DNA of 64,000 nucleotides from Erythrobacter aurantius. Lineage in GTDB: Bacteria > Pseudomonadota > Alphaproteobacteria > Sphingomonadales > Sphingomonadaceae. Positions within the stretch are counted from its first letter, which is position 1. The number at the start of each line of letters is the position of its first letter. Below the pieces are notes generated by a model. It saw only the letters and a list, made by a program, of their open reading frames with translations, ran no database searches and had not been told where the DNA came from. The translations under genes and the position numbers were made by a program. Below, piece by piece: positions 1 to 64,000 of the stretch. The stretch covers positions 1,822,001 through 1,886,000 of the forward strand of contig NZ_CP090949.1 of NCBI RefSeq assembly GCF_023823125.1. Direction: 5' to 3'.

Positions 1-1175
1 AAACTACGGGGCTTTCTGCACCGGGCGGCGGAAACAAAACCACGCTATCGCTTATGATCGCAATCGCGATGGCAGCGGGGCGCGACAGCGTTCTTGGCAT
101 GGCGATCGAGCCGGGGCCTGCTGCTTACATTGGCATGGAGGATTCGGAGTCCCGGCTGCACTGGTCGATCCACCATGCTTGCAGTGGTCTTGGCGTGGCG
201 ATGCGCGACCTTGCGGGGCGGCTGCACGTGGTTTCGATGCGTCAGGAGCTTCACAACGGCTTGGCGAGCTTCACTCATGCCGGGGAGATAGAGCCGAGCG
301 ATCTCTATCACCAAGCGCAAGAGCTGATCGAGGCGACAGGTTCAAAGCTGCTTGTGCTGGACAATCTGGCGCACCTGTTTCTCGGCAACGAGAATGACCG
401 AATGCAGGCAACGCGGTTCTTGTCGCTGCTTAACAAGCTTGCCAGCGACACCGGGGCGGCGATCCTCCTGCTGGCGCACACTCCAAAAAACGGAGCCGAC
501 TATAGCGGTTCAACCGCGTGGCAGAACGCGATCCGCTCGCACGCTTCGATCGAGAAGGAAGAAGGCGGCGATCCGGATGTTCGGGTGCTCAAGGTGTCGA
601 AGGGCAATTATGTGAAACCGGGCGAGGTGACACGGTTCCGGTGGCATGATCATTACCTGATCAGGCCCGAGGATTTGCCAGCGGATATTGCTGGCCAGTT
701 GGCGGCAACGTCGAGGGCAACCGCAGCCAACGAGGCGTTCTTGCGATGTCTCAACACGGTGGATGGACAGGGCCGAGCTGTGTCTCATTCGCGTGGTGCG
801 AATTTCGCGCCGCGTGTTTTCGCCAAGATGCCGGAGGCCAAGGGTTTCGACCAGGACGACATGGAAGCGGCTATGGAGAGGCTGCTGCACAAGGGAACAA
901 TCTTAGCCGATCAGGAGGTTGGCAAGTATGCAAATCGGACAGCGCGCCGGGGCCTAAAGCAAGTCGATCAGGCTGCACAAAGCCCTGCACAAAGCCCTGC
1001 ACAAAGCCCTGCACAAGACGGTGCACAAGACGCACAAGACCAGTCGGCACAACTGCACAAAGCGGGTGCACACTCACCCCCTATCCCTAACGGGATAGAT
1101 GGGGACTTGGGTTCCCCATCTAATCCCGTTGGGAGTGGTGCGCCCGATCCGGATTGGATGCCGGGCGATGACTAG
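1..1175 (+). CDS. RepA-like AAA ATPase/helicase of a mobile element (5' end outside window)
   Basis: The frame is open from the window edge, so the start is missing. The P-loop (APGGGNKTT) lies at 18-44, upstream of the first in-frame ATG at 54; a start at 54 would remove it and is wrong. A Walker B-like strand (LLVLDNLAHLF) and a downstream LLLAHTPK segment match the RecA-fold AAA/RepA family of plasmid and phage replication helicases. The C-terminal tail (from about 960) is low-complexity, Gln/Pro/Ala-rich and encoded by 12-bp tandem repeats. It is followed by HTH and capsid genes, so it probably replicates or primes the element. Exact family membership is inferred. Confidence 0.75.
   Translation, partial: TTGLSAPGGGNKTTLSLMIAIAMAAGRDSVLGMAIEPGPAAYIGMEDSESRLHWSIHHACSGLGVAMRDLAGRLHVVSMRQELHNGLASFTHAGEIEPSDLYHQAQELIEATGSKLLVLDNLAHLFLGNENDRMQATRFLSLLNKLASDTGAAILLLAHTPKNGADYSGSTAWQNAIRSHASIEKEEGGDPDVRVLKVSKGNYVKPGEVTRFRWHDHYLIRPEDLPADIAGQLAATSRATAANEAFLRCLNTVDGQGRAVSHSRGANFAPRVFAKMPEAKGFDQDDMEAAMERLLHKGTILADQEVGKYANRTARRGLKQVDQAAQSPAQSPAQSPAQDGAQDAQDQSAQLHKAGAHSPPIPNGIDGDLGSPSNPVGSGAPDPDWMPGDD
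973..1032 (+). repeat. 12-bp tandem repeats in the ATPase tail
   Basis: Three perfect copies of CTGCACAAAGCC (973-984, 985-996, 997-1008) are followed by two diverged copies (1009-1020, 1021-1032). They encode repeated Ala-Gln-Ser-Pro units. The period is a multiple of three, so gain or loss of copies would keep the reading frame. Confidence 0.9.
1089..1130. other. Long inverted repeat inside the 3' end of the ATPase gene
   Basis: Arms 1089-1104 and 1114-1130 (AACGGGAT.AGATGGGG and its complement) differ by one bulged base around a 9-nt loop. The repeat lies within the last 30 codons of the ATPase. There is no T-run, so it is not a clear terminator. It could be a protein-binding site, an origin element or mRNA structure. 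Confidence 0.6.
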
Positions 1176-1439
1176 GGGGAGGGGGTGGGTCAATCTCCAG
1201 AACGTCGGCGGCGCGAAAACCGCCCCCCCAGTCATTGCGAGATTTTTTTGCCGGGGACCGGGATATTCGCACGCGGTAGCGGTGGTGGGCTGTCGGTGGG
1301 GCCTGTGGTTGCCCGCTGCGCGCGCGCATTCATGCGATCCCGCGCGGCGGGGTAAGAGGCTCAATCATCGCCCATCGAGGGCGAGCGTGGCGCTGGTGGC
1401 GCTTTTCGGCTGCGGGTTCGTAAGGTGCAGGAGGTCAAT

Positions 1440-1673
1440 TTGAGGGGTGAATATTGTTACACGCAGTGTGATCTGTTCGGCGCGCCCATCCCGGTGCGCC
1501 GGGGGCGGGGGAGGCCCGCCTATGTCCCCGATGAGGCAACGCGGCGGCGGGTGGTCGAGCTGCGGCGCGGCGGCGCGACGGCTGCGGCGATCGCGGTGGC
1601 GATCGGTATCGGGCGGACGACGCTTTACCAGTTCTACGGTGCAGAAGTGAGAAAGGAAAATGACGATGGCTGA
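1440..1673 (+). CDS. Small helix-turn-helix DNA-binding protein
   Basis: A 77-residue protein with a basic GRGRP stretch followed by a resolvase/Hin-type HTH (ATRRRVVELRRGG, then IAVAIGIGRTTLYQFY). I chose TTG 1440 because a strong Shine-Dalgarno (AGGAGG, 1429-1434) sits 5 nt upstream; GTG 1425 would place that site inside the gene. The gene lies between the replication ATPase and the capsid gene. It may be an element regulator or a small DNA-recognition subunit; the exact role is unknown. Confidence 0.6.
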   Translation: MRGEYCYTQCDLFGAPIPVRRGRGRPAYVPDEATRRRVVELRRGGATAAAIAVAIGIGRTTLYQFYGAEVRKENDDG

Positions 1674-1941
1674 ATTTGGCAAGGGGCCGATGCGCCCGAC
1701 AACGGACGCAGCGTTTACACGCGCAGCGCGGCGGGTGGCGCTGGGGTTTCAGGATCGAGCCGCGCGGCTTGGCATGGGGCCGGACGAAACCGCGAATCTG
1801 GCGCTGGCGGCGCTGGTCGAGGTGGTGGCGGGGCAGCTGGGCGATCCGTTCCGCGCGATCGAGCGGCTGCGCGATGCAGCCGATGCGTTCGAGGCGCAGT
1901 GCCTAGCAGACGGTGGAAAACGTAGCGCGCCGGGGGCTTGA
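1666..1941 (+). CDS. Hypothetical protein of the mobile element
   Basis: A 91-residue Ala-rich, probably all-helical protein with no family I recognise. It overlaps the end of the HTH gene, which suggests translational coupling. ATG 1666 is 8 nt from AAAGGA (1652-1657) and is preferred over ATG 1660, which is only 2 nt away. The overlap and element context support it as real. Confidence 0.5.
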   Translation: MAEFGKGPMRPTTDAAFTRAARRVALGFQDRAARLGMGPDETANLALAALVEVVAGQLGDPFRAIERLRDAADAFEAQCLADGGKRSAPGA

Positions 1942-2081
1942 ATTTCGGCGGCAATTGATTCATGTTTTGTTCCATTCCCGGCGATCGCCGGAGGCCCACG
2001 GGGTGCTGATTCCCCGCCATTCATCACAATGGACGGGCCAGCTGTATTCGCGATCCGTCCGCAGAACAGGACGTTTCAAAC

Positions 2082-3377
2082 ATGAAAACCGCAAAACTGA
2101 TCGAGCTTGAACGGCAACGTCTCGACCTGATCGAGGAAGCGCGCGCTGCGCTGCGCGCGATCGACAACAACACCGATGCGAAGCGCGCAAAGGAATTGGA
2201 GGCGCGCCACGATGCTGCAATGCGGGCGATCGACGCAAACGCGCTCGACATCGACCAGGCCAAACTTGAAGCCGAAACCGAAGAACATCGCGCAGCCGCT
2301 CGCCCCGAAATGGGCGGCACGGCGGCGGCGGGTGTTGACGGGCCGGGGGCGTTCCTTTCTGGCCGTCGCGCCGATTGGGTGGACGCACGCGGCAATCCGG
2401 TGCGGGTGCTTTCGCGTGCCGATCAATTCTCCCAGCGTAGCTACACCGGGCCGAGCGTTGGCGATCTGATCGCCGCCAAGATTTCGGGGCCGCGCAACGA
2501 GGCCGAGGAACGCGCCCTGTCCGCATCGACCAACAGCGCGGGCGGCTTCACCGTCCCCGAGCCGCTGGCGCAAGATTTCATCGACCTGATGCGCCGGAAC
2601 AGTTCCGCGATTTCAGCCGGGGCTATCACGGTTCCGATGGAATCGGAGACGCTGGCGATCGCGCGGGCAACGGGCGATCCGTCCGTCGCATGGCGCGCGG
2701 AGAATGCCGCTGTGTCGGAAACCGATCCGACGTATGACCGGGTGACGTTCACCGCGAAAACGCTCGCGGGCGGCGTGAAGATGTCGCGCGAGCTGGCGGC
2801 GGACAGCCTCAATATCGGCGCGCTGGTGCAACAACAGCTTGCCGCAAAGATGGCGCTGGAGCTCGATCGCGCGGCGATCTGGGGCGACGGTTCGGGCGCA
2901 TCGCCTACGGGTGTGACCAATACGAGCGGAATCAACACCGTGAGCATGGGAACGAACGGCGCGGCAATTGCGGATTACGACAAGCTGCTGGACGCAATTT
3001 ACGAGTTGACGCTCGACGATGTGCCGGGGCCGTATGCCGGGATCATGCACCCGCGCACCCAGCTCGCGATCCAGAAGCTCAAGGACAGCCAGAACAACCC
3101 GCTCACGCAGCCGGAGTGGATCCGCAACACTCCGCCATTCGTGACCACGGCTGCACCGATCGACGAGACCGAGGGCACGGCGGATAACGCCAGTTCGATT
3201 GTCTTTGGCAATTTCTCGCACCTGATGATCGGTCTGCGCCAGAGCGTTGAAATCCGCATCTTTGACCAGACCTATGCGGCTACTGGTCAGCTTTACGTCC
3301 AAGCGTGGATGCGCGCCGATGTGCAGCTGTCACAGCCGAAGGCGTTTTCGGTGCTGACGGGCGTGATCCCCGCTTAG
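2082..3377 (+). CDS. HK97-family phage major capsid protein
   Basis: A 431-residue protein. Residues 1-100 are charged and helical (ELERQRLDLIEEARAAL), as in the scaffolding delta domain of HK97-type capsid proteins. The rest has the HK97 fold signature: SAGGFTVPEPLAQDFID, then AWRAENAAVSETDPTYDRV, then LELDRAAIWGDGSG and GIMHPRTQLAIQKLKD. AGGA (2068-2071) precedes the ATG. No capsid maturation protease, portal or terminase gene is seen next to it, which is unusual because these normally sit directly upstream. Capsid identity is secure from the motifs. Confidence 0.9.
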   Translation: MKTAKLIELERQRLDLIEEARAALRAIDNNTDAKRAKELEARHDAAMRAIDANALDIDQAKLEAETEEHRAAARPEMGGTAAAGVDGPGAFLSGRRADWVDARGNPVRVLSRADQFSQRSYTGPSVGDLIAAKISGPRNEAEERALSASTNSAGGFTVPEPLAQDFIDLMRRNSSAISAGAITVPMESETLAIARATGDPSVAWRAENAAVSETDPTYDRVTFTAKTLAGGVKMSRELAADSLNIGALVQQQLAAKMALELDRAAIWGDGSGASPTGVTNTSGINTVSMGTNGAAIADYDKLLDAIYELTLDDVPGPYAGIMHPRTQLAIQKLKDSQNNPLTQPEWIRNTPPFVTTAAPIDETEGTADNASSIVFGNFSHLMIGLRQSVEIRIFDQTYAATGQLYVQAWMRADVQLSQPKAFSVLTGVIPA

Positions 3378-3389
3378 TCTTTGTCTTTA

Positions 3390-3468
3390 CCCGGCGCGTT
3401 GGTGACATTGCGCGCCGGGGATTCCGGGTCAGCCGGGGGGACGGTCAAGCCGCAAGGCTTCCCCGGCT
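3390..3468 (+). terminator. Two strong hairpins after the capsid gene
   Basis: Hairpin 1 has 9-bp perfect arms, CCCGGCGCG (3390-3398) and CGCGCCGGG (3411-3419). Hairpin 2 has outer arms AGCCGGGG (3431-3438) and CCCCGGCT (3461-3468) enclosing AAGCC-GCAA-GGCTT (3447-3460), a stem with a GNRA-type tetraloop. No T-run follows. They could terminate or attenuate transcription after the highly expressed capsid gene, or protect its 3' end. Confidence 0.5.
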
Positions 3469-3493
3469 GATTCAGATTTCAGGAGAATGATCA

Positions 3494-3628
3494 ATGAGCG
3501 GCGTTTTTCGAGCGATCGGCACGGTAGCGGGGGCGGTTGCGACTGTTGCCCTGGTGACGGGCAATCCTGCATTGGCGGGCATTGCATCGCCGCCAAGTAG
3601 AGCCTTTCTTGCACGGGTTCGGGCGTGA
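3494..3628 (+). CDS. Short phage-type membrane/hydrophobic protein, possibly truncated
   Basis: A 44-residue ORF with GGAGAATGATCA just upstream of ATG 3494. It begins MSGVFRAIGTVAGAVATVA, a hydrophobic Gly/Ala-rich segment resembling, as I recall them, the N-termini of phage tail or membrane proteins. It then ends in a short Arg/Pro-rich tail, and its stop overlaps the next start by 4 nt (GTGA). It may be a real small protein or the surviving front of a longer decayed gene. Confidence 0.5.
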   Translation: MSGVFRAIGTVAGAVATVALVTGNPALAGIASPPSRAFLARVRA

Positions 3629-4314
3629 GCGTCGTCAACGCGTGGCGCAATGGGCGCAAAGGCTATTTGTTCACGGACACGGCACACGTTGACGTATCAA
3701 CAGGCGCGGTGGCGGCGTTCGGTTCGAAAGCATTTACCTGCGCGCACTTCCCAGCAGTGATAGGTGTGACGATGGTGGGCGGGGTTTTGCCTTGGATCAT
3801 CGCGCCATTTGCCGCAGCCGAGGCAAAGAACCTGACAAGTCTTCGGCAGATGCTCCCGGCGGCCATCGAGGAATTTTGCGAGACAGCGCGGCAGAATGGG
3901 GCGCCGAATGCCGCTGCCCGGCTTGTGCTGGTCGCATGGTGCAGCCGCAAGCGCCAGATACGATTGTTTCACGCGTCATCAATGTTCGAGCTTGGCGCAC
4001 AGATGAAGGTGCAGGAGCTCGACTATTTCCTTGGCGCTGGCGATGAGAAATTGCCCGAGGCAAAACGGGCGGTCGATGCGCTGGCTTGCCGCAGACAGCT
4101 TTGCCCCGATGCCGAGGCGGTCCGGCTGATCGAGGCGCAGCGTAACGCGCCGTTCGTTTCACCAGTGCCGGAAATCGACGGTCTTGCTTGCATTGGCGGT
4201 GCGATCGAGCGGGCGACGGTATCGCGTGACGGTGTTCGCTTCGACACTATTCACCGCTGGCCAGATGAGATTGGCAAACCGCTTCAGCTTGCCGAAGGGC
4301 TTGCCGTCGCATGA
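3625..4314 (+). CDS. Hypothetical protein, Ntn-hydrolase/HslV-like N-terminus
   Basis: A 229-residue protein with a GTG start overlapping the previous gene. The N-terminal pattern (VVNAWRNGRKGYLFTDTAHV, then a GSKAF turn and a VIGVTMVGG strand) resembles the beta-sandwich start of proteasome/HslV-type Ntn hydrolases (xxDTA then GSK). No processed N-terminal Thr/Ser/Cys is evident, so activity is uncertain. It overlaps the downstream nucleotidyltransferase gene by ATGA, so the two are probably made together. The fold assignment is inference only. Confidence 0.55.
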   Translation: MSVVNAWRNGRKGYLFTDTAHVDVSTGAVAAFGSKAFTCAHFPAVIGVTMVGGVLPWIIAPFAAAEAKNLTSLRQMLPAAIEEFCETARQNGAPNAAARLVLVAWCSRKRQIRLFHASSMFELGAQMKVQELDYFLGAGDEKLPEAKRAVDALACRRQLCPDAEAVRLIEAQRNAPFVSPVPEIDGLACIGGAIERATVSRDGVRFDTIHRWPDEIGKPLQLAEGLAVA

Positions 4315-4754
4315 CGCATAGCAAGCCGATTTTACGAAGGCGGGCGTTGCAGCTGGTGCCGCACCTGATCGAGCGGGCTAAGAGAGTGAACGCCTCGCCA
4401 TTGATGCGGCATTCAATCGGTCGCGTGGCCTTATTCGGTTCCGTTCTCTCGCATAGGCATAAGCTTGGCGATCTCGACGTAGCGGTGGAATTGATCGAGC
4501 GCGAAGGCGAGTTCGACACTGCCGCATTTCTTGCGCGCTATCCGGTTCCGGTGAATGCCCCGGTATTCGATCGGCTGCACTGGCCGGCGGTTGTAGCAAA
4601 GTGCGAGCTGCGGGTTCACCCGGCGGTGCACACGACATTTTTCGATTTCGTCATTGCACGGGACTTGCCGCATAAGCTGATATTTGACGGCCGCGCCGGG
4701 CAGATGGCTTGCGCTAGGCAACCGCAGACAGTCACGGGATGCACAAAGGCATGA
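4311..4754 (+). CDS. Nucleotidyltransferase-fold (MNT/pol-beta-like) protein
   Basis: A 147-residue protein with the nucleotidyltransferase core LFGSVLSHRHKLGDLDVAVE: a GS pair, then DxD (GDLDVAVE) about 11 residues on. This is the metal-binding pattern of the pol-beta superfamily, and a third acidic strand (FFDFVI) follows. Minimal nucleotidyltransferases of this size occur in toxin-antitoxin (MNT-HEPN) and other modifying systems. No HEPN partner is visible; the neighbours are the Ntn-like gene upstream and an unknown gene downstream, both overlapping by 4 nt. Confidence 0.65.
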   Translation: MTHSKPILRRRALQLVPHLIERAKRVNASPLMRHSIGRVALFGSVLSHRHKLGDLDVAVELIEREGEFDTAAFLARYPVPVNAPVFDRLHWPAVVAKCELRVHPAVHTTFFDFVIARDLPHKLIFDGRAGQMACARQPQTVTGCTKA

Positions 4755-5095
4755 GCGGCGAAGTCTTGATCGAGGCGCGAGGGCAGGGCTCGTTTCAGGT
4801 TTCGACCATTCCCGATCTACCCGCAATCCGGCGGCGATTTTCACCGACAGAAACGCTTAATCCGTTCGGCGCTGCACTGGATTTCGCGAGCAATGCTGGC
4901 GCGGCACTGGGTTGGCCTATGGTGGACAGAACGGGCAAGATTACCCGCAAACAGGCCGCGCAACTGGTCGCTGATCGGGCGGGGGAGGGCGGCGCGCTTG
5001 TGATCCCCTTCGATGAGCGGGTGCGAAAGTATAGCGGCGCTGGTGGCAGCAAAGGTGAGGCGCGGGAGTGCGACGCGCCAAATAGGGGGGTTTAA
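4751..5095 (+). CDS. Hypothetical protein of the mobile element
   Basis: A 114-residue protein starting at ATG 4751, which overlaps the nucleotidyltransferase stop (ATGA); an in-frame ATG at 4739 is less likely. It contains MVDRTGKITRKQAAQLVADRAG, a short helical basic segment. No family recognised. The 4-nt overlap chain from 3494 to 5095 suggests one co-translated block of four genes. Confidence 0.5.
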   Translation: MSGEVLIEARGQGSFQVSTIPDLPAIRRRFSPTETLNPFGAALDFASNAGAALGWPMVDRTGKITRKQAAQLVADRAGEGGALVIPFDERVRKYSGAGGSKGEARECDAPNRGV

Positions 5096-5247
5096 TTCCC
5101 GCAAACCCCGCGGCGGATTTTTCCGAGCAAGTCGCGGAAATATCCTTTCTTCCCAACAGGTGCGCTTTAAGCCATAACCGAGCGGCTCGACCAGGTGCAG
5201 CAACACCGGGCCGAGCCTGACCACAATTCGCAACAGGAGTGCGACAC

Positions 5248-5652
5248 ATGGCTAATCAGCCTCTAGGCGGGCGACCGCTTCCCTTCAAGATTCCCGCAGG
5301 CATTGATGCGTTGAAAGCGCGCGATGCGCAATTCTGGCAGGCGCACGCGGCTTGGCGCGTGGCGGAGACAGATTTCGAGGCATGGGCGGAGATGCCCGAC
5401 GAATGCGAGGTCGCGCAGCGTCTATTTGATCGCGCGACATTGCTGCGTGATGCGATGCTTACCACACCGATCCGCACCGGGGCCGCGCTGGCGATGAAGT
5501 TGGAAGCGGTTCGCGAGGGCGATTGGGGGGGGCTTTTGTGCCTTTTGCCCGGTGACCTGACCGTCGCTGACATGATCGAGGCGGACGTTGGACGCATCGC
5601 CAAGTTCGAGATGTTCGGCGCGGATGCGTTCGAGGACATGGCGCAAGGCTAA
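5248..5652 (+). CDS. Hypothetical protein of the mobile element
   Basis: A 134-residue acidic, largely helical protein (ARDAQFWQAHAAWRVAETDFEAWAEMP). ATG 5248 has AGGAG (5235-5239) 8 nt upstream, preferred over GTG 5239. Sphingomonad and rhizobial prophages often carry such small helical proteins of unknown role. Its stop lies 8 nt before the dyad that precedes the MerR-like gene. Confidence 0.5.
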   Translation: MANQPLGGRPLPFKIPAGIDALKARDAQFWQAHAAWRVAETDFEAWAEMPDECEVAQRLFDRATLLRDAMLTTPIRTGAALAMKLEAVREGDWGGLLCLLPGDLTVADMIEADVGRIAKFEMFGADAFEDMAQG

Positions 5653-5660
5653 GGCTGTGA

Positions 5661-5706
5661 AATAAGCCTAAAGGCTCTATTTACAATTAGAGCTTTTAGG
5701 CTTATT
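5661..5706 (+). promoter_or_regulatory. Long dyad enclosing a -10 box, before the MerR-like gene
   Basis: Arms 5661-5679 and 5688-5706 (AATAAGCCTAAAGGCTCTA against its complement) form 19 bp with one G-T pair. The 8-nt centre contains TACAAT (5682-5687), one base from the -10 consensus. Transcription would then start around 5694, just before the regulator gene. A dyad centred on a -10 box fits an operator for autoregulation. It could also act as a terminator for the upstream gene. Confidence 0.6.
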
Positions 5707-5714
5707 TGGTGGAT

Positions 5715-6233
5715 ATGGCTGATAATCCGAATCCCGCTGCGAAGCTCTACACCCGCGCCGATCTTGTGGCGCTCGCTGGTGTCGACGACGCTGTTTTGCC
5801 CTTCTGGTTTCGTGAGGGCCTTCTCATTCCCGAGCCTGCCGAGGCGCGAAAACACCGGCGCTTTAATGAGGGCGAGGCGAAGATCGCGGCGCTGCTCGGT
5901 GAAGCGCGAACGCTTGGACTCAACATTAGCGCCTTGCGGGCTTTGGCAACTCAGGTGCGGCGCGGGCTGGTCTATCATGCGGCCCACTTTGCTCGCTTTG
6001 CCGATACAAGTCTTGAGGACTTGTATGATGCGGTCGGAGAAGATGGGGGGCCACGCGAATTGTTCTGGGTGGCGGGCTGCGTTGTCGATGGCGAGGGAGG
6101 GGTTGGCCTTTCGGTCGATGAAAGTGGGGATTGGCTGGTTCGTGCCATGCCAGACCAGCTCGATATGGTCGCCCGCGCTGAGGTTGTATTCGACCTTAAG
6201 CGCATCCTCTCGCCCTTCGGTGGCGCGCAATGA
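5715..6233 (+). CDS. MerR-like helix-turn-helix regulator of the mobile element
   Basis: A 172-residue protein. The N-terminus has a MerR-type winged HTH: LYTRADLVALAGVDDAVLPF, FREGLLIP, then KHRRFNEGEAKIAALLGEAR, with the R-F turn and a following helix (TLGLNISALRALA) as in MerR proteins. The C-terminal half is not a recognised effector domain. ATG 5715 is taken as start; TTG 5706 and GTG 5709 are in frame but fall in or next to the dyad. It overlaps the next gene by ATGA and probably controls the integrase module, perhaps as a lysogeny switch. Confidence 0.65.
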   Translation: MADNPNPAAKLYTRADLVALAGVDDAVLPFWFREGLLIPEPAEARKHRRFNEGEAKIAALLGEARTLGLNISALRALATQVRRGLVYHAAHFARFADTSLEDLYDAVGEDGGPRELFWVAGCVVDGEGGVGLSVDESGDWLVRAMPDQLDMVARAEVVFDLKRILSPFGGAQ

Positions 6234-6430
6234 CAGCCAAGCGTCGCCTCTTACCGGAAAGCGAAATTCGCAGCGCGATCGAGTTGCTGCGCGAGCTGGG
6301 TATCGAGCCGGGGGCGGTTGATCTCCGATCCGACGGAATGACCGTCTATCTGAAAAACGAGGCACAAGGGAGTGCGTTCGATGCGTGGAAGGCAAAGCAA
6401 TCGAATCCTGACCGGGTTGCACGTCGTTAA
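6230..6430 (+). CDS. Small hypothetical protein upstream of the integrase
   Basis: A 66-residue protein, ATGA-coupled to the MerR-like gene and overlapping the integrase start by about 50 nt. It is charged (basic ends, acidic middle) with a helix-strand pattern (SEIRSAIELLRELGIEPG, then GMTVYLKN). Position suggests an accessory recombination factor, but it lacks a recognisable excisionase HTH. Confidence 0.5.
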   Translation: MTAKRRLLPESEIRSAIELLRELGIEPGAVDLRSDGMTVYLKNEAQGSAFDAWKAKQSNPDRVARR

Positions 6431-7406
6431 GAAGCGACTGGCCAGCGGCATTATCCGCTGGAATGTCTACGCGTGGCGCGGGGGGCCTTGCATTCATCGC
6501 CAAGACGGGGCGAGGCCGATCATCACGCAGGCCATACTCTCGCAGGCGCTGGCTGCACGGAATGAGGCGACCACTGCGCCAAGCGATTCCTTCGATGCGA
6601 TATTGACGGCTTACCGTGCCTCGCCGGAGTTCGAGCGTCTGGCTGCTAGCACGAAGCGCGATTACAACCGGACGCTGGACAGGATTTCCGAGCATTTTGG
6701 ATCGGCCCCGATCAGCGCGTTCGAGGATCGACGGATGCGCCGGGAAATTATTGAATGGCGCGATCAGTGGCGCGGGCAGCCTCGCACTGCGGACAAGGCA
6801 ACAGTCACCATTGCAACCGTCCTGGGGTGGGCTGTGCACAATGCCTTGCTGACGGTGAATGTCGCCGCCGGGATCAATCACCTGCACACGGCAGACAAAT
6901 CAGACAAGGTGTGGGAGGCGAGGCATTGGGAGGCATTCGCTGACGCCCCTGCACACTTGATGGCTGCGCTGCGTTTGGCCAGCATGACAGGCTTGCGCCT
7001 TGGCGATCTGGTGCGCCTCGATTGGTCGCACGTTGCAGACAAGGCAATTGTCCTGACAACACGGAAGCGGAAGGGCAGAGCGGTTATTCCGATCTTTCCG
7101 GAATTGCGATCATTCCTTGATGGGGTCGAGCATCGCGAAGGGCCAGTGCTGCGCAACAGTCGCGGCGCGGCATGGACGGAGAGCGGGCTTGGGACGGTTT
7201 TCCAGCGCAATAAGCCGGATGGCTTCGACAGGACGATTCATGATCTGCGCGGCACTTACGTAACTTGGCTCGCAATGAAGGGCCTGACTGATGATGAAAT
7301 CGCGCGCGTTGTGGGTTGGACTTCGCAGCGCATCGCCGGGGTGCGGGCGCGTTATGTTGACGAGGCGCGGGTAATCGTCAGCCTAGTCGATCGGCTTAGC
7401 GCGTGA
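6381..7406 (+). CDS. int: Tyrosine recombinase (phage/island integrase)
   Basis: A 341-residue protein starting at ATG 6381; GTG 6372 is also in frame. The N-terminal part includes a SAM-like core-binding domain (STKRDYNRTLDRISEHFG). The catalytic domain shows Arg206 in MTGLRLGDL, His287/Arg290 in HDLRGTY and the nucleophile Tyr325 in RARYVD. Trp replaces His in the GW that stands at the usual GH position, a common variant. The gene ends about 95 bp before the tRNA-Met fragment at 7502-7547, the expected int-att arrangement, and so defines the right end of the element. Confidence 0.9.
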   Translation: MRGRQSNRILTGLHVVKKRLASGIIRWNVYAWRGGPCIHRQDGARPIITQAILSQALAARNEATTAPSDSFDAILTAYRASPEFERLAASTKRDYNRTLDRISEHFGSAPISAFEDRRMRREIIEWRDQWRGQPRTADKATVTIATVLGWAVHNALLTVNVAAGINHLHTADKSDKVWEARHWEAFADAPAHLMAALRLASMTGLRLGDLVRLDWSHVADKAIVLTTRKRKGRAVIPIFPELRSFLDGVEHREGPVLRNSRGAAWTESGLGTVFQRNKPDGFDRTIHDLRGTYVTWLAMKGLTDDEIARVVGWTSQRIAGVRARYVDEARVIVSLVDRLSA

Positions 7407-7753
7407 TCGGTTTACTGCACGTGGGCAAGTCATTGATCTTTAAGGGCGCAATGGGGCGTCGGTTTACAACTAAGGTTTTGAATTTGTTGGATTGGCCGAG
7501 AAATCATAATCCGCGTGTCGGGGGTTCGAGTCCCTCCTCCGCTACCAATCTTTCGATCATTGCATTGTGCCGACCATGCGTGAGTCGTGGTCGCAGAGTT
7601 TCAGCCTTTGTGTGCCCTTCGTGCCAAGCGAGACGCCCAGCCACTCCTAATTTAATCATAGCGATCAATAGGAAAAGGCGCTGACCCAGAAACCGTTAGG
7701 GGAGGAGAGCGCGCAGTGGTAATTTATGCGCTTCCTGAAGGGGGGATATTGCC
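7407..7753. other. Element/chromosome junction region
   Basis: The 347 bp between the integrase and the lipoprotein gene contain no convincing CDS. They hold the tRNA-Met 3' fragment (attachment site) at 7502-7547 and then about 200 bp of apparently non-coding DNA leading to AGGGGGG before the ATG at 7754. Confidence 0.7.
7502..7547 (+). other. attR: Attachment site: 3' part of tRNA-Met(CAT)
   Basis: The sequence runs from the anticodon loop (CAT at 7505-7507) through a variable loop, a T-arm (GGGGGTTCGAGTCCCTC) and acceptor strand ending CTCCGCTACCA. It matches the 3' half of an alphaproteobacterial elongator tRNA-Met. The 5' half is absent: the bases before 7502 do not pair with the anticodon-stem 3' strand TCCGC. 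This is the typical scar left on the integrase side when an element inserts into a tRNA anticodon/T-arm region. The complete tRNA should lie left of the window. Confidence 0.85.
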
Positions 7754-8155
7754 ATGAAGAAACTAATTGTCGTCTGCAGCATTGCCGCTCTCGCAGCCTG
7801 TGGGAGCCCTGAAAACGTCGAAGAAGACGTTGCGGTTGTCGAGGCCGATGCTCCTGCTGAAGTGATGTCGCTGAACGAAACGAGCTGGACGTTTGTAATG
7901 GATGACAAGGAGATCCTGGAATCCATCGATGCAGACGGAAACTACATCGCAAACGCCGGGGATGAGCATTTTGATCACGGCACATACGTTCTGGTAGACG
8001 GAATGCAGTGCTTCACCAGCGCAATGAACGATGAGGGTCAGGAATGCTGGACTACGCCTGCCCAAATCGCGGTGGGCGAAAGCATGGACATCACGAGCGA
8101 CAAGGGACAAGCGCTGACAGTCACGCGTGTCGAATATGAGCCGCTGACCATGTAG
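7754..8155 (+). CDS. Hypothetical lipoprotein
   Basis: A 133-residue protein with a lipoprotein signal peptide (MKKLIVVCSIAALAACGS; lipobox LAAC, Cys16) and AGGGGGG about 9 nt before the ATG. The mature part is acidic, with a SWTFVMDDKEILESID strand pattern and three further Cys. It sits alone between the attachment site and a degraded tRNA fragment, so it may belong to an old island. Function unknown. Confidence 0.75.
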   Translation: MKKLIVVCSIAALAACGSPENVEEDVAVVEADAPAEVMSLNETSWTFVMDDKEILESIDADGNYIANAGDEHFDHGTYVLVDGMQCFTSAMNDEGQECWTTPAQIAVGESMDITSDKGQALTVTRVEYEPLTM

Positions 8156-8189
8156 CTACATATGGCGGCTAGTAGGAGGAGTGGCTCAC

Positions 8190-8229
8190 ACTCCGCGCGT
8201 CGGCAAGTCGGGTCGCTCCTCCGCTTCCA
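8190..8229 (+). other. Degraded copy of the tRNA-Met 3' end
   Basis: By eye alignment, 31 of 40 positions match the tRNA-Met 3' end at 7508-7547, including CTCCGCGCGTCGG and TCGCTCCTCCGCT. The final triplet is CCA. It lies 35 bp after the lipoprotein gene. It looks like a decayed attachment site from an earlier insertion in the same tRNA. Confidence 0.55.
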
Positions 8230-8335
8230 TGCCATTTCGGACTATTAGAGCTAGCGAACAACGCTGGGGTGTGTGTGCACCACAATATCATGCTCTTGCG
8301 CAACTCTGTCGAGCCTGCGCCTTTCCCGTCTATTT

Positions 8336-8761
8336 TCAGCCTATGGTTATTTCATTGGACGGCATGAGGAAAGTCCAAGCCCACGGCAGAGTAAGCAGGA
8401 CAACGCAAAGTCCTCCAGCGAGAGCCCACTTAATATTGCGCTCCAGAGCGTCACGTACTGTTCGAGCAATTACGTAGATTGCCACGCCAATGTTGCCGAG
8501 GACAACCACGCCTAGGAGAGACCAAGCCAAGGCCTCCGAATCCGGAAGAAAATGAGCGGCTGCAAGCGGAAAGACAAGCGTTGCTGCACAAATGCCACCC
8601 GCCATCGATAGAAGTGGCATCCCCGCTCTAAGGTCGGAGAACGCCCGAGCAGCGCAATACACCGGAACGATGTAGATGAACGCGTTCATCACAAAGAACG
8701 TGGCCCAATCATCCGTTTTCGATAACACGAACAGGGCTGCATGTCTGAAATAAGGTCGCAT
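8336..8761 (-). CDS. Hypothetical multi-pass membrane protein
   Basis: A 141-residue protein with four hydrophobic segments (about residues 20-42, 48-70, 78-100 and 112-132) separated by short charged loops. No conserved motif recognised. It lies between two degraded tRNA fragments. The ATG at 8761 has no strong Shine-Dalgarno; ATG at residue 25 is an alternative. Confidence 0.6.
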   Translation of the reverse strand: MRPYFRHAALFVLSKTDDWATFFVMNAFIYIVPVYCAARAFSDLRAGMPLLSMAGGICAATLVFPLAAAHFLPDSEALAWSLLGVVVLGNIGVAIYVIARTVRDALERNIKWALAGGLCVVLLTLPWAWTFLMPSNEITIG

Positions 8762-8776
8762 ACGGTCATTCTCGCC

Positions 8777-8813
8777 GGAATCACATTCGGGGCGGGTCCA
8801 TGCTCCGCTACCA
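8777..8813 (+). other. Second degraded tRNA-Met 3' end
   Basis: The sequence ends CTCCGCTACCA, identical over 11 bases to the tRNA-Met terminus at 7537-7547. GGAATCA, TCGGGG and GGGTCC align upstream with small gaps. It lies just before the aromatic-degradation operon and may mark the far end of an older insertion. Confidence 0.45.
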
Positions 8814-8848
8814 ACAATGTTGCGTCACAAGGATCGCAGTGATTGCCT

Positions 8849-10312
8849 TCACACGCATTGCATAAGTTCTTTCGCCGAGATGGTTTTCCACTCCAGCTTT
8901 AGCTGGTCGGCACTTCCCGTCGCAAAAACATGGCGGTCAGGACGTACGAGCACCGCTTCGGCCGAGTGATAATCGAACCACGACTGTAAATCGGAAGCAA
9001 ACGGCAAAAGCCGACCCTGATCGCAATCATGGCGGTTGATTAGCCAGGCATCGCAGCCAAGCACGTCGTCCAGCCGCGTGCCGTCATTAGCAATAAGTTG
9101 CGGAAAATAGCTGCCTGCTGCTGGCGACCCGGCGCGGACCGCGCCTGCGCCGATCGGCGGATAGGCGGGTGGGCCATCCGGCAGCTTGCCCAACATTCGG
9201 GCAAGGCGGAATTTCAGGTCGCGAATAGCCGCGCCAATCCGGCTGGTTGTGCAGACCATCCGCCCCATCATGATCGCCATGTCGATTGTCGCTCGCAGAT
9301 TGGGCGCACGTTCGGGCTGATAGGTATCAAGCAATGCTTCGTCAGCCTCCGCATGGATTACCGCTGCAAGCTTCCATGCGAGGTTGGAGGCATCGCGTAA
9401 GCCTGAGCAAAGTCCTTGCCCCGCAAACGGCGGAGTCTGGTGAGCTGCATCGCCCGCCAGCATGATCCGCCCCTTGCGCCATTCCTGTGCGATCCGTGCG
9501 CGAAACGTGTAGACAGCCTTGCGTTCGATCCGCACAGCGCCCTCTACTTTCCATGGGGCGAGAAGGCGTGCAATCGAGCCGTCTTCGCTCAATTCTTCTG
9601 GCTCTTCGCCAGGCAGGATCATGAACTCCCATCGATGCCGTCCCTCTCCCATAAGCACACAGGTGGTGGGCCGGGCCGGATCGCAAATCTGCAGGTTGGC
9701 ACCGGGGAGGCGGGACGGATTGTCGACCATCACATCGACCACCAACCACGGTTCTTCGAACCCGAGGTCTTCAAAGGCAATGTTGCAGGCCTTGCGAACG
9801 GGGCTGCGCGCGCCATCGGCCCCCACGAGGTAGCGTGCCCGAACCGCGCGTTCACCGTCGGGAGTGAGAAAATTGGCGGTGACGCCTTCGCCATCATCCT
9901 CGAAGGACAGCATTTCCCATTGGCTGCGCAATTCAGCGTTCGGTTGTTCCGCGAGTGCTGACCTGAGTGCAGCTTCGACAGAGGGTTGGTGGATCATGTT
10001 GGCGACGGGCCAACCGCCCGGGCCGATCTTTTCGGCTCCGTCGAAACACAGCAGCAGATCCCCTCTCGCATTACGGAACTCGTAGCGATCTGCACGGCGG
10101 CTGGTTGCCATGACTGCCTCGGCAGCTCCCGCTTCCTGCAGGATGCGCATGCCTTCGTGGTCGATATGGGCAGCACGCGGGAGCGGGAAAATCTCAGCTT
10201 CCTTCTCCGCCACCATGACACTTATATCGCGCCTAGCGAGCAGGCTCGCCAGCGTTACCCCGGTGGGGCCGCCACCGATGATCAGTACGTCGTAGTCAAA
10301 CTTGCGTGACAT
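8849..10312 (-). CDS. FAD-dependent aromatic-ring monooxygenase (MhpA-like)
   Basis: A 487-residue class A flavoprotein hydroxylase. FAD dinucleotide motif GGGPTG at about residues 12-17, NADPH/FAD DG motif (VGADGARSPVRKA) near 168, and ribose-binding GD motif (LAGDAAHQTPPFAGQG) near 300. The HQxPPFxGQG form is typical of the PheA/MhpA/TfdB group that ortho-hydroxylates phenolic rings. It is shorter than E. coli MhpA (about 550). It is the last gene of a minus-strand operon after the ring-cleavage dioxygenase and FAH hydrolase. Likely substrate: a monohydroxylated aromatic acid; identity unknown. Confidence 0.8.
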   Translation of the reverse strand: MSRKFDYDVLIIGGGPTGVTLASLLARRDISVMVAEKEAEIFPLPRAAHIDHEGMRILQEAGAAEAVMATSRRADRYEFRNARGDLLLCFDGAEKIGPGGWPVANMIHQPSVEAALRSALAEQPNAELRSQWEMLSFEDDGEGVTANFLTPDGERAVRARYLVGADGARSPVRKACNIAFEDLGFEEPWLVVDVMVDNPSRLPGANLQICDPARPTTCVLMGEGRHRWEFMILPGEEPEELSEDGSIARLLAPWKVEGAVRIERKAVYTFRARIAQEWRKGRIMLAGDAAHQTPPFAGQGLCSGLRDASNLAWKLAAVIHAEADEALLDTYQPERAPNLRATIDMAIMMGRMVCTTSRIGAAIRDLKFRLARMLGKLPDGPPAYPPIGAGAVRAGSPAAGSYFPQLIANDGTRLDDVLGCDAWLINRHDCDQGRLLPFASDLQSWFDYHSAEAVLVRPDRHVFATGSADQLKLEWKTISAKELMQCV

Positions 10313-10315
10313 GGC

Positions 10316-11155
10316 TCAATCTTCCGCGACCATGGTGCCCTCGATATGGCCGAGGTGATCGATCTCGGTGCGCACAACGTCACCGGGCTGCAAAAAGCGG
10401 CGCGGGTCCATCGCCGCACCGATCCCGCCGGGTGTGCCCGTAAACAGGCAGTCGCCCGGCTCAAGCGTCATGCCGACCGACAGGTGCTCGACCTGTTGCC
10501 ATACATTGTAGACGAGATGGCGCGTGTTCGAATTCTGCCGTTCCTCGCCATTGACATAGCAGCGGATGCCGAGATCGTGAGGGTCGCCCAATTCGTCAGC
10601 AGTGACGATCCACGGACCCATTGGCGCATGGGTGTCGAAGCTCTTTCCGAGCGACCATTGCGGCACGGCGTGCTGCCACATGCGCTCGGTGAAGTCATTG
10701 CCGACGCAGTAGCCGAAAATAGCTGTTGGTGCCTCTGATGCATCAAGGTGCTTGCCGCCCTTTCCGATCACTGCAACCAGTTCAGCCTCGTAATCGGCGG
10801 TAGCTGTTCCGCGGGCGATCAGCACAGGGTCGTAAGGCCCGTTGACGCTCGTCTGCGCCTTTGTGAACCAGACCTGCCGCTCCGGAGTGCCAAGGCCGGA
10901 CTCCTCGATGTGGTCAGCGTAGTTGAGGCCGATCGCGAAGATCTTGCCTGGCCGGGGTACTGGCGCTTCCAGCTTGACCGAGGAAAGGGGAATGCCCCCT
11001 CCGCGCGAAGCTCTTTCTTCGAGTTCAGACTTCAGAGAATCCCAGTCGCGGATCAGGTCGATCATTGTGCCCGGCACTCCGGTCTCGATCACCTGATCGC
11101 CCACTACGATCCCGGTTTTTGTCGTGTCATCAATAGTAAAAGTGCAGAGTTTCAT
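10316..11155 (-). CDS. Fumarylacetoacetate hydrolase-family protein
   Basis: A 279-residue protein. The core has FAIGLNYADHIEESG, DYEAELVAVIGKGG and LFTGTPGGIG, the metal-binding Glu/Asp and oxyanion motifs of FAH-family C-C hydrolases/decarboxylases. I start at ATG 11155, which overlaps the upstream dioxygenase stop by 4 nt; a longer in-frame extension to 11281 would overlap that gene deeply. In this operon it probably hydrolyses or decarboxylates the product of meta ring cleavage. Confidence 0.85.
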   Translation of the reverse strand: MKLCTFTIDDTTKTGIVVGDQVIETGVPGTMIDLIRDWDSLKSELEERASRGGGIPLSSVKLEAPVPRPGKIFAIGLNYADHIEESGLGTPERQVWFTKAQTSVNGPYDPVLIARGTATADYEAELVAVIGKGGKHLDASEAPTAIFGYCVGNDFTERMWQHAVPQWSLGKSFDTHAPMGPWIVTADELGDPHDLGIRCYVNGEERQNSNTRHLVYNVWQQVEHLSVGMTLEPGDCLFTGTPGGIGAAMDPRRFLQPGDVVRTEIDHLGHIEGTMVAED

Positions 11156-12168
11156 GTGGTGGGCTCCGTGGATGAATTGCTGACGAGACGCTTGATGCGC
11201 AGTTGCATGGCCGTGATAAAAGCGACGAGACCTGGCGGGGGAGCGACCTTTCCGCTGAACATCGGGTGGGGGCTGCCCCATTGCACTGCCAGCAGCGCCT
11301 GCATCGTCTGAGTTGTGGGCGGGTCATCGGCCGTGAAGAGATCACCGTCGGTCCAGTGCTCCAGTTCGTTTCCGAATGGATCCTTCCAATAGTCGAAGAT
11401 CTGGCTGCCCATGATGTGGCGGCCGACGCCCCATGCCGCCTCGCGTTGGCGAGACTTGAGATGGTCGTGGCCCAGCATAAGATCGTCGAGGTTTTCGACT
11501 TCAAAGGCGGCGTGCAAAAGGCCCAGGTCTCCCGGCAATTGGGCGAGGAAGATGGTGTGATGGTCGGACGGGAGATCGCCCCTGTCACAGCGCATGAACG
11601 CGCCCAGCGCGACGCCTTTTGCGGCCTCGATTTCGTCCGAAGTCAGGAAACCGAAACGCTCCTTCCACCATGCCTCCGACTTGCGAAAGTCGCGGACCTT
11701 GAGCACGGCATGGCCGATGCGGCGGACGTGTGCGGGGGCCGAGGTTAGGCGCACCGCAGATCGCAAGCGAGGCTTGGCGGCGGCGCTGTTGAACAAGGGG
11801 TCGAGAACCGGGGAGGGGGCTTCCGTTTTCTGGCCTGCAACGACTTCGACGCAATAACCGTCGGGATCGGTCAGGCGTACCACCATGCCGCCGCCGGGCT
11901 CTTGAAAAGGCTCGACTGTCAATCCCTCATGGTCGGCGAGGCGTTCGAGATCAGCGATGCTCGAAGCTCTGAGGCCAACGGCAAGAAACTTGGCCGGTCC
12001 CGGTTCGGTCACGTGGACGAATGGGCGTCCGTCCGTTCCCTGGCCATAGAGGCGTCCCCCGTCTTCGAAGCAGGAAAGACCAAAGTCATCCAGAAACTCG
12101 CGCATCAATTGGATGTCGGGCGCGGCAAAACGGACATGCGCGATGTCCTCGACCTTGATGATTGCCAT
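11152..12168 (-). CDS. Type I extradiol ring-cleavage dioxygenase
   Basis: A 338-residue two-domain VOC-fold protein, like BphC-type enzymes (about 300 residues). In the catalytic C-terminal half the Fe ligands fit His153 (RRIGHAVLKV), His219 (GLLHAAFEV) and Glu270 (FGNELEHW); His251 and Tyr260 sit at the positions of the active-site His/Tyr. These spacings match the biphenyl-diol dioxygenase family. First gene of the operon; it starts 23 nt from the duplicated TetR operator. Probably opens a catechol made by the flavin hydroxylase. Confidence 0.85.
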   Translation of the reverse strand: MAIIKVEDIAHVRFAAPDIQLMREFLDDFGLSCFEDGGRLYGQGTDGRPFVHVTEPGPAKFLAVGLRASSIADLERLADHEGLTVEPFQEPGGGMVVRLTDPDGYCVEVVAGQKTEAPSPVLDPLFNSAAAKPRLRSAVRLTSAPAHVRRIGHAVLKVRDFRKSEAWWKERFGFLTSDEIEAAKGVALGAFMRCDRGDLPSDHHTIFLAQLPGDLGLLHAAFEVENLDDLMLGHDHLKSRQREAAWGVGRHIMGSQIFDYWKDPFGNELEHWTDGDLFTADDPPTTQTMQALLAVQWGSPHPMFSGKVAPPPGLVAFITAMQLRIKRLVSNSSTEPTT

Positions 12169-12190
12169 TGTCCCCTCTCCGATTCGTATC

Positions 12191-12232
12191 TGACTATTTG
12201 GTCAATATCCTTGAAATTGACTATTTGGTCAA
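12191..12232. promoter_or_regulatory. Duplicated palindromic operator between dioxygenase and TetR genes
   Basis: TGACTATTTGGTCAA occurs twice, at 12191-12205 and 12218-12232, 27 bp apart. Each copy is itself a dyad TGAC-N6-GTCA. The pair sits between divergent starts at 12168 and 12246, where a TetR repressor would control both the catabolic operon and its own gene. Confidence 0.75.
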
Positions 12233-12245
12233 GTATACCCGCTTC

Positions 12246-12878
12246 ATGGCAACTGCAAATTCACCTTCGCCCCGGTCGCAGCGCACCCGTGCTTCGCTGA
12301 TTGCCGCCGGTCTTGATCTGCTGGTTGATCGGCCCATCGACGCGATCCCGATCGACGATGTCGTTGCGCGTGCGGGGGTTGCAAAAGGCAGTTTCTTCAA
12401 TCACTTCGCTGACAAGCAGGACTTTGCTGCGGCTGTTGCCGCCGAAGTTCGGGAGGAGGTTGAGGGGAGGGTGGCACGCGCGAATGCCGGTGTTGCCGAT
12501 CCGGTCGCGCGCATCGCTGGCGGGATGGTCGTTGCTGCCGCATTCGCCGAAACGGAGCCCCGCCTCGCAACGGTTTTGTTGCGTAGTCAAACCCCAGCAA
12601 CGAGCCAGAGCCACCCGCTCAATCGTGGACTGAGGGCGGATATCGAAGCGGCACTTGAAATGGGGCTATTGCGCCCGGAGGCGCGCGGTGCAGGTGTCCT
12701 TTACTGGCTGGGTCTGTGCCACGTGCTGATGGTCAACCTGGTCGACACCCGACCTTCGCGCGAGGAGGCCGCGCAGATCTTGAGCGACATGCTGGCGCTT
12801 GGCCTTTCCGGGCTGGGCGTTCCCTTACCCCGCGCGCAAGAACTTGCGCGCGTTTCTCCAAATCCAGCCTCGAAGTAA
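12246..12878 (+). CDS. TetR/AcrR-family transcriptional regulator
   Basis: A 210-residue protein. TetR HTH at about residues 15-60 (RASLIAAGLDLLVDRPIDAI, VVARAGVAKGSFFNHFADKQ), then a helical ligand domain ending in a variable C-terminus. ATG 12246 is used; a longer frame to 12162 reads through the operator repeats. Divergent from the aromatic-degradation operon, so probably its repressor, induced by a pathway compound. Confidence 0.85.
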   Translation: MATANSPSPRSQRTRASLIAAGLDLLVDRPIDAIPIDDVVARAGVAKGSFFNHFADKQDFAAAVAAEVREEVEGRVARANAGVADPVARIAGGMVVAAAFAETEPRLATVLLRSQTPATSQSHPLNRGLRADIEAALEMGLLRPEARGAGVLYWLGLCHVLMVNLVDTRPSREEAAQILSDMLALGLSGLGVPLPRAQELARVSPNPASK

Positions 12879-13033
12879 GGCATTATTTCGCTTCGAGAAA
12901 TACGGTGACTTGGCTCTCAGGTCTGGCCGGTACGACCCTGACATCAAGCGTATCTAGCCCATATTGGGCAGAGTGCCCCTTGCCCAAGTCTGCCTCTTGG
13001 GGCGACATTTCTGGCACAGGTATATCGGCTAGA

Positions 13034-13549
13034 ATGGTGCGCAAAATGAACTGGAAACCTACCTCTTTGGTGACGGTAATGACCTTGATGCTGGCCTCGG
13101 CATGCACCAATTCGGTAACTGAAGGCGATGGAGCTTCAGACAGCGAACCGCCGCTCTCACTTGCCGAGAGCAGTTGGGTATTGGCTGAAATCACTGCAGG
13201 GCAAGCGGCGGATGCGCAGTCTGAAACGGTAGATGAAGGGCTCTATACGCTGCTTTTCCGTGCCGATGGCAGCGCCGCAATGCGCTTTGATTGCAATCGC
13301 GGATTCGGACGTTGGCAGGTTGTCGAAGATGGCGGCGCGGGCCAAGGATCAATAGCAATTACCGATATGGGGGTCACCAAGGCGCTGTGTCCTCCCACTT
13401 CCATCAGCGATCGTGTAATCGCCGATTTCGCCGCGTTTGACCGTTTCAGAATTACCGGCGAACAACTTGAGCTCGAGATCGAACAGAAGAACGTGAGCTA
13501 TCATTGGGTCAGAACCGACCAGGAAGCCTTGATCGAAGGAAGCGAATAG
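13034..13549 (+). CDS. META-domain lipoprotein
   Basis: A 171-residue protein with a lipoprotein signal (lipobox LASAC around residue 25). The mature part matches the META/HslJ domain: SSWVLAEI, YTLLFRADGSAAMRFDCNRG, then a region ending in a conserved LCPPTSISDRVIADF helix and RITGEQLELE strand. META domains are found in envelope stress and motility lipoproteins. ATG 13034 is taken; ATG 13046 is equally possible. It ends directly before the next GTG start, so the two are probably co-transcribed. Confidence 0.75.
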   Translation: MVRKMNWKPTSLVTVMTLMLASACTNSVTEGDGASDSEPPLSLAESSWVLAEITAGQAADAQSETVDEGLYTLLFRADGSAAMRFDCNRGFGRWQVVEDGGAGQGSIAITDMGVTKALCPPTSISDRVIADFAAFDRFRITGEQLELEIEQKNVSYHWVRTDQEALIEGSE

Positions 13550-14485
13550 GTGCGAACACCATTTATCGGGATGGCGGCAAGATCGTCTTTTGCCCTATTT
13601 TTCCTTGCCGGTTTTTCGGCACCTCTTTCCGCTGCCCAATCAGAGGAGAGGCTTGGCGAAGAGAACCGCCCTCGGTTCGAATTGATTTCGCATGAAGCCG
13701 GTTCGAGCGAGACAGATGTTCTGCCTCCCAACGAAATGCCACTGGCACTGCAAGCGGCTGCGACTGCGGCTGCGCCCTCTGCCCGCCGCGCCGTGGTGTC
13801 CGAGGGGGATGACCTTACCTTCATCGTAAGCCCCTATGTCTGGATTCCCACCGTTACCGGTGACATCGGTGTCGGGGCTCAGGGGCTGCAGTTCGAACTC
13901 GATGCCGGTGATCTCTTGGACGTATTCGAGTTTGGCGGGCTCATTCGCGGTGAAGTTCGGCACAAGTCAGGCTGGGGGCTGTCTGTCGATCACATTTTTG
14001 CAGACCTTGGTGCCGGTGTGGACATTCTGATCGGCGATGTGGATGCGGATATTGATGCCGGCATCACGGAAGTCGCGATTGTCCGTCGGATCGACTTCGA
14101 TCAACACGCGCTCGATGCGTACGCGGGCATCCGGCATTGGAACGCCGATGTCGATGTCGCAATTGAGACATTCTTCTTCAACGATACCATCCGGACAGGC
14201 GATGACTGGATCGATCCGATTATCGGCGCGCGATACCTCCACTCCGTCTCTTCTGACTGGCGTTTGATTGCACAGGGCGACATCGGCGGTTTCGGGGTAG
14301 GGTCTGATTTCAGCTGGAACGTTGCGGCCGGGGCATCCTACGATGCTTCGGACAATTTGTCCCTCCAACTGGTTTACAGGGCGCTTAGCGTTGATCGCGA
14401 AAGCCCCGCCATCGGAGGAGGCTCTCCGGTCGATCTGAATATCACCATACAAGGGCCCCTGATCGGGCTCGCATACCGGTTTTGA
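13550..14485 (+). CDS. Outer-membrane beta-barrel protein
   Basis: A 311-residue protein with a signal peptide (MAARSSFALFFLAGFSAPLSA). A variable region follows, then alternating amphipathic strands (FIVSPYVWIPTVTGDIGVG to the end) closing with LIGLAYRF, a classic outer-membrane C-terminal Phe. GTG 13550 follows the previous stop immediately; ATG 13571 also gives a full signal peptide. Resembles predicted barrels that sense or bind the envelope; specific role unknown. Confidence 0.7.
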   Translation: MRTPFIGMAARSSFALFFLAGFSAPLSAAQSEERLGEENRPRFELISHEAGSSETDVLPPNEMPLALQAAATAAAPSARRAVVSEGDDLTFIVSPYVWIPTVTGDIGVGAQGLQFELDAGDLLDVFEFGGLIRGEVRHKSGWGLSVDHIFADLGAGVDILIGDVDADIDAGITEVAIVRRIDFDQHALDAYAGIRHWNADVDVAIETFFFNDTIRTGDDWIDPIIGARYLHSVSSDWRLIAQGDIGGFGVGSDFSWNVAAGASYDASDNLSLQLVYRALSVDRESPAIGGGSPVDLNITIQGPLIGLAYRF

Positions 14486-14493
14486 GTTCACCT

Positions 14494-14934
14494 CTAGCGA
14501 GATCTGGCCTTGTCAAAGGCTTGAACCACGCTGGACAAATACTCCATCGACATATCGGTTACGGGGTGGAGTTGTGATCGAGCTTCGTCTCCGATTGCCC
14601 AATGGCCCCGGTTGTCGCGAACAGTCCAACCCTTCTTCTGAAGTTTCGATAGTTTCCGCCTGACGGATTCACGCGAGATCCCGGTGATCTGCGAAATCGA
14701 ATGGGTATTTAGCGGGGTCACCAGATTCCGCCTCGATTCTCCTGTAAGGAAGTCTTCGTAGGCCAAATCCTTTGGCAATCTGTCGCGGGGCAATACCGCA
14801 GACCCGACAACGGCAAGGATCAGCACCGAATCCAGATCGCCGTCGAATACCTGACGTAGACCTGAGAGAAGCCGGATGAAGCCTTCGACATGGACGGGCC
14901 AAACCGCTCCGAAGTGCAATTCCGCGATTTTCAT
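14494..14934 (-). CDS. Winged-helix transcriptional regulator
   Basis: A 146-residue protein. Residues about 76-112 form an HTH (HSISQITGISRESVRRKLSK, LQKKGW.V) like the winged helix of Crp/MarR-type regulators. The N-terminal half (residues 1-60) is helical and may dimerise. It ends 9 bp from the beta-barrel gene (convergent) and is divergent from the porin operon starting at 15122, which it may regulate. Confidence 0.65.
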   Translation of the reverse strand: MKIAELHFGAVWPVHVEGFIRLLSGLRQVFDGDLDSVLILAVVGSAVLPRDRLPKDLAYEDFLTGESRRNLVTPLNTHSISQITGISRESVRRKLSKLQKKGWTVRDNRGHWAIGDEARSQLHPVTDMSMEYLSSVVQAFDKARSR

Positions 14935-15121
14935 CAGTCACTCCTCGGGTAAAGTAAGATTACTAGCCTCCAGCGCCCATTTTGGGCAATGGCTCTGTTT
15001 ACTGCGGCACCGATTTTGGGGAGCCTCGCACCATAAGAAAACATAACCACCGGAGTCGCGCTACGGAGGTTTCCCCTTGTTCGATTGCAGGCTTATTCGT
15101 CATGAAGCAGGTCGGAGTGCT

Positions 15122-16567
15122 ATGGCTCGCCGTCCTGCCAAATCCGGTGTTTTGATTTCAGCTTTTGCGCTTGGCGTTGTTGCCGCACCCGCCGCAATGG
15201 CACAGGAGGTAACTCAAGCTGGTGACAGCCGCAGCGAAGAGCTTGATGTAAAAGTCACGTTCGAAGGCGGCCTTAACGCTGTCGCCGAGGAGAACCTGTT
15301 CTGGAACCTCGCCGAGATCTTTGCTCCGACGGCCGATTTCAACTCCGATACCCAATGGCTTGAAGCATACATCAAGCCCGGCATCGTCATTGAGAGCCGC
15401 GTTAGCAGTTCCGCGACCGTCTACGCCGGGGGATCATTCGTCGCTTCAATGACGACTGGGCAGGATGGGCTTGGCCAAAGCAACAACAACCGCCTCACGA
15501 GTGAAGAGGCATACATCGGTTTGCGCATAGGCTCGAGAGAAACCGGAGAGCTTGATCTTTCCATCGGTGCGCAGACGCTCAAGCTGGGCACGGGGATGCA
15601 GATCGCCAATGGTGCCTCGAACGGGTTTGAACGTGGGGCCGTCAAGCTTGGGCCGCGCAAGGCCTGGGAGCGGACCGCGATCGCAAAATTTTCGCTCGAT
15701 GGGCTGACGGCCAGAGCATTCTATCTGGATCCGAACGAGCTGGCTTCGAACGATACCGGAACGGAAATCGTCGGCGGCGACCTTCGCTATGATTGGGATG
15801 GCGACTTCATTGGAGCCACTTATGTGAACCTTATCGAATCCGGCGCGCCTTATCCTCAGGCGGCGCCTGGAGGCTTTGGCCCGCCTGCGTTCCTGAATGG
15901 GGGGCGTGACGGTCTCAATTCGCTTTCATTCTATGGGCGCGTCCATCCGCTCAAAGGTGCCTTTCCCGGGCTGTATGTGGCTTTGGATGGCGCATATCAG
16001 TGGAATGAACGCATCGATCTGGACGCCTGGGCAGGACGTATCCAGTTGGGGCACGCATGGAACAACAAGCCATGGCGGCCTGAAGTGTTTTACACCTATC
16101 AGACCTTTTCCGGCGATGATCCTAACACCACGAAGTTGGAACGGTTCGATCCGCTCAACTACGAAGGCTCGCCAGCCAGTTGGGCTACTGGTTCGAAGTC
16201 TGCCTTGGTCTTCATCAATTCAAACGTCCAGTCGCATCAGCTGACGTTCAAGATGATGCCAAGTCCGCGCGATTTTGTGACGCTCAGAACGGCACATATT
16301 CGGGTGAACGAGTTGCGAAGCCCGATCCAGTTTGGTCAGGCTACGCGGCTTGATCTGACGGATGATCTGGGCAGTGTCGTAGCCGGCGTTACCGACCCTC
16401 ATTTGTCCGACGATGTGTTCATCGAATACACGCGAGTCCTGACACCAAACATCTTTCTGACCGGCGGATTCAGCGTGTCCGTGCCCGGCGACGGCATTCG
16501 CATTGCTGCTGGCGGTTCTGCACCTGCCTGGACCGGAGGGTTCGTGAACATTGTGGTCAATTACTGA
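15122..16567 (+). CDS. Alginate-export-like outer-membrane porin
   Basis: A 481-residue protein with signal peptide ending AAPAAMAQ. Long amphipathic strands with aromatic girdles, GLRIGSRETGELDLSIGAQT and RKAWERTAIAKF, resemble the AlgE/alginate-export family of 18-stranded barrels. ATG 15122 is 6-7 nt after GGAG (15112-15115) and starts the signal; TTG 15077 would add an unlikely leader. The substrate is unknown. It begins a run of six same-strand envelope genes up to 21168. Confidence 0.7.
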   Translation: MARRPAKSGVLISAFALGVVAAPAAMAQEVTQAGDSRSEELDVKVTFEGGLNAVAEENLFWNLAEIFAPTADFNSDTQWLEAYIKPGIVIESRVSSSATVYAGGSFVASMTTGQDGLGQSNNNRLTSEEAYIGLRIGSRETGELDLSIGAQTLKLGTGMQIANGASNGFERGAVKLGPRKAWERTAIAKFSLDGLTARAFYLDPNELASNDTGTEIVGGDLRYDWDGDFIGATYVNLIESGAPYPQAAPGGFGPPAFLNGGRDGLNSLSFYGRVHPLKGAFPGLYVALDGAYQWNERIDLDAWAGRIQLGHAWNNKPWRPEVFYTYQTFSGDDPNTTKLERFDPLNYEGSPASWATGSKSALVFINSNVQSHQLTFKMMPSPRDFVTLRTAHIRVNELRSPIQFGQATRLDLTDDLGSVVAGVTDPHLSDDVFIEYTRVLTPNIFLTGGFSVSVPGDGIRIAAGGSAPAWTGGFVNIVVNY

Positions 16568-16633
16568 GCCACCGCAATGCATCTGCAGTTCGCGGGGAAT
16601 GGGCTGCGATCGAAAGCAAAGGATGGAGGAGAA

Positions 16634-17017
16634 ATGATGAAAATGGTTTTGACCGGCTCTCTTGGAGCAGCCGTTCTCGCTGTAACTGCGATGTTCGCCG
16701 CATCTGCCTCTGCGCAGGAAGAAGCACCCGACATGAGCCAGGAAGAGCAGGTCGACAACGGCTTGAAGAACTTCGGCTATATCGCAGGGCTTTCGCGTGG
16801 TTGTGTCGCAGAAAACCAGCAGATGGCCTTTGAGCGCGACGTACTGGAAATTCACGCTTCCATCACGCGTCTTCTCGGGATCGACCGGGCGTTCCTGTTT
16901 TCGGCAGCGTTCGGATACGGATCAAGCGTGGTTGTCGAGCAGGAAAACTGCGCCGAAGTGATCCGCCAGTACGAGGCCCGCTCCGCGAAATATCGCAACG
17001 CTGCGCAAGGAGGCTGA
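16634..17017 (+). CDS. Small periplasmic protein
   Basis: A 127-residue protein with a cleavable signal (MMKMVLTGSLGAAVLAVTAM, ending SASAQ) and GGAGGAG just before ATG 16634. The mature part is helical and contains two Cys (GCVAENQ and ENCAEV) that could form a disulfide. No known family. It lies between the porin and the Arg/Glu-rich gene, 3 nt before the latter. Confidence 0.65.
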   Translation: MMKMVLTGSLGAAVLAVTAMFAASASAQEEAPDMSQEEQVDNGLKNFGYIAGLSRGCVAENQQMAFERDVLEIHASITRLLGIDRAFLFSAAFGYGSSVVVEQENCAEVIRQYEARSAKYRNAAQGG

Positions 17018-17020
17018 CCG

Positions 17021-17470
17021 ATGCAGAAGAACATCTTGTTCCTGCTTGCCGCCGCTACAGTCTTCACTGCGTTGCCTGAAGATGTGTCGGCGCAAAGCTG
17101 GGAAGTGCGCAGGGAAATCCGTGAAGGAAACCGCGAGGTTGCACGTGAACGCCGCGAGGCAGCACGTGAGATCATGCGATGCAAGACGCGTGAGTGCGCT
17201 GAGCGTGAATTCCGTGAGGCAAACCGCGAAGTGGCGCGTGAACGTCGCGAAGCAAGACGGGAAGTCATACGCGAAATCCGAGAGGATTATTATGATCGCT
17301 TCTACCGCGGGAACGGTCGCTGGTGGCGCGATGGCCGATATTGGAACCGCGATGAATACCTGCGTCGATATTACGCACGGCGCGACAATGACGGTGCTGA
17401 CGTCCTCAAAGGCGCAGTTGTTGCAGCAGCCGTTGTCGGCGTGATCGCCGCCATTGCTGATGACGACTGA
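17021..17470 (+). CDS. Secreted Arg/Glu-rich repeat protein
   Basis: A 149-residue protein with a signal (LPEDVSAQS). Residues 25-95 are a highly charged helix with two near-identical copies of NREVARERREAAREI / NREVARERREARREV flanking an IMRCKTRECAERE segment (two Cys). A Tyr/Arg/Trp-rich stretch (YYDRFYRGNGRWWRDGRYW) resembles RcnB-like periplasmic proteins. The C-terminus is a single hydrophobic helix (VLKGAVVAAAVVGVIAAIA) ending in acidic residues. May form an extended charged rod in the periplasm. Confidence 0.65.
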   Translation: MQKNILFLLAAATVFTALPEDVSAQSWEVRREIREGNREVARERREAAREIMRCKTRECAEREFREANREVARERREARREVIREIREDYYDRFYRGNGRWWRDGRYWNRDEYLRRYYARRDNDGADVLKGAVVAAAVVGVIAAIADDD

Positions 17471-17568
17471 ACGACCTGAGTGATCTGCCTTGCAGCCGCC
17501 AGCCCTGTGGCGGGAAAAATTGAATGTTTTGAGTGCGGACGTGCTCCGCAACCGTTTGGAGAATGGTG

Positions 17569-18915
17569 ATGCGCCTTTGGAATACCAATCTGTGCAAGGC
17601 TCTTGGCTTGGCAGGGCTGCTTGCGGCTTCGTTCACTCCGGCCAATGCTCAGCAAGGCCAACCTCCTCTTTCTGCACAGGATTCCGATCCGCGGGTGATG
17701 GGCTGGATGCAGGGGTCTCCGCCGCCGGAAGACAAGATCATCACCCAGCCAGACTCGGTCTATTTCAGCTTCCCGCGTCTCAGATGGTCGGTCTGCCATT
17801 TGCGTGAATTCCTGCCGACCGAGGAGATCAGCCGGGGGCTCGAAGCTCCGGTGCCGCTATCTTATCTTCCGCCCGCCGATTTTGCGGACGAACGGCAGGC
17901 GATCGACGCGCTTACGTTCACGCCGATGAACGGTTCAGAGCCGATGTCGTGGGAACAATCGCTCTATGCGAATTACACTGACGGCATCCTGATCCTGCAC
18001 AAAGGCAAGGTCGTTTACGAACGTTATTTCGGCTGTCTTGAAGAAGACGGAAAGCATGCAGCCATGTCGATGACCAAATCCGTCACCGGATTGCTGGCGC
18101 AGATTTTGGTTGCGGAAGGCGTGCTTGATGAGACTGCGCTGGTTCGCGATATCATCCCGGAAATCGGAACTTCCGCTTTCGCTTCGGCGACAGTGCGCGA
18201 GGTCATGGATATGGCCACCGGGGTCAAATACTCCGAGAACTACGCAGATCCCAATGCCGATATCTGGGTCTATTCGCGCGCTGCGAGCCCGCTGCCCAAG
18301 CCTGAAGGCTATACCGGCCCGAATGGGTATTGGGAGTATCTCCAGCAAGTCCAGCCGGAGGGCAATCACGGCGACGAATTCCACTACAAGACGATCAACT
18401 CCGACATGCTCGGCTGGCTCATCACGCGTGTCACCGGCAAATCGGTTACGGAGTTGGCAAGCGAACGTTTGTGGAAGCCGATGGGGGCAGAGCAATCCGC
18501 TTACCAGACAGTCGACGGCAAAGGTGTTCCCTTCGCCGGCGGCGGATTGACCGCAGGCCTGCGTGATCTGGGCAGGCTTGGCCAGTTGATGCTGAACGAA
18601 GGGGAGATCAACGGGGAGCGGCTGTTCCCGGCGGAGGTTGTTTCCCGCATTCGGCAAGGCGGCGACCAGTCAAAGTTTGGCGGATTTCCGACCATTCCCA
18701 ATGGCAGCTACACCAGTCAATGGTGGGTCTTCCACAATGAGAACGGCGCCTATGCGGCGCGAGGCGTACACGGGCAGACCATCTACGTCGATCCGACCGC
18801 AGAAATGGTGCTTGTACGATTTGCCTCGTTCCCGACCGCCGCCAACGGAAGGATGGATCCGACATCACTCCCGGCGTACCAGGCGGTAGCCGATTACCTG
18901 ATGTCCAAGGAGTAG
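17569..18915 (+). CDS. Secreted serine beta-lactamase-fold hydrolase (NylB-like)
   Basis: A 448-residue protein with signal peptide MRLWNTNLCKALGLAGLLAA. The SxxK motif is SMTKS (Ser167, Lys170), with a Tyr221-containing YSEN nearby, as in class C beta-lactamase/DD-peptidase and 6-aminohexanoate-oligomer hydrolase (NylB) families. HGQT near the end matches the third motif. ATG 17569 follows GGAG by 7 nt. May act on an amide or ester substrate or modify envelope material; the substrate is not known. Confidence 0.75.
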   Translation: MRLWNTNLCKALGLAGLLAASFTPANAQQGQPPLSAQDSDPRVMGWMQGSPPPEDKIITQPDSVYFSFPRLRWSVCHLREFLPTEEISRGLEAPVPLSYLPPADFADERQAIDALTFTPMNGSEPMSWEQSLYANYTDGILILHKGKVVYERYFGCLEEDGKHAAMSMTKSVTGLLAQILVAEGVLDETALVRDIIPEIGTSAFASATVREVMDMATGVKYSENYADPNADIWVYSRAASPLPKPEGYTGPNGYWEYLQQVQPEGNHGDEFHYKTINSDMLGWLITRVTGKSVTELASERLWKPMGAEQSAYQTVDGKGVPFAGGGLTAGLRDLGRLGQLMLNEGEINGERLFPAEVVSRIRQGGDQSKFGGFPTIPNGSYTSQWWVFHNENGAYAARGVHGQTIYVDPTAEMVLVRFASFPTAANGRMDPTSLPAYQAVADYLMSKE

Positions 18916-18955
18916 TCCTGCTCATTCAAGATTCATGATGCTTCGGAGCTTTCAA

Positions 18956-20275
18956 ATGCGCTTTCTGAGACTGGTGCTGGCAATGGCAGGCCTCATGATG
19001 GCTTTGTTTCATCCCGCGATCCAGGCGCAGACACCAGCAGCGGAAAGCCCGCAAGCTGAGGCAGCCGAACCCGACCCCGCGATTCATTGGGAAGGGCGCA
19101 TTACGAATCCTTCGATCTCGACGGCAGAACTGTCTCACTTGCTCGTCCCACTGACCAAGCAGCAGCTTGAGTCCGTCAGCGGTGAGTGGCTCAAGATTGT
19201 CCAGGACAAGACCAGCGAAATATCCCTGCTTCAAGCAGAGCGGGTCCGGAATCCCGCCGAGGTTCGGGACGAACGGGTTAATCGGATCGTTTCATTGGTT
19301 GAACAGCGGGCAAGGTTACTGGAGCGATACACTCTTGTCGTGGACTCGCTAGAGCGTAAAGGCGGCGACGAAGCCTTGGTGAACGAACTGCGAGCGTATC
19401 GCTCGAGCATTCTCTACGAAGAGACCTCACTCGCCAGCGCAGGTGCGCTTGCAGGCTCGTTGCTGGCATGGCTGGGCAGGCGTGACGGCGGAATTGCCGT
19501 GTTGCTCAGCATCTCGGTCGCGATCATCGCATTGGGCGCGATCATTTTTGTCGCTCGTTTGGCAAGGGGTGGTGCTCGGTTCTGGATCGGTCGGAGAACC
19601 TCCCTGTCAAAACTCCTGCAGAACTTTCTGGTTGGAGCCTTCTATTGGCTGTTCATACTGCTCGGCCTGCTCGTCGTCCTTTCCGCCATCGACATTGATA
19701 TCACGCCATTGTTTGCGGTTATTGGGGGGGCGTCCTTCATCCTCGCATTCGCATTTCAGGACACGCTCGGCAATCTGGCTAGCGGGTTGATGATCATGAT
19801 CAACCAACCTTTCGACGAAGGAGACTTCATCGAAGTCGGCGGGGTCGCGGGAACGGTCCAGAAGGTAAGCATCGTAGGCACGACGATCGCGACGCCCGAT
19901 AACAAGATCATTGTCGTGCCTAACAAGAATGTCTGGGGCAATGTGATCGTCAATGCTTCTGCCAGCGACATTCGCCGGGTCGATCTGACATTCGGAGCCT
20001 CTTATGATGACCCGATTCAAGCTGTTCTGGAAACAATAAACGGTGTGGTTTCGGCTCATCCGAAAGTCCTCGAAGACCCTGCGCCGCAAGTGCAAGCCAA
20101 CGAATTGTCGGCCAGCTCGGTCAATTATATTTGCAGGCCCTGGGTGCGATCCGACGACTACATTGATGTCTATTGGGATTTGACCCGGCAGGTGAAAGAG
20201 GCGTTCGACAAGAACGGCCTGTCTATGCCTTATCCGCAGCAGGATGTGCATTTGAAGCATGTACCTGCGAACTGA
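18956..20275 (+). CDS. MscS-family mechanosensitive channel
   Basis: A 439-residue protein. Signal and coiled-coil N-terminal domain (about 1-140), then three or four membrane helices, then the MscS core: pore helix with AFAFQDTLGNLASG and the beta domain with FDEGDFIEVGG, GTTIATPDNKIIVVPNKNVWG. The GxxxGxxxG spacing of the pore helix is visible. ATG 18956 has GGAG 8-9 nt upstream; ATG 18935 is also possible. Likely a pressure-relief channel. Confidence 0.85.
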   Translation: MRFLRLVLAMAGLMMALFHPAIQAQTPAAESPQAEAAEPDPAIHWEGRITNPSISTAELSHLLVPLTKQQLESVSGEWLKIVQDKTSEISLLQAERVRNPAEVRDERVNRIVSLVEQRARLLERYTLVVDSLERKGGDEALVNELRAYRSSILYEETSLASAGALAGSLLAWLGRRDGGIAVLLSISVAIIALGAIIFVARLARGGARFWIGRRTSLSKLLQNFLVGAFYWLFILLGLLVVLSAIDIDITPLFAVIGGASFILAFAFQDTLGNLASGLMIMINQPFDEGDFIEVGGVAGTVQKVSIVGTTIATPDNKIIVVPNKNVWGNVIVNASASDIRRVDLTFGASYDDPIQAVLETINGVVSAHPKVLEDPAPQVQANELSASSVNYICRPWVRSDDYIDVYWDLTRQVKEAFDKNGLSMPYPQQDVHLKHVPAN

Positions 20276-20304
20276 ATTCGAAACTCACTCTTGAGAGCGC
20301 GGGC

Positions 20305-21168
20305 ATGACGCTGCGAACACTTGCAAAGACCATTGCTGCCATAGCCCTCGCAGCGTCTGCGTCAGCTTTTCCGGGTGCTGCGGTGGCTCAGGAATTGGAC
20401 GACCCAGCCGATAATGAGAATCCCCAGACAGCGCCTGGTGTAAACCCCAAGGACAACATCACCAAAGCAGAGGTCATTTTCCAACATGACAACCTCGAAA
20501 ATGGGGTGAGCGTCACGACAATGGCTTTGAAATACGACATCGCCTTCGATGCCAATTGGGGCGCCAACATCGAGATGCCGATAAGCAATCTACGTGGCCC
20601 AGTCCCACCGGTCACCTCCCGAGGTGGCCCTGCGCTATTGGTTGAAGACACCGAACGACCGGTCACGGGCTCGCCAGGCGCTACTTTCGACGCGTTCGGG
20701 ATCGGCGATCTCAGACTTCGCAGCCGCAATGTCAGGACGTACGGTCGGGTATCAGTGCTGTCGGCAGTCGAGCTGGTGGTGCCCACCGCCACCGATGACC
20801 TCATTGGAACGGGTAAATGGCAAATCAACCCGGTCGTTGGTGCCGTCTACGCCTTCGATCAGCAGACTTTCGCGTTTGCGGGTTACAAACACTATTTCTC
20901 GATTGCGGGCGACGATCAGCGAGAAGACATCAACCGAAGCGAAGGCCAAGCGCTGTTCGCAAGGCTTTTCACAAATGCGACTTGGGTCCTGGGGGACATA
21001 AAATATTCGAAGTCCCACACGGGCCTTGAAGCTGAAACACTGGACCTAGAAGGCGAATACGGCACCATGCTGTCGCGTTCTGTTGCCTTGTCCGGACGGG
21101 TGGGAACCTCGTTCCTGGACTCGCAACGTCAATTCGGGCTTTCGCTGAATCTGCGAAAGATTTTCTAA
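20305..21168 (+). CDS. Outer-membrane beta-barrel protein
   Basis: A 287-residue protein with signal peptide (MTLRTLAKTIAAIALAASAS, cleavage after VAQ). The mature part has alternating amphipathic strands ending SLNLRKIF (C-terminal Phe), consistent with an outer-membrane barrel of about 12 strands. ATG 20305 is used; the frame is open upstream to 20173 inside the MscS gene. Last gene of the envelope run. Function unknown. Confidence 0.65.
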   Translation: MTLRTLAKTIAAIALAASASAFPGAAVAQELDDPADNENPQTAPGVNPKDNITKAEVIFQHDNLENGVSVTTMALKYDIAFDANWGANIEMPISNLRGPVPPVTSRGGPALLVEDTERPVTGSPGATFDAFGIGDLRLRSRNVRTYGRVSVLSAVELVVPTATDDLIGTGKWQINPVVGAVYAFDQQTFAFAGYKHYFSIAGDDQREDINRSEGQALFARLFTNATWVLGDIKYSKSHTGLEAETLDLEGEYGTMLSRSVALSGRVGTSFLDSQRQFGLSLNLRKIF

Positions 21169-21189
21169 CGCTACCACCTGCCCAAAGGG

Positions 21190-22983
21190 TCAGACCCGCT
21201 TGGAGCGGCCAAAGGTGCCTGAGCCCTTCTTGGGGCGTTTGGGCCTATTGTCCTGCTTTCGCTCTTTCTTGTCGAACTTCTTGAAACGTGGTTTTGCTTT
21301 GACCCGTGGTGCGTCCTGTTCGTCACGCGGTTTGAAGCGGCGGCGATTGTCCTTTGCCATATCGCGTGGCCCGCCATTTGAGGGTTCAATCAAAACTGGC
21401 TCTTCGTCGCCTTCCCCTCGCGCTTGTGCGGTCCTTACGGTCGCTTCGGCGAACTTGTCGGCAATGGCACGGGGTATCTGGAAGAAGGTTTCGTTCTGCC
21501 CAATCCGGATCGCCCCGATTTCGTTGCGAGTGATATGCCCACGTCGGCACAGCAGCGGCAGGATCCAGCGAGGGTCTGCGTTGTCGCGTCGGCCGATGTC
21601 CATCCGGAACCAGACGACATCCTCGAAACCGGCGCGGTGCTTCTCCTTTTGTGCCTCGCGCCGGGCATCGGGCGTGTTCGCGATCAATTCTTCGGGTTCG
21701 GGCAAGTTGGCACGGTGGGCCTGCACCAGCATAGCCGCAATCTGCTCCGGCGTGCGCTCTGCCAAAAGCCGGTCCGCCAGTTCCCGGTCTCCGTCCTCGA
21801 CTTCGATCGGCTGAAGCAGCTTTTCAAGCAAACGTTCGCGGTCGCGCGACTTGATCGCGTCGCGATCTGGCGCGTCGGTCCATTCCGCCTTGATCTTGGC
21901 ATGGTGGAGCATCGATTCCACTCGACGGCGCCTGGAGAAAGGCACGATCAAGACGGCGGTGCCTTTCTTGCCTGCGCGACCTGTGCGGCCTGAGCGATGC
22001 TGCAGTGCTTCGGCATCACGAGGCAATTCGACGTGGATGACCAGGCTGAGGGAGGGAAGGTCGATCCCACGGGCCGCGACATCGGTAGCCACGCACACCC
22101 TCGCTCGCCTATCGCGCAAGGCCTGCAACGCATGGTTGCGCTCCGATTGCGAATGCTCACCCGAAAGCGCGACGACAGCAAAACCGCGTTCCTGCAAGGT
22201 TGAATGCAGGTGCCGGACTTTTTCACGGGTCGCGCAAAAAAGGATCGCCGTTTCCGCCTCGTGGAAGCGCAGCAGGTTTACCACTGCATTCTCTATCTCG
22301 GGCGGGGACACGGTGACGGCCTGATATGAGATGTCGCCGTGGCCAACTCCTTCGGAAATCGTGGCAATCCTAAGCGCATCGCTCTGATAGCGGCGGGCGA
22401 GGGTTTCGATAGGGCGAGCGATTGTGGCCGAAAACAACAATGTCCGGCGGGTGGCCGGGGCCGCATCGAGAATTTCCTCAAGCTCCTCGCGAAAGCCCAT
22501 GTCGAGCATTTCGTCGGCTTCATCGAGGACCACGGCCCTGAGATCCGAGAGATCCAGCGCACCCCGCTCCAGGTGATCGCGCAGCCTACCCGGTGTCCCG
22601 ACAACGATGGTCGCGCCCGAGCGCAGCACCTTGCGTTCCTGCTGCGGGTTCATGCCGCCCACGCAGGTGGCAACACGGCCGCCGGCCTTGCCATAAAGCC
22701 ACGCCAGTTCGCGGCTAACCTGCAGCGCAAGCTCGCGCGTTGGCGCGATTATGAGTGCGAGTGGACGCTCCGAGAATGCGATTGTGTCGCTCTCGCCCAG
22801 AATGTCCTTGGCCATGGCGATACCGAAAGCGATCGTTTTGCCGGAACCGGTCTGCGCCGAAACCAGCAGATCTCGCCCTTCAGCATCAGGCTGCATCACC
22901 GCCGATTGCACCGGAGTTGCGCTGGAATAGCCACGCTCGACAAGAGCAGCCTCAAGGGCTGCGGGTAGGGGGGGGAAGTTCAT
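21190..22983 (-). CDS. deaD: DEAD-box RNA helicase
   Basis: A 597-residue protein. Q-motif region (YSSATPVQSAVM), motif I AQTGSGKT, motif II DEAD (VVLDEADEMLD), motif III SAT, motif VI HRSGRTGRAG. A C-terminal RNA-binding fold of the DbpA/DeaD type is followed by a basic Lys/Arg-rich tail ending at the stop. ATG 22983 gives the Q-motif near residue 20; an in-frame longer start at 23064 is not needed. Acts in ribosome assembly and mRNA turnover, often cold-induced. Confidence 0.9.
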   Translation of the reverse strand: MNFPPLPAALEAALVERGYSSATPVQSAVMQPDAEGRDLLVSAQTGSGKTIAFGIAMAKDILGESDTIAFSERPLALIIAPTRELALQVSRELAWLYGKAGGRVATCVGGMNPQQERKVLRSGATIVVGTPGRLRDHLERGALDLSDLRAVVLDEADEMLDMGFREELEEILDAAPATRRTLLFSATIARPIETLARRYQSDALRIATISEGVGHGDISYQAVTVSPPEIENAVVNLLRFHEAETAILFCATREKVRHLHSTLQERGFAVVALSGEHSQSERNHALQALRDRRARVCVATDVAARGIDLPSLSLVIHVELPRDAEALQHRSGRTGRAGKKGTAVLIVPFSRRRRVESMLHHAKIKAEWTDAPDRDAIKSRDRERLLEKLLQPIEVEDGDRELADRLLAERTPEQIAAMLVQAHRANLPEPEELIANTPDARREAQKEKHRAGFEDVVWFRMDIGRRDNADPRWILPLLCRRGHITRNEIGAIRIGQNETFFQIPRAIADKFAEATVRTAQARGEGDEEPVLIEPSNGGPRDMAKDNRRRFKPRDEQDAPRVKAKPRFKKFDKKERKQDNRPKRPKKGSGTFGRSKRV

Positions 22984-23304
22984 TCTTGAGGGCCTGTAGA
23001 AAGAGAGAGCCGTCACGATCTGGCGACTTACAGAGTCACCGGAATTCAGCGTGGCAAGGCGCATCGTGTTTGCGCTTTTGTGGCCCCTTAGACTGCAAAA
23101 CGGGTTTTGGCTCGCAAAAAAGCTGTCGTGCGTCGATCGGATTGTTCTGACGCAATGGCGCTCGGCTTTTCGCGCGCTGCCGGACGGCGGCGACTCAGGG
23201 GCCTAGCCGCATAGCATCGCGCTGGATTGATGTAGCCAATTCGGAGGGAAGTCCGGCATTACCGCCAAACCGGATGCAGAACGCGCCTGATCTAGGTTGT
23301 CGCG
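22984..23304. other. Intergenic region upstream of deaD
   Basis: No convincing CDS in these 321 bp. It probably holds the deaD promoter and a leader on the minus strand. I see no clear long hairpin. The SDR gene transcribed in the same direction ends at its left border (23305). Confidence 0.5.
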
Positions 23305-23988
23305 TTAGTCGCCGCGCCCACGCGAAACCTTGATCGACTCCCCGGTAATTGATCGCGCCGCATCCGAGGCGAGGAAGGCGATCACACTCGCAATATCGGC
23401 GGCGCGAACCCAGCCGGACGTATCGGCGTCGGGCATGTCGGCGCGATTTGTCGGAGTGTCGATAATGGTTGGCAAGACGGCGTTGACGGTGATGTCCTCG
23501 CCAGCCAGTTCGGCGGCGAGGCTTTCGGTCAGCCGTGCAACGGCGGCCTTGGACGCGGCATAGGCACCCATGCCGGCATCCGCTTTTGCTGCGGCAGCCG
23601 CCCCGATATTGATGATGGCCGCACCCGGTTGGCTGATGAGGTTGGGCACGCAGGTCTTGCACATCGTAACCGCAGTCAGAGCATTCATGCGGAACATGCG
23701 CTCCCACGTGTCCGGGCCCCCATCATCGAGCGTTTCCCAAACGAAGCCCCCGGCAATGTTCACCAGAACGCTTGGCGCGCCCAATGCTTGGGTCACTTGC
23801 TCCAGCGCCGCCTTCGCGGCCTCGGCATCGCTGAGATCGACCCCGCCGATGTGATGCGCCGGGGAACCTGCCGGAGCAGGCGCGTAATCGATCCGTGCCA
23901 CCTTATCGCCCAGCGCCTCGAAATGATCGGCGACCGCGCTGCCGAGATGTCCGAATGCTCCGGTGACGATGATGGTGCGCGCGGTCAT
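23305..23988 (-). CDS. Short-chain dehydrogenase/reductase-like protein lacking the catalytic Ser
   Basis: A 227-residue Rossmann SDR: cofactor motif TGAFGHLG at the N-terminus, NIAGG (N-A-G) and the active-site Tyr/Lys as GAYAASKAAV. The Ser normally about 13 residues before the Tyr is replaced by Ala (INIGAAAAAKADAGMGAY), so canonical catalysis may be lost or changed. ATG 23988 is the right start; longer in-frame ORFs to 24624 run into the next gene on the other strand. Confidence 0.75.
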   Translation of the reverse strand: MTARTIIVTGAFGHLGSAVADHFEALGDKVARIDYAPAPAGSPAHHIGGVDLSDAEAAKAALEQVTQALGAPSVLVNIAGGFVWETLDDGGPDTWERMFRMNALTAVTMCKTCVPNLISQPGAAIINIGAAAAAKADAGMGAYAASKAAVARLTESLAAELAGEDITVNAVLPTIIDTPTNRADMPDADTSGWVRAADIASVIAFLASDAARSITGESIKVSRGRGD

Positions 23989-24066
23989 GAAAGGGCTCCT
24001 GTATTCATAAATTTGGCAGTGGGAATTCGGTTCAGTTCGCCGCGCTGTCAAGCTAGTGCATTGGCC

Positions 24067-25731
24067 ATGAACGAGTGGATCATCCTTGGACGAGAGGCCT
24101 GCAGCGCTGCTCAGACCTATTGCAGCGCCGCCCGCATCGCAACCGCACGCGTGGTTGCCCCCGAAGGCAAACCATCGGCGCAGTTGATGGAACAGCACCA
24201 AAGGATGGTGCACGGTCTTGCATGGATCGAGACGAGCGTTGCCGCGCTTGAATCGCTGGTCGATTGGGCGGCAAGGGCGGCCAAAGGTGGACGCTTTGGC
24301 GAAACGGAGGAACTGGTTCTCCGCATCGGCTTTGGTGAATACTGTCACCAGCTGGGCCACGGATTGTCGATGAGCCAGAGCGAGTTCGTTCGGCCTAATG
24401 ACCTCGGCATTGAGGAAGCGGCGCGCGATTTCCTGGAAGATTGCGGCGTGTCGCGGTTTCTGACGGAGGGCAACACCGTAGGCACTCGCGCGGCTCTGGC
24501 TGCACTGGTGGCGGATGGGGCGCGCCCCGACGAATGCTTCGATGACGAAACGCTCGATCTGATCCGCGAGCAGTTCCGCGCCTTTACCAGGGATCGCATC
24601 GCGCCCCACGCGCATCAATGGCACCTTGCCGATGCTTTGATCCCGATCGAGATTGTCGAGGAGATGGCCAAACTCGGCGTGTTCGGCGTGTGTATCGCGG
24701 AGGAATATGGCGGCCTCGGCCTTGGCAAGACCGCCATGTGCCTTGTTTCGGAAGAGCTTTCACGCGGGTGGATTTGCGCAGGGTCGCTTGGCACGCGCTC
24801 GGAAATCGCGAGCGAGCTGATCGGCGAAAACGGGACTGAGAAGCAAAAGGCGCGCTATCTTCCGCGAATAGCCGACGGTTCGATCCTGCCGACTGCGGTC
24901 TTTACCGAACCCGATACCGGCTCCGATCTCGCCTCTGTCAGCACCAGAGCCGTCAGGCAGGATGACGGCAGCTGGCGCATAAACGGCGCAAAGACCTGGA
25001 TCACCCATGCCGCCCGGGCCGATCTGATGACGGTGCTTTGCCGCACTGATCCCGATGTGCCGGGATATGGCGGGCTGTCGATGTTGCTGGCTGAAAAGAC
25101 ACGCGGCAGCGATGTCGATCCCTTCCCTGACGATGGTATCGACGGTAGCGAGATCGAGGTGCTCGGCTATCGCGGCATGAAGGAATATGCGCTCGCATTC
25201 GACGGGTTCGCAGTCGATGCCGCTGGCTTGCTCGGAGCAAGGGAGGGGCAGGGCTTCAAGCAGTTGATGCGCACTTTCGAGGGCGCCCGTATTCAGACAG
25301 CCGCGCGGGCTATCGGTGTCGCATGGAACGGTTTTGATCTCGCGCTGAAATATGCGTTGGACCGAAAGCAGTTCGGCAAGAACCTGATCGCCTTTCCGCG
25401 TGTCGCAGACAAGCTGGCGATGATGGTGACCGAAACCGTACTCGCGCGCGAGCTGACATATTCAGCCGCGCGGGACAAGGATCGCGGCGAACGGTGCGAT
25501 ATCGAAGCGGGAATGGCAAAGCTGCTGGCCGCGCGGGTCGCATGGAGCAATGCGGACAATGCGCTACAAATCCATGGCGGCAATGGTTATGCGCTGGAGT
25601 ATGAAATCAGCAGGGTGCTGTGCGATGCCCGCATTCTCAACATCTTCGAAGGTGCGGGCGAGATTCAGGCGCAAGTGATCGGGCGCGGCCTGCTGCTGGA
25701 AGAACAGGCCGCGCGCGCGAATTCGAATTAG
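24067..25731 (+). CDS. Acyl-CoA dehydrogenase with N-terminal extension (methylsuccinyl-CoA dehydrogenase-like)
   Basis: A 554-residue protein, about 150 longer than typical acyl-CoA dehydrogenases. Residues 1-150 are a helical extension; from about 160 the standard domains follow: GVFGVCIAEEYGGLGLG, TEPDTGSDLAS (FAD/substrate loop), RKQFGKNLI, NALQIHGGNGY and NIFEGAGEIQ. This length and layout fits the (2S)-methylsuccinyl-CoA dehydrogenase group of the ethylmalonyl-CoA pathway, but that is inferred. ATG 24067 is used. Its end overlaps the enoyl-CoA hydratase end by 4 nt. Confidence 0.75.
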   Translation: MNEWIILGREACSAAQTYCSAARIATARVVAPEGKPSAQLMEQHQRMVHGLAWIETSVAALESLVDWAARAAKGGRFGETEELVLRIGFGEYCHQLGHGLSMSQSEFVRPNDLGIEEAARDFLEDCGVSRFLTEGNTVGTRAALAALVADGARPDECFDDETLDLIREQFRAFTRDRIAPHAHQWHLADALIPIEIVEEMAKLGVFGVCIAEEYGGLGLGKTAMCLVSEELSRGWICAGSLGTRSEIASELIGENGTEKQKARYLPRIADGSILPTAVFTEPDTGSDLASVSTRAVRQDDGSWRINGAKTWITHAARADLMTVLCRTDPDVPGYGGLSMLLAEKTRGSDVDPFPDDGIDGSEIEVLGYRGMKEYALAFDGFAVDAAGLLGAREGQGFKQLMRTFEGARIQTAARAIGVAWNGFDLALKYALDRKQFGKNLIAFPRVADKLAMMVTETVLARELTYSAARDKDRGERCDIEAGMAKLLAARVAWSNADNALQIHGGNGYALEYEISRVLCDARILNIFEGAGEIQAQVIGRGLLLEEQAARANSN

Positions 25732-26519
25732 CAGCCCTTGAAGACAGGCTTGCGCTTTTCGAGGAAAGACAGGCCACCCTCGCGGGCATCCTGCGTCGAA
25801 CCTGCAATGCGTTGGCCATCAGCTTCCAGCATCAGCGCTGTGTTGAGATCACTCTGCAATCCGTTCCGGACATTCGCCTTCATCCGTGCGAGGGCGACCG
25901 TCGGGCCGGCGGCGAGCCTCTCAGCAAGCGCGCGGGCTTCGGCGGCCAGCGCGTCATCTTCCACGCATTTGTAGATCAGGCCGATCCGTTCGGCTTCTTC
26001 CCCGTGGATGCGTTCGCCCAGCATCATCATGCGGGTCGCCTGTGCCAGCCCGGCGAGGCGGGGGAGGATCCAGCTTGATCCGCCGTCGGGAACCAGCCCG
26101 ATATTGACGAAGGCCTGAAGGAAATAGCCGCTCTTGCCAGCGAGGACGAAGTCGCCTGCCAGCGCGATCGAGCAGCCGATACCCGCAGCCGGGCCATTTA
26201 CGGCGGTGACCACCGGGATCGGCAGGTTCCAGAGCGCAGCCATCATCGGGTTGTAGCTCTGCTGAAGTACGGTGTACGAGCGATCACCGCCCGAGGTGGC
26301 GGAATCCTCGCCGCGTCCGCCAGCCAGATCGGCGCCGGAGCAGAAAGCGCGGCCTTCACCCCTGATCAACAATGCGCGGGCATCGCCAAGATCGCGAATG
26401 GCAGCGAAAATCTCGTCCGCCATGGCCGGGGGGCATGCGTTCAGGCGCTCCGGACGGTTAAGGGTGAGGATCGCGACATCGCCTTCGCGTTCCAGCTTGA
26501 TCGTTTCGTATTGCGCCAT
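25728..26519 (-). CDS. Enoyl-CoA hydratase/isomerase-family protein
   Basis: A 263-residue crotonase. Motifs: ILTLNRPERLNACP, oxyanion hole FCSGADLAGG, NGPAAGIGCSIALAGDF, and GLVPDGGSSWILPRLAG (Asp at the catalytic Glu position, as in PaaG-type isomerases). ATG 26519 (MAQYETIKLE) is preferred over the upstream in-frame start at 26558. Convergent with the acyl-CoA dehydrogenase; probably in fatty/aromatic acyl-CoA metabolism. Confidence 0.85.
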   Translation of the reverse strand: MAQYETIKLEREGDVAILTLNRPERLNACPPAMADEIFAAIRDLGDARALLIRGEGRAFCSGADLAGGRGEDSATSGGDRSYTVLQQSYNPMMAALWNLPIPVVTAVNGPAAGIGCSIALAGDFVLAGKSGYFLQAFVNIGLVPDGGSSWILPRLAGLAQATRMMMLGERIHGEEAERIGLIYKCVEDDALAAEARALAERLAAGPTVALARMKANVRNGLQSDLNTALMLEADGQRIAGSTQDAREGGLSFLEKRKPVFKGC

Positions 26520-26698
26520 GTGTCTCTCTCCAGTTCTCGGTAACTCTTGCGCATGCACACAGCCAAAAGCGCGGGCGAAAGCAACCTCTCAATTTGCAGG
26601 TGTGGCCGAACTCCACGGTCCAATTGACGCGGAGCGATACGGTTGCGATGAGCTTGGGCCATGATCCGCAGCTCGCATAACCGATGGCACCCTGACGC

Positions 26699-29600
26699 AT
26701 GAGCGGCTGGCGTTTTGCGATCGACCGGGGCGGAACCTTCACCGATGTCGTGGCGATTACGCCCGATGGCGAACTGGTCACGGACAAGCTGCTGTCCGAA
26801 AATCCGGAACACTATGCTGATGCCGCGAGCGAGGCCGTTCGCCGATTGATGGAGCGTCACGGGGCCGGGCCTGTCGAGGAATTGCGGATCGGCACCACGG
26901 TCGCCACCAATGCCTTGCTGGAGCGCAAAGGCGAACGCGTCGCGCTGGCGATCACCCGCGGGTTTGCCGACGCGCTGAGGATCGGGACGCAGGCCCGGCC
27001 TGAGATATTTGCAAGGCATATCCTGTTGCCCGAACAATTGCCGAGCGCTGTCGTGGAGATTGACGAAAGGGTCGATGTCCACGGCAATGTGCTGGTGCCG
27101 CTGGATGAGGTCGCTGCACGTGATCAGTTTCGCCAGCTGCGTGCGGATGGCTTCGATGCGATTGCGATCATCTCGCTCCACTGCTGGAAATACCGTGATC
27201 ATGAGGCACGCCTGGCCCGTATCGCTGACGAAGCAGGATTTGCGCAAATCAGTGTCAGCCACGAAGTCGCGCCGTTGATCAAGCTGATCCCGCGCGGCGA
27301 TACGACGGTGGTGGACGCCTATCTGTCCCCCGTTCTGCGCCGCTACACCGACACGCTGCGCGCCGAATTGCCCGAGGCCGGGCGGTTGCGGTTCATGCAG
27401 TCCAACGGGGGGCTTGCCGAAGTCGGCGCGTTTCGCGGAAAGGATGCGATCCTCTCCGGCCCCGCTGGCGGTGTGGTGGGGATGGTGGCTGCCTGCGCGC
27501 CTTTGGGGCATGATCGGCTGATCGGCTTCGACATGGGCGGCACGAGCACCGATGTCGCGCATTATGCCGGGCGCTACGAGCTCACCGGAGACAGCGTTGT
27601 AGCAGGGGTGCGGGTGGCCGCGCCGATGATGAAGATCCACACCGTAGCCGCAGGGGGAGGGTCGATCTGCAGTTTTGACGGATCACGCTTTCGCGTCGGT
27701 CCCGAAAGTGCGGGCGCCGATCCCGGCCCTGCCTGTTATCGCAAGGGCGGGCCGCTGACGGTCACCGATTGCAACCTTTTCCTCGGCCGGATCGACCCTG
27801 CATTCTTCCCGCCGGTCTTCGGCCCCCATGCCGACCAACCGCTTGACCCGGAAGCATCGCGCGCCGCGCTCGAAGCGGTGGCGGCGCGATTGCCCGAAGC
27901 GAAAACGCTGGAGGAGATCGCCGAGGGCTTCCTCGCCATTGCGGTCGACAACATGGCCAATGCGATCCGCAAGATATCGGTTGCGCGCGGTCACGATGTG
28001 ACGACCTATGCGCTGGCATGTTTCGGCGGCGCAGGGGGGCAGCACGCTTGCCGGGTGGCTGATGAGCTGGGGATGGAGACGGTGCTGGTCCACCCGCTCG
28101 CCAGCCTGCTTTCCGCCTTCGGCATCGGCCTCGCCCCGGTAAAGGCCATGCGCGAGGCCAGTGTGGTCCGCCCGCTGGAGGATAGCTTTGCTGCCGCGTT
28201 GGAGACGCTCGAACGCAAGGCGCGTGATGACCTGATCATGCAGGGGATCGCCGACAGCGCGATCCGTATCGAAAGCCATGCGAGGCTGCGGTTCGAAGGG
28301 AGCGATTCCGTCCTTCCCGTCGTTTGTGGTGAAGCCGCCGCCATGGCCGAAGAATTCCGCCAGCTGCACCGCCAGCGCTTCGGCTATTCCGATGCCGATG
28401 CCCGGATCATCGTCGAAGCCTTGAGTGTCGAGGCGATCGGCGATGCCGGAGGGCTGGGCAGACAAACGGTCAAACCCGTTCCTACCGGAAATCAGGCTTC
28501 AGGCGCATGGCGCACCATCGAACGCAGCGGGATGCAGTCGGGCGCCACAATCGACGGTCCGGCGCTCATCATTGATCCGGGATCGACCACAGTGGTGGAG
28601 CCGGGCTGGGAAGCCCGATTGGCGGACGACGGCAGCCTTGTCCTTTCGCGGGTCGAAGCGGTTCAGCGGGATCGTGCCGCCGGCACTGCGGTCGATCCGG
28701 TGCGGCTGGAGATATTCAACAACCTGTTTATGGCGATTGCCGAGGAAATGGGCGTGGTGCTGCAATCCACCGCGACCTCGGTCAATATCAAGGAGCGGCT
28801 CGATTTCTCCTGCGCTGTGTTCGACCGGGAAGGCGCGCTGATCGCCAACGCGCCGCATATCCCTGTGCATCTCGGCAGCATGGGCGACAGCATCGCCCGT
28901 GTGATCGAGGCACGCGGGGCAGAGCACGGCACGCCCAAAGACGGCAGGGGCTTCCGCCGCGGCGACGCCTATGTCCTGAACGATCCCTATCGCGGCGGCA
29001 CGCACCTGCCCGATATCACGGTGATTGTGCCTGTGTTCTACAGCGATGAAAGCGCGCAGCCTGACGCCTTTGTTGCCGCGCGCGGCCACCATGCCGACAT
29101 CGGCGGGATAGCGCCGGGATCAATGCCGCCTGAAAGCCGCACGATCGAGGAGGAGGGCGTGATGATCGACAACCTCCTGATGGTGGACGAAGGCGCGTTT
29201 CAGGAAGCTGCCGTGCGCAAGGTGCTGGCCAATGCACGCTATCCGGCGCGCAATCCTGATCGCAACCTGTCCGACCTGCGCGCGCAGCTTGCGGCCTGCA
29301 CCCGCGGCGCCGAATTGCTGGCTGCGGCCGCCCGCGATCAGGGGACGCAAGTGGTCAGCGCCTATATGGGCCACGTCCTCGACAATGCCGAAGAAAGCGT
29401 GCGCCGTCTGCTTGATCGGCTTGAGGATGGTGCATTCACCTATCCGATGGACAACGGGGCCAAAGTCGCGGTCTCTATCCGCATCGATCGGCAGGCGCGT
29501 TCGGCGGTGTTCGATTTTACCGGCACCAGCGATCAACTGCCGGACAACTTCAACGCCCCCCGTTCGATCACACGGGCGGCCGCGCTTTATGTCCTGCGCA

Positions 29601-30256
29601 CGCTGATCGACGATGTAATCCCGATGAACGACGGTTGCCTGAGGCCGGTGGACTTGGTCGTGCCCGAAGGCTCTATGCTGAATCCCCGCCCCGGTGCGGC
29701 GGTGGTGGCGGGTAATGTCGAAACCAGTCAGGTTGTCACCGATGCCCTGTTCGCAGCAACCGGAAGGCTCGCGCCGTCGCAAGGCACGATGAACAATTTC
29801 ACCTTCGGTAACGATCAGCACCAATATTACGAAACGATCTGCGGCGGTTCCGGGGCGGGGCCGGATCATGACGGCACCAGCGCGGTGCAAACCCATATGA
29901 CCAATTCGCGGCTGACCGATCCGGAAATCCTCGAAACGCGCCTGCCCGTTCGGCTGGATCGGTTCGCGATCCGTCACGGCTCGGGCGGGGCGGGGCTGCA
30001 TCATGGCGGGGACGGAGTGGAACGGCGCGTGACCTTCCTTGAAACGATGCGCGCCAACATGCTTGCCAATCGCAGAGCGATCCCGCCAAGCGGCATTTGT
30101 GGCGGCGGCGATGCTGCACCGGGTTGCAACTGGGTGGAGCGTGGCGATGGGTCAATTGAGCAATTGAGCGCGACCGGCTCGGCGGAGATGCAGCCAGGCG
30201 ACGCATTCGTAATTCTGACGCCGGGGGGCGGCGGTTTCGGGAAGGAGGGGGTATGA
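26699..30256 (+). CDS. 5-oxoprolinase / hydantoinase A-B fusion
   Basis: A 1185-residue single-chain protein. Residues 1-650 are the HyuA ATPase-like half ([15 protein letters not shown] start, [10 protein letters not shown] middle, and a [10 protein letters not shown] phosphate motif). Residues about 660-1185 are the HyuB half ([43 protein letters not shown]). This size and order match ATP-dependent 5-oxoprolinases (OplaH), which open 5-oxoproline to glutamate. It overlaps the DUF969 gene by ATGA, so transport and hydrolysis are coupled. A related lactam is possible. Confidence 0.85.
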
Positions 30257-30924
30257 ATTATTGGCCGCTCTTGGGAATTGCCCTTGTCGTGATCGGCTTT
30301 GCCTTGCGGTTCAACCCGCTGCTTGTCGTGGTGACGGCAGCGGTGGCAACCGGATTGCTGGCGGGTTTCGATTTCGTCGCCGTGGTGGAGGCGCTGGGCA
30401 AGGCGTTCAACGATAATCGCTATATCTCGGTGACGTGGATCATCCTGCCGGTGATCGGCCTGCTCGAACGGCACGGGTTGCAGCAACGGGCAAGGGCGCT
30501 GATCGAAAGCGTGCGCGGGGCGACCATGGGCAAGCTGCTGACGATCTATCTGCTGTTCCGCCAGATCACGGCCGCATTGGGCATGAAGGATATCGGCGGC
30601 CACCCGCAGGCGGTGCGTCCGCTGGTGGCGCCGATGGCAGAGGCCGCGGCGGAAAAATCGCACGGCAAGCTGGACGAAGGCGACCGCGAAAAGGTCCTCG
30701 CCATGTCTGCAGCGACCGACAATGTCGGGCTATTCTTTGGTGAAGACATTTTCTTCGCTATCGCTTCTATCCTATTGATCCAAGGTGTTTTTGAAAGTTC
30801 AGGATACCCACTTACCCCGCTCGAACTTTCGGTCTGGGCAATACCGACAGCGATCTGTGCATTCTTCATCCATTCATGGCGCATCAGGGCGCTGGATCGC
30901 CGGTTGGGGAGGGTTCGCCCATGA
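30253..30924 (+). CDS. DUF969 membrane protein
   Basis: A 223-residue protein with about five hydrophobic helices and the DUF969 pattern ([21 protein letters not shown] and [23 protein letters not shown] ending). DUF969 proteins occur in pairs with DUF979 next to 5-oxoproline or pyroglutamyl enzymes. It overlaps both neighbours by 4 nt. Likely half of a two-component permease for the oxoprolinase substrate. Confidence 0.75.
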
Positions 30925-31871
30925 TCACCTATGAATGGCTTTATTGGCTTGCCGGCGCCTTTTTCGCGGTCTGGGCGATCCTCAGCCTACGCGATCAAAG
31001 GTCTGGAAATGCTGCATTTTGGGGGATATTGTCGGGCAGTTTCTTCCTTGGTTCACACCTGTCAGATCTCGCCAACGGGATCCTCGTTCTGGCGCTCGTG
31101 GGTATTGCGGGACTGGGTGGATTGAACCGCAGTGATCCGGCAACGACGACCCTTCAGGAGCGAGAAACATTATCAAGTAAGCTTGGTAGTAAATTGTTTT
31201 TTCCTGCTTTGATTGTTCCCGTCACGGCCGTCGCAGGGACACTGCTCTACAATTATACCCCCTTGTCGGAAACCGGCCTGTTCGAAGCCCGGCGTGAAAC
31301 ACTGATCCTGTTCGGGATCGGTGTCGTGATCGCTTTGGTTGCGGCAATGGTGTGGTTGAAGCCTCCGGTACTTGCTCCGGCTGAGGAAGGGCGCAGGTTG
31401 ATCGACTCCATCGGTTGGGCAGCGATCCTGCCGCAAATGCTGGCGGCGCTCGGTGCGGTGTTTGCGCTGGCCGGGGTGGGTGACATCATCGGCGGCCTTG
31501 CCGGAAGCGCGATCCCTGAAGGCAGCGTCTTTCTCACCGTGGTGGTATTTGCGCTGGGTATGGCACTGTTCACGATGATCATGGGGAATGCCTTTGCGGC
31601 CTTCCCGGTGATGGCTGCTGCTATCGGCATTCCGCTGCTGGTGGAAACCTATGGTGGCAATCCGGCGGTGATCGGTGCGGTGGGTATGCTGGCCGGATTT
31701 TGCGGAACATTGCTCACGCCCATGGCGGCCAACTTCAACATCGTCCCGGCGGCATTGCTGGAGCTCAAAGACCAGAATGCCGTCATCCGCCAGCAGGTCG
31801 GCACGGCCGTCCCGCTGTGGGTGTGTAATGTGGTGATCGTCTATGTGGGGGCGTTCCTGCTGTGGAACTGA
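30921..31871 (+). CDS. DUF979 membrane protein (permease partner of DUF969)
   Basis: A 316-residue protein with about nine hydrophobic segments. The DUF979 pattern is visible: MIMGNAFAAFPVMAAAIGIP, VGMLAGFCGTLLTPMAANFN. ATG 30921 overlaps the DUF969 stop by 4 nt; the ORF extension to 30876 is inside the neighbour. Its end overlaps the DUF2891 start by 10 nt. A patch around 31150-31260 is noticeably AT-richer than its surroundings. Confidence 0.75.
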   Translation: MITYEWLYWLAGAFFAVWAILSLRDQRSGNAAFWGILSGSFFLGSHLSDLANGILVLALVGIAGLGGLNRSDPATTTLQERETLSSKLGSKLFFPALIVPVTAVAGTLLYNYTPLSETGLFEARRETLILFGIGVVIALVAAMVWLKPPVLAPAEEGRRLIDSIGWAAILPQMLAALGAVFALAGVGDIIGGLAGSAIPEGSVFLTVVVFALGMALFTMIMGNAFAAFPVMAAAIGIPLLVETYGGNPAVIGAVGMLAGFCGTLLTPMAANFNIVPAALLELKDQNAVIRQQVGTAVPLWVCNVVIVYVGAFLLWN

Positions 31872-32854
31872 CTGCCGAAATCGCCGCGAAATTCGCCCGG
31901 ATCGCGTTGGGCCATGTCGGTCGCGAATATCCCAATTCGCCCGGTCATGTGCTGGGCTGCGATGCCGATGCGCGGACCCCGCGCGAACTCCACCCGGCGT
32001 TTTTCGGCAGCTTTGACTGGCACTCCTGCGTGCACAGCTGGTGGCTGTTGCTCACCGTGCGCGGCGGGTTTGCCGGCCTGTCCGAAGCGCGGGAGATCGA
32101 AGCGCTGGCGGACGCGACCTTTACCGATGAAAATCTGGCTACAGAACTCGCCTATTTTCAGAGGCCTGAAGCACGAGGTTTCGAAAGACCCTACGGTTGG
32201 GGCTGGCTGCTGTACCTCCATCTGGAGGCGAGCAGGCATGGTGACAAACCGTGGGGAGCGCGGCTTGAGCCGCTGGCGCGGGAAATCGCGCAACGATTGC
32301 GGGCGTACCTCGCGGTGCTGACCTATCCGATTACGGTTGGCACGCACTTCAACACCGCCTTTGCCCTTTGGCTTGCAGGGAAGTGGGCCGACGCGTTCGA
32401 TCCTGCGCTACGCGGCGAGATATCCGAATGGGCGGCGCGCCAGTTTGGCAGCAGGTCGGATTATCGCGGGTGGGAGCCGGGGGGCGATGAATTCCTCTCG
32501 CCGGTGCTGACAGCGGCGCTGCTGGTGCAGTCTGTGACCCCTGCTGACGAATTCCTGCCGTGGTTCGAAGGTCTGGTGGTCGAAAATGGCTGGCTGGAAT
32601 GTGAGTGCCATCCCGTTACCGTGTCCGATCGCAGCGACGGCAAGATCGCGCACCTCGATGGCCTCAACCTCAGCCGGGCCTGGTGCCTTTGGGAATTGTC
32701 GGCCAGTTGCCGGGGGCGGCCAGAGCTCGAAAATCTCGTGCTGGAACGCGCTCAGACCCACTTCAGCGCCGCTATGCCCCATGTCGCGGGCGACTATATG
32801 GGCGAACATTGGTTGGCGAGTTTCGCCCTTCTGGCGCTGCAATCTCGGCCCTGA
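31862..32854 (+). CDS. DUF2891-domain protein
   Basis: A 330-residue soluble protein with GTG start overlapping DUF979. The characteristic DUF2891 features are LHPAFFGSFDWHSCVHSWW near residues 40-60, RPYGWGWLLYLHLE and THFNTAFAL, then ECECHPVT. The periodic Trp/His-rich helices suggest an alpha-alpha barrel like glycan-active enzymes. Its presence in the same overlapping operon as the oxoprolinase and permease suggests a role in the same pathway; the reaction is unknown. Confidence 0.75.
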   Translation: MELTAEIAAKFARIALGHVGREYPNSPGHVLGCDADARTPRELHPAFFGSFDWHSCVHSWWLLLTVRGGFAGLSEAREIEALADATFTDENLATELAYFQRPEARGFERPYGWGWLLYLHLEASRHGDKPWGARLEPLAREIAQRLRAYLAVLTYPITVGTHFNTAFALWLAGKWADAFDPALRGEISEWAARQFGSRSDYRGWEPGGDEFLSPVLTAALLVQSVTPADEFLPWFEGLVVENGWLECECHPVTVSDRSDGKIAHLDGLNLSRAWCLWELSASCRGRPELENLVLERAQTHFSAAMPHVAGDYMGEHWLASFALLALQSRP

Positions 32855-32999
32855 AACGGCGGAAATGAGTGCGTAATCGTTCCCCGATCAAGCCTCAGGG
32901 TCTGACAGTAAGCTGCTGACCGAACGGTAGAATTTCAGCTTTGGATTTAGGGGCTGTTCCAGAAACTCGGCAAGATCTTCGCGAGATTGAGCGATCCTG

Positions 33000-33070
33000 T
33001 TAACCATTGCTTAGAGTAAGAAAACCGCTGATTTTCAGAGGTTTTCCGGCGTTCGCTAACCGCTTGCTAA
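33000..33070 (+). promoter_or_regulatory. Two CtrA-like half-site pairs before the surface locus
   Basis: TTAA-N7-TTAG (33000-33014) and CTAA-N7-CTAA (33056-33070) each differ from the alphaproteobacterial CtrA consensus TTAA-N7-TTAA at one base per half-site at most. They lie upstream of the first surface-protein gene (start 33097). CtrA controls polar and envelope genes in many alphaproteobacteria; binding here is not shown. Confidence 0.4.
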
Positions 33071-33096
33071 CCATTACTCAGTATCCGCCCCTAAGT

Positions 33097-34077
33097 ATGG
33101 ATACGCAGACTCTCACTAAATCGCTTTTCGTCACATCCGTTGTGGCGGTGTTCACCATTTCCACGCCTGCCTTGGCGGACGGTGTCAGCGCGGGAACGCT
33201 GATCGAGAACACGGCTTCGGCAACCTATGACGATGGGGACACGACCCGCACGGTCGATTCCAATACCGTAACCGTTCGCGTCGACGAATTGCTCGACGTA
33301 ACCACCACGTCGCTCGACAGCGGCCCGATTGGTGCGCAGCCCGGTGAAGTGGTGTTGACCTATGAGATCACCAACAAGGGCAACGGGCCCGAAGCCTATC
33401 TGCTCACAGCCAACCCAACGGTTGCCGGCAATGACTTCGACACCGCCATTGTGGCGGTCGCAATCGATACCAATGGTAACGGCACCTACGATCCGGGTGT
33501 CGACGAAATCCTGACCGCCCCACTCACTACGCCTGAACTCGCGGCTGAGGAGGCAATCACTGTTTTCGTTATCGCCACTGTCCCCGACGGTGTGATTGAC
33601 GGGCAAGCCAGCGAAGTCGAATTGCTCGCCGAAGCCGTCACCGGCACCGGCGCCCCTCGGACCACTTTTGCCGGTCAGGGTGTCGATGGCGGAGATGCGA
33701 TCGTCGGTTCCACCAGAGCGGCAGCCAGCGCAACCGGTTCGATGATCGTCGGCATCGCGACGGTCGATCTCGACAAGAGCGTCAGCCTGCTTGATCCGTT
33801 CGGCGGTACGGGAGCAGTTCCGGGAACGGTCGCCACCTTCACCATTACCGCCACCGTTTCGGGCAGCGGCTCGGTCGACAACTTCGTCGTCACCGACTCC
33901 ATCCCCGCAGGCACGACCTACGCGGCCGGCACTCTCGCACTGGATGGCGCAGGCCTGACCGATGCCAGCGGCGACGACGCGGGTGAAGCTTCCGATGCTG
34001 ACGGGATCAGCGTCGACCTCGGCACTGTCGCGGCGGGAAGCGTCCACGAAATCACCTTTGACGTCACGATCGACTGA
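33097..34077 (+). CDS. Exported DUF11-type repeat protein (surface locus gene A)
   Basis: A 326-residue protein with signal (VVAVFTISTPALADG). Ig-like DUF11 repeats: ENTASATYDDG, then PGEVVLTYEITNKGNGPEA, a Ca-binding-like loop DTNGNGTYDPGVDE at residues 124-137, and a second repeat (PGTVATFTITATVSG). ATG 33097 begins the signal; upstream in-frame start at 33007 is unlikely. First of five adjacent exported genes with related domains; paralogous to gene C (34680). Confidence 0.75.
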   Translation: MDTQTLTKSLFVTSVVAVFTISTPALADGVSAGTLIENTASATYDDGDTTRTVDSNTVTVRVDELLDVTTTSLDSGPIGAQPGEVVLTYEITNKGNGPEAYLLTANPTVAGNDFDTAIVAVAIDTNGNGTYDPGVDEILTAPLTTPELAAEEAITVFVIATVPDGVIDGQASEVELLAEAVTGTGAPRTTFAGQGVDGGDAIVGSTRAAASATGSMIVGIATVDLDKSVSLLDPFGGTGAVPGTVATFTITATVSGSGSVDNFVVTDSIPAGTTYAAGTLALDGAGLTDASGDDAGEASDADGISVDLGTVAAGSVHEITFDVTID

Positions 34078-34102
34078 AATCTGAACTGAGGAAACAAGAG
34101 CC

Positions 34103-34582
34103 ATGAATACGTTCAAGAAAATGGTCGCAGCTCTGCTTGTCCTCTCAAGCACTGCTGCCCCTGTCGCTGCATTCGCACAAAGCCCGGTTTCGCTTTCGGG
34201 CGATGTGAAAGCGGTCGAAACCACGGTTGACGATGCCGGGAACGAGGTGACCAAGCTCGTCGATCCCGATGTCATCGTACCTGGAGATCGCCTCGTATTC
34301 GGCACGGATTACGCCAACAACGGCGCGGAACCGGTTGAAAACTTTGTCGTCACCAACCCGCTGCCCGCGGCTGTGCGCCTTGCGCCCGATGCCGATCCGC
34401 AGCTGGTCGTATCGGTCGATGCCGGGAAAAGCTGGGGCGTGCTCGCCTCGCTGACGGTCGCCGGTGAGGACGGCTCCCCCCGTGCCGCTAGCCATGCCGA
34501 TGTGACGCATGTGCGTTGGACGCTGCCGGTGATCGCGCCGGGCGAAAGCGGACGGCTCGAATATCCGGCGATCATACGCTGA
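34103..34582 (+). CDS. Small exported DUF11-like protein (surface locus gene B)
   Basis: A 159-residue protein with signal peptide (LSSTAAPVAAFAQ). One Ig-like domain with DUF11 hallmarks: VDPDVIVPGDRLVFGTDYAN, VENFVVTNPLP and GESGRLEYPAIIR. It is the smallest member of the locus and may be a subunit or connector. Confidence 0.7.
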   Translation: MNTFKKMVAALLVLSSTAAPVAAFAQSPVSLSGDVKAVETTVDDAGNEVTKLVDPDVIVPGDRLVFGTDYANNGAEPVENFVVTNPLPAAVRLAPDADPQLVVSVDAGKSWGVLASLTVAGEDGSPRAASHADVTHVRWTLPVIAPGESGRLEYPAIIR

Positions 34583-34679
34583 TCGCCGCACCTGAGATCT
34601 TCCGTCGAAAGACGGTTGGTAACCGCCAAGTCCTGCGGGCGGATTTCTTGACGCGGGGCACACGCAGAGGACCACAACA

Positions 34680-35786
34680 ATGACACGTACCACCCAGTTG
34701 CTGGGTGCGGTCAGCGCATTTGCGCTGGTCGCGATGTCCAGCAGTCCTGCGTTGGCGGTCGGAACGACCGCCGGCACGGACATTACTAACAACGTCACCG
34801 TTACCTTCGAGGTCGGTGGCGAACTTCAGAACGAAGTCACCGACAGCGATACCTTCACGGTTGACCGTCGGATCGACGTGAACGTCAACTTCACCGGCGC
34901 GACCCCGGTGTCGGTATCACCCGGCCAGAACCAGGCCGTGCTTTCGTTTGATGTGACCAACCTGTCGAACGCGGCGATCGATCTTGACCTGTCGACCGTG
35001 CTGACGGCTGGCAACAACGCCAACATCGAAAACATCACGATCTATCAGGATCTGGATGGCGACGGTGTGCTGGACCAGGCGGAAATCGACGCCGGTCCGA
35101 TCACCTTCCTTGATGAAGTGGCTGCCGATGATGGCAACGGGACGCAGACCATTTCTGTCCTCGTCGTCGCTGACATCACTACTGATGCAATCAACGACGA
35201 CATCTTCGACATCGCGCTGGTGGCTGATGCCCATGAAGCGGGCGGCAATGGGGTGTTGGGTGCGGAAATCACCGCAACTGCGGGCGCCAACACTGCTGGC
35301 GTCGATACGGTCCTTGCCGACGGCAATGGCGGTACCGGCGAAGACAACGACAATGAAGGCGACTTCTCTGACGAAGGTCAGTTCGAAGTGGCAGGCGCTT
35401 TGATCACTGTCGTCAAGTCGAGCCGCATCGTCAGCGATCCGGTGAACGGGTCAACCGATCCGAAGGCGATCCCGGGTGCGGTGATCGAATACTGTATCGC
35501 GGTTTCGAACGGAGCGGATGCAGCGACGGCAACTGCGGTCAACGTGGCTGACGATCTGCCTGCCGACGTGACGTTTGCCGAAAACGATTTCGGTATCTGG
35601 GTCGATGGCGATGCCGTTGTCAACGCAGGTGTCGCGACCTGCTCGAACGGCACCGATGGCGAAGGCACGAGCGCTACCTACACCGCCGGGGGCGGCACGG
35701 GTGGTCTCGACCTGATCTCGGGCACGCTCAGCGACATTCCGGCGAGCACGACGCGCTCGCTCTATTTCCGCGTAACGATCAACTAA
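34680..35786 (+). CDS. Exported DUF11/EF-hand repeat protein (surface locus gene C)
   Basis: A 368-residue protein with signal (VAMSSSPALAVG). Its N-terminal half parallels gene A. A canonical 12-residue EF-hand loop DLDGDGVLDQAE lies at 124-135, the same position as the Ca-like loop in gene A. The C-terminal DUF11 repeat (VVKSSRIVSDPVNGSTDPKA) is closely related to a module in gene E (about residue 561). Likely calcium-stabilised and surface-exposed. Confidence 0.75.
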   Translation: MTRTTQLLGAVSAFALVAMSSSPALAVGTTAGTDITNNVTVTFEVGGELQNEVTDSDTFTVDRRIDVNVNFTGATPVSVSPGQNQAVLSFDVTNLSNAAIDLDLSTVLTAGNNANIENITIYQDLDGDGVLDQAEIDAGPITFLDEVAADDGNGTQTISVLVVADITTDAINDDIFDIALVADAHEAGGNGVLGAEITATAGANTAGVDTVLADGNGGTGEDNDNEGDFSDEGQFEVAGALITVVKSSRIVSDPVNGSTDPKAIPGAVIEYCIAVSNGADAATATAVNVADDLPADVTFAENDFGIWVDGDAVVNAGVATCSNGTDGEGTSATYTAGGGTGGLDLISGTLSDIPASTTRSLYFRVTIN

Positions 35787-35808
35787 GATCGAAATTCGGA
35801 ACTAGGCT

Positions 35809-38800
35809 TTGCGTGTGGCCCCCTCTTTGAGGCGTCTGGCAGCAGCACTCTCGTTGGTGCTGCTGCCTTTTGGCGTGCTCGAAGAGGGGGTGAGCGCTCA
35901 AAGCGGCAATGCCGAGACAATCGGCACGATTACAAATACCGCAGAAGCAAGTTGGGATTTTGGTGGCCGACGGGTGCAGGCCACCTCCAACACCGTCACA
36001 TTCGATGTGACGATCCCGCCAGCCCAAATCCGCGCTTTCCGCCCGACCTTACAGGGAGGGCTGGAACTCAACTTTCAGGCACCGCTGTGCAGCGTAGCCG
36101 GACAGTCGGCGCAAAGCGGTGGGAACGGAACCGCGAATTCGCAGATCTCGATTGATCCCATGCAAGGCAGAGTCGAACCGACCAGCTCCGTGCGTGCCGG
36201 ACAGACTATCCTATTCGAAGTGACCGCGCTTGCGGCAAATGTCGATCCCTCTCAGGTCGACGAACTCTCGATCACCATCACCACTTCGACTGGTGACCGT
36301 GAGACAGAGACGATTTTTGAAACCGGGCCGAACACCGGCGTCTTCGTCGGGCAGATCGGCACTGTTCGCATGCCTCCGCCTGTTGTCCAGGGCGATTGCC
36401 GACTGGGCATAGTGGACGGTGCAGGGATTTCCATTGCCGCATCGCTTCCCAACGACAACACTGTGATTGTCGAAACCGAAGTTGACGTGCTGGCCGATCC
36501 GTTTGGCGTTGTCTTCGACAGTGAAACGGGCCTGCCGGTAGACGGTGCAAGGGTCACACTGGTTGATGCCGTGACAGGTCAGCCCGCAACGGTATTCGCC
36601 GAAGACGGCGTGACTGCGTGGCCGTCGAGCGTGATTTCCGGTCAGGACATCACCGATGGCGCGGGCAATGTCATCGACATGGAGCCGGGTGAATTCTGGT
36701 TCCCACTGACTTTCCTCGGCACCTATCGGCTCGAGATCAGTCCGCCCGAACCCTATTCGGCTCCTTCGGTCGCAAGCCCCGCCAGCATTGCGCAGATTTC
36801 GCGTCCTGATGGCCGTTCATTCATTATCCTCGACGCCTCGTATGGCGGGACATTCACCCTCAGCGATCCGACCCCGGTGCAGGTTGATATTCCGCTCGAT
36901 CGGCCGAGCCTTGACCTCGGTCTTGTGAAGACTGCCTCGCGCGAGCGGGTGCAGCCGGGCGATGTCGTGTTCTATTCTATCACGGCGCGCAATCAGGATC
37001 CCTCGCGGCCCAAGCGTAACGTTGTGCTGGTTGATACGCCTTCGAGCGCGCTTCGCCTGCGTCCCGACACCATCCGGGTGGACGGGGTAGAAGCTCCCGA
37101 AGCGGTAACGATTGCTGCCGACGGCCGGACGCTTTCGATCAACCTTGGCGATATTGCGGGTGGGGCCGCCCGCCGTGTGACATACGCCATGTCTGTTCGT
37201 CCTGATGCCGCTCCGGGCCGTGCGCTCAACGATGCCGCAGTGACGGACAGCCTCGGTCGCATCGCGCGGGCAAATGTCGCCGTCGATGTCGAGCGCGAAA
37301 CGATTGCGGATCGCATGACGATTATTGGTCGCATCACGGCCGGTCCGTGCACGCTTGATGATCCGCGCCCCGGCATCCAGGGTGTTCGCGTCGTCATGGA
37401 AGATGGCAGCTATGCCATTACTGATGCCGATGGGCGTTACCATTTTGAAGGCGTTGTCCCCGGCACGCATGTTGTCGCCGTTTCGGGCATGACTTTGCCT
37501 GAAGGTGCGCAACTGGTTGATTGCTATCGCGACACGCGCGGTGCCGGTAATGCAAGCTCGCGCTTCGTGATCGGGCAAGGCGGCAGCCTCGTGGTTGCCG
37601 ATTTCCATGCGATCGTCCCGGTGGGTTCGCTCGCACAGGCAGCTGATCTGGCTGAAACCCGCCCCGACGGCGAGGGCGCTCGGGCGGTTGATGCGATTGC
37701 TCGCGAAGCCGCCAAGGATGTCGATGCACATGCCGATGGCGCTCCGGTGATGGATTATGCCCCGAATACTGACTGGATTGCGCTCGGCGACGGTGAAGAC
37801 GGGTTCCTGACACCGGGTCTTGCAGCGAACCCGCGCGCGCCATCCATCAGGGTCGCCATCAGGCATCGGCGCGGACAGACGGTCATCCTGAAGGTTGACG
37901 GTAAGGAAGTCAGCAACCTCAGCTTTGACGGGACGCTTACGCCGGAGCGGGGACAGTTCGCCGTCAGCACTTGGCGCGGCATCCTGCTCGAGAACGAGCG
38001 CACGCTGCTTGAAGCCGATATCGTCAACAGCTTTGGGATGGTGAGCAAGACTGTGACCCGTGAAGTGTTCTTCACGACCACCCCTGCGCGTGTCGAACTC
38101 GTCCCAGAAGAATCGAACCTGATTGCCGATGGTCGCACTCGTCCCGTGGTTGCCATTCGCGTGCTTGATCGCAACAATCGCCCGCTGCGCGCAGGTGTGT
38201 CGGGCAACTTCGAACTCAACGCGCCATATGAGAGCGCCGAGGCAATTGATCGCCAGCAGCTTAACCAGCTTACCGGCTTTGCGCCGACATCTGCACGTTG
38301 GGTCGTAGAAGGCACCGATGGCATTGCCCGAATTGAACTGGCTCCGACCATGGTCAGCGGTTCGCTGCGCCTCGATTTCGATTTCAACGATGGCGAACTT
38401 GTACGCGAGCAGCAGCTGGAAACCTGGATCGAGCCGGGCGATATCGAATGGACGATAGTCGGTTTGGCAGAAGGAACCGCCGGTGCCCGCTCTGTCGCAG
38501 AGAACATGGAGCGCGACGGGCGCTTCGAGAGCGATCTGGGCGATGATGCCCGGGTGGCTCTCTATGCAAAGGGCCGCGTGCTTGGGCGCTACTTGCTGAC
38601 GCTCGCCTATGACAGCGCCAAGCAGCGCGAAGATCAACGGGTGCTCGGCACGATCGATCCGCAGGCCTATTACACCGTTTTCGCGGACGGTTCGTCGCGC
38701 CGGTTCGATGCTGCTAGCCGCGAAAAGCTCTATGTCCGCATCGAGACTTCGACATTCTATGCGCTCTATGGCGATTTCGAGACGGCCTTCGATCAGACCC

Positions 38801-40983
38801 GGCTTGCCCGCTACAATCGCACGGCCACGGGTGTTCGCGGCGAAGCGCGGATGGGGCAGGTCAAGGCCACAGGCTTCGCGGCCGAGATCTCCACCCGTCT
38901 GCGTCGCGACGAGATCCAGGGGCAGGGCATCAGCGGTCCTTATGAACTGGGAAGCCGCCGGATTCTGGCAAACAGCGAAAGAGTGACGCTCGAAGTCCGG
39001 GATCGCTTCCGTTCGGAGCTGATCGTGTCGAGCCAGACGCTCACGCGGTTCATCGACTACGACGTCGATCTGCTGTCGGGAACTATCACCTTTTCGCGCC
39101 CGATCCTCAGCCGTGACGACAATCTCAATCCGCAATTCATCGTGGTCGAGTATGAAACCGACGGGTTCGGCCAAGGCGAATTGAACGCCGGTGTTCGCGC
39201 CGACTGGACCAGCGCCGACGGAAACCTGCGGATCGGGGCCAATGCCATCACGGACAAGGGCGAGGGTGCGCGCACCGATATCGGCGCGGTAGACCTTCGT
39301 GCCCGCATCGGAAAAAGCACCGAAGTACGCGGCGAATTCGCCATGAGCCGCAGCGCGGGCGAGAATTCCACTGGCTGGATTGCCGAAGTGCAGCACCAGA
39401 CGGGCGATCTCGACCTGCTTGCCTATGCCCGCCAGCTGGATGCCGACTACGGCGTGGGCCAGCAGAACGGGGCGGAGCTTGGCCGCCGCAAGTTCGGGCT
39501 TGATGGACGCGTGTTCCTGGCAGAGCAGCTTAGCCTGACCGGTAGCGTTTGGCAGGACGACAGCCTAACGGACACCTCGCGGCGTCGCGCGGCACAGGCT
39601 CAATTGAACCTGACCCGCCGTAACACCGATCTTCGCCTCGGCCTTTCGCATTTCGACGACCAGCTGGCCGATGGCTCAAACAACACCTCCACCGTGCTTG
39701 AGGCTGGCGTGACTCAGCGCCTGCTCAACAATTCGCTGGAACTGTCTGTGGCGAGCGCAATCGCGCTGGACGACGCGGAGAGCGTTGATCTGCCGGCGCG
39801 CCACCGGATCGGCGCTCGCTATGCGTTGACGCGCAACGTCCGGCTTGTCGGCACCTATGAAATCGCTGACGGCGAAAACGTGGATGCCCGCCAGCTTCGT
39901 GGAGGAATCGAAGCGACTCCGTGGCAGGGCGGCCAATTGATCACCACCGTTGGTCAGGAATCAATCGGCGAATTCGGCAATCGCACATTCGCTGCATTCG
40001 GACTCGCGCAAACGCTTCAGGTTACGCCCGAATTCACGCTTGATGCGACCATCGACGGCAACCGTAGCCTCAACGGTGGTCCCGCAGCAGCCGATCTCGT
40101 CAACCCCCAGCAACCGGCTGCGAGCGGCGGTCAGATTGTCGGTGACTTCCAGTTCGAGGACTTCACAGCGGTTACCTTCGGTGGCGCATGGCGCAAGGAT
40201 CGCTGGAGCGTTACGGCTCGCGGCGAATATCGTGACGGCGAGCAGGCTGACCGCAAGGGCGTGACCTTCGGCGCGATCCGCCAACTGGGTGAGGGCAGCA
40301 TTGTCGGGTCGGGCGTTACCTGGACCCATGCCGAAGACCGCAACGGTGCGACGGCCGAAATCTTCGATGCCAGCATCGCTTTTGCGCATCGCCCGGATGA
40401 ATCGGAAATCGCCATGCTCGGCAAGATCGAATTCCGCAGCGATGACATCACCGGCGCGGTCGCTGGCCAGGCGGCGGGCGTCTCAGGCGGTGCTGGGGGG
40501 ACGGCATTGATCGTCGATGGTGATGCCGTGTCGCGGCGTCTTGTGGGCAGCCTCTCGACCAATTGGAGCCCGCGCGGATGGGATGCTGACGAGTTCGGTA
40601 TCGAGCATCAGACCCGCCGTGACGAGTACACGCTGTTTGTCGGTGCGCGATACAACTTCGATGAATTCGAAGGCACCGAGTTCTCCGGCACAACCGTTCT
40701 GGCTGGCGCTGATGCGCGGATTGGTATCGGCAAGCGGTTCGAAATCGGGGCGAGCGGCACTGTTCGCGCCAATCTCGAAGACAATGTCACCAGCTTCTCC
40801 TATGGGCCTACGGTCGGTTTCGTGCCGGTCGATGGGATGCTGCTGACGGTGGGATACAACGTCGAAGGGTTCCGCGACGGCGATTTCTCCGCTGCGCGCA
40901 ACACCGAAAAGGGTGTGTTCGCTGCGGTCCGCCTCAAGTTCGACACCAATACCTTCGATTTCCTGGGCTTGGGGCGCCGGTGA
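35809..40983 (+). CDS. 1.7-kilo-residue exported protein with C-terminal outer-membrane barrel (surface locus gene D)
   Basis: A 1724-residue protein with signal (LPFGVLEEGVSAQ). Domains: Ig-like N-terminus (TNTAEASWDFGG), a DUF11 repeat near 368-500 (VKTASRERVQPGDVVFYSIT), a Cna-B/SdrD-like domain near 523-560 (ITDADGRYHFEGVVPGTHVV), an invasin-like segment near 762, and from about 950 to the end a long series of amphipathic strands with aromatic anchors, suggesting an outer-membrane barrel. The start may be TTG 35809 or GTG 35815. It overlaps gene E by 1 nt (TGATG). Likely the membrane anchor or secretion pore of the locus. Confidence 0.75.
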   Translation: MRVAPSLRRLAAALSLVLLPFGVLEEGVSAQSGNAETIGTITNTAEASWDFGGRRVQATSNTVTFDVTIPPAQIRAFRPTLQGGLELNFQAPLCSVAGQSAQSGGNGTANSQISIDPMQGRVEPTSSVRAGQTILFEVTALAANVDPSQVDELSITITTSTGDRETETIFETGPNTGVFVGQIGTVRMPPPVVQGDCRLGIVDGAGISIAASLPNDNTVIVETEVDVLADPFGVVFDSETGLPVDGARVTLVDAVTGQPATVFAEDGVTAWPSSVISGQDITDGAGNVIDMEPGEFWFPLTFLGTYRLEISPPEPYSAPSVASPASIAQISRPDGRSFIILDASYGGTFTLSDPTPVQVDIPLDRPSLDLGLVKTASRERVQPGDVVFYSITARNQDPSRPKRNVVLVDTPSSALRLRPDTIRVDGVEAPEAVTIAADGRTLSINLGDIAGGAARRVTYAMSVRPDAAPGRALNDAAVTDSLGRIARANVAVDVERETIADRMTIIGRITAGPCTLDDPRPGIQGVRVVMEDGSYAITDADGRYHFEGVVPGTHVVAVSGMTLPEGAQLVDCYRDTRGAGNASSRFVIGQGGSLVVADFHAIVPVGSLAQAADLAETRPDGEGARAVDAIAREAAKDVDAHADGAPVMDYAPNTDWIALGDGEDGFLTPGLAANPRAPSIRVAIRHRRGQTVILKVDGKEVSNLSFDGTLTPERGQFAVSTWRGILLENERTLLEADIVNSFGMVSKTVTREVFFTTTPARVELVPEESNLIADGRTRPVVAIRVLDRNNRPLRAGVSGNFELNAPYESAEAIDRQQLNQLTGFAPTSARWVVEGTDGIARIELAPTMVSGSLRLDFDFNDGELVREQQLETWIEPGDIEWTIVGLAEGTAGARSVAENMERDGRFESDLGDDARVALYAKGRVLGRYLLTLAYDSAKQREDQRVLGTIDPQAYYTVFADGSSRRFDAASREKLYVRIETSTFYALYGDFETAFDQTRLARYNRTATGVRGEARMGQVKATGFAAEISTRLRRDEIQGQGISGPYELGSRRILANSERVTLEVRDRFRSELIVSSQTLTRFIDYDVDLLSGTITFSRPILSRDDNLNPQFIVVEYETDGFGQGELNAGVRADWTSADGNLRIGANAITDKGEGARTDIGAVDLRARIGKSTEVRGEFAMSRSAGENSTGWIAEVQHQTGDLDLLAYARQLDADYGVGQQNGAELGRRKFGLDGRVFLAEQLSLTGSVWQDDSLTDTSRRRAAQAQLNLTRRNTDLRLGLSHFDDQLADGSNNTSTVLEAGVTQRLLNNSLELSVASAIALDDAESVDLPARHRIGARYALTRNVRLVGTYEIADGENVDARQLRGGIEATPWQGGQLITTVGQESIGEFGNRTFAAFGLAQTLQVTPEFTLDATIDGNRSLNGGPAAADLVNPQQPAASGGQIVGDFQFEDFTAVTFGGAWRKDRWSVTARGEYRDGEQADRKGVTFGAIRQLGEGSIVGSGVTWTHAEDRNGATAEIFDASIAFAHRPDESEIAMLGKIEFRSDDITGAVAGQAAGVSGGAGGTALIVDGDAVSRRLVGSLSTNWSPRGWDADEFGIEHQTRRDEYTLFVGARYNFDEFEGTEFSGTTVLAGADARIGIGKRFEIGASGTVRANLEDNVTSFSYGPTVGFVPVDGMLLTVGYNVEGFRDGDFSAARNTEKGVFAAVRLKFDTNTFDFLGLGRR

Positions 40984-43103
40984 TGTCGATTTTATCGCCC
41001 ATTTCCAACGAGGTAAACGCGCTGTTTACCATGCCGCGCTATCGGCAGTTCATGTCCTGGCGCATGCTGCATGTCTCGGTCGAGCGTTCCCTGTTCATGG
41101 CGGCAATGCTGCTTGCAGGGATGCTGTGCCTCGCGTTCGCGCAGCCTGTGATGGCTCAATCGACCAGCACGTTTTCGAACACAACCACCGGCACGGTGAA
41201 CGGCACAAACACCTGCGCAGCCCCTCTGGTGCGCAATTTCAGCGTGGGCAGCAATTTCTCGATTGCCGATTTCAATATCGGCATTCTGACCACACACACC
41301 TGGCGCGGGGATCTCCAGTTCACGCTGCAATCGCCCAGTGGTACGCGCGTCCAATTGACCAATGGCGACACGCAGAACACGAGTGGAGACAATTTCAACG
41401 TCTTGCTCGACGATTCCGCCGCGCAGCTCGTGAACACCGATAGCCCCACCGGCAATCACTCGACTAGCGCGCCGCCGTATCAAAACACCTTCCGGCCGCG
41501 GAACTTGCTGTCGGCCTTCAATGGCGAGAACTCCGCCGGCACGTGGCGGCTCGAAATCTGCGACCTGTTCCCTTCGGCGGACAATGGCAGCTTTCGTCGT
41601 GCCGACCTTTATCTGACATCCGCACCCAGCAACTATGCCGACCTTTCGCTGACGAAGGTTCTGGTTGGTTCTCCGCCGGTTCAGGGCGGCACCGCAACCT
41701 GGCGACTGACGGTAGCCAACGAAGCAACTTCGCCGAGCACGGCAAACAATGTTGTCGTGCGCGACACCTTTCCCGGCGGCTTCAGCTTCAGTTCGTCCAG
41801 CGGTGATGGAAGTTTCAATTCCACGACCCGCGATTGGAGTGTGGGATCACTTGCTCCGGGTGAGACGAAAACCCTCACTCTGGTCGGCACCATTTCCAGC
41901 GCTGCCGGTGCCACGATCACGAATACCGCACAAATCACTGCATCGAGCGTGCTCGATATCGATTCAACGGTGAACAACGGGGTTACCAGTGAAGATGACT
42001 ACGCGAGCGCCAGCTTTGTCGTACAAAGCGGCCGTGCTCCCGGAGTTCCGCCAATCCTTTCCTGTCCGGCCGGCTTTTCGGTGTTCGACTGGGATGCGAT
42101 CCCGGGTTGGGCAAATGGCTCGATCGACAACACTTATGCTTTTGCGAGCTTTGGCAATGTTCGGTTCCAGCTTACTAACGACGGCGCATATCTGAACAAC
42201 GCAACCGTTGGCGGGCAGACACCAACAGTCTTCGATGCGTTCACCGGCGGCCTTGTGCCCGCAGAAGACAGCCTGACGATCTTGTCGAACCAGCCCAACC
42301 AAGCCGGCGATGTAGAGATCACTATCACTCTGCCGCGCGGTTTCACCGGCCTGCAATTCACGATCTTCGATGTCGATTTTGCAGCCAACCAATTCACCGA
42401 CAGGGTCGAAGTTATCGGCAGAAGCGGTGGTGCTACTGTTCTGCCCACGCTCACCAACGGCAATGTGAATACCGTTTCGGGCAATGTGGCAATTGGTGAT
42501 GGCGCGTCAGCCAACAATCAGGCGCTGGGCAACGTCGTGGTCACGTTCACGCAGTCGGTCGACACAGTTGTCATTCGATATGGCAACCACACGAACGCAC
42601 CGGCTGATCCCGGCCAGCAAGGCATCGGTGTGCACGACATTACCGTTTGCGATCCCTTTACTACCCTGTCCGTTAGCAAGGTGAGCTCGATCATCTCCGA
42701 CCCGGTCAACGGCGCCACCAACCCCAAGGCCATTCCCGGTGCGACGGTCGAATATCTGATCACCGTAAGCAATACCGGCAGCGAGCCTGCAGACGCGGAC
42801 AGCGTGGTTGTGTGGGATGATGGTCCGGCGGATGCCAAATTGTGCCTGATTACGCGCGCCGGAGGGCCGGTGATTTTCGCCGATCCCGGCTCCAATTCCA
42901 ATCTGACTTACAGTTTCGCGAGCCTTGCGTCCGCAATCGACGATCTGGAATTCTCCAACGATAACGGAGTGAGCTTTGCTTACACGCCGAGCGCTGATGC
43001 AGAAGGGTGTGACACCGCGGTTACCGATTTTCGCGTCAGACCCGGCGGCGCCTTTGCCGGGGGTGGGAACTTCACCATAACTGTTCGGTATCGGATCGAA
43101 TAG
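40983..43103 (+). CDS. Exported P-domain and DUF11 protein (surface locus gene E)
   Basis: A 706-residue protein with a signal (AFAQPVMAQS after a longer cytosolic leader). Residues about 60-210 match a proprotein-convertase P-domain (LTTHTWRGDLQFTLQSPSGT, FRPRNLLSAFNGENSAGTWR) without a protease. A DUF11 repeat follows, then a jelly-roll-like region (FDWDAIPGWANGS) and a second DUF11 repeat related to gene C. ATG 40983 shares one base with the gene D stop. P-domains often help folding, export or adhesion. Confidence 0.75.
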   Translation: MSILSPISNEVNALFTMPRYRQFMSWRMLHVSVERSLFMAAMLLAGMLCLAFAQPVMAQSTSTFSNTTTGTVNGTNTCAAPLVRNFSVGSNFSIADFNIGILTTHTWRGDLQFTLQSPSGTRVQLTNGDTQNTSGDNFNVLLDDSAAQLVNTDSPTGNHSTSAPPYQNTFRPRNLLSAFNGENSAGTWRLEICDLFPSADNGSFRRADLYLTSAPSNYADLSLTKVLVGSPPVQGGTATWRLTVANEATSPSTANNVVVRDTFPGGFSFSSSSGDGSFNSTTRDWSVGSLAPGETKTLTLVGTISSAAGATITNTAQITASSVLDIDSTVNNGVTSEDDYASASFVVQSGRAPGVPPILSCPAGFSVFDWDAIPGWANGSIDNTYAFASFGNVRFQLTNDGAYLNNATVGGQTPTVFDAFTGGLVPAEDSLTILSNQPNQAGDVEITITLPRGFTGLQFTIFDVDFAANQFTDRVEVIGRSGGATVLPTLTNGNVNTVSGNVAIGDGASANNQALGNVVVTFTQSVDTVVIRYGNHTNAPADPGQQGIGVHDITVCDPFTTLSVSKVSSIISDPVNGATNPKAIPGATVEYLITVSNTGSEPADADSVVVWDDGPADAKLCLITRAGGPVIFADPGSNSNLTYSFASLASAIDDLEFSNDNGVSFAYTPSADAEGCDTAVTDFRVRPGGAFAGGGNFTITVRYRIE

Positions 43104-43138
43104 GCAGTCGAATTCCTTGCTGCGGTGCAGCGTACACG

Positions 43139-43166
43139 TTGACCGGATGGGGCCAGCCTTTATGCA
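43139..43166 (+). promoter_or_regulatory. Possible promoter before the trehalose operon
   Basis: TTGACC (43139-43144) and TATGCA (43161-43166) are separated by 16 bp, close to a sigma-70-type promoter. Predicted transcription would begin near the otsB ATG at 43173, so the mRNA may be nearly leaderless. Confidence 0.3.
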
Positions 43167-43172
43167 AGGGGG

Positions 43173-43916
43173 ATGGAGTCCGGCCTCTCATTGAGCGCAC
43201 CGCCGCCGATTTCAGCATTGCTGGACCATTCGGCGATTGCCTTGTTCCTCGATTTTGACGGTACGCTGGTTGACATCGCCCCTTCGCCTGATGCGATTGC
43301 CCCGATCTCCGGACTTTCGCAGAAATTGTCCTCTCTGGCTCACTGGTTGGATGGCCGCTGTGCTATCGTCAGTGGGAGGGCAATCGACGACATCGAGCGG
43401 CATATTGGCCCGCTTGACCTTCCCATGGCGGGTTCGCACGGGTCGGACATCCGCGGTCCGGATGGCGCTGGCATTGGTAAGGGAGCCTCCAAGCTCCCGC
43501 CCGAGATAGAGGCGGAATTGCGGGCGTTCGCAGCACACGCCTCGGTCGACTACGAACATAAGCCGCACGGCGGAGCATTGCACTATCGTCAAAATCCGTC
43601 CGCCGGCGACGCGGTGCTCAATTTTGCCACGCAGCTTGCGGGGAAGCATGGCTGGGCTGTGCAAGGCGGCAAGTGCGTGGTGGAGATTGTCGCATCGGAT
43701 GCGAACAAGGGGGCTGCGGTTCATCAGATTATGCAAATTGAACCGTTCAAGGGTGCGCGCGCGTTCTTTGTCGGTGACGACCTCACCGACGAAGCGGGCT
43801 TCGCCGCCTGCGAGGCCCATGGCGGCACCGGAATCCTTGTGGGCAATCGCCCGGATACCCGTGCCAGATACCGCCTGCCCGATGTTCAATCCGTACACCA
43901 ATGGCTGGAGTTCTGA
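43173..43916 (+). CDS. otsB: Trehalose-6-phosphate phosphatase
   Basis: A 247-residue HAD-family phosphatase: motif I DFDGTLVD at residues 27-34, VSGRAIDDIE (motif II region) and GDDLTDEAG near 200 (motif IV). Dephosphorylates trehalose 6-phosphate. ATG 43173 sits directly on AGGGGG, so TTG 43191 is an alternative start. First gene of the otsB-GH15-otsA operon. Confidence 0.9.
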   Translation: MESGLSLSAPPPISALLDHSAIALFLDFDGTLVDIAPSPDAIAPISGLSQKLSSLAHWLDGRCAIVSGRAIDDIERHIGPLDLPMAGSHGSDIRGPDGAGIGKGASKLPPEIEAELRAFAAHASVDYEHKPHGGALHYRQNPSAGDAVLNFATQLAGKHGWAVQGGKCVVEIVASDANKGAAVHQIMQIEPFKGARAFFVGDDLTDEAGFAACEAHGGTGILVGNRPDTRARYRLPDVQSVHQWLEF

Positions 43917-43919
43917 TCC

Positions 43920-45716
43920 TTGCAACACGTTTCCAATCTAGAACTGTGGCCTATCGGCAATTGTCAGGTTTCCGGCCTGATCGACCAGACTGGCGCTCTG
44001 GTCTGGGGCTGCGTCCCTCGCGTCGATGGTGACCCGGTGTTCTCGGCCTTGCTCAATGGCGACCAGCGAAATGCCGGGATCTGGCGGTTCGAGCTGGAGG
44101 GTCAGACCGGCGCGACCCAGGAATACATCCGCAACACGCCCAATCTCGTCACCACGCTAAAGGCATCCGATGGCAGCGCGGTGCAGATCCTCGATTTCTG
44201 CCCCCGGTTTGAACGTTCTGGGCGCATGTATCGGCCGGTTTCCTATGTCCGGATCGTGCGCCCGATCTCGGGCAACCCACGCATCCGTGTCGTCCTGAAG
44301 CCGACGAAGAATTACGGCGCTGGGCTGGCAGACACGACCCATGGCACCAACCACATCCGGTATCTCGTCGAGCCGCAAGCCCTGCGCCTCTCCACCGACG
44401 CGCCGGTTGGATACATAATCGAAGGCAGGACTTTTCGGGTCGAGCAGGACACGCATTTTTTCCTAGGCCCGGACGAGCCTTTCGTCGGGAACCTGCGCGA
44501 GGAAGTCCGTTCGATGGAGCAGTCCACCAGGCATTACTGGCAGAACTGGGTGCGGATGCTGGCCATTCCGCTGGAATGGCAGGAAGAAGTCATCCGCTGC
44601 GCCATCACATTGAAATTGTGTCAGCACGAAGAGACGGGCGCGATTGTCGCTGCGCTTACCACGTCGATCCCCGAAGCCGCGCATTCGGAGCGGAACTGGG
44701 ACTACAGGTACTGCTGGATCAGAGATTCCTACTATACCATTCAGGCGCTGAACCGGCTCGGCGCGCTGGACGTGATGGAGAAATATCTCGCTTACCTGCG
44801 CAACATCGTCGACGGGGCACGGGGGGGGCAGATCCAGCCGTTGTATTCGGTGATGGGCGAAAGCGAACTCGACGAAACGACGGCCAGCTATCTCGCCGGG
44901 TATCGTAGCATGGGGCCGGTGCGGCGCGGGAATGCGGCTTACAAGCAGATCCAGCACGATTGCTACGGCCAGATTGTCCTGCCAAGCGCGCAAGGCTTCT
45001 TCGATAGCCGTCTGCTGCGCCCGGCTGATGAGCGCGACTTCGAAAATCTCGAACAGGTGGGCAAGATGGCATGGGCCATGCACGATCAGCCCGACGCCGG
45101 CCTCTGGGAATTCCGGACAAGGCAGGAAGTGCACACCTATTCCGCCGTCATGAGCTGGGCGGCGTGCGATCGTCTTGCCAATGTCGCGGCGCATATCGGG
45201 AAACCGGACCGGGCCGAGGTCTGGCGCGAACGCGCCGACGCGATTGCCGCCACGATTGAGGAAAAGGCGTGGAAGGAAAACGGGGAAGGGGGCCACTACG
45301 GTGCCAGCTTTGAAAGCGACTATCTCGATGCGAGCCTGCTTCAGATGGTCGAACTGCGCTTCCTTTCGCCCGAAAACGAACGTTTCAAGCAGACATTCGC
45401 AGCGGTTGAGAAGCACCTGCGGCGCGGCGATCACATGCTGCGTTATGCTGCAGAAGATGACTTCGGCGCACCCGAAACGGCGTTCAATGTCTGTACTTTC
45501 TGGCTGATCGAGGCGCTGCATCTGGCTGGACGCGACGAGGAAGCACGCACGCTGTTCTGCACAATGCTCAGCCACACGACACAATCGGGCCTGCTCAGCG
45601 AGGATCTCGATTATGAAACAGGCGAGTTGTGGGGCAATTTCCCGCAGACCTATTCACTTGTGGGCGTCATCAATTGTGCCGGCCTGCTGTCCAAACCGTG
45701 GAGTGAGGTGCGATGA
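43920..45716 (+). CDS. GH15 glycoside hydrolase (trehalase/glucoamylase-like)
   Basis: A 598-residue protein with the GH15 (alpha-alpha)6 barrel motifs: WDYRYCWIRDSYYTIQALNR, LWEFRTRQEVHTYSAVMSW and DYETGELWGNFPQTYS, which includes the catalytic Glu region. TTG start with GGAG (43907-43910) 9 nt upstream. Sitting between otsB and otsA, it more likely cleaves trehalose or a related alpha-glucoside than starch, but this is inference. Confidence 0.85.
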   Translation: MQHVSNLELWPIGNCQVSGLIDQTGALVWGCVPRVDGDPVFSALLNGDQRNAGIWRFELEGQTGATQEYIRNTPNLVTTLKASDGSAVQILDFCPRFERSGRMYRPVSYVRIVRPISGNPRIRVVLKPTKNYGAGLADTTHGTNHIRYLVEPQALRLSTDAPVGYIIEGRTFRVEQDTHFFLGPDEPFVGNLREEVRSMEQSTRHYWQNWVRMLAIPLEWQEEVIRCAITLKLCQHEETGAIVAALTTSIPEAAHSERNWDYRYCWIRDSYYTIQALNRLGALDVMEKYLAYLRNIVDGARGGQIQPLYSVMGESELDETTASYLAGYRSMGPVRRGNAAYKQIQHDCYGQIVLPSAQGFFDSRLLRPADERDFENLEQVGKMAWAMHDQPDAGLWEFRTRQEVHTYSAVMSWAACDRLANVAAHIGKPDRAEVWRERADAIAATIEEKAWKENGEGGHYGASFESDYLDASLLQMVELRFLSPENERFKQTFAAVEKHLRRGDHMLRYAAEDDFGAPETAFNVCTFWLIEALHLAGRDEEARTLFCTMLSHTTQSGLLSEDLDYETGELWGNFPQTYSLVGVINCAGLLSKPWSEVR

Positions 45717-47119
45717 GCCGTCTGGTCGTCATTTCGAACCGCGTCGCTGTTCCCAAAGCGCGCGGTGTTGCCGGTGCACAGGGCGGACTTGCGGGCGCGC
45801 TCAACGCCGCGCTGAAGGACCGTGGCGGGGTCTGGTTCGGGTGGTCCGGGCAGGAAAGCGAAGACCGCACCGGCAATATGGACCTGCAACGCAATGACGG
45901 GGTGACGACAGCGACCATCGACCTGTCGCCGCGCGACGTGGGCGAATATTACAATGGGTACGCCAATTCCACTTTGTGGCCGCTGTTTCATTATCGCATC
46001 GATCTTGCCCGGTTCGAACAGCGGACCGGCGAAGGCTACGAACGGGTCAATGATCGCTTTGCCACCAGCGTCCTGCCGCTGATCGAGGCGGACGATCTGG
46101 TCTGGGTTCACGATTATCACCTGATCCCGCTGGGAGAGCGATTGCGGGCGCGCGGGGTGGAAAACCGCATCGGCTTTTTCCTCCACACACCGTGGCCTCC
46201 GACCCGGCTTTTGACCTCGCTCCCCTATCACGAGCGGCTTGTGCGCACGATGCTGGCCTATGACCTGATAGGGTTCCAGACGACCGAGTGGCTATCGAGC
46301 TTTGTCCATTATTGCGAAACGGAACTGGGCGCGCAGGTTGATCGCGAAACCGGTCGCATAGACTTTGAAGGGCGAACGGTGATTGCCCGCGCTTATCCCA
46401 TCGGAATCGATTGGGATCACTTCAGCGCGCTTGGTGAAACCGAGGAGGCAAAGGCGGCGGAGCAGCGCTTCCTTGCTTCCATCCGGGGAAGAACCGGGAT
46501 GATTGGTGTCGACCGGCTCGACTACTCCAAAGGGCTTCCTGAACGGATCGACGGTATCGGACGCTTCTTTGACGAGCATCCAGAAAGGGTGCGCGATCTG
46601 GTGTTCATCCAGATTGCTCCACCTAGCCGGGAGGATGTCGAAAGCTACCAGAAGATCCGGGCTGAGCTGGAGCGCAAGACCGGCCAGATCAACGGAGCCC
46701 GCTCCGAAGTCGATATCGTTCCGATCCGCTATGTGAACCACGGCTACAGCCATTCCGAGCTTTACGGATTTTTCCGGGCGGCCAAGATCGGGCTGGTTTC
46801 GCCTTTGCGCGACGGCATGAACCTCGTGGCAAAGGAATATGTCGCGGCTCAGGATCCGGAAGACCCGGGCGTGCTGATCCTTTCCGAGTTTGCCGGCGCC
46901 GCCCATCAACTTGGCCTCGAGGGGCCGAACGGCAAGGATGGAGGAGCCGTGCTGGTCAATCCGCACAGCCCCGATGTGCTCGCCAGTGCGATCCGAAGGG
47001 CATTGGACATGCCGCTGGAAGAACGAAAGCGCCGGTATCAGGCGATGATCGGCACTGTTCGCGACGACAATGTCCGCGCCTGGACCACCAGTTTCTGCAA
47101 CGATCTGGCTGCTGGCTAG
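45713..47119 (+). CDS. otsA: Trehalose-6-phosphate synthase
   Basis: A 468-residue GT20 enzyme: WVHDYHLIPLGERL near 131, RLDYSKGLPERIDG near 266 and RDGMNLVAKEYVA near 366, the UDP-glucose/glucose-6-phosphate binding motifs. It overlaps the GH15 gene by 4 nt and, at its end, the opposite response-regulator gene by 4 nt. Makes trehalose 6-phosphate for stress protection. Confidence 0.92.
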   Translation: MSRLVVISNRVAVPKARGVAGAQGGLAGALNAALKDRGGVWFGWSGQESEDRTGNMDLQRNDGVTTATIDLSPRDVGEYYNGYANSTLWPLFHYRIDLARFEQRTGEGYERVNDRFATSVLPLIEADDLVWVHDYHLIPLGERLRARGVENRIGFFLHTPWPPTRLLTSLPYHERLVRTMLAYDLIGFQTTEWLSSFVHYCETELGAQVDRETGRIDFEGRTVIARAYPIGIDWDHFSALGETEEAKAAEQRFLASIRGRTGMIGVDRLDYSKGLPERIDGIGRFFDEHPERVRDLVFIQIAPPSREDVESYQKIRAELERKTGQINGARSEVDIVPIRYVNHGYSHSELYGFFRAAKIGLVSPLRDGMNLVAKEYVAAQDPEDPGVLILSEFAGAAHQLGLEGPNGKDGGAVLVNPHSPDVLASAIRRALDMPLEERKRRYQAMIGTVRDDNVRAWTTSFCNDLAAG

Positions 47120-47577
47120 ACGAAGCGGCGAGGAGCGGCAGGCACCTCTCGCACGATCCCAGCGCTTTGGGCGAGATGGGTCTTCAATTCCGTATGCTTG
47201 GGCTTGTCGCTGCGCTTGGCCAGCACGCGTTGGACACGGGAAGTAAGCCCGCGCGGGTCGAAAGGCTTGCGAATGAAGTCCTGTGCGCCCGCATAGATCG
47301 CCTGTTCTTCGTCCTGAGCGCCGTTCATCGAAGTGAACATGATCACCGGCAGATCATAGAAGTCGGGCGAGCACCGCAATTTCCGCAACATGGTAACGCC
47401 GGAGGTGCCCGGCATATCCTGATCCAGCAGCATAAGGTCGGGACGCTTTCGGGCCAGCAGCCTCCAGGCTGCATCAGCGCTGGTCACCCAGCCGCAGGCG
47501 TGACCTGCATCGATCAGCACCTGCGAGGCGAGTTCGGCGATCAGTTCATCATCATCGGCAATCAGGATATGGGCCAT
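47116..47577 (-). CDS. Single-domain response regulator
   Basis: A 153-residue receiver-domain protein: ADDDE at residues 7-11, phosphoacceptor Asp52 (LMLLDQDMPG), Thr/Ser near VIMFTS, Lys in FIRKPFD. The C-terminal 35 residues are basic and helical without a DNA-binding domain. Lacks a kinase partner nearby. Convergent with otsA. Confidence 0.85.
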   Translation of the reverse strand: MAHILIADDDELIAELASQVLIDAGHACGWVTSADAAWRLLARKRPDLMLLDQDMPGTSGVTMLRKLRCSPDFYDLPVIMFTSMNGAQDEEQAIYAGAQDFIRKPFDPRGLTSRVQRVLAKRSDKPKHTELKTHLAQSAGIVREVPAAPRRFV

Positions 47578-47725
47578 GGGGTACCGTCTGAAATCAGGTT
47601 TGGGGACTGAAGGAGCGAAACGATCCTTAACTCCGGATTCACCAATCCGCGCTTTTTCCTCGTCTCCGCACCTCTACCTAACGGCCGATCGGTAAGCGGG
47701 TTGCGGCAGGCCCGGAGCGCTGCCA

Positions 47726-48529
47726 GTGATGCGGGCGATGATTCGACACACTCCAGCCGATCCGTTCATCCCGACCGAGGGTATTCACAATCTGCGCGAT
47801 TACGGCGGCTATGCTGCTGCTGACGGGGCAAGGGTAAAGATCGGACTGCTGTTCCGATCCGGCCAGCACATGGAAGCCAGCGATGGCGATCTCGAAACGA
47901 TCCGCGCGCTCGACATCCGTACTATCATCGATCTGCGCGGCACCAGCGAGCGTACGAATTTCCCCTGCCGGCGGTATGAGGCATTCGAAGCCGATGTCAT
48001 TGCCTATGACGGCGAGACCAGCAATTCGCCCCCTCACGAAGGTGGCGGCGGCAAAGTGGAAATGACCCCGCAAAAGGCACGCGAACGAATGCTCGCGGTT
48101 TATACAAGGATGCCCGTAAACCCCGCGATGATCGACATGTTCGCTCGTTATTTCAAATCCTTGTCGGATCGCGATGGCGGCAATCTGGTGCATTGTTTCG
48201 CGGGCAAGGACCGCACCGGGATCGCCGCCAGTCTGCTGCTGCATGTGCTTGGCGTTCACAAGGACGATATCGTCGCCGAATTCCTGCGGACCAATGATGC
48301 GCCCACGCAGCACATTCTGGAACGGCAGTCGCTGCCACGCATGGAAGCCCATTACGGGAAGATCGAACCCGATGCGCTGCGCAACGTGATGGGCGTGCTG
48401 CCCGAATATATCGAAACCTACTGGAACGAGGTCACCCGCGATCACGGATCGATCGATGCCTATCTTGCGCAAAGATTAGGTGTGGATGAGACAAGGAAAG
48501 CTCGCCTGAGGGAACGCCTGTTGACGTGA
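47726..48529 (+). CDS. Tyrosine/dual-specificity protein phosphatase
   Basis: A 267-residue protein of the MptpB-like phosphatase family: NLRDYGGY near the N-terminus and the P-loop HCFAGKDRTG near 155, where HCxxGKDRT is the variant signature with the nucleophilic Cys. GTG 47726 lies 8 nt after GGAG; ATG 47729 and 47738 are alternatives. Lies upstream of trxB, same strand. Confidence 0.85.
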   Translation: MMRAMIRHTPADPFIPTEGIHNLRDYGGYAAADGARVKIGLLFRSGQHMEASDGDLETIRALDIRTIIDLRGTSERTNFPCRRYEAFEADVIAYDGETSNSPPHEGGGGKVEMTPQKARERMLAVYTRMPVNPAMIDMFARYFKSLSDRDGGNLVHCFAGKDRTGIAASLLLHVLGVHKDDIVAEFLRTNDAPTQHILERQSLPRMEAHYGKIEPDALRNVMGVLPEYIETYWNEVTRDHGSIDAYLAQRLGVDETRKARLRERLLT

Positions 48530-48585
48530 CAAGCAGGGCTTAGCGTCCCATATCGCGGGCTCAACGACACTGAAGAGTATTCAAC

Positions 48586-49563
48586 ATGGCTACTACCCAC
48601 CGCACCAAGATGCTGATCATCGGATCAGGCCCGGCCGGATATAGCGCCGCCATTTATGCCGCGCGCGCGATGCTGGAACCGATCGTGGTTCAGGGGCTGC
48701 AACCTGGCGGCCAGCTTACCATCACCACCGATGTCGAAAACTATCCCGGCTTTCGTGATGTGGTGCAGGGCCCGTGGCTGATGGAAGAGATGAAGGCTCA
48801 GGCCGAGCATGTCGGCACGCGCATGATGTACGACATTATCACCGAGGTCGATTTCGAAGGCGGCTCGCCTTTTCGTGCGGTTGGCGACAGCGGCGACGAA
48901 TACATTGCCGACACTATCGTGATTGCCACCGGAGCACAGGCCAAATGGCTCGGCGTACCGGGAGAGGTCGAACTGGGCGGCAAGGGGGTATCGGCCTGTG
49001 CGACCTGCGACGGCTTTTTCTACCGCGGCAAGAAGGTGGCGGTAATCGGCGGGGGCAACACCGCCGTCGAAGAAGCCCTCTATCTCACCAACCATTCCGA
49101 CGATGTGACTCTGATCCACCGCCGCGATGAGCTTCGCGCCGAGAAGATCCTGCAGGAACGCCTCTTCAAGAGCCCCAAGATTTCGACCTTGTGGAACAAG
49201 AGCGTGACCAGCTTCCAGCCGGGCGAAGACGGCACGCTGGGCCATCTGGTGCTGGAGGACACGCAAACCGGCGAGACTTCGACTTTGGAAGTCGATGGCG
49301 CATTTGTCGCGATCGGCCATGCGCCGGCGACGGAACTGTTCAAGGGCAAGCTGCCGATGGATGACAGCGGCTATCTGCTGACCGAGCCGGGCACGCCCAA
49401 AACTGTGATTCCGGGTGTGTTTGCCGCCGGCGACGTGACCGATCACGTCTATCGTCAGGCCGTGACGGCGGCAGGCATGGGCTGCATGGCCGCGCTGGAT
49501 GGCGAGCGTTTTCTGGCGACCCTAGAGGAATCCCGCGAGGAAGCGGTTGAAGCGGCGGAGTAA
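48586..49563 (+). CDS. trxB: Thioredoxin reductase
   Basis: A 325-residue flavoprotein: FAD motif GSGPAGYSAA near 12, redox-active CATC at 138-141 and NADPH motif GGGNTAVEEAL near 158, then GVFAAGDVTD. Complete and typical in length. Reduces thioredoxin with NADPH. A palindrome spanning its stop (49552-49573) may terminate transcription. Confidence 0.95.
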   Translation: MATTHRTKMLIIGSGPAGYSAAIYAARAMLEPIVVQGLQPGGQLTITTDVENYPGFRDVVQGPWLMEEMKAQAEHVGTRMMYDIITEVDFEGGSPFRAVGDSGDEYIADTIVIATGAQAKWLGVPGEVELGGKGVSACATCDGFFYRGKKVAVIGGGNTAVEEALYLTNHSDDVTLIHRRDELRAEKILQERLFKSPKISTLWNKSVTSFQPGEDGTLGHLVLEDTQTGETSTLEVDGAFVAIGHAPATELFKGKLPMDDSGYLLTEPGTPKTVIPGVFAAGDVTDHVYRQAVTAAGMGCMAALDGERFLATLEESREEAVEAAE

Positions 49564-49573
49564 ACTCCGCCGC
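49552..49573. terminator. Palindrome at the trxB stop, between convergent genes
   Basis: GCGGCGGAGT (49552-49561) and ACTCCGCCGC (49564-49573) are perfect 10-bp arms with a 2-nt centre. It lies between trxB and the minus-strand MAPEG gene ending at 49583. No T-run, so termination is only likely by position. Confidence 0.5.
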
Positions 49574-49582
49574 TCCGCCAGC

Positions 49583-50008
49583 TTAGTGGAACACCGCCAT
49601 CGCCGCGTGCAGGATCAATGCGATCAGCGCGAGGCTTGAAAGCAGGAACAGCACGAAACGCACCATCACCTTGTTCGCGGTAACGTGGACGAGGCTGTGG
49701 ATCACGCGCAGGCCGACGTAAATCCAGGCGATGAAGGCATTCATGCCATCGCCTTGCCCGATGATCGCCAGCACGATTGCGACCGCGTAGAACACCGTCG
49801 GCGCTTCGTGCAGGTGATTGTAATTGTGCGCTTTCCACTGGACGCTTTGTGGCAGCTTCTGATCAAGCAGCCCTACGATCTGAGCATCGTCAGGCTGTAT
49901 TTGCGCCTTTTGCATCGCGGGGATGCGGGTGATGTACATCCACGCCCAGATGATCATCGTCCAGATCATCAGCGCGACAACGGGTTGCAAGATATCCATT
50001 CCGATCAT
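49583..50008 (-). CDS. MAPEG-family membrane protein
   Basis: A 141-residue protein with four predicted helices. MAPEG-like motif region KAHNYNHLHEAPTVFYAVAI and IYVGLRVIHSLVH resemble glutathione S-transferase/leukotriene synthase-type membrane proteins. ATG 50008 is 10 nt after GGGAG; the frame extends upstream to 50194 but is shadowed by the next MAPEG gene. Paralog of the neighbouring gene. Confidence 0.75.
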   Translation of the reverse strand: MIGMDILQPVVALMIWTMIIWAWMYITRIPAMQKAQIQPDDAQIVGLLDQKLPQSVQWKAHNYNHLHEAPTVFYAVAIVLAIIGQGDGMNAFIAWIYVGLRVIHSLVHVTANKVMVRFVLFLLSSLALIALILHAAMAVFH

Positions 50009-50025
50009 GATCTTCTGCGCTCCCT

Positions 50026-50481
50026 TTACTGCGGTGCCATGCCGGGATCGGCGAAGGCCGTGGCCATCACCGCCCTGACTGCAAGAACGATCAGCACGGT
50101 TGTGCTGGCAAGGAACAACAGGAATCGCACCGGAACCTTGTTGACCAGGATCTGCCACAGGGAATGCACGATCCTCAGGCCGACATAGACCCACGCCAAC
50201 GTCACATCGAGCGCGCCTGCACCGACAATCGCGAGGATCGCGCTGACCGCGTAGAACAGCGTGGGCTGTTCATGCAGGTGCGTGTGATTGTGCGAAGGCC
50301 AGTTGGCCTTGTCCGGGATCACGCCTTCCAGATCATTCCCGCGTGCGCCCTGCTTGGCTGCGAGCGCGGATTTGTCCTCCAGCTTGGCGATCGCGCCGAA
50401 ACGCGACGGAATGATCCACAGCAGTACGATAAGCGTCCAAACCACCAGCACGGCGGCGGGCGCGAGCATTTGTGCTTGCAT
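50026..50481 (-). CDS. MAPEG-family membrane protein (paralog)
   Basis: A 151-residue four-helix membrane protein with the same NHTHLHEQPTLFYAVSAI and VYVGLRIVHSLWQ motifs as the downstream neighbour. Tandem copies probably arose by duplication. Membrane-bound glutathione- or lipid-related functions are known for the family; this substrate is unknown. Confidence 0.75.
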   Translation of the reverse strand: MQAQMLAPAAVLVVWTLIVLLWIIPSRFGAIAKLEDKSALAAKQGARGNDLEGVIPDKANWPSHNHTHLHEQPTLFYAVSAILAIVGAGALDVTLAWVYVGLRIVHSLWQILVNKVPVRFLLFLASTTVLIVLAVRAVMATAFADPGMAPQ

Positions 50482-50549
50482 TGAGTGATCCCCTCTCTCT
50501 TTTGCCGACTAACTGCGAGAGGCGTTTGCGATTGTCAAATGCGTTTGCT

Positions 50550-51200
50550 TCAGCCGGGCATGCACAGGACGTGCAACTGGAAGTAGCCGAGCATTCCCCG
50601 CTGCGAAGTTAGCTCCATTCCCTGCGCCATGGCGATCCGCCGGGCCGCTTCGGGCAGAGTGTTGCGAGTTTCGACGTGGAATTTTGCCAGCCAGCGGTGC
50701 AGCATTCTCTCCAGCGGGCCGGGCATTCCGCCAAGGTCGCCGAAATCGACGATGTGCAATTCTCCTCCCGGTGCCAATTGCGCGGTCGCGTGAGAAACCG
50801 CAGCTTCCCAATCGGGGATCATCGAAAGCGCATAGGACAGGACGATCCGGTCAAACGTCGCTTCGCCCAGCAGTTCGAGCGGATCGAAGGAGCAGGCGTC
50901 CCCTTCGCCCAATGTAGCGCCATCACCCAAGGCCTTTCGCGCGTTCTTGAGCATCTCGGCCGAGATATCGAGCCCATAGAGCCGCACTCCCGGCCATGCC
51001 CTGCCGATCCTCCCCATGTTGCGTCCGGTTCCGCAAGCGATCTCAAGCACGCGCATTCCGGGCTTTGCGTCCAGCCCGTCAATCAGTGTGTCGCGTCCGA
51101 ACAGGTAGTATTTGCGCGTCAGATCATAGATGTGGCGCTGGCCCTTGTAGACGCTGTCCATCAGCGCCGCGTGAGGGGTGGGGGCAGCTCCTGTTGCCAT
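50550..51200 (-). CDS. btaB: Betaine-lipid N-methyltransferase
   Basis: A 216-residue class I SAM methyltransferase (VLEIACGTGRNMG near 50; LYGLDISAEML; IVLSYALSMI). Adjacent to btaA, with ATG 51200 sharing one base with its stop. In BtaB the headgroup amine of diacylglycerylhomoserine is trimethylated to DGTS. A longer in-frame start at 51428 falls inside btaA. Confidence 0.85.
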   Translation of the reverse strand: MATGAAPTPHAALMDSVYKGQRHIYDLTRKYYLFGRDTLIDGLDAKPGMRVLEIACGTGRNMGRIGRAWPGVRLYGLDISAEMLKNARKALGDGATLGEGDACSFDPLELLGEATFDRIVLSYALSMIPDWEAAVSHATAQLAPGGELHIVDFGDLGGMPGPLERMLHRWLAKFHVETRNTLPEAARRIAMAQGMELTSQRGMLGYFQLHVLCMPG

Positions 51201-52414
51201 CACGCCAGCTCGTAAAGGTGGACGCCGCCATAGATCGAGGAGCGGTCGCGCGCAGTCAGGTCCGCCGATGTCTCCTCCAGATACCGCCATTTCGACAGGA
51301 TCGCATCGTCCAGCCTTCCGGGCAGCAGGCTTGGCTCGGCAGCCGTCCGGAACAGCACCCGCGCACCGGGCCGGGCAGCGCGGGTGATACGGGTCCATAG
51401 TTCGTCGAGCTGGGCGTTGTTCATCCAATCCTGCGCATCGAGCAGTACGAACCGGTCAAGCGATGCCTCCTCCCGCTCGCCGATCCAATGCACCATGTTG
51501 GCGCGCACCACATCGAGCCGGTCAATCCGCTCGCGCATGATCTCCCAGTTCTGGCGCTGGAGATAGGGTGGCAGGGGCGCGTCTTCCTTGCGGTCGTAAC
51601 CCCGGCCGAATGCCTGCCACGCGAAGTAGTTGTCCTTGATCTCGAAGTCGCAGGCGAGCTTCTCCAGCCGCCGTCGCAGCACTTCAGCCATCCGCTCGTC
51701 ACCGGCCAACTCGTCAAACTGGGCGGGCGGGATGCCGAGGCCGAACAGCGAGGCGGGTTGATCGGTCAGCCAGCGGATGAACTTCTTGTCGAAGACCGGT
51801 GCCAGCTCTTTCTCGAACACCTCGCGCTGTTCTTCCAGCGTTTCGGCTTTGAGCAGCTTTGACAGGTCGATCTTGTACAGCTTGGCAAACAGGTGTGCCA
51901 AACCGATGAAGTTGCCCAGCAGGCCGCGCTTGTAGAGGCCCTTGGTGAAGTAGCTGATCCGGCGCCGGCCCTTGATGTCGCGCTTTTCCCAGTACTTGCG
52001 GCTTTCCGCGTCGAGATGCGGGGCAATCATCTCCTTATAAACAGCCTTGTTTTCGGCGTGGTCGGCATGGCCGAAGAAGCGCTGGAAACGCTCGTAACTG
52101 GGCAGATGCTTGATCGCTGTGATCTTGAGCTGGCCAAGCGCCACATGTGCGCGGTTCAGGTCCACCGCCGTCACCTGCGCGGGATCGGCGATGAGATAGG
52201 ACAGCGCGTTGCAGCTGCCGCTGGCGATGCACATCACGCGGCTGTCAGGCTGGATCGCGAGGCCTTCCATGTCCACAACCGGGTCTTCCCATATCTGGGC
52301 ATAGACGAGGCCATTGAAGGCGAGGGCGAAAGCCTTGTCGAGCAGCTTGTCGCCGACCGAGGCGTCCTTGCGCACGACTGCGTCTGCGATGATGCGTTTG
52401 GGCTGCACTGTCAT
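51200..52414 (-). CDS. btaA: Diacylglycerol 3-amino-3-carboxypropyltransferase
   Basis: A 404-residue protein of the BtaA (DUF3419) family: GLVYAQIWEDPVVDMEG, MCIASGSCNALSYLIADPA (SAM site) and VDLNRAHVALGQLK. The C-terminal half contains LLDAQDWMNNAQLDELW. Together with btaB this makes the betaine lipid DGTS, which replaces phospholipids under phosphate limitation. A C9 tract lies between it and the upstream dehydratase gene. Confidence 0.9.
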   Translation of the reverse strand: MTVQPKRIIADAVVRKDASVGDKLLDKAFALAFNGLVYAQIWEDPVVDMEGLAIQPDSRVMCIASGSCNALSYLIADPAQVTAVDLNRAHVALGQLKITAIKHLPSYERFQRFFGHADHAENKAVYKEMIAPHLDAESRKYWEKRDIKGRRRISYFTKGLYKRGLLGNFIGLAHLFAKLYKIDLSKLLKAETLEEQREVFEKELAPVFDKKFIRWLTDQPASLFGLGIPPAQFDELAGDERMAEVLRRRLEKLACDFEIKDNYFAWQAFGRGYDRKEDAPLPPYLQRQNWEIMRERIDRLDVVRANMVHWIGEREEASLDRFVLLDAQDWMNNAQLDELWTRITRAARPGARVLFRTAAEPSLLPGRLDDAILSKWRYLEETSADLTARDRSSIYGGVHLYELA

Positions 52415-52446
52415 GTCCGGGGCGTGTCCTTAGGGGGGGGGCGGGA

Positions 52447-53460
52447 TCAGACGCCCGACATATTGCCGCTGCGTGTCGGCAATGTGACGGTATCCACAGA
52501 TGCATCGCCGCCCGTGATCGTTTCGGCGAAGCGGGCGGGATCGGCGTTGCCCCCGGTCAGCATGATCACGGTATCCGCATCCACCGGCACCTTGCCCGCC
52601 AGCGCCGCCGCCAGCGCCGCCGCGCCGCCCGGTTCGATCACCATGCGAAGGTTGGCAAAAGCCCATCGCTGCGCCGTCCGCACCTCCGCATCGGAGACGC
52701 TGACGCCTGGCTCCGCGCGGCCATGCAGCACGTCAAGGTTGATTGCCTTGGTCGCGTTGGGTTGCAGAGCATCGCAGATCGTCTTGGGCGCATCGGGCGC
52801 GGCGTGGACGATTTCTCCCGCCGTCAACGCCTGGCCGACCATGTCCCAGCCTTCGGGTTCGACCACGTGGATCGCGCTGTTGGGGCAAGCCAGAGCCAGC
52901 CCCGCCGCGAGCCCTCCGCCGCCGCAGCACACGATGAAGCGCGACGGCGCATGGCCCATTTGCGCGGTCGCTTCGATCCCGGCGCTGCCTTGCCCTTCGA
53001 TCACCCACGAATCGCCAAAGGCATGAACGAGCGTGCCGCCGTTCTCCGCGATCAGGCTTGCCGCCACTTCGTCGCGGTCTTCTCCGGGCCGCTCGTACAG
53101 CACAATGTCTGCGCCCAACGCGCGAGTGTTCGCCAGCTTCACCTGCGGCGCGTCGCGGGGCATCACGATTGTCGCGGCGATACCCAGCCGCTTCGCCGCC
53201 CATGCGACGCCCTGCGCGTGATTGCCCGAAGACACGGCGACAACGCCGCCCTTGCGGCCCTCTTCGTCGAGGCAGGAAAGCCGCCACCAGCCGCCCCTGA
53301 TCTTGAACGCGCCGATGGGTTGCAGGTTCTCCGCCTTGACCCAGCAGCCCGTGCCGTTGATCTCCACCGGCAACAGCGGGGTGGGGGGCAGGATAGCGGC
53401 GATGCTGTCTGCGGCGGCGATCACGCCTGCCTGAGTCGGTTTGCGGATGCTGTCCTTCAT
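52447..53460 (-). CDS. Threonine/serine dehydratase-like PLP enzyme
   Basis: A 337-residue fold II PLP enzyme: active Lys in AFKIRGG, VSSGNHAQGVAWA phosphate-binding loop and GGGGLAAGLALA. Matches threonine ammonia-lyase / threo-3-hydroxyaspartate dehydratase families without the C-terminal regulatory domain of IlvA. ATG 53460 is correct; the long open frame upstream to 54969 is an antisense extension. Probably co-transcribed with btaA, though the link to lipid synthesis is unclear. Confidence 0.8.
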   Translation of the reverse strand: MKDSIRKPTQAGVIAAADSIAAILPPTPLLPVEINGTGCWVKAENLQPIGAFKIRGGWWRLSCLDEEGRKGGVVAVSSGNHAQGVAWAAKRLGIAATIVMPRDAPQVKLANTRALGADIVLYERPGEDRDEVAASLIAENGGTLVHAFGDSWVIEGQGSAGIEATAQMGHAPSRFIVCCGGGGLAAGLALACPNSAIHVVEPEGWDMVGQALTAGEIVHAAPDAPKTICDALQPNATKAINLDVLHGRAEPGVSVSDAEVRTAQRWAFANLRMVIEPGGAAALAAALAGKVPVDADTVIMLTGGNADPARFAETITGGDASVDTVTLPTRSGNMSGV

Positions 53461-53477
53461 GAGTGAATCCCTACAGG

Positions 53478-53495
53478 ATGGAACACATGGAACAC
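53478..53495. repeat. Tandem 9-bp repeat before the dehydratase gene
   Basis: ATGGAACAC occurs twice without spacer (53478-53486, 53487-53495). On the coding strand it lies about 18 nt before the dehydratase start, near its likely RBS/promoter. May be a regulator site. Confidence 0.5.
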
Positions 53496-53688
53496 AGTCC
53501 TGGAGGAAAAAACTCCGGGGTTGGCGGGACCGGCAATGGAGCCATGGGCAAGGCGGTGGAGGGAAAGAATTGCGACCATCACCGCGATATACAATCTGCA
53601 CTCGGCGTAGGAAATCGCGGATCGATTGAGCCTTCCCGTGCATTGCCCTAATGCGCGCATCAGATTCGAATTCGAAAGGTTGATTGTT

Positions 53689-54900
53689 ATGTCGAAAGTG
53701 CTGGTAATCGGGGCAGGCGGCGTCAGCAGCGTTTGCGTCCACAAGATGGCGATGAATGCGGATATCTTCCCCGACATCCATCTCGCCAGCCGCACCAAAT
53801 CGAAATGCGATGCCATCGCCGCCAGCGTGAAGCAGCGCACCGGGGTCGATATCAAGACTTACGAGATCGACGCCGAGGAAGTCCCGGCGATGATCAACCT
53901 GATCAAGAAGGTCGAGGCGACACTCGTCGTCAACCTCGCGCTGCCGTATCAGGATTTGCCGATAATGGATGCGTGCCTTGCTGCCGGTGTCGATTACCTC
54001 GACACCGCCAATTATGAGCCCAAGGACGAGGCAAAGTTCGAATACAAGTGGCAGTGGGCCTATCATGATCGCTTCAAGGAAGCGGGGCTGATGGCGCTGC
54101 TGGGTTCGGGTTTCGATCCAGGCGTGACCAGCGTTTTCACCATGTGGCTGAAGAAGCACAAACTGAAGACGATCCGCCAGCTCGACATCCTCGATTGCAA
54201 CGGCGGCGATCACGGTCAGCATTTCGCCACCAACTTCAACCCGGAAATCAACATCCGCGAAGTGACTGCGCCCGCGCGTCATTGGGAAAACGGCGAGTGG
54301 GTCGAAACCCCGGCGATGCAGGTGAAGACCGAATTCGACTTTGAAGCGGTGGGCCCGAAAAACGCCTATCTGATGTATCACGAAGAGCTGGAAAGCCTCG
54401 CCAAATTTGTGCCCGAGCTTGAGCGTGCGCGTTTCTGGATGACCTTTGGCGATGCCTACATCACCCACCTCACGGTGCTGCAGAATGTCGGCATGACCAG
54501 CATCGAACCGGTGAAGTATCAGGGCAAGGAAATCATCCCCCTGCAATTCCTTGCCGCCGTGCTGCCCAAGCCTGAGACACTGGGTGAGACGACCAAGGGC
54601 AACACCAATATCGGCGTGATCGCGACGGGTGAGGCGCTCGACGGGTCGGGCGAAAAGACGTTCTACATCAATAATATCTGCAGCCACGAAGCAGCCTATG
54701 AGGAAACCGGCAATCAGGCGGTGTCCTACACCACCGGCGTCCCCGCCATGATCGGCGCGGCCATGATGGTGACCGGAAAATGGGCAGGGGACGGCGTGTT
54801 CAACATGGAAGAAATGGACCCCGATCCGTTCATGGACATGCTGAACGCGCACGGCCTGCCGTGGAAGGTCGTGGAAATGGACGGGCCGGTTTCTTTCTGA
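53689..54900 (+). CDS. Carboxynorspermidine/carboxyspermidine synthase
   Basis: A 403-residue saccharopine-dehydrogenase-fold enzyme: VLVIGAGGVSSVCVHKMAM (NAD(P) site), and LGSGFDPGVTSVF followed by DCNGGDHGQHFATNFNPEIN. This family reductively couples putrescine or diaminopropane with aspartate semialdehyde. ATG 53689 is used. It overlaps the decarboxylase gene by 1 nt (TGATG), as expected for consecutive pathway steps. Confidence 0.88.
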   Translation: MSKVLVIGAGGVSSVCVHKMAMNADIFPDIHLASRTKSKCDAIAASVKQRTGVDIKTYEIDAEEVPAMINLIKKVEATLVVNLALPYQDLPIMDACLAAGVDYLDTANYEPKDEAKFEYKWQWAYHDRFKEAGLMALLGSGFDPGVTSVFTMWLKKHKLKTIRQLDILDCNGGDHGQHFATNFNPEINIREVTAPARHWENGEWVETPAMQVKTEFDFEAVGPKNAYLMYHEELESLAKFVPELERARFWMTFGDAYITHLTVLQNVGMTSIEPVKYQGKEIIPLQFLAAVLPKPETLGETTKGNTNIGVIATGEALDGSGEKTFYINNICSHEAAYEETGNQAVSYTTGVPAMIGAAMMVTGKWAGDGVFNMEEMDPDPFMDMLNAHGLPWKVVEMDGPVSF

Positions 54901-56093
54901 TGGAAACCAAAGCCGGCGATCCGGGGGCTTTTGCCCATTTTGACCTGTCGCGCGTCGATACGCCCGCATTCGTGGTGGATGCGGCGAAGATCCGCGCCAA
55001 TTGTCAGGTGCTGGCCGGGATCCGCGATGCTGCGGCGGCTGATGGCGCGAATATCAAGGTGTTCGCAGCATTGAAGGCGTTCTCAATGTGGTCGGTCGCG
55101 CCGATCATCGGGGAATATCTCGATGGCGTTTCGACCAGCGGATTGTGGGAAGCGCGGCTCGCCAGCGAGTTCTACGATGGCGAGATCGCGACCTATTCCG
55201 CCGCCTACAAGCCCGAAGATCTTGAGGAAATCTGCCGCCTTTCGGATCACGTGATCTTCAACAGCCCGGCGCAGATGCAGCGCGCTGCGCTGATCCTCGA
55301 TCACGCGGCGACGACCGGGGGCGATGTCTCCGTTGGCCTGCGGATCAATCCGCAGGTGCCCACGGGCGAAGTCGCCAAATATGATCCCAGCGCACCCGGA
55401 TCGCGGCTCGGCTTCCCGCTCGACCAGCTGACCGAGGAGATGATGGAAGGGGTGGAGGGCATCCACTTCCACAATCTGTGCGAACAAACCTTCGAGCCGC
55501 TGCGCCAGACCTGGGATCGGGTTTTCGATGCGATCGAGCCCTATTTCGGGCAGCTCAAGTGGATCAACATGGGCGGGGGTCACCACATCACCCGTGCCGA
55601 TTACGAGCGCGATGAACTGGTCGAATTCCTGAAAGACGCAGCCGAGGATACGGGCGCGGAAATCATCCTGGAGCCGGGCGAGGCCGTGGCGCTGGATGCG
55701 GGGATACTGGTGGGCACGCTGCTCGACACCTTCTTCAACGAAGTGCCGATCGGCGTGACCGACATCTCCGCAACCTGCCACATGCCCGATGTGTTGGAGG
55801 CGCCTTATCGCCCCGCGATGCTGGGCGAACTGACCGACGAGGCACAGATCCCGATCCGTCTGGGCGGGCCGTCCTGCCTCGCAGGGGACGTGATCGGCGA
55901 CTATCGCCTGCCTGTCCCCGCCGATCCGGGCGCGCGTTTCGCGTTCCTCGATCAGGCGCATTATTCGATGGTGAAGACCAACACTTTCAACGGGGTGCAG
56001 CTGCCGTCGATCTGGCTGTGGGACAGCGAAACCGACGCGCTCGAATGCGTGAAGCGGTTTGATTACGAGGATTTCCGCGACCGGCTGAGCTAA
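54900..56093 (+). CDS. nspC: Carboxynorspermidine/carboxyspermidine decarboxylase
   Basis: A 397-residue fold III PLP decarboxylase: KVFAALKAFSMW (PLP Lys region), GVSTSGLWEA, GINMGGGHHIT-type glycine loop (WINMGGGHHIT) and ILEPGEAVALDAG. Its pairing with the synthase completes carboxy(nor)spermidine conversion to (nor)spermidine. Ends overlapping the minus-strand DUF3137 gene. Confidence 0.9.
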   Translation: METKAGDPGAFAHFDLSRVDTPAFVVDAAKIRANCQVLAGIRDAAAADGANIKVFAALKAFSMWSVAPIIGEYLDGVSTSGLWEARLASEFYDGEIATYSAAYKPEDLEEICRLSDHVIFNSPAQMQRAALILDHAATTGGDVSVGLRINPQVPTGEVAKYDPSAPGSRLGFPLDQLTEEMMEGVEGIHFHNLCEQTFEPLRQTWDRVFDAIEPYFGQLKWINMGGGHHITRADYERDELVEFLKDAAEDTGAEIILEPGEAVALDAGILVGTLLDTFFNEVPIGVTDISATCHMPDVLEAPYRPAMLGELTDEAQIPIRLGGPSCLAGDVIGDYRLPVPADPGARFAFLDQAHYSMVKTNTFNGVQLPSIWLWDSETDALECVKRFDYEDFRDRLS

Positions 56094-57049
56094 TCGGCGC
56101 GCAGCACCCGCCCGCGTTCGTTCTGGTTGATCGCCAGCGCAAGGCCCGCCATCGCGCCAAATTGCTGTGCGGCTTCGGCGACGCGGGCGTGGTCTTCGTC
56201 CGCGTTCATCGAACCGCTTTCGAACAGATCGCCGCTTTCGACCGCGAGGATCACCTCGCCGCGGGTGAAAATCGCCCTGACGGCATCACCGTGGAAAGCA
56301 TTTTCCAGCGCGAGCAGGTGTTCGACATAGGACGGGTGGATCAGCACGCGTGCCTCCACCTGATCATCGCTCCAGACCTCGAACACGTCCTCGAAATCGG
56401 GGTGGACCTGATCGACATAGTCGAGCCGGTGGCCGCGAAAGGTTGCATGGTCCGCCCGCCCGCCAAGGCCCAGCCACTTACGATGCTTTCCCGCGCGCTG
56501 GAGCAGGGTGGTGGAATGGAACGGGCGGCCGAACTCCATCCGCATGATCGCCCCGCGAAACACCGTGACCCAGCGGCGGTTCTTGCCCGAACCGCGTCGT
56601 TCCTCAAGATGGGCCTCGTAAAGCTCGAAGCCGTGCCCTTCGAGCGTGCCGTGCCAGTAATCCTCGAAACCGTCGCGGTCGCAGCCGGGGATCAGGCCGT
56701 AGGTGCGCGCAGCCTCGTATTCGGGGCCGGGGGTGACATCGTGCGAATACTCAATGCCGAACTCGCGTGCGATGACGGAATTGATGCCGACCTTGATCGC
56801 GCGCTTGGCTTCGCTGATCGGCGCATATCCCCATGCCGAAAGCGCGGTGAAGGCGATCAGAGGAACAACCATGCGCCATGATCCGATGCCCGGCACGAAC
56901 CACAGGAAAGCGATCAGCGGCAACAGCGCGATCCCGCCGTAAAACCAGCGGTTGAACGCCTTCTTGCGCGCCGCTTCGCGCATGGATTGCTGATCGGCCA
57001 GCCAGTTTCCCAGCTCCCCTCCCATCAATCCCTGAATATCGGCGCGCAT
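56090..57049 (-). CDS. DUF3137 membrane protein
   Basis: A 319-residue protein with two N-terminal membrane helices (RWFYGGIALLPLIAFLWFV, WRMVVPLIAFTALSAW) and a cytosolic DUF3137 domain ending QFGAMAGLALAINQNERGR. ATG 57049 follows GGGAAAG; GTG 57052 is one codon longer. Divergent from lemA, a pairing seen commonly, suggesting shared envelope function. Confidence 0.8.
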   Translation of the reverse strand: MRADIQGLMGGELGNWLADQQSMREAARKKAFNRWFYGGIALLPLIAFLWFVPGIGSWRMVVPLIAFTALSAWGYAPISEAKRAIKVGINSVIAREFGIEYSHDVTPGPEYEAARTYGLIPGCDRDGFEDYWHGTLEGHGFELYEAHLEERRGSGKNRRWVTVFRGAIMRMEFGRPFHSTTLLQRAGKHRKWLGLGGRADHATFRGHRLDYVDQVHPDFEDVFEVWSDDQVEARVLIHPSYVEHLLALENAFHGDAVRAIFTRGEVILAVESGDLFESGSMNADEDHARVAEAAQQFGAMAGLALAINQNERGRVLRAD

Positions 57050-57120
57050 CACACGCTTTCCCTTTCCCCTTAACGATTGCCGGTTATGATGACCTAGCCC
57101 GGTAAAGGAGGGATGGACAA

Positions 57121-57678
57121 ATGGGATTTTCGACCTGGATCGTTCTTGGCGCGCTGGTGGTGATCGCCTTCGTGGTGATCGGCATCTACAACCGGCTCGT
57201 CGGCCTCAGGCAGAACGTGCGGCAGGGCAGGGCCGATATCGACGCGCAATTGCGCCAGCGGCACGATCTCATCCCCAATCTGGTCGAAACGGTGAAAGGC
57301 TATGCCGGGCATGAGGCGTCGACGCTCGAAGCGGTGATCCAGGCCCGCAACGCGGCGGCCAAGGGTGATCCCGACAGCGGCAGCGAAAAGGGGCTGCGCG
57401 TCGCGCTCGACAATCTGCTCGCGCTGGGGGAGGCCTATCCCGATCTCAAGGCCTCGGCCAATTTTCAGGAATTGCAGCGCGAGCTTGCCGATATCGAGGA
57501 CAAGCTTGCCGCCGCCCGCCGTGCGCTCAATGCCGCGGTGGCCCGTTACAACACCGCGCGCGAGAATTTCCCCGCCGTTCTGGTGGCCGGATCGCTCGGT
57601 TTCCAGCCCGCCGATTTCAACCAGCTTGACGACAGCGAACGCGGCACCGTGGATCAGGTCCCGCACGTCGGATTTTAG
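57121..57678 (+). CDS. lemA: LemA-family protein
   Basis: A 185-residue protein: N-terminal membrane helix (WIVLGALVVIAFVVIGIYN), then the LemA helical domain with LRQNVRQGRADIDAQLRQRHDLIPNL-type coiled helices (NLVETVKGYAGHE, ARNAAAKGD) and AVARYNTARENFPA. Divergent from the DUF3137 gene. Role unknown; probably envelope-associated. Confidence 0.9.
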   Translation: MGFSTWIVLGALVVIAFVVIGIYNRLVGLRQNVRQGRADIDAQLRQRHDLIPNLVETVKGYAGHEASTLEAVIQARNAAAKGDPDSGSEKGLRVALDNLLALGEAYPDLKASANFQELQRELADIEDKLAAARRALNAAVARYNTARENFPAVLVAGSLGFQPADFNQLDDSERGTVDQVPHVGF

Positions 57679-57710
57679 ACTTTTTCGGAACTTTCACTGC
57701 TGCGCCCGTT

Positions 57711-57866
57711 GGTTAGGTAAATGCCGGACGGGAAAAGCGCGTTTGCACACGCGATTTTCATTGCGCAGCCGCTGATAGTGTCTATATGCGCCCTTCTTCT
57801 GCCCCAAGGGACATGACCGCAAGGCAGGCTCGTAACCGTTTGGTTGAACACTGAACCTTTAGGGGG
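57711..57866 (+). ncRNA. Structured leader upstream of ornithine decarboxylase (speF-motif-like)
   Basis: The 200 bp before the ODC start have several possible stems: CCCGT/ACGGG around 57715-57732, CGCGT-TTGCAC-ACGCG (57739-57754) and GCGCA/TGCGC (57764-57790). A purine-rich AGGGGG (57861-57866) precedes the TTG start. Alphaproteobacterial ODC genes often have a regulatory speF leader; family membership is not verified here. Confidence 0.4.
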
Positions 57867-57875
57867 TCCCTTGAG

Positions 57876-59081
57876 TTGCACATCTATCCTGACGCCCAGG
57901 CTGTAGCGCGGGCACTTCGCCCCGACGAACCAGTCATTCTCAATCGCCCGCATGCCGCGCGGCGCGCCGCCCGTTTCTTTGTCGACAAGTTTCCCGGCAA
58001 GGTTCTGTATGCGGTGAAGTCCAACCCCGCACCCGATCTGATCGAGGTGCTGTGGGACGCGGGCGTGACTCATTACGATGTCGCCTCGATCGCCGAGGTT
58101 CGACTGGTGCGCGCTGCGCTGCCGGAAGCGACCTTGTGCTTCATGCACCCGATCAAGACGCCTAGCGCCATCCGCGAAGCCTATTTCAAGCATGGCGTGA
58201 AGACCTTCAGCCTCGACAGCGTCGAAGAGCTGGAGAAGATCGTCGAGGCCTGCCGTAATCCCGAAACCGGCGAAGCTGCGCGCGACCTGCGCCTGTGCGT
58301 TCGCCTGCGTGTGTCTTCGGAATATTCGGAGCTGTCGCTGGCGTCGAAATTCGGCTGCGACCTGCTCGAAGCGCCTGCGCTGTTGCAGCAAGTCCGCCAG
58401 CATTGCGATTGGCTGGGCATCTGCTTCCACGTCGGCAGCCAGGCGATGACGCCGTTTGCCTTCGTCCAGGCGCTTGACCGCACCCGTGCCGCGATTGCCG
58501 AAGCTTCGGTGGTGATCGACATGATCGATGTCGGCGGGGGTTTCCCGTCGATCTATCCGGGCATGGAGCCGCCGCCGCTGGAGGACTATTTCCAGATCAT
58601 CCACCAGCACTTCTACGCGCTGCCGATCGCCTACAACGCCGAGCTGTGGTGCGAACCGGGCCGTGCGCTGTGCGCCGAATATTCGAGCATGATCGTCAAG
58701 GTCGAAAAGCGTCGCGGGAACGAATTGTACATCAACGATGGCGCTTACGGCGCGCTCTACGATGCGGCGCATGTCGCGTGGCGATTCCCGGTGGAGGCGC
58801 TGGAAGACGATTTGCGCGACGCCAAGGAAGACTTCGCCTTCTACGGCCCGACCTGTGATGATGCCGACTATATGGCCGGTCCCTTCGCTCTGCCCGGAGA
58901 CATCCAGGCTGGCGATTTCATCGAGATCGGAATGCTGGGGGCATACGGCGCAGCGATGAAGACCGGCTTCAACGGTTTCGGCGAAGCCGAAGTCGTTATC
59001 GTCGAGGACGAACCGATGATGAGCATGTTCGACGGCAGCCGCGTGCGCGTCGACAGCGATAATGTGGTGAGTTTGCGCTAA
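57876..59081 (+). CDS. Ornithine decarboxylase (fold III)
   Basis: A 401-residue PLP enzyme: YAVKSNPAPDL (PLP Lys), GSQAMTPFAF, VGGGFPSIYPG glycine loop, EPGRALCAEYS, and the substrate-site Cys motif GPTCDDADYMAG, typical of ornithine/lysine decarboxylases rather than diaminopimelate decarboxylase. TTG 57876 with AGGGGG 9 nt upstream. Makes putrescine feeding the carboxyspermidine genes 3 kb upstream. Confidence 0.9.
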   Translation: MHIYPDAQAVARALRPDEPVILNRPHAARRAARFFVDKFPGKVLYAVKSNPAPDLIEVLWDAGVTHYDVASIAEVRLVRAALPEATLCFMHPIKTPSAIREAYFKHGVKTFSLDSVEELEKIVEACRNPETGEAARDLRLCVRLRVSSEYSELSLASKFGCDLLEAPALLQQVRQHCDWLGICFHVGSQAMTPFAFVQALDRTRAAIAEASVVIDMIDVGGGFPSIYPGMEPPPLEDYFQIIHQHFYALPIAYNAELWCEPGRALCAEYSSMIVKVEKRRGNELYINDGAYGALYDAAHVAWRFPVEALEDDLRDAKEDFAFYGPTCDDADYMAGPFALPGDIQAGDFIEIGMLGAYGAAMKTGFNGFGEAEVVIVEDEPMMSMFDGSRVRVDSDNVVSLR

Positions 59082-59095
59082 GGGGTGATTTCGGA

Positions 59096-59626
59096 TTATG
59101 CGGGCTGGCTTGATTCCTCGCCCGGACCGATCTCGATCAATTCATCGAGAAACAGGCTTGCAAGAGCGTGGCGCGATCCGACTCCGGCCTTGGCGTAGAT
59201 TGACGTTAGTTGCGCTCTCACGGTCCCCTCCGCCACGCTTCTGAGGCCGGCTATTTCGCCGGTTTCAAACCCTTTCAGCGCAAACAGCGCGACTTCGCTT
59301 TCAGCATCGCTCAGGCCCCATTCGCTGAAGCGCTGGGTTATGACATCGGCAATGGCTCCGCGCGCCAGCTTGAGCGTCTGCTCGTCGCGCCGCGACTGTT
59401 CGATCATCCGGCGGGTCTGCCACGCGCCAAGGCCCACGCCCGCCATCAGGGCGAGGGCAATCACCACTTCCGCGATGATGTGCAGGCCCCATTCTCCCGC
59501 CGCCAGATCCATCGCCGCGTCGGCGATGAAAAAAACCGCAGCAACCGCTTGGATCACGACGATCGCGGCGACCAGCGAGATGCGCAGGCCGCCGCGGTTT
59601 TGCGTCGATGTTGATGCCTTGGTCAT
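59096..59626 (-). CDS. Membrane-anchored LuxR-type regulator
   Basis: A 176-residue protein: two membrane helices at about 17-38 and 48-68, a short coiled linker, then a LuxR/GerE HTH at about 105-165 (WGLSDAESEVALFALKGFET, GTVRAQLTSIYAKAGV). ATGA overlap with the cytochrome b gene upstream suggests they work together, perhaps membrane-state sensing coupled to DNA binding. Confidence 0.75.
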   Translation of the reverse strand: MTKASTSTQNRGGLRISLVAAIVVIQAVAAVFFIADAAMDLAAGEWGLHIIAEVVIALALMAGVGLGAWQTRRMIEQSRRDEQTLKLARGAIADVITQRFSEWGLSDAESEVALFALKGFETGEIAGLRSVAEGTVRAQLTSIYAKAGVGSRHALASLFLDELIEIGPGEESSQPA

Positions 59627-60264
59627 TTCCCTCCGGGCAGCATTGCCGTGATTGTCCGCTTGCCACTGCGTGCGGTTTCGAATGCCACGCCGCCAATATG
59701 CAGCAGGATCAGCAGATAGAGAAGGTTGACGGCTATCTCGTGCACTTCTTCCAGCACTTCCTCGCCTTCGTCTTCTTCGCCGCCTTCGCCATACTCATCA
59801 TCTTCGCCGTGCTCGCGATACTCGCCATGCTCGCCTTCTTCTGCTTCGCCCGAAATGATCTGGGCCGGAGTGGTCGAAGCGTCGATGGCTGGCGGGGCAC
59901 CTGCCATTGCGATGCCACTGGCAACGATCACGCCAATGCAGGCCCAGATCGCATAAGCCATCAGCGCGCCCAGCGGATTGTGCGAGTCATGCTCTTCACG
60001 CCGCCCTTCGCGGATTGCCCGGATATGCGCCAGCGCGCGCGAAGGGCTTGGCGGGAAAGAGGCAAAACGCGCCGGGCGGGTGCCAATCACGCCCCACAGC
60101 AGCCTAAGCGAAAGCAAGCCGGCCAGTGTGTAGCCCGCCCAGATATGCGCAATCGAGCCTTCGCCCACGATCAGCGCGTTGCACACCACAATAGCGGCAA
60201 CGCCCCAATGGGTTATCTTCACCAGCGGGTCCCAGCGTTTCGCGGGTGTCTGGTCCTGTGTCAT
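59623..60264 (-). CDS. Cytochrome b561-family protein with acidic insert
   Basis: A 213-residue protein with four membrane helices and heme-ligand-like His in KITHWGV (His19), HIW (His40), EVHEI (about 175) and LLHIGG (about 189). Residues 139-174 carry a Glu/Gly/His-rich insert (EEGEHGEYREHGEDDEYGEG). ATG 60264 has GGAGG 6 nt upstream; a longer start at 60279 is unlikely. Likely electron carrier; the insert may bind metal or control charge. Confidence 0.8.
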   Translation of the reverse strand: MTQDQTPAKRWDPLVKITHWGVAAIVVCNALIVGEGSIAHIWAGYTLAGLLSLRLLWGVIGTRPARFASFPPSPSRALAHIRAIREGRREEHDSHNPLGALMAYAIWACIGVIVASGIAMAGAPPAIDASTTPAQIISGEAEEGEHGEYREHGEDDEYGEGGEEDEGEEVLEEVHEIAVNLLYLLILLHIGGVAFETARSGKRTITAMLPGGK

Positions 60265-60344
60265 CGTATTCCTCCGCAAGAAATTGCAGAAGGAACAATG
60301 CGCCCGAAATGCAGGGCTTTCGATTGGAGTGGCGCTTATGCAGG

Positions 60345-60368
60345 GCGAATAAGCAGATGCTTATGCCC
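60345..60368 (-). terminator. Hairpin after the nitroreductase gene
   Basis: ATAAGCA (60349-60355) and TGCTTAT (60358-60364) form a perfect stem extended by GGGC/GCCC with a 2-nt bulge. It starts 9 nt after the nitroreductase stop on the minus strand and precedes the cytochrome b gene. No T-run. Confidence 0.4.
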
Positions 60369-60376
60369 GCAGCGGA

Positions 60377-61069
60377 TCAATCAAACCCCACGAACCGTGC
60401 CGCTTCGTCAACACTGCGGCGGGTGATCTTTACCGGGTTGGCGGGGAAATCCGGATCGGGCCAGCCCATTGCGATGGCTTTCATGATGACCTGATCGTCC
60501 GGGATATTGGCGTGTTCGCGCACTACGGGCGATTGCATGATCCCTTGTGAGTTGATCACACAACCGAGCCCGCGTGACCATGCCGCGTTGACGAGCGCGG
60601 TGGTGACAGCGCCGCAATCGAACACAGTGTCGTCGGCGTTGGACAGTTCCTTGTCATAGGTGACGATAACACACACCGGCGCATCGAACTGGCGGAAACC
60701 GCGTAGCACCCAGTCCTGCCGCTTTTCCTTGTCGTCGCGGCCGATGCCCATCGCTTCGAACAGCTGGATCGCGCAGCCGACCTGACGATCGCGGTGCACG
60801 CCCTGAAACGGGTGACCCTTGCGGAATTCGCGGCTGTCGGGTTCGCCCGCCAGAATGCGCTCGGTATTGCCCTTGCGGATGCGATCGAGCGGTTCGCCGG
60901 TGATGACGTGGAAGTGATAGGGCTGGGTGTTCATCGAGGACGGCGAACGCATCGCCATCGTCAGCACTTCCTCGATCAGCTCTCGCGGAACAGGCTTGTC
61001 GAGATAGCCCCGGATCGAGCGTCGCCCGAGGACGACTTCGTCATATTTCTGATCTGGATTGCCGTACAC
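60377..61069 (-). CDS. Nitroreductase-family flavoprotein
   Basis: A 230-residue FMN protein: RRSIRGYLDKPVPRELIEE, SPSSMNTQPYHFHVI (flavin site) and GAVTTALVNAAWSRGLGCV. Typical nitroreductase/NADPH-flavin oxidoreductase. Reduces nitro- or quinone-type compounds; physiological substrate unknown. Confidence 0.85.
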   Translation of the reverse strand: MYGNPDQKYDEVVLGRRSIRGYLDKPVPRELIEEVLTMAMRSPSSMNTQPYHFHVITGEPLDRIRKGNTERILAGEPDSREFRKGHPFQGVHRDRQVGCAIQLFEAMGIGRDDKEKRQDWVLRGFRQFDAPVCVIVTYDKELSNADDTVFDCGAVTTALVNAAWSRGLGCVINSQGIMQSPVVREHANIPDDQVIMKAIAMGWPDPDFPANPVKITRRSVDEAARFVGFD

Positions 61070-61151
61070 GCATCACTCTCCCGAATCTGTTTGCGAGGAG
61101 AGCTAGCGCAGCACGGGGCTGCCGCAAAATCCCCTACGGAAAGCGTCCGGT

Positions 61152-62009
61152 TTACGGGGTGAAAAAGGGGCGATCCCCGGCAATCGTCACGCGTTCCATC
61201 ACCCGGCGGGCGGGGAAGTAATCGGATACGGCGAAATGCTGGCACACACGGTTGTCCCAGAAGGCAACCGATCCCGCCTGCCAGCGGAAGCGGCACTGGA
61301 TCTCCACGTCCCATGCTGTCTTGTAGAGATGATCGAGCAGCCAGCGCGATTCCTCCTTCGACAGCCCCTCGATATGGCTGGTGAAGGCGGTGTTGACGTA
61401 GATCGCGCGCTCGCCCGTTTCGGGATGGGTGCGGATCACCGGGTGGCGCATCGGCGGATAGGTGTCGTGCAATTCCTCGGGCTGCTTGCCCAGCCGTTTG
61501 GCAAAGACGCGGCTGATGTCGTGCACCGCCGTCAAACCTTCGCACAACCGCTTCATCTGGTCGCTCAGCCGTTCATAGGCGAGGTGCATGTTCGCAAACA
61601 GCGTGTCGCCGCCACATTCGGGCACTTCGCGGGCGAGCAGGATGGACCCGAGCGAAGGGCATTCACGCCAGGTCACGTCGGAATGCCAGTGGTTCTCCTG
61701 CCCACGGCTTTTCGTCCCGTAGGCGATCTTCAGCACCTCGGGGTTGGGCTGGTCCTTGGGTGTGGCCGGGTGCACTTCCAGCTCGCCGAAATGGCGTGCA
61801 AAGGCGATATGCGCTTCCTGCGTCAGGTGCTGATCGCGAAAGAAGATGACTCCGTGCTTCAGCAGAGCGGCGCGGATTTCGGGGACGCGTTTGGCAATGT
61901 CGGGAGCGCCCAGATCGATGCTGTGGATTTCCGCGCCGATGGCGGGTGTCATCGGACGTATATCGAGCGTGCCCGTATCGAGCTTTGCCCGGTCGGATGT
62001 GGTGGCCAT
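61152..62009 (-). CDS. TauD/TfdA-family 2-oxoglutarate dioxygenase
   Basis: A 285-residue protein with the facial triad HxD at His109/Asp111 (HWHSDVTW) and a distal His near 258 (QHFAVSDYFPARR, with the 2-oxoglutarate-binding Arg). RQNTAFTSHIEG-type central strand (NTAFTSHIEGLS) matches TauD. Likely Fe(II)-dependent cleavage of a sulfonate or aromatic ether. Its RBS lies in a hairpin (62014-62033). Confidence 0.85.
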   Translation of the reverse strand: MATTSDRAKLDTGTLDIRPMTPAIGAEIHSIDLGAPDIAKRVPEIRAALLKHGVIFFRDQHLTQEAHIAFARHFGELEVHPATPKDQPNPEVLKIAYGTKSRGQENHWHSDVTWRECPSLGSILLAREVPECGGDTLFANMHLAYERLSDQMKRLCEGLTAVHDISRVFAKRLGKQPEELHDTYPPMRHPVIRTHPETGERAIYVNTAFTSHIEGLSKEESRWLLDHLYKTAWDVEIQCRFRWQAGSVAFWDNRVCQHFAVSDYFPARRVMERVTIAGDRPFFTP

Positions 62010-62013
62010 TTTC

Positions 62014-62033
62014 CTCTCCCTCTTGCGGGAGAG
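62014..62033 (-). promoter_or_regulatory. Hairpin containing the TauD-like gene RBS
   Basis: CTCTCCC (62014-62020) and GGGAGAG (62027-62033) form a 7-bp stem. On the minus strand, the second arm GGGAGAGG is the likely Shine-Dalgarno just before the ATG at 62009, so the stem may limit translation. Confidence 0.4.
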
Positions 62034-62042
62034 TGTGCCGCC

Positions 62043-63263
62043 TTACGCCGCCTCGCGCAATTCCATATCGAGCCGGTCCCAGATTTCGACGAGTGCCTCG
62101 GTCAGCTCGGTCATCATCGCTTCGGTGTGATGCGGGCCGGGGGTGAAGCGCAGGCGCTCCGTCCCGCGCGGAACCGTGGGATAGTTGATCGGCTGCACAT
62201 AGACGCCGTATTCGGCCAGCAGAATGTCGCTGATCTTCTTGGCGCGCACCGGATCGCCGACCATCAGCGGAACGATGTGGGTAACGCTGTCCATCACCGG
62301 CAGGCCGGCTTCGGCAAACTTCAGCTTGAGCATGGCGGCGGCCTGCTGCTGCGCGTTGCGCTCGACATTGGAAGACTTGAGGTGCTTCACCGATGCGAGC
62401 ACGCCCGCGACCAGAACGGGCGACAATGACGTGGTGAAGATGAAGCCAGGGGCATAGCTGCGGATGCAGTCGACGACCTTGTTGCTCGCCGCGATATATC
62501 CGCCCATCACGCCGAACGCCTTGCCCAGCGTACCTTCGATGATGTCGATGCGGTGCGCGGCGTTGTCGCGCTCCGAAATGCCGCCACCGTGATCGCCATA
62601 CATGCCCACGGCGTGGACTTCGTCGATGTAGGTGAGGGCGTTGTATTTCTCGGCCAGATCGCAGATCGCGTGGATCGGGGCGACATCGCCGTCCATCGAA
62701 TAGACGCTTTCGAAAGCGATCACCTTGGGGGTGTTGGCGTCCTCGGCGGCAAGCAGCTCTTCGAGATGCGCCACGTCATTGTGGCGGAACACCCGCTTTT
62801 CACAGCCCGAATTGCGGATGCCGGCGATCATGCTGGCGTGGTTCAATTCGTCCGAGAAGATCACGCAGCCCGGCAGCAGCTTTGCCAGCGTCGAAAGCGT
62901 CGCATCGTTCGAGACATAGCCGGAGGTGAACAGCAGCGCTGCATCCTTGCCGTGCAGTTCGGCAAGCTCGCGTTCCAGTTCGACATGCAGGTGCGTGTTG
63001 CCACCGATGTTGCGTGTGCCGCCTGAACCCGCGCCGACATCGTGCAGTGCCGCCTCCATTGCGCCGATGACGACATCGTGCTGGCCCATGCACAGGTAAT
63101 CGTTGGAGCACCAGACCGTGATCGGCTTTGGCCCGTTGTGACCGTGGAAACACCGCGCATTGGGATAGGCACCCTTGTTGCGCATGATGTCGATAAACAC
63201 ACGGTAGCGGCCTTCTTCGTGAAGACGGTCAATCGCCTGGTCGAAGATCTGGTCGTAATTCAT
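62043..63263 (-). CDS. hemA: 5-aminolevulinate synthase
   Basis: A 406-residue PLP enzyme: [13 protein letters not shown] glycine-rich loop, [26 protein letters not shown] and the PLP Lys in [14 protein letters not shown]. Makes 5-aminolevulinate from glycine and succinyl-CoA (C4 route to heme/bacteriochlorophyll), typical of alphaproteobacteria. Starts 171 bp after murI. Confidence 0.95.
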
Positions 63264-63434
63264 GTCTCACGCTTCATGTCTGGTGTGGACGGCACGGCTT
63301 TCTCCGCGCTCTTGACGTCCAGATTCCGAATACACACAGGCCATACAACCCGTCGACGGCCCAAAGGTTTCAGACGACTATCTAAGGAGTCAAAACGGGC
63401 TTGGCCACAGCGATCTTTGCGAGCGATTTGCAGG

Positions 63435-64000
63435 TCAAAAAGCCGCTGCGGCGCTGAATTCGCGAGAGGAAAGTGCAGCGTCCAACCCGCTCGCCGCGTC
63501 AATCGGGCCGGTGACGATAAAGCGGTTCGGCCCGGTCTTTTCCATCGGCTGCCCATCGAGCAGATGCGCGATCCGGCGCGCGATCCCGGCCGCCCCGTCA
63601 ACCAGTTGGACCTGCGGGCCGAACACCAAGCGCAGTTCATCGGCGAGCAGCGGGAAGTGTGTGCAGGCCAGCACCAGCGTATCGATCCGGTCGCCGCCGG
63701 GCATGGCGCGCAAAGCGTCCGCCACGCGCTCTATCACCGCCATGTCGACCGGCTCGCCGCGCAGCTTCGCCTCTGCCGCGCCGACGAATTCGGGCGCAGC
63801 GATCCGCAGCAGGGTCTTGTCGGCTGCAAACTGGTGTTCAAGCTCATCGACATAGCGTTGTCGAATGGTCGCTTGCGTGCCGATCAGGCCGATTGCGCCG
63901 GTTTGGGTCATTGCGGCGGCGGGCTTGATCGCGGGGACTGTGCCGACAATCGGCACTTCCAGCACCTCGCGCACATTTCCCAGCGCGATGGTGCTCGCCG
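63435..64000 (-). CDS. murI: Glutamate racemase (5' end outside window)
   Basis: The C-terminal part of an aspartate/glutamate racemase: VPIVGTVPAIKPAAA, LIGTQATIR and the second catalytic Cys in LACTHFPLL. The frame is open to the window edge, so the start and first active-site Cys are missing. Supplies D-glutamate for peptidoglycan. Confidence 0.85.
   Translation of the reverse strand, partial: ASTIALGNVREVLEVPIVGTVPAIKPAAAMTQTGAIGLIGTQATIRQRYVDELEHQFAADKTLLRIAAPEFVGAAEAKLRGEPVDMAVIERVADALRAMPGGDRIDTLVLACTHFPLLADELRLVFGPQVQLVDGAAGIARRIAHLLDGQPMEKTGPNRFIVTGPIDAASGLDAALSSREFSAAAAF

Follow-up and report, generated by a model that had tools for sequence, protein, structure and literature searches.

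A conserved surface-protein locus of an Erythrobacter-type bacterium with a DUF11/CLIPPER domain apparently split between neighbouring gene products

Gene content and conservation of the locus

The window, a 64,000-nt stretch of an Erythrobacter-type bacterium (positions 1822001–1886000 of the 3.42 Mb contig NZ_CP090949.1), contains five genes, A to E, on the same strand (Table 1), with the start of E overlapping the stop of D. Signal peptides of the gene products were assigned by eye. DUF11-type matches (Pfam, NCBIfam) are present in all five products, which together with the open reading frames confirms the preliminary description of a five-gene locus of related Ig-like folds. The inner DUF11 domains of D and E score above the Pfam cut-off, the matches in A and B fall below it, and the match in C is solely to TIGR01451 (NCBIfam), at its cut-off. 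The whole genome to which the window belongs yields six DUF11 matches, all six of them inside the locus. DxDxDG-type loops, previously described as Ca loops, are visible in the sequences of A and C, and the one in C is conserved, reading ‘IYxDxNGDGVLDA’ in the C consensus. The P-domain described earlier likewise corresponds to a clear profile match in the front part of E.

Table 1 Features of the locus and positions in the window
Feature	Position	Strand	Description
Locus A–E	33097–43103	+	Five same-strand open reading frames filling the whole of this interval
CtrA-like box	33056..33072	+	CTAA-N7-CTAACC, 25 nt ahead of the A start codon (ATG)
Gene A	33097..34077	+	326 aa; putative donor, middle part and acceptor; proposed link adjoining the tip
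A donor hairpin (putative)	33187..33288	+	Residues 31–64, Asn38; SAGTLIENTASATY...SNTVTVRVDE
A acceptor (putative)	33751..34074	+	DUF11 without its last strands; Lys227, Asp267; hhalign 4–99 of 133, 98%
Gene B	34103..34582	+	159 aa; acceptor-like single DUF11 with Asn replacing Asp, without donor
Gene C	34680..35786	+	368 aa; putative donor, middle domain and acceptor; proposed link adjoining D
C donor (putative)	34767..34868	+	Residues 30–63, Asn37; assigned by motif
C acceptor (putative)	35394..35783	+	DUF11 without its last strands; Lys246, Asp291; hhalign 13–99 of 133, 97%
Gene D	35809..40983	+	1724 aa; putative donor, stalk domains, very large predicted outer-membrane barrel; proposed anchor
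D donor hairpin (putative)	35914..36015	+	Residues 36–69, Asn43; GTITNTAEASW...SNTVTFDV
Complete DUF11/CLIPPER inside D	36904..37308	+	Lys374, Asp409, Asn474
CarboxypepD_reg domain of D	37372..37488	+	Pfam, E 1.1e-8
Predicted outer-membrane barrel region of D	38410..40980	+	Residues 868–1724, long strands from residue 1108 on; AF2 and fold matches
Gene E	40983..43103	+	About 706 aa; front part variable, with P-domain; a single complete DUF11; acceptor at the end; proposed tip
P-domain of E	41268..41597	+	Pfam P_proprotein, E 1e-12
Complete DUF11 inside E	41640..41978	+	Pfam 1–109 of 114
E acceptor (putative)	42657..43100	+	DUF11 without its last strands; Lys (SVSKVSS), Asp (VVWDDGP); hhalign 4–100 of 133, 96%

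A–B–C–D is a real, conserved unit. Rather than being scattered or unrelated in relatives, a prospect raised in the preliminary description, the four genes lie together on one strand and in identical order in all 142 loci in which all of them were assigned. These 142 come from a collection of 168 distinct D loci; each of the remaining 26 is without at least one assigned gene, for several of them because the retrieved DNA stops there. The same order was found in 125 of 125 loci of a smaller set, intergenic gaps do not exceed 180 nt in a set of 80 loci, and in some genomes the block is present a second time, diverged and with the order again kept. The genes flanking the block differ between genomes. 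D homologues occur in 24 of the 61 genomes of one set, in 76 of 296 genomes (28 of 79 genera) across the order, and in 133 of 397 genomes (50 of 96 genera) across the family, where about a dozen of the hits represent a related barrel or stalk only. The best 80 of 505 relatives include named members of Erythrobacter, Qipengyuania, Novosphingobium, Blastomonas and Sphingomonas, with the nearest named homologues in Erythrobacter and Qipengyuania.

E is far more variable than A–D. Of the 168 loci, 81 have a recognisable E-type end on the downstream side of D, commonly directly behind it; in some other loci E lies upstream or is divergent, and elsewhere none was recognised (56 of the 149 loci with A). 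The E genes seen encode products of about 390 to 1850 aa, whose fronts differ between loci and whose last strand is conserved.

A CtrA-like box precedes A and is the sole match to its pattern on either strand of the window; we take CTAA-N7-CTAACC to be the CtrA-like consensus. The pattern recurs before A in 27 of 148 loci (expected approximately 0.004 per locus) and in the vicinity of the E start in 17 of 81 loci (expected approximately 0.003 per locus), which suggests possible cell-cycle or motility-linked control.

A DUF11 domain apparently divided between gene products

Unlike the inner domains of D and E, the domains that close A, B, C and E at the C-terminus are not whole DUF11 domains within one chain. 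With the complete DUF11 inside D as a yardstick of 133 positions, hhalign aligned the ends of A, C and E (Table 1) and the whole of B (positions 15–100) with probabilities of 96–98%. All four alignments stop at position 99 or 100, together with the stop codons. The Pfam profile gives a similar picture, matching A over positions 14–84 of 114 and the inner domain of E over 1–109. Apart from a few exceptions, each of A, B, C and E ends at most a few residues from an xFxVxIN-type strand. The stretch absent from these acceptors corresponds to about positions 101–133, including the part that bears the Asn. The Lys assigned to the C acceptor lies just ahead of its aligned stretch.

Strands of the kind absent from the acceptors are found at the mature N-termini of A (AGTLIENTASATY...SNTVTVRV), C (AGTDITNNVTVTF) and D (GTITNTAEASW...SNTVTFDV). 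For these short segments, hhalign places the A donor on positions 109–133 of the complete domain with a poor E-value (0.083), and the D donor on positions 110–133, again poorly (E 0.23); the C segment, equally short, was aligned elsewhere. Each half is weakly recognisable alone, and the case for a split domain rests on conserved residues and on the gene set. Taken together, these features suggest a DUF11 domain split over neighbouring gene products, with A, C and D carrying donors N-terminally and A, B, C and E carrying truncated acceptors C-terminally. This arrangement is absent from the preliminary description.

Distribution of the Lys–Asp–Asn triad

According to a 2025 survey (PMC12617251), DUF11 has been renamed CLIPPER, and a crystal structure (9IFR) has a Lys715–Asn806 bond with Asp748 as the putative catalytic residue; without the Lys, the unfolding transition of the domain moves from approximately 80 to approximately 45 degrees. 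When the inner D domain is aligned to 9IFR by its profile (E 0.016), Lys falls on Lys and Asn on Asn; the two are 91 residues apart, as are Lys715 and Asn806. Across 168 loci, Lys, Asp and Asn of this inner domain are each kept in 163, and the five exceptions (L051, L052, L053, L054 and L169) lose all three together, providing an internal control that these residues are the triad.

In the split domains, the same triad appears to be divided: the acceptors of A, C and E carry Lys and Asp, and the donors of A, C and D carry Asn. The acceptor residues are conserved in A (Lys in 148 and Asp in 147 of 149 loci), in C (161 and 159 of 161) and, less strictly, in E (each in 89 of 97). The donor Asn is present in A in 142 of 149 loci, in C in 161 of 161 and in D in 163 of 168, with gaps accounting for three of the remaining five. 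Asn37 and Lys246 are among only 15 invariant positions in 74 C proteins, and Asn43 is invariant within an otherwise loose N-terminus in 18 D proteins with identities down to 35%. B differs: the Asp position holds Asn in 123 of 130 proteins, and a Lys near its start is found in just 46 of 70.

Co-loss between genes and the pairing of halves

Eight loci have a changed E acceptor, and both Lys and Asp are altered in every one of them. The A donor Asn is lost in five of these eight, versus none of the 85 loci in which both E residues are intact. Seen from the other gene, the seven loci (of 149) without the A donor Asn comprise five with a changed E, two in which no E-type gene was found (L171 and L275) and none with an intact E. 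One of the seven, L172, has two divergent E-type genes, the better of which has Lys and Asp changed. Three loci (L051, L277 and L278) have a changed E and yet keep the Asn of A. In six of the seven Asn-less loci, the Lys and Asp of A itself are intact, so the A donor seemingly does not serve A’s own acceptor. L180, a gene-complete Blastomonas locus, has lost the Asn of A and D, the Asp of A and C, and both residues of E, and keeps the Asn of C.

The association between A and E gives a Fisher p of 1e-6 if kinship is ignored. Mapped onto a tree of 93 loci, E has changed independently only four times and A likewise four times; about three independent pairs agree and none runs in the opposite direction (sign test p 0.25). 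The lineages with a changed E make up 11.8% of the tree length, giving a rough and crude p of 0.0016 for three A losses falling there by chance. The pairing of A with E rests on three or four independent losses, with kinship weakening the statistics. This co-loss points to pairing of the A donor with the E acceptor. If so, the A acceptor would by elimination receive the C donor and the C acceptor the D donor, giving E–A–C–D, which we infer to be the most economical order. Alternatively, A may pair with D, and C with C.

A very large predicted barrel in D

The C-terminal half of D is predicted to be a very large outer-membrane barrel, in agreement with the preliminary description, whose reading depended on D having one. 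Residues 868–1724 were folded by AF2 with 65 sequences, and the model (mean pLDDT 73.6, pTM 0.60) has 32 strands of at least 8 residues from model residue 241 on. Its structural matches are mostly outer-membrane barrels, with Deinococcus SlpA as the best Foldseek match. The sequence of the barrel gave no match to solved structures, ushers included.

Related loci beyond this gene set

Loci with the same cut and the same gene logic, as judged from sequence, are found beyond this gene set, including in Acinetobacter and in another class (L057, L289, L296 and L297). Eleven loci with a more distant barrel relative (L057, L058, L104–L106 and L284–L289) represent a second kind of DUF11 locus. In L057 and L289, separate DUF11 genes encode an acceptor only, a donor plus acceptor, and a donor with an inner complete domain, and their acceptors end at position 98 of 132, the same cut as above. 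The other nine have one long protein, several of which reach the end of the fetched stretch, in what looks like a fused form. By eye, L057 and L058 both have a LysM/FecR-like gene behind the barrel, and a CHASE2/cyclase-like gene is present as well in L057.

L297, on a plasmid of Acinetobacter haemolyticus (CP085288.1, 185587–206907), carries a B-like gene, a broken subunit gene whose pieces have donor-like and acceptor-like ends, a D-like gene of 2008 aa with the donor IIQNIAYASY, an OmpA gene, and an E-like gene of 978 aa that ends in SLYFGIKLN and has, by eye, the Lys and Asp. L296, from another class, has a B-like gene and two subunits in which a donor Asn as well as an acceptor Lys and Asp can be seen by eye; one of these subunits has a DUF11 match to positions 13–83 of 114 near its end. 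In the D-like protein of L296, an OmpA domain (PF00691, E 1.2e-9) stands between the stalk and the barrel, which would place that stretch in the periplasm. Its donor has Ser, while both subunit acceptors retain Lys and Asp; this speaks against a covalent D link in the L296 lineage.

L296 is the single locus read from one other family of the phylum; many genomes of that family encode proteins related to the D barrel over nearly its full length (E down to 7e-192). D relatives also occur in 40 plasmid records, 16 of them from Deinococcus, and some plasmid relatives are annotated as TonB-dependent receptors, though the match is to the D barrel family.

Proposed assembly and alternative explanations

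We consider it probable that the locus encodes a surface fibre in which a split DUF11/CLIPPER isopeptide domain links each subunit head to tail with the next. Signal peptides would take the subunits over the inner membrane, freeing the donor at each mature N-terminus, and the donor of one protein would complete the acceptor of the next. Lys, Asp and Asn, once buried together, would very likely form a Lys–Asn isopeptide bond without an enzyme, as a natural tag and catcher. A chain E–A–C would form by strand insertion and Lys–Asn welding and exit through D or by another route, and the N-terminal donor of D would fix it. E, with an acceptor, no donor and a fast-changing, adhesin-like front that includes the P-domain, would be the free end or adhesive tip. 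D, with a donor, no acceptor and the predicted barrel, would be the membrane anchor and may also form the exit pore. The preliminary description had proposed a surface-structure locus in which D could anchor or export the other proteins; our results support such a locus with D as the anchor, and export through D would be a further possibility. Our guess for B, which is acceptor-like and has neither a donor nor the reactive pair, is a chaperone or cap that holds donors reversibly in the periplasm. A more specific version, which we put forward tentatively and with somewhat less than even confidence, is a natural covalent tag-and-catcher pilus of Gram-negative bacteria, an appendage class widespread from sphingomonads to Acinetobacter, in which the welded E–A–C chain would pass tip first through a giant usher-like barrel in D, the D donor would be the last tag, and B would be a non-welding chaperone that keeps the tags apart.

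The subunits could instead be held together by donor-strand complementation without a covalent bond, as in a pilus, with Lys, Asp and Asn serving the fold only. Such fibres are commoner (TasA and archaeal bundling pili, cited in PMC11952670), and L180, L052, L053 and L169 are without Asn or Lys and Asp and keep genes and strands. Yet the triad is lost jointly, both within the inner D domain (five of five loci) and across genes A and E, and its residues correspond to the bonded residues of 9IFR; we regard a purely non-covalent fibre as unlikely, roughly a one-in-five prospect. It is less probable still that the N-terminal hairpins of A and C fold into their own C-terminal domains, making circularly permuted monomers and no chain. 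Both halves are indeed present in A and in C, and a model of the C monomer docks its own donor hairpin with a pLDDT of about 95. Self-closure of this kind is at odds with B and E, which have an acceptor and no donor, with D, which has a donor and no acceptor, and with the A losses, which accompany those of E and leave A’s own Lys and Asp intact in six of seven loci.

DUF11 proteins are, according to PMC12617251, widespread surface proteins. A, B, C and E could each act on its own as an adhesin or coat protein, and D could be a barrel protein that serves either purpose independently of them; their shared ends would then reflect common descent only, and the SlpA match of the D barrel would agree with this possibility. 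Several observations count against it: four genes are cut at the same point, the part that they lack is found at three other N-termini, the gene order is strict, losses coincide across genes, and the arrangement recurs in other lineages. We consider unlinked proteins very improbable.

Comparison with known systems

The closest relative by fold is the CLIPPER domain itself (PF01345, 9IFR), with which the split domains share the fold, as judged by profile, and the Lys–Asp–Asn triad. The known form is a whole domain in one chain, whereas here it would be divided between two gene products, and the available text of PMC12617251 makes no mention of a natural split form. Engineered tag/catcher pairs such as SpyTag/SpyCatcher are also split isopeptide domains, the halves of which recognise one another and bond; they were made in the laboratory from single-chain domains, whereas we propose a natural split that would serve assembly. 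Phage capsids and sporesilk fibres, cited in PMC12617251, likewise have enzyme-free interchain bonds; the former are formed by capsid proteins and the latter by an alpha-helical hairpin fold, rather than by a split Ig-like domain. In the literature searched, which covered few subscription papers and is thus weak evidence of absence, we found neither a natural isopeptide or DUF11 domain split over neighbouring genes nor this gene set.

The archaeal thread of Saci_0406 (PMC9715654 and PMC11607397) is also built head to tail with an N-terminal donor strand and an intermolecular isopeptide, features that we propose here from genes. In the thread (PMC9715654), Asn57 bonds with the N-terminal amine that Asp24 provides two subunits further along; the conserved residues of our locus suggest a bond between Lys and Asn instead. 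The thread further has one main subunit and no outer membrane, in contrast to the different subunits, barrel anchor and Lys side chain–Asn bond proposed here.

In chaperone-usher pili (FimD, PapC), a donor strand completes the Ig-like domain of a neighbour, and the locus has ends that appear complementary by sequence, with short donor matches (E 0.083 and 0.23). Here, however, two strands would be donated, and D itself bears a donor and would stay attached. Searched with Pfam up to E 1, D has no usher match, and none of A–E matches a PapD-type chaperone; the resemblance of the predicted D barrel to the usher fold is a hint only.

Should the bond prove true, nature would have its own version of engineered tag/catcher chemistry, and the locus would build a covalent pilus that needs no sortase. 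The many unnamed DUF11 operons of this family in Pseudomonadota would then have an explanation and could supply tag/catcher pairs for direct use, and the way in which a barrel protein anchors a welded chain, and perhaps exports it, could be put to the test. Donor-strand fibres, the isopeptide of the archaeal thread and split isopeptide domains as a laboratory tool are all known; relative to the known donor-strand surface fibres, the proposed fibre would be new in its unusual chemistry and in its barrel anchor.
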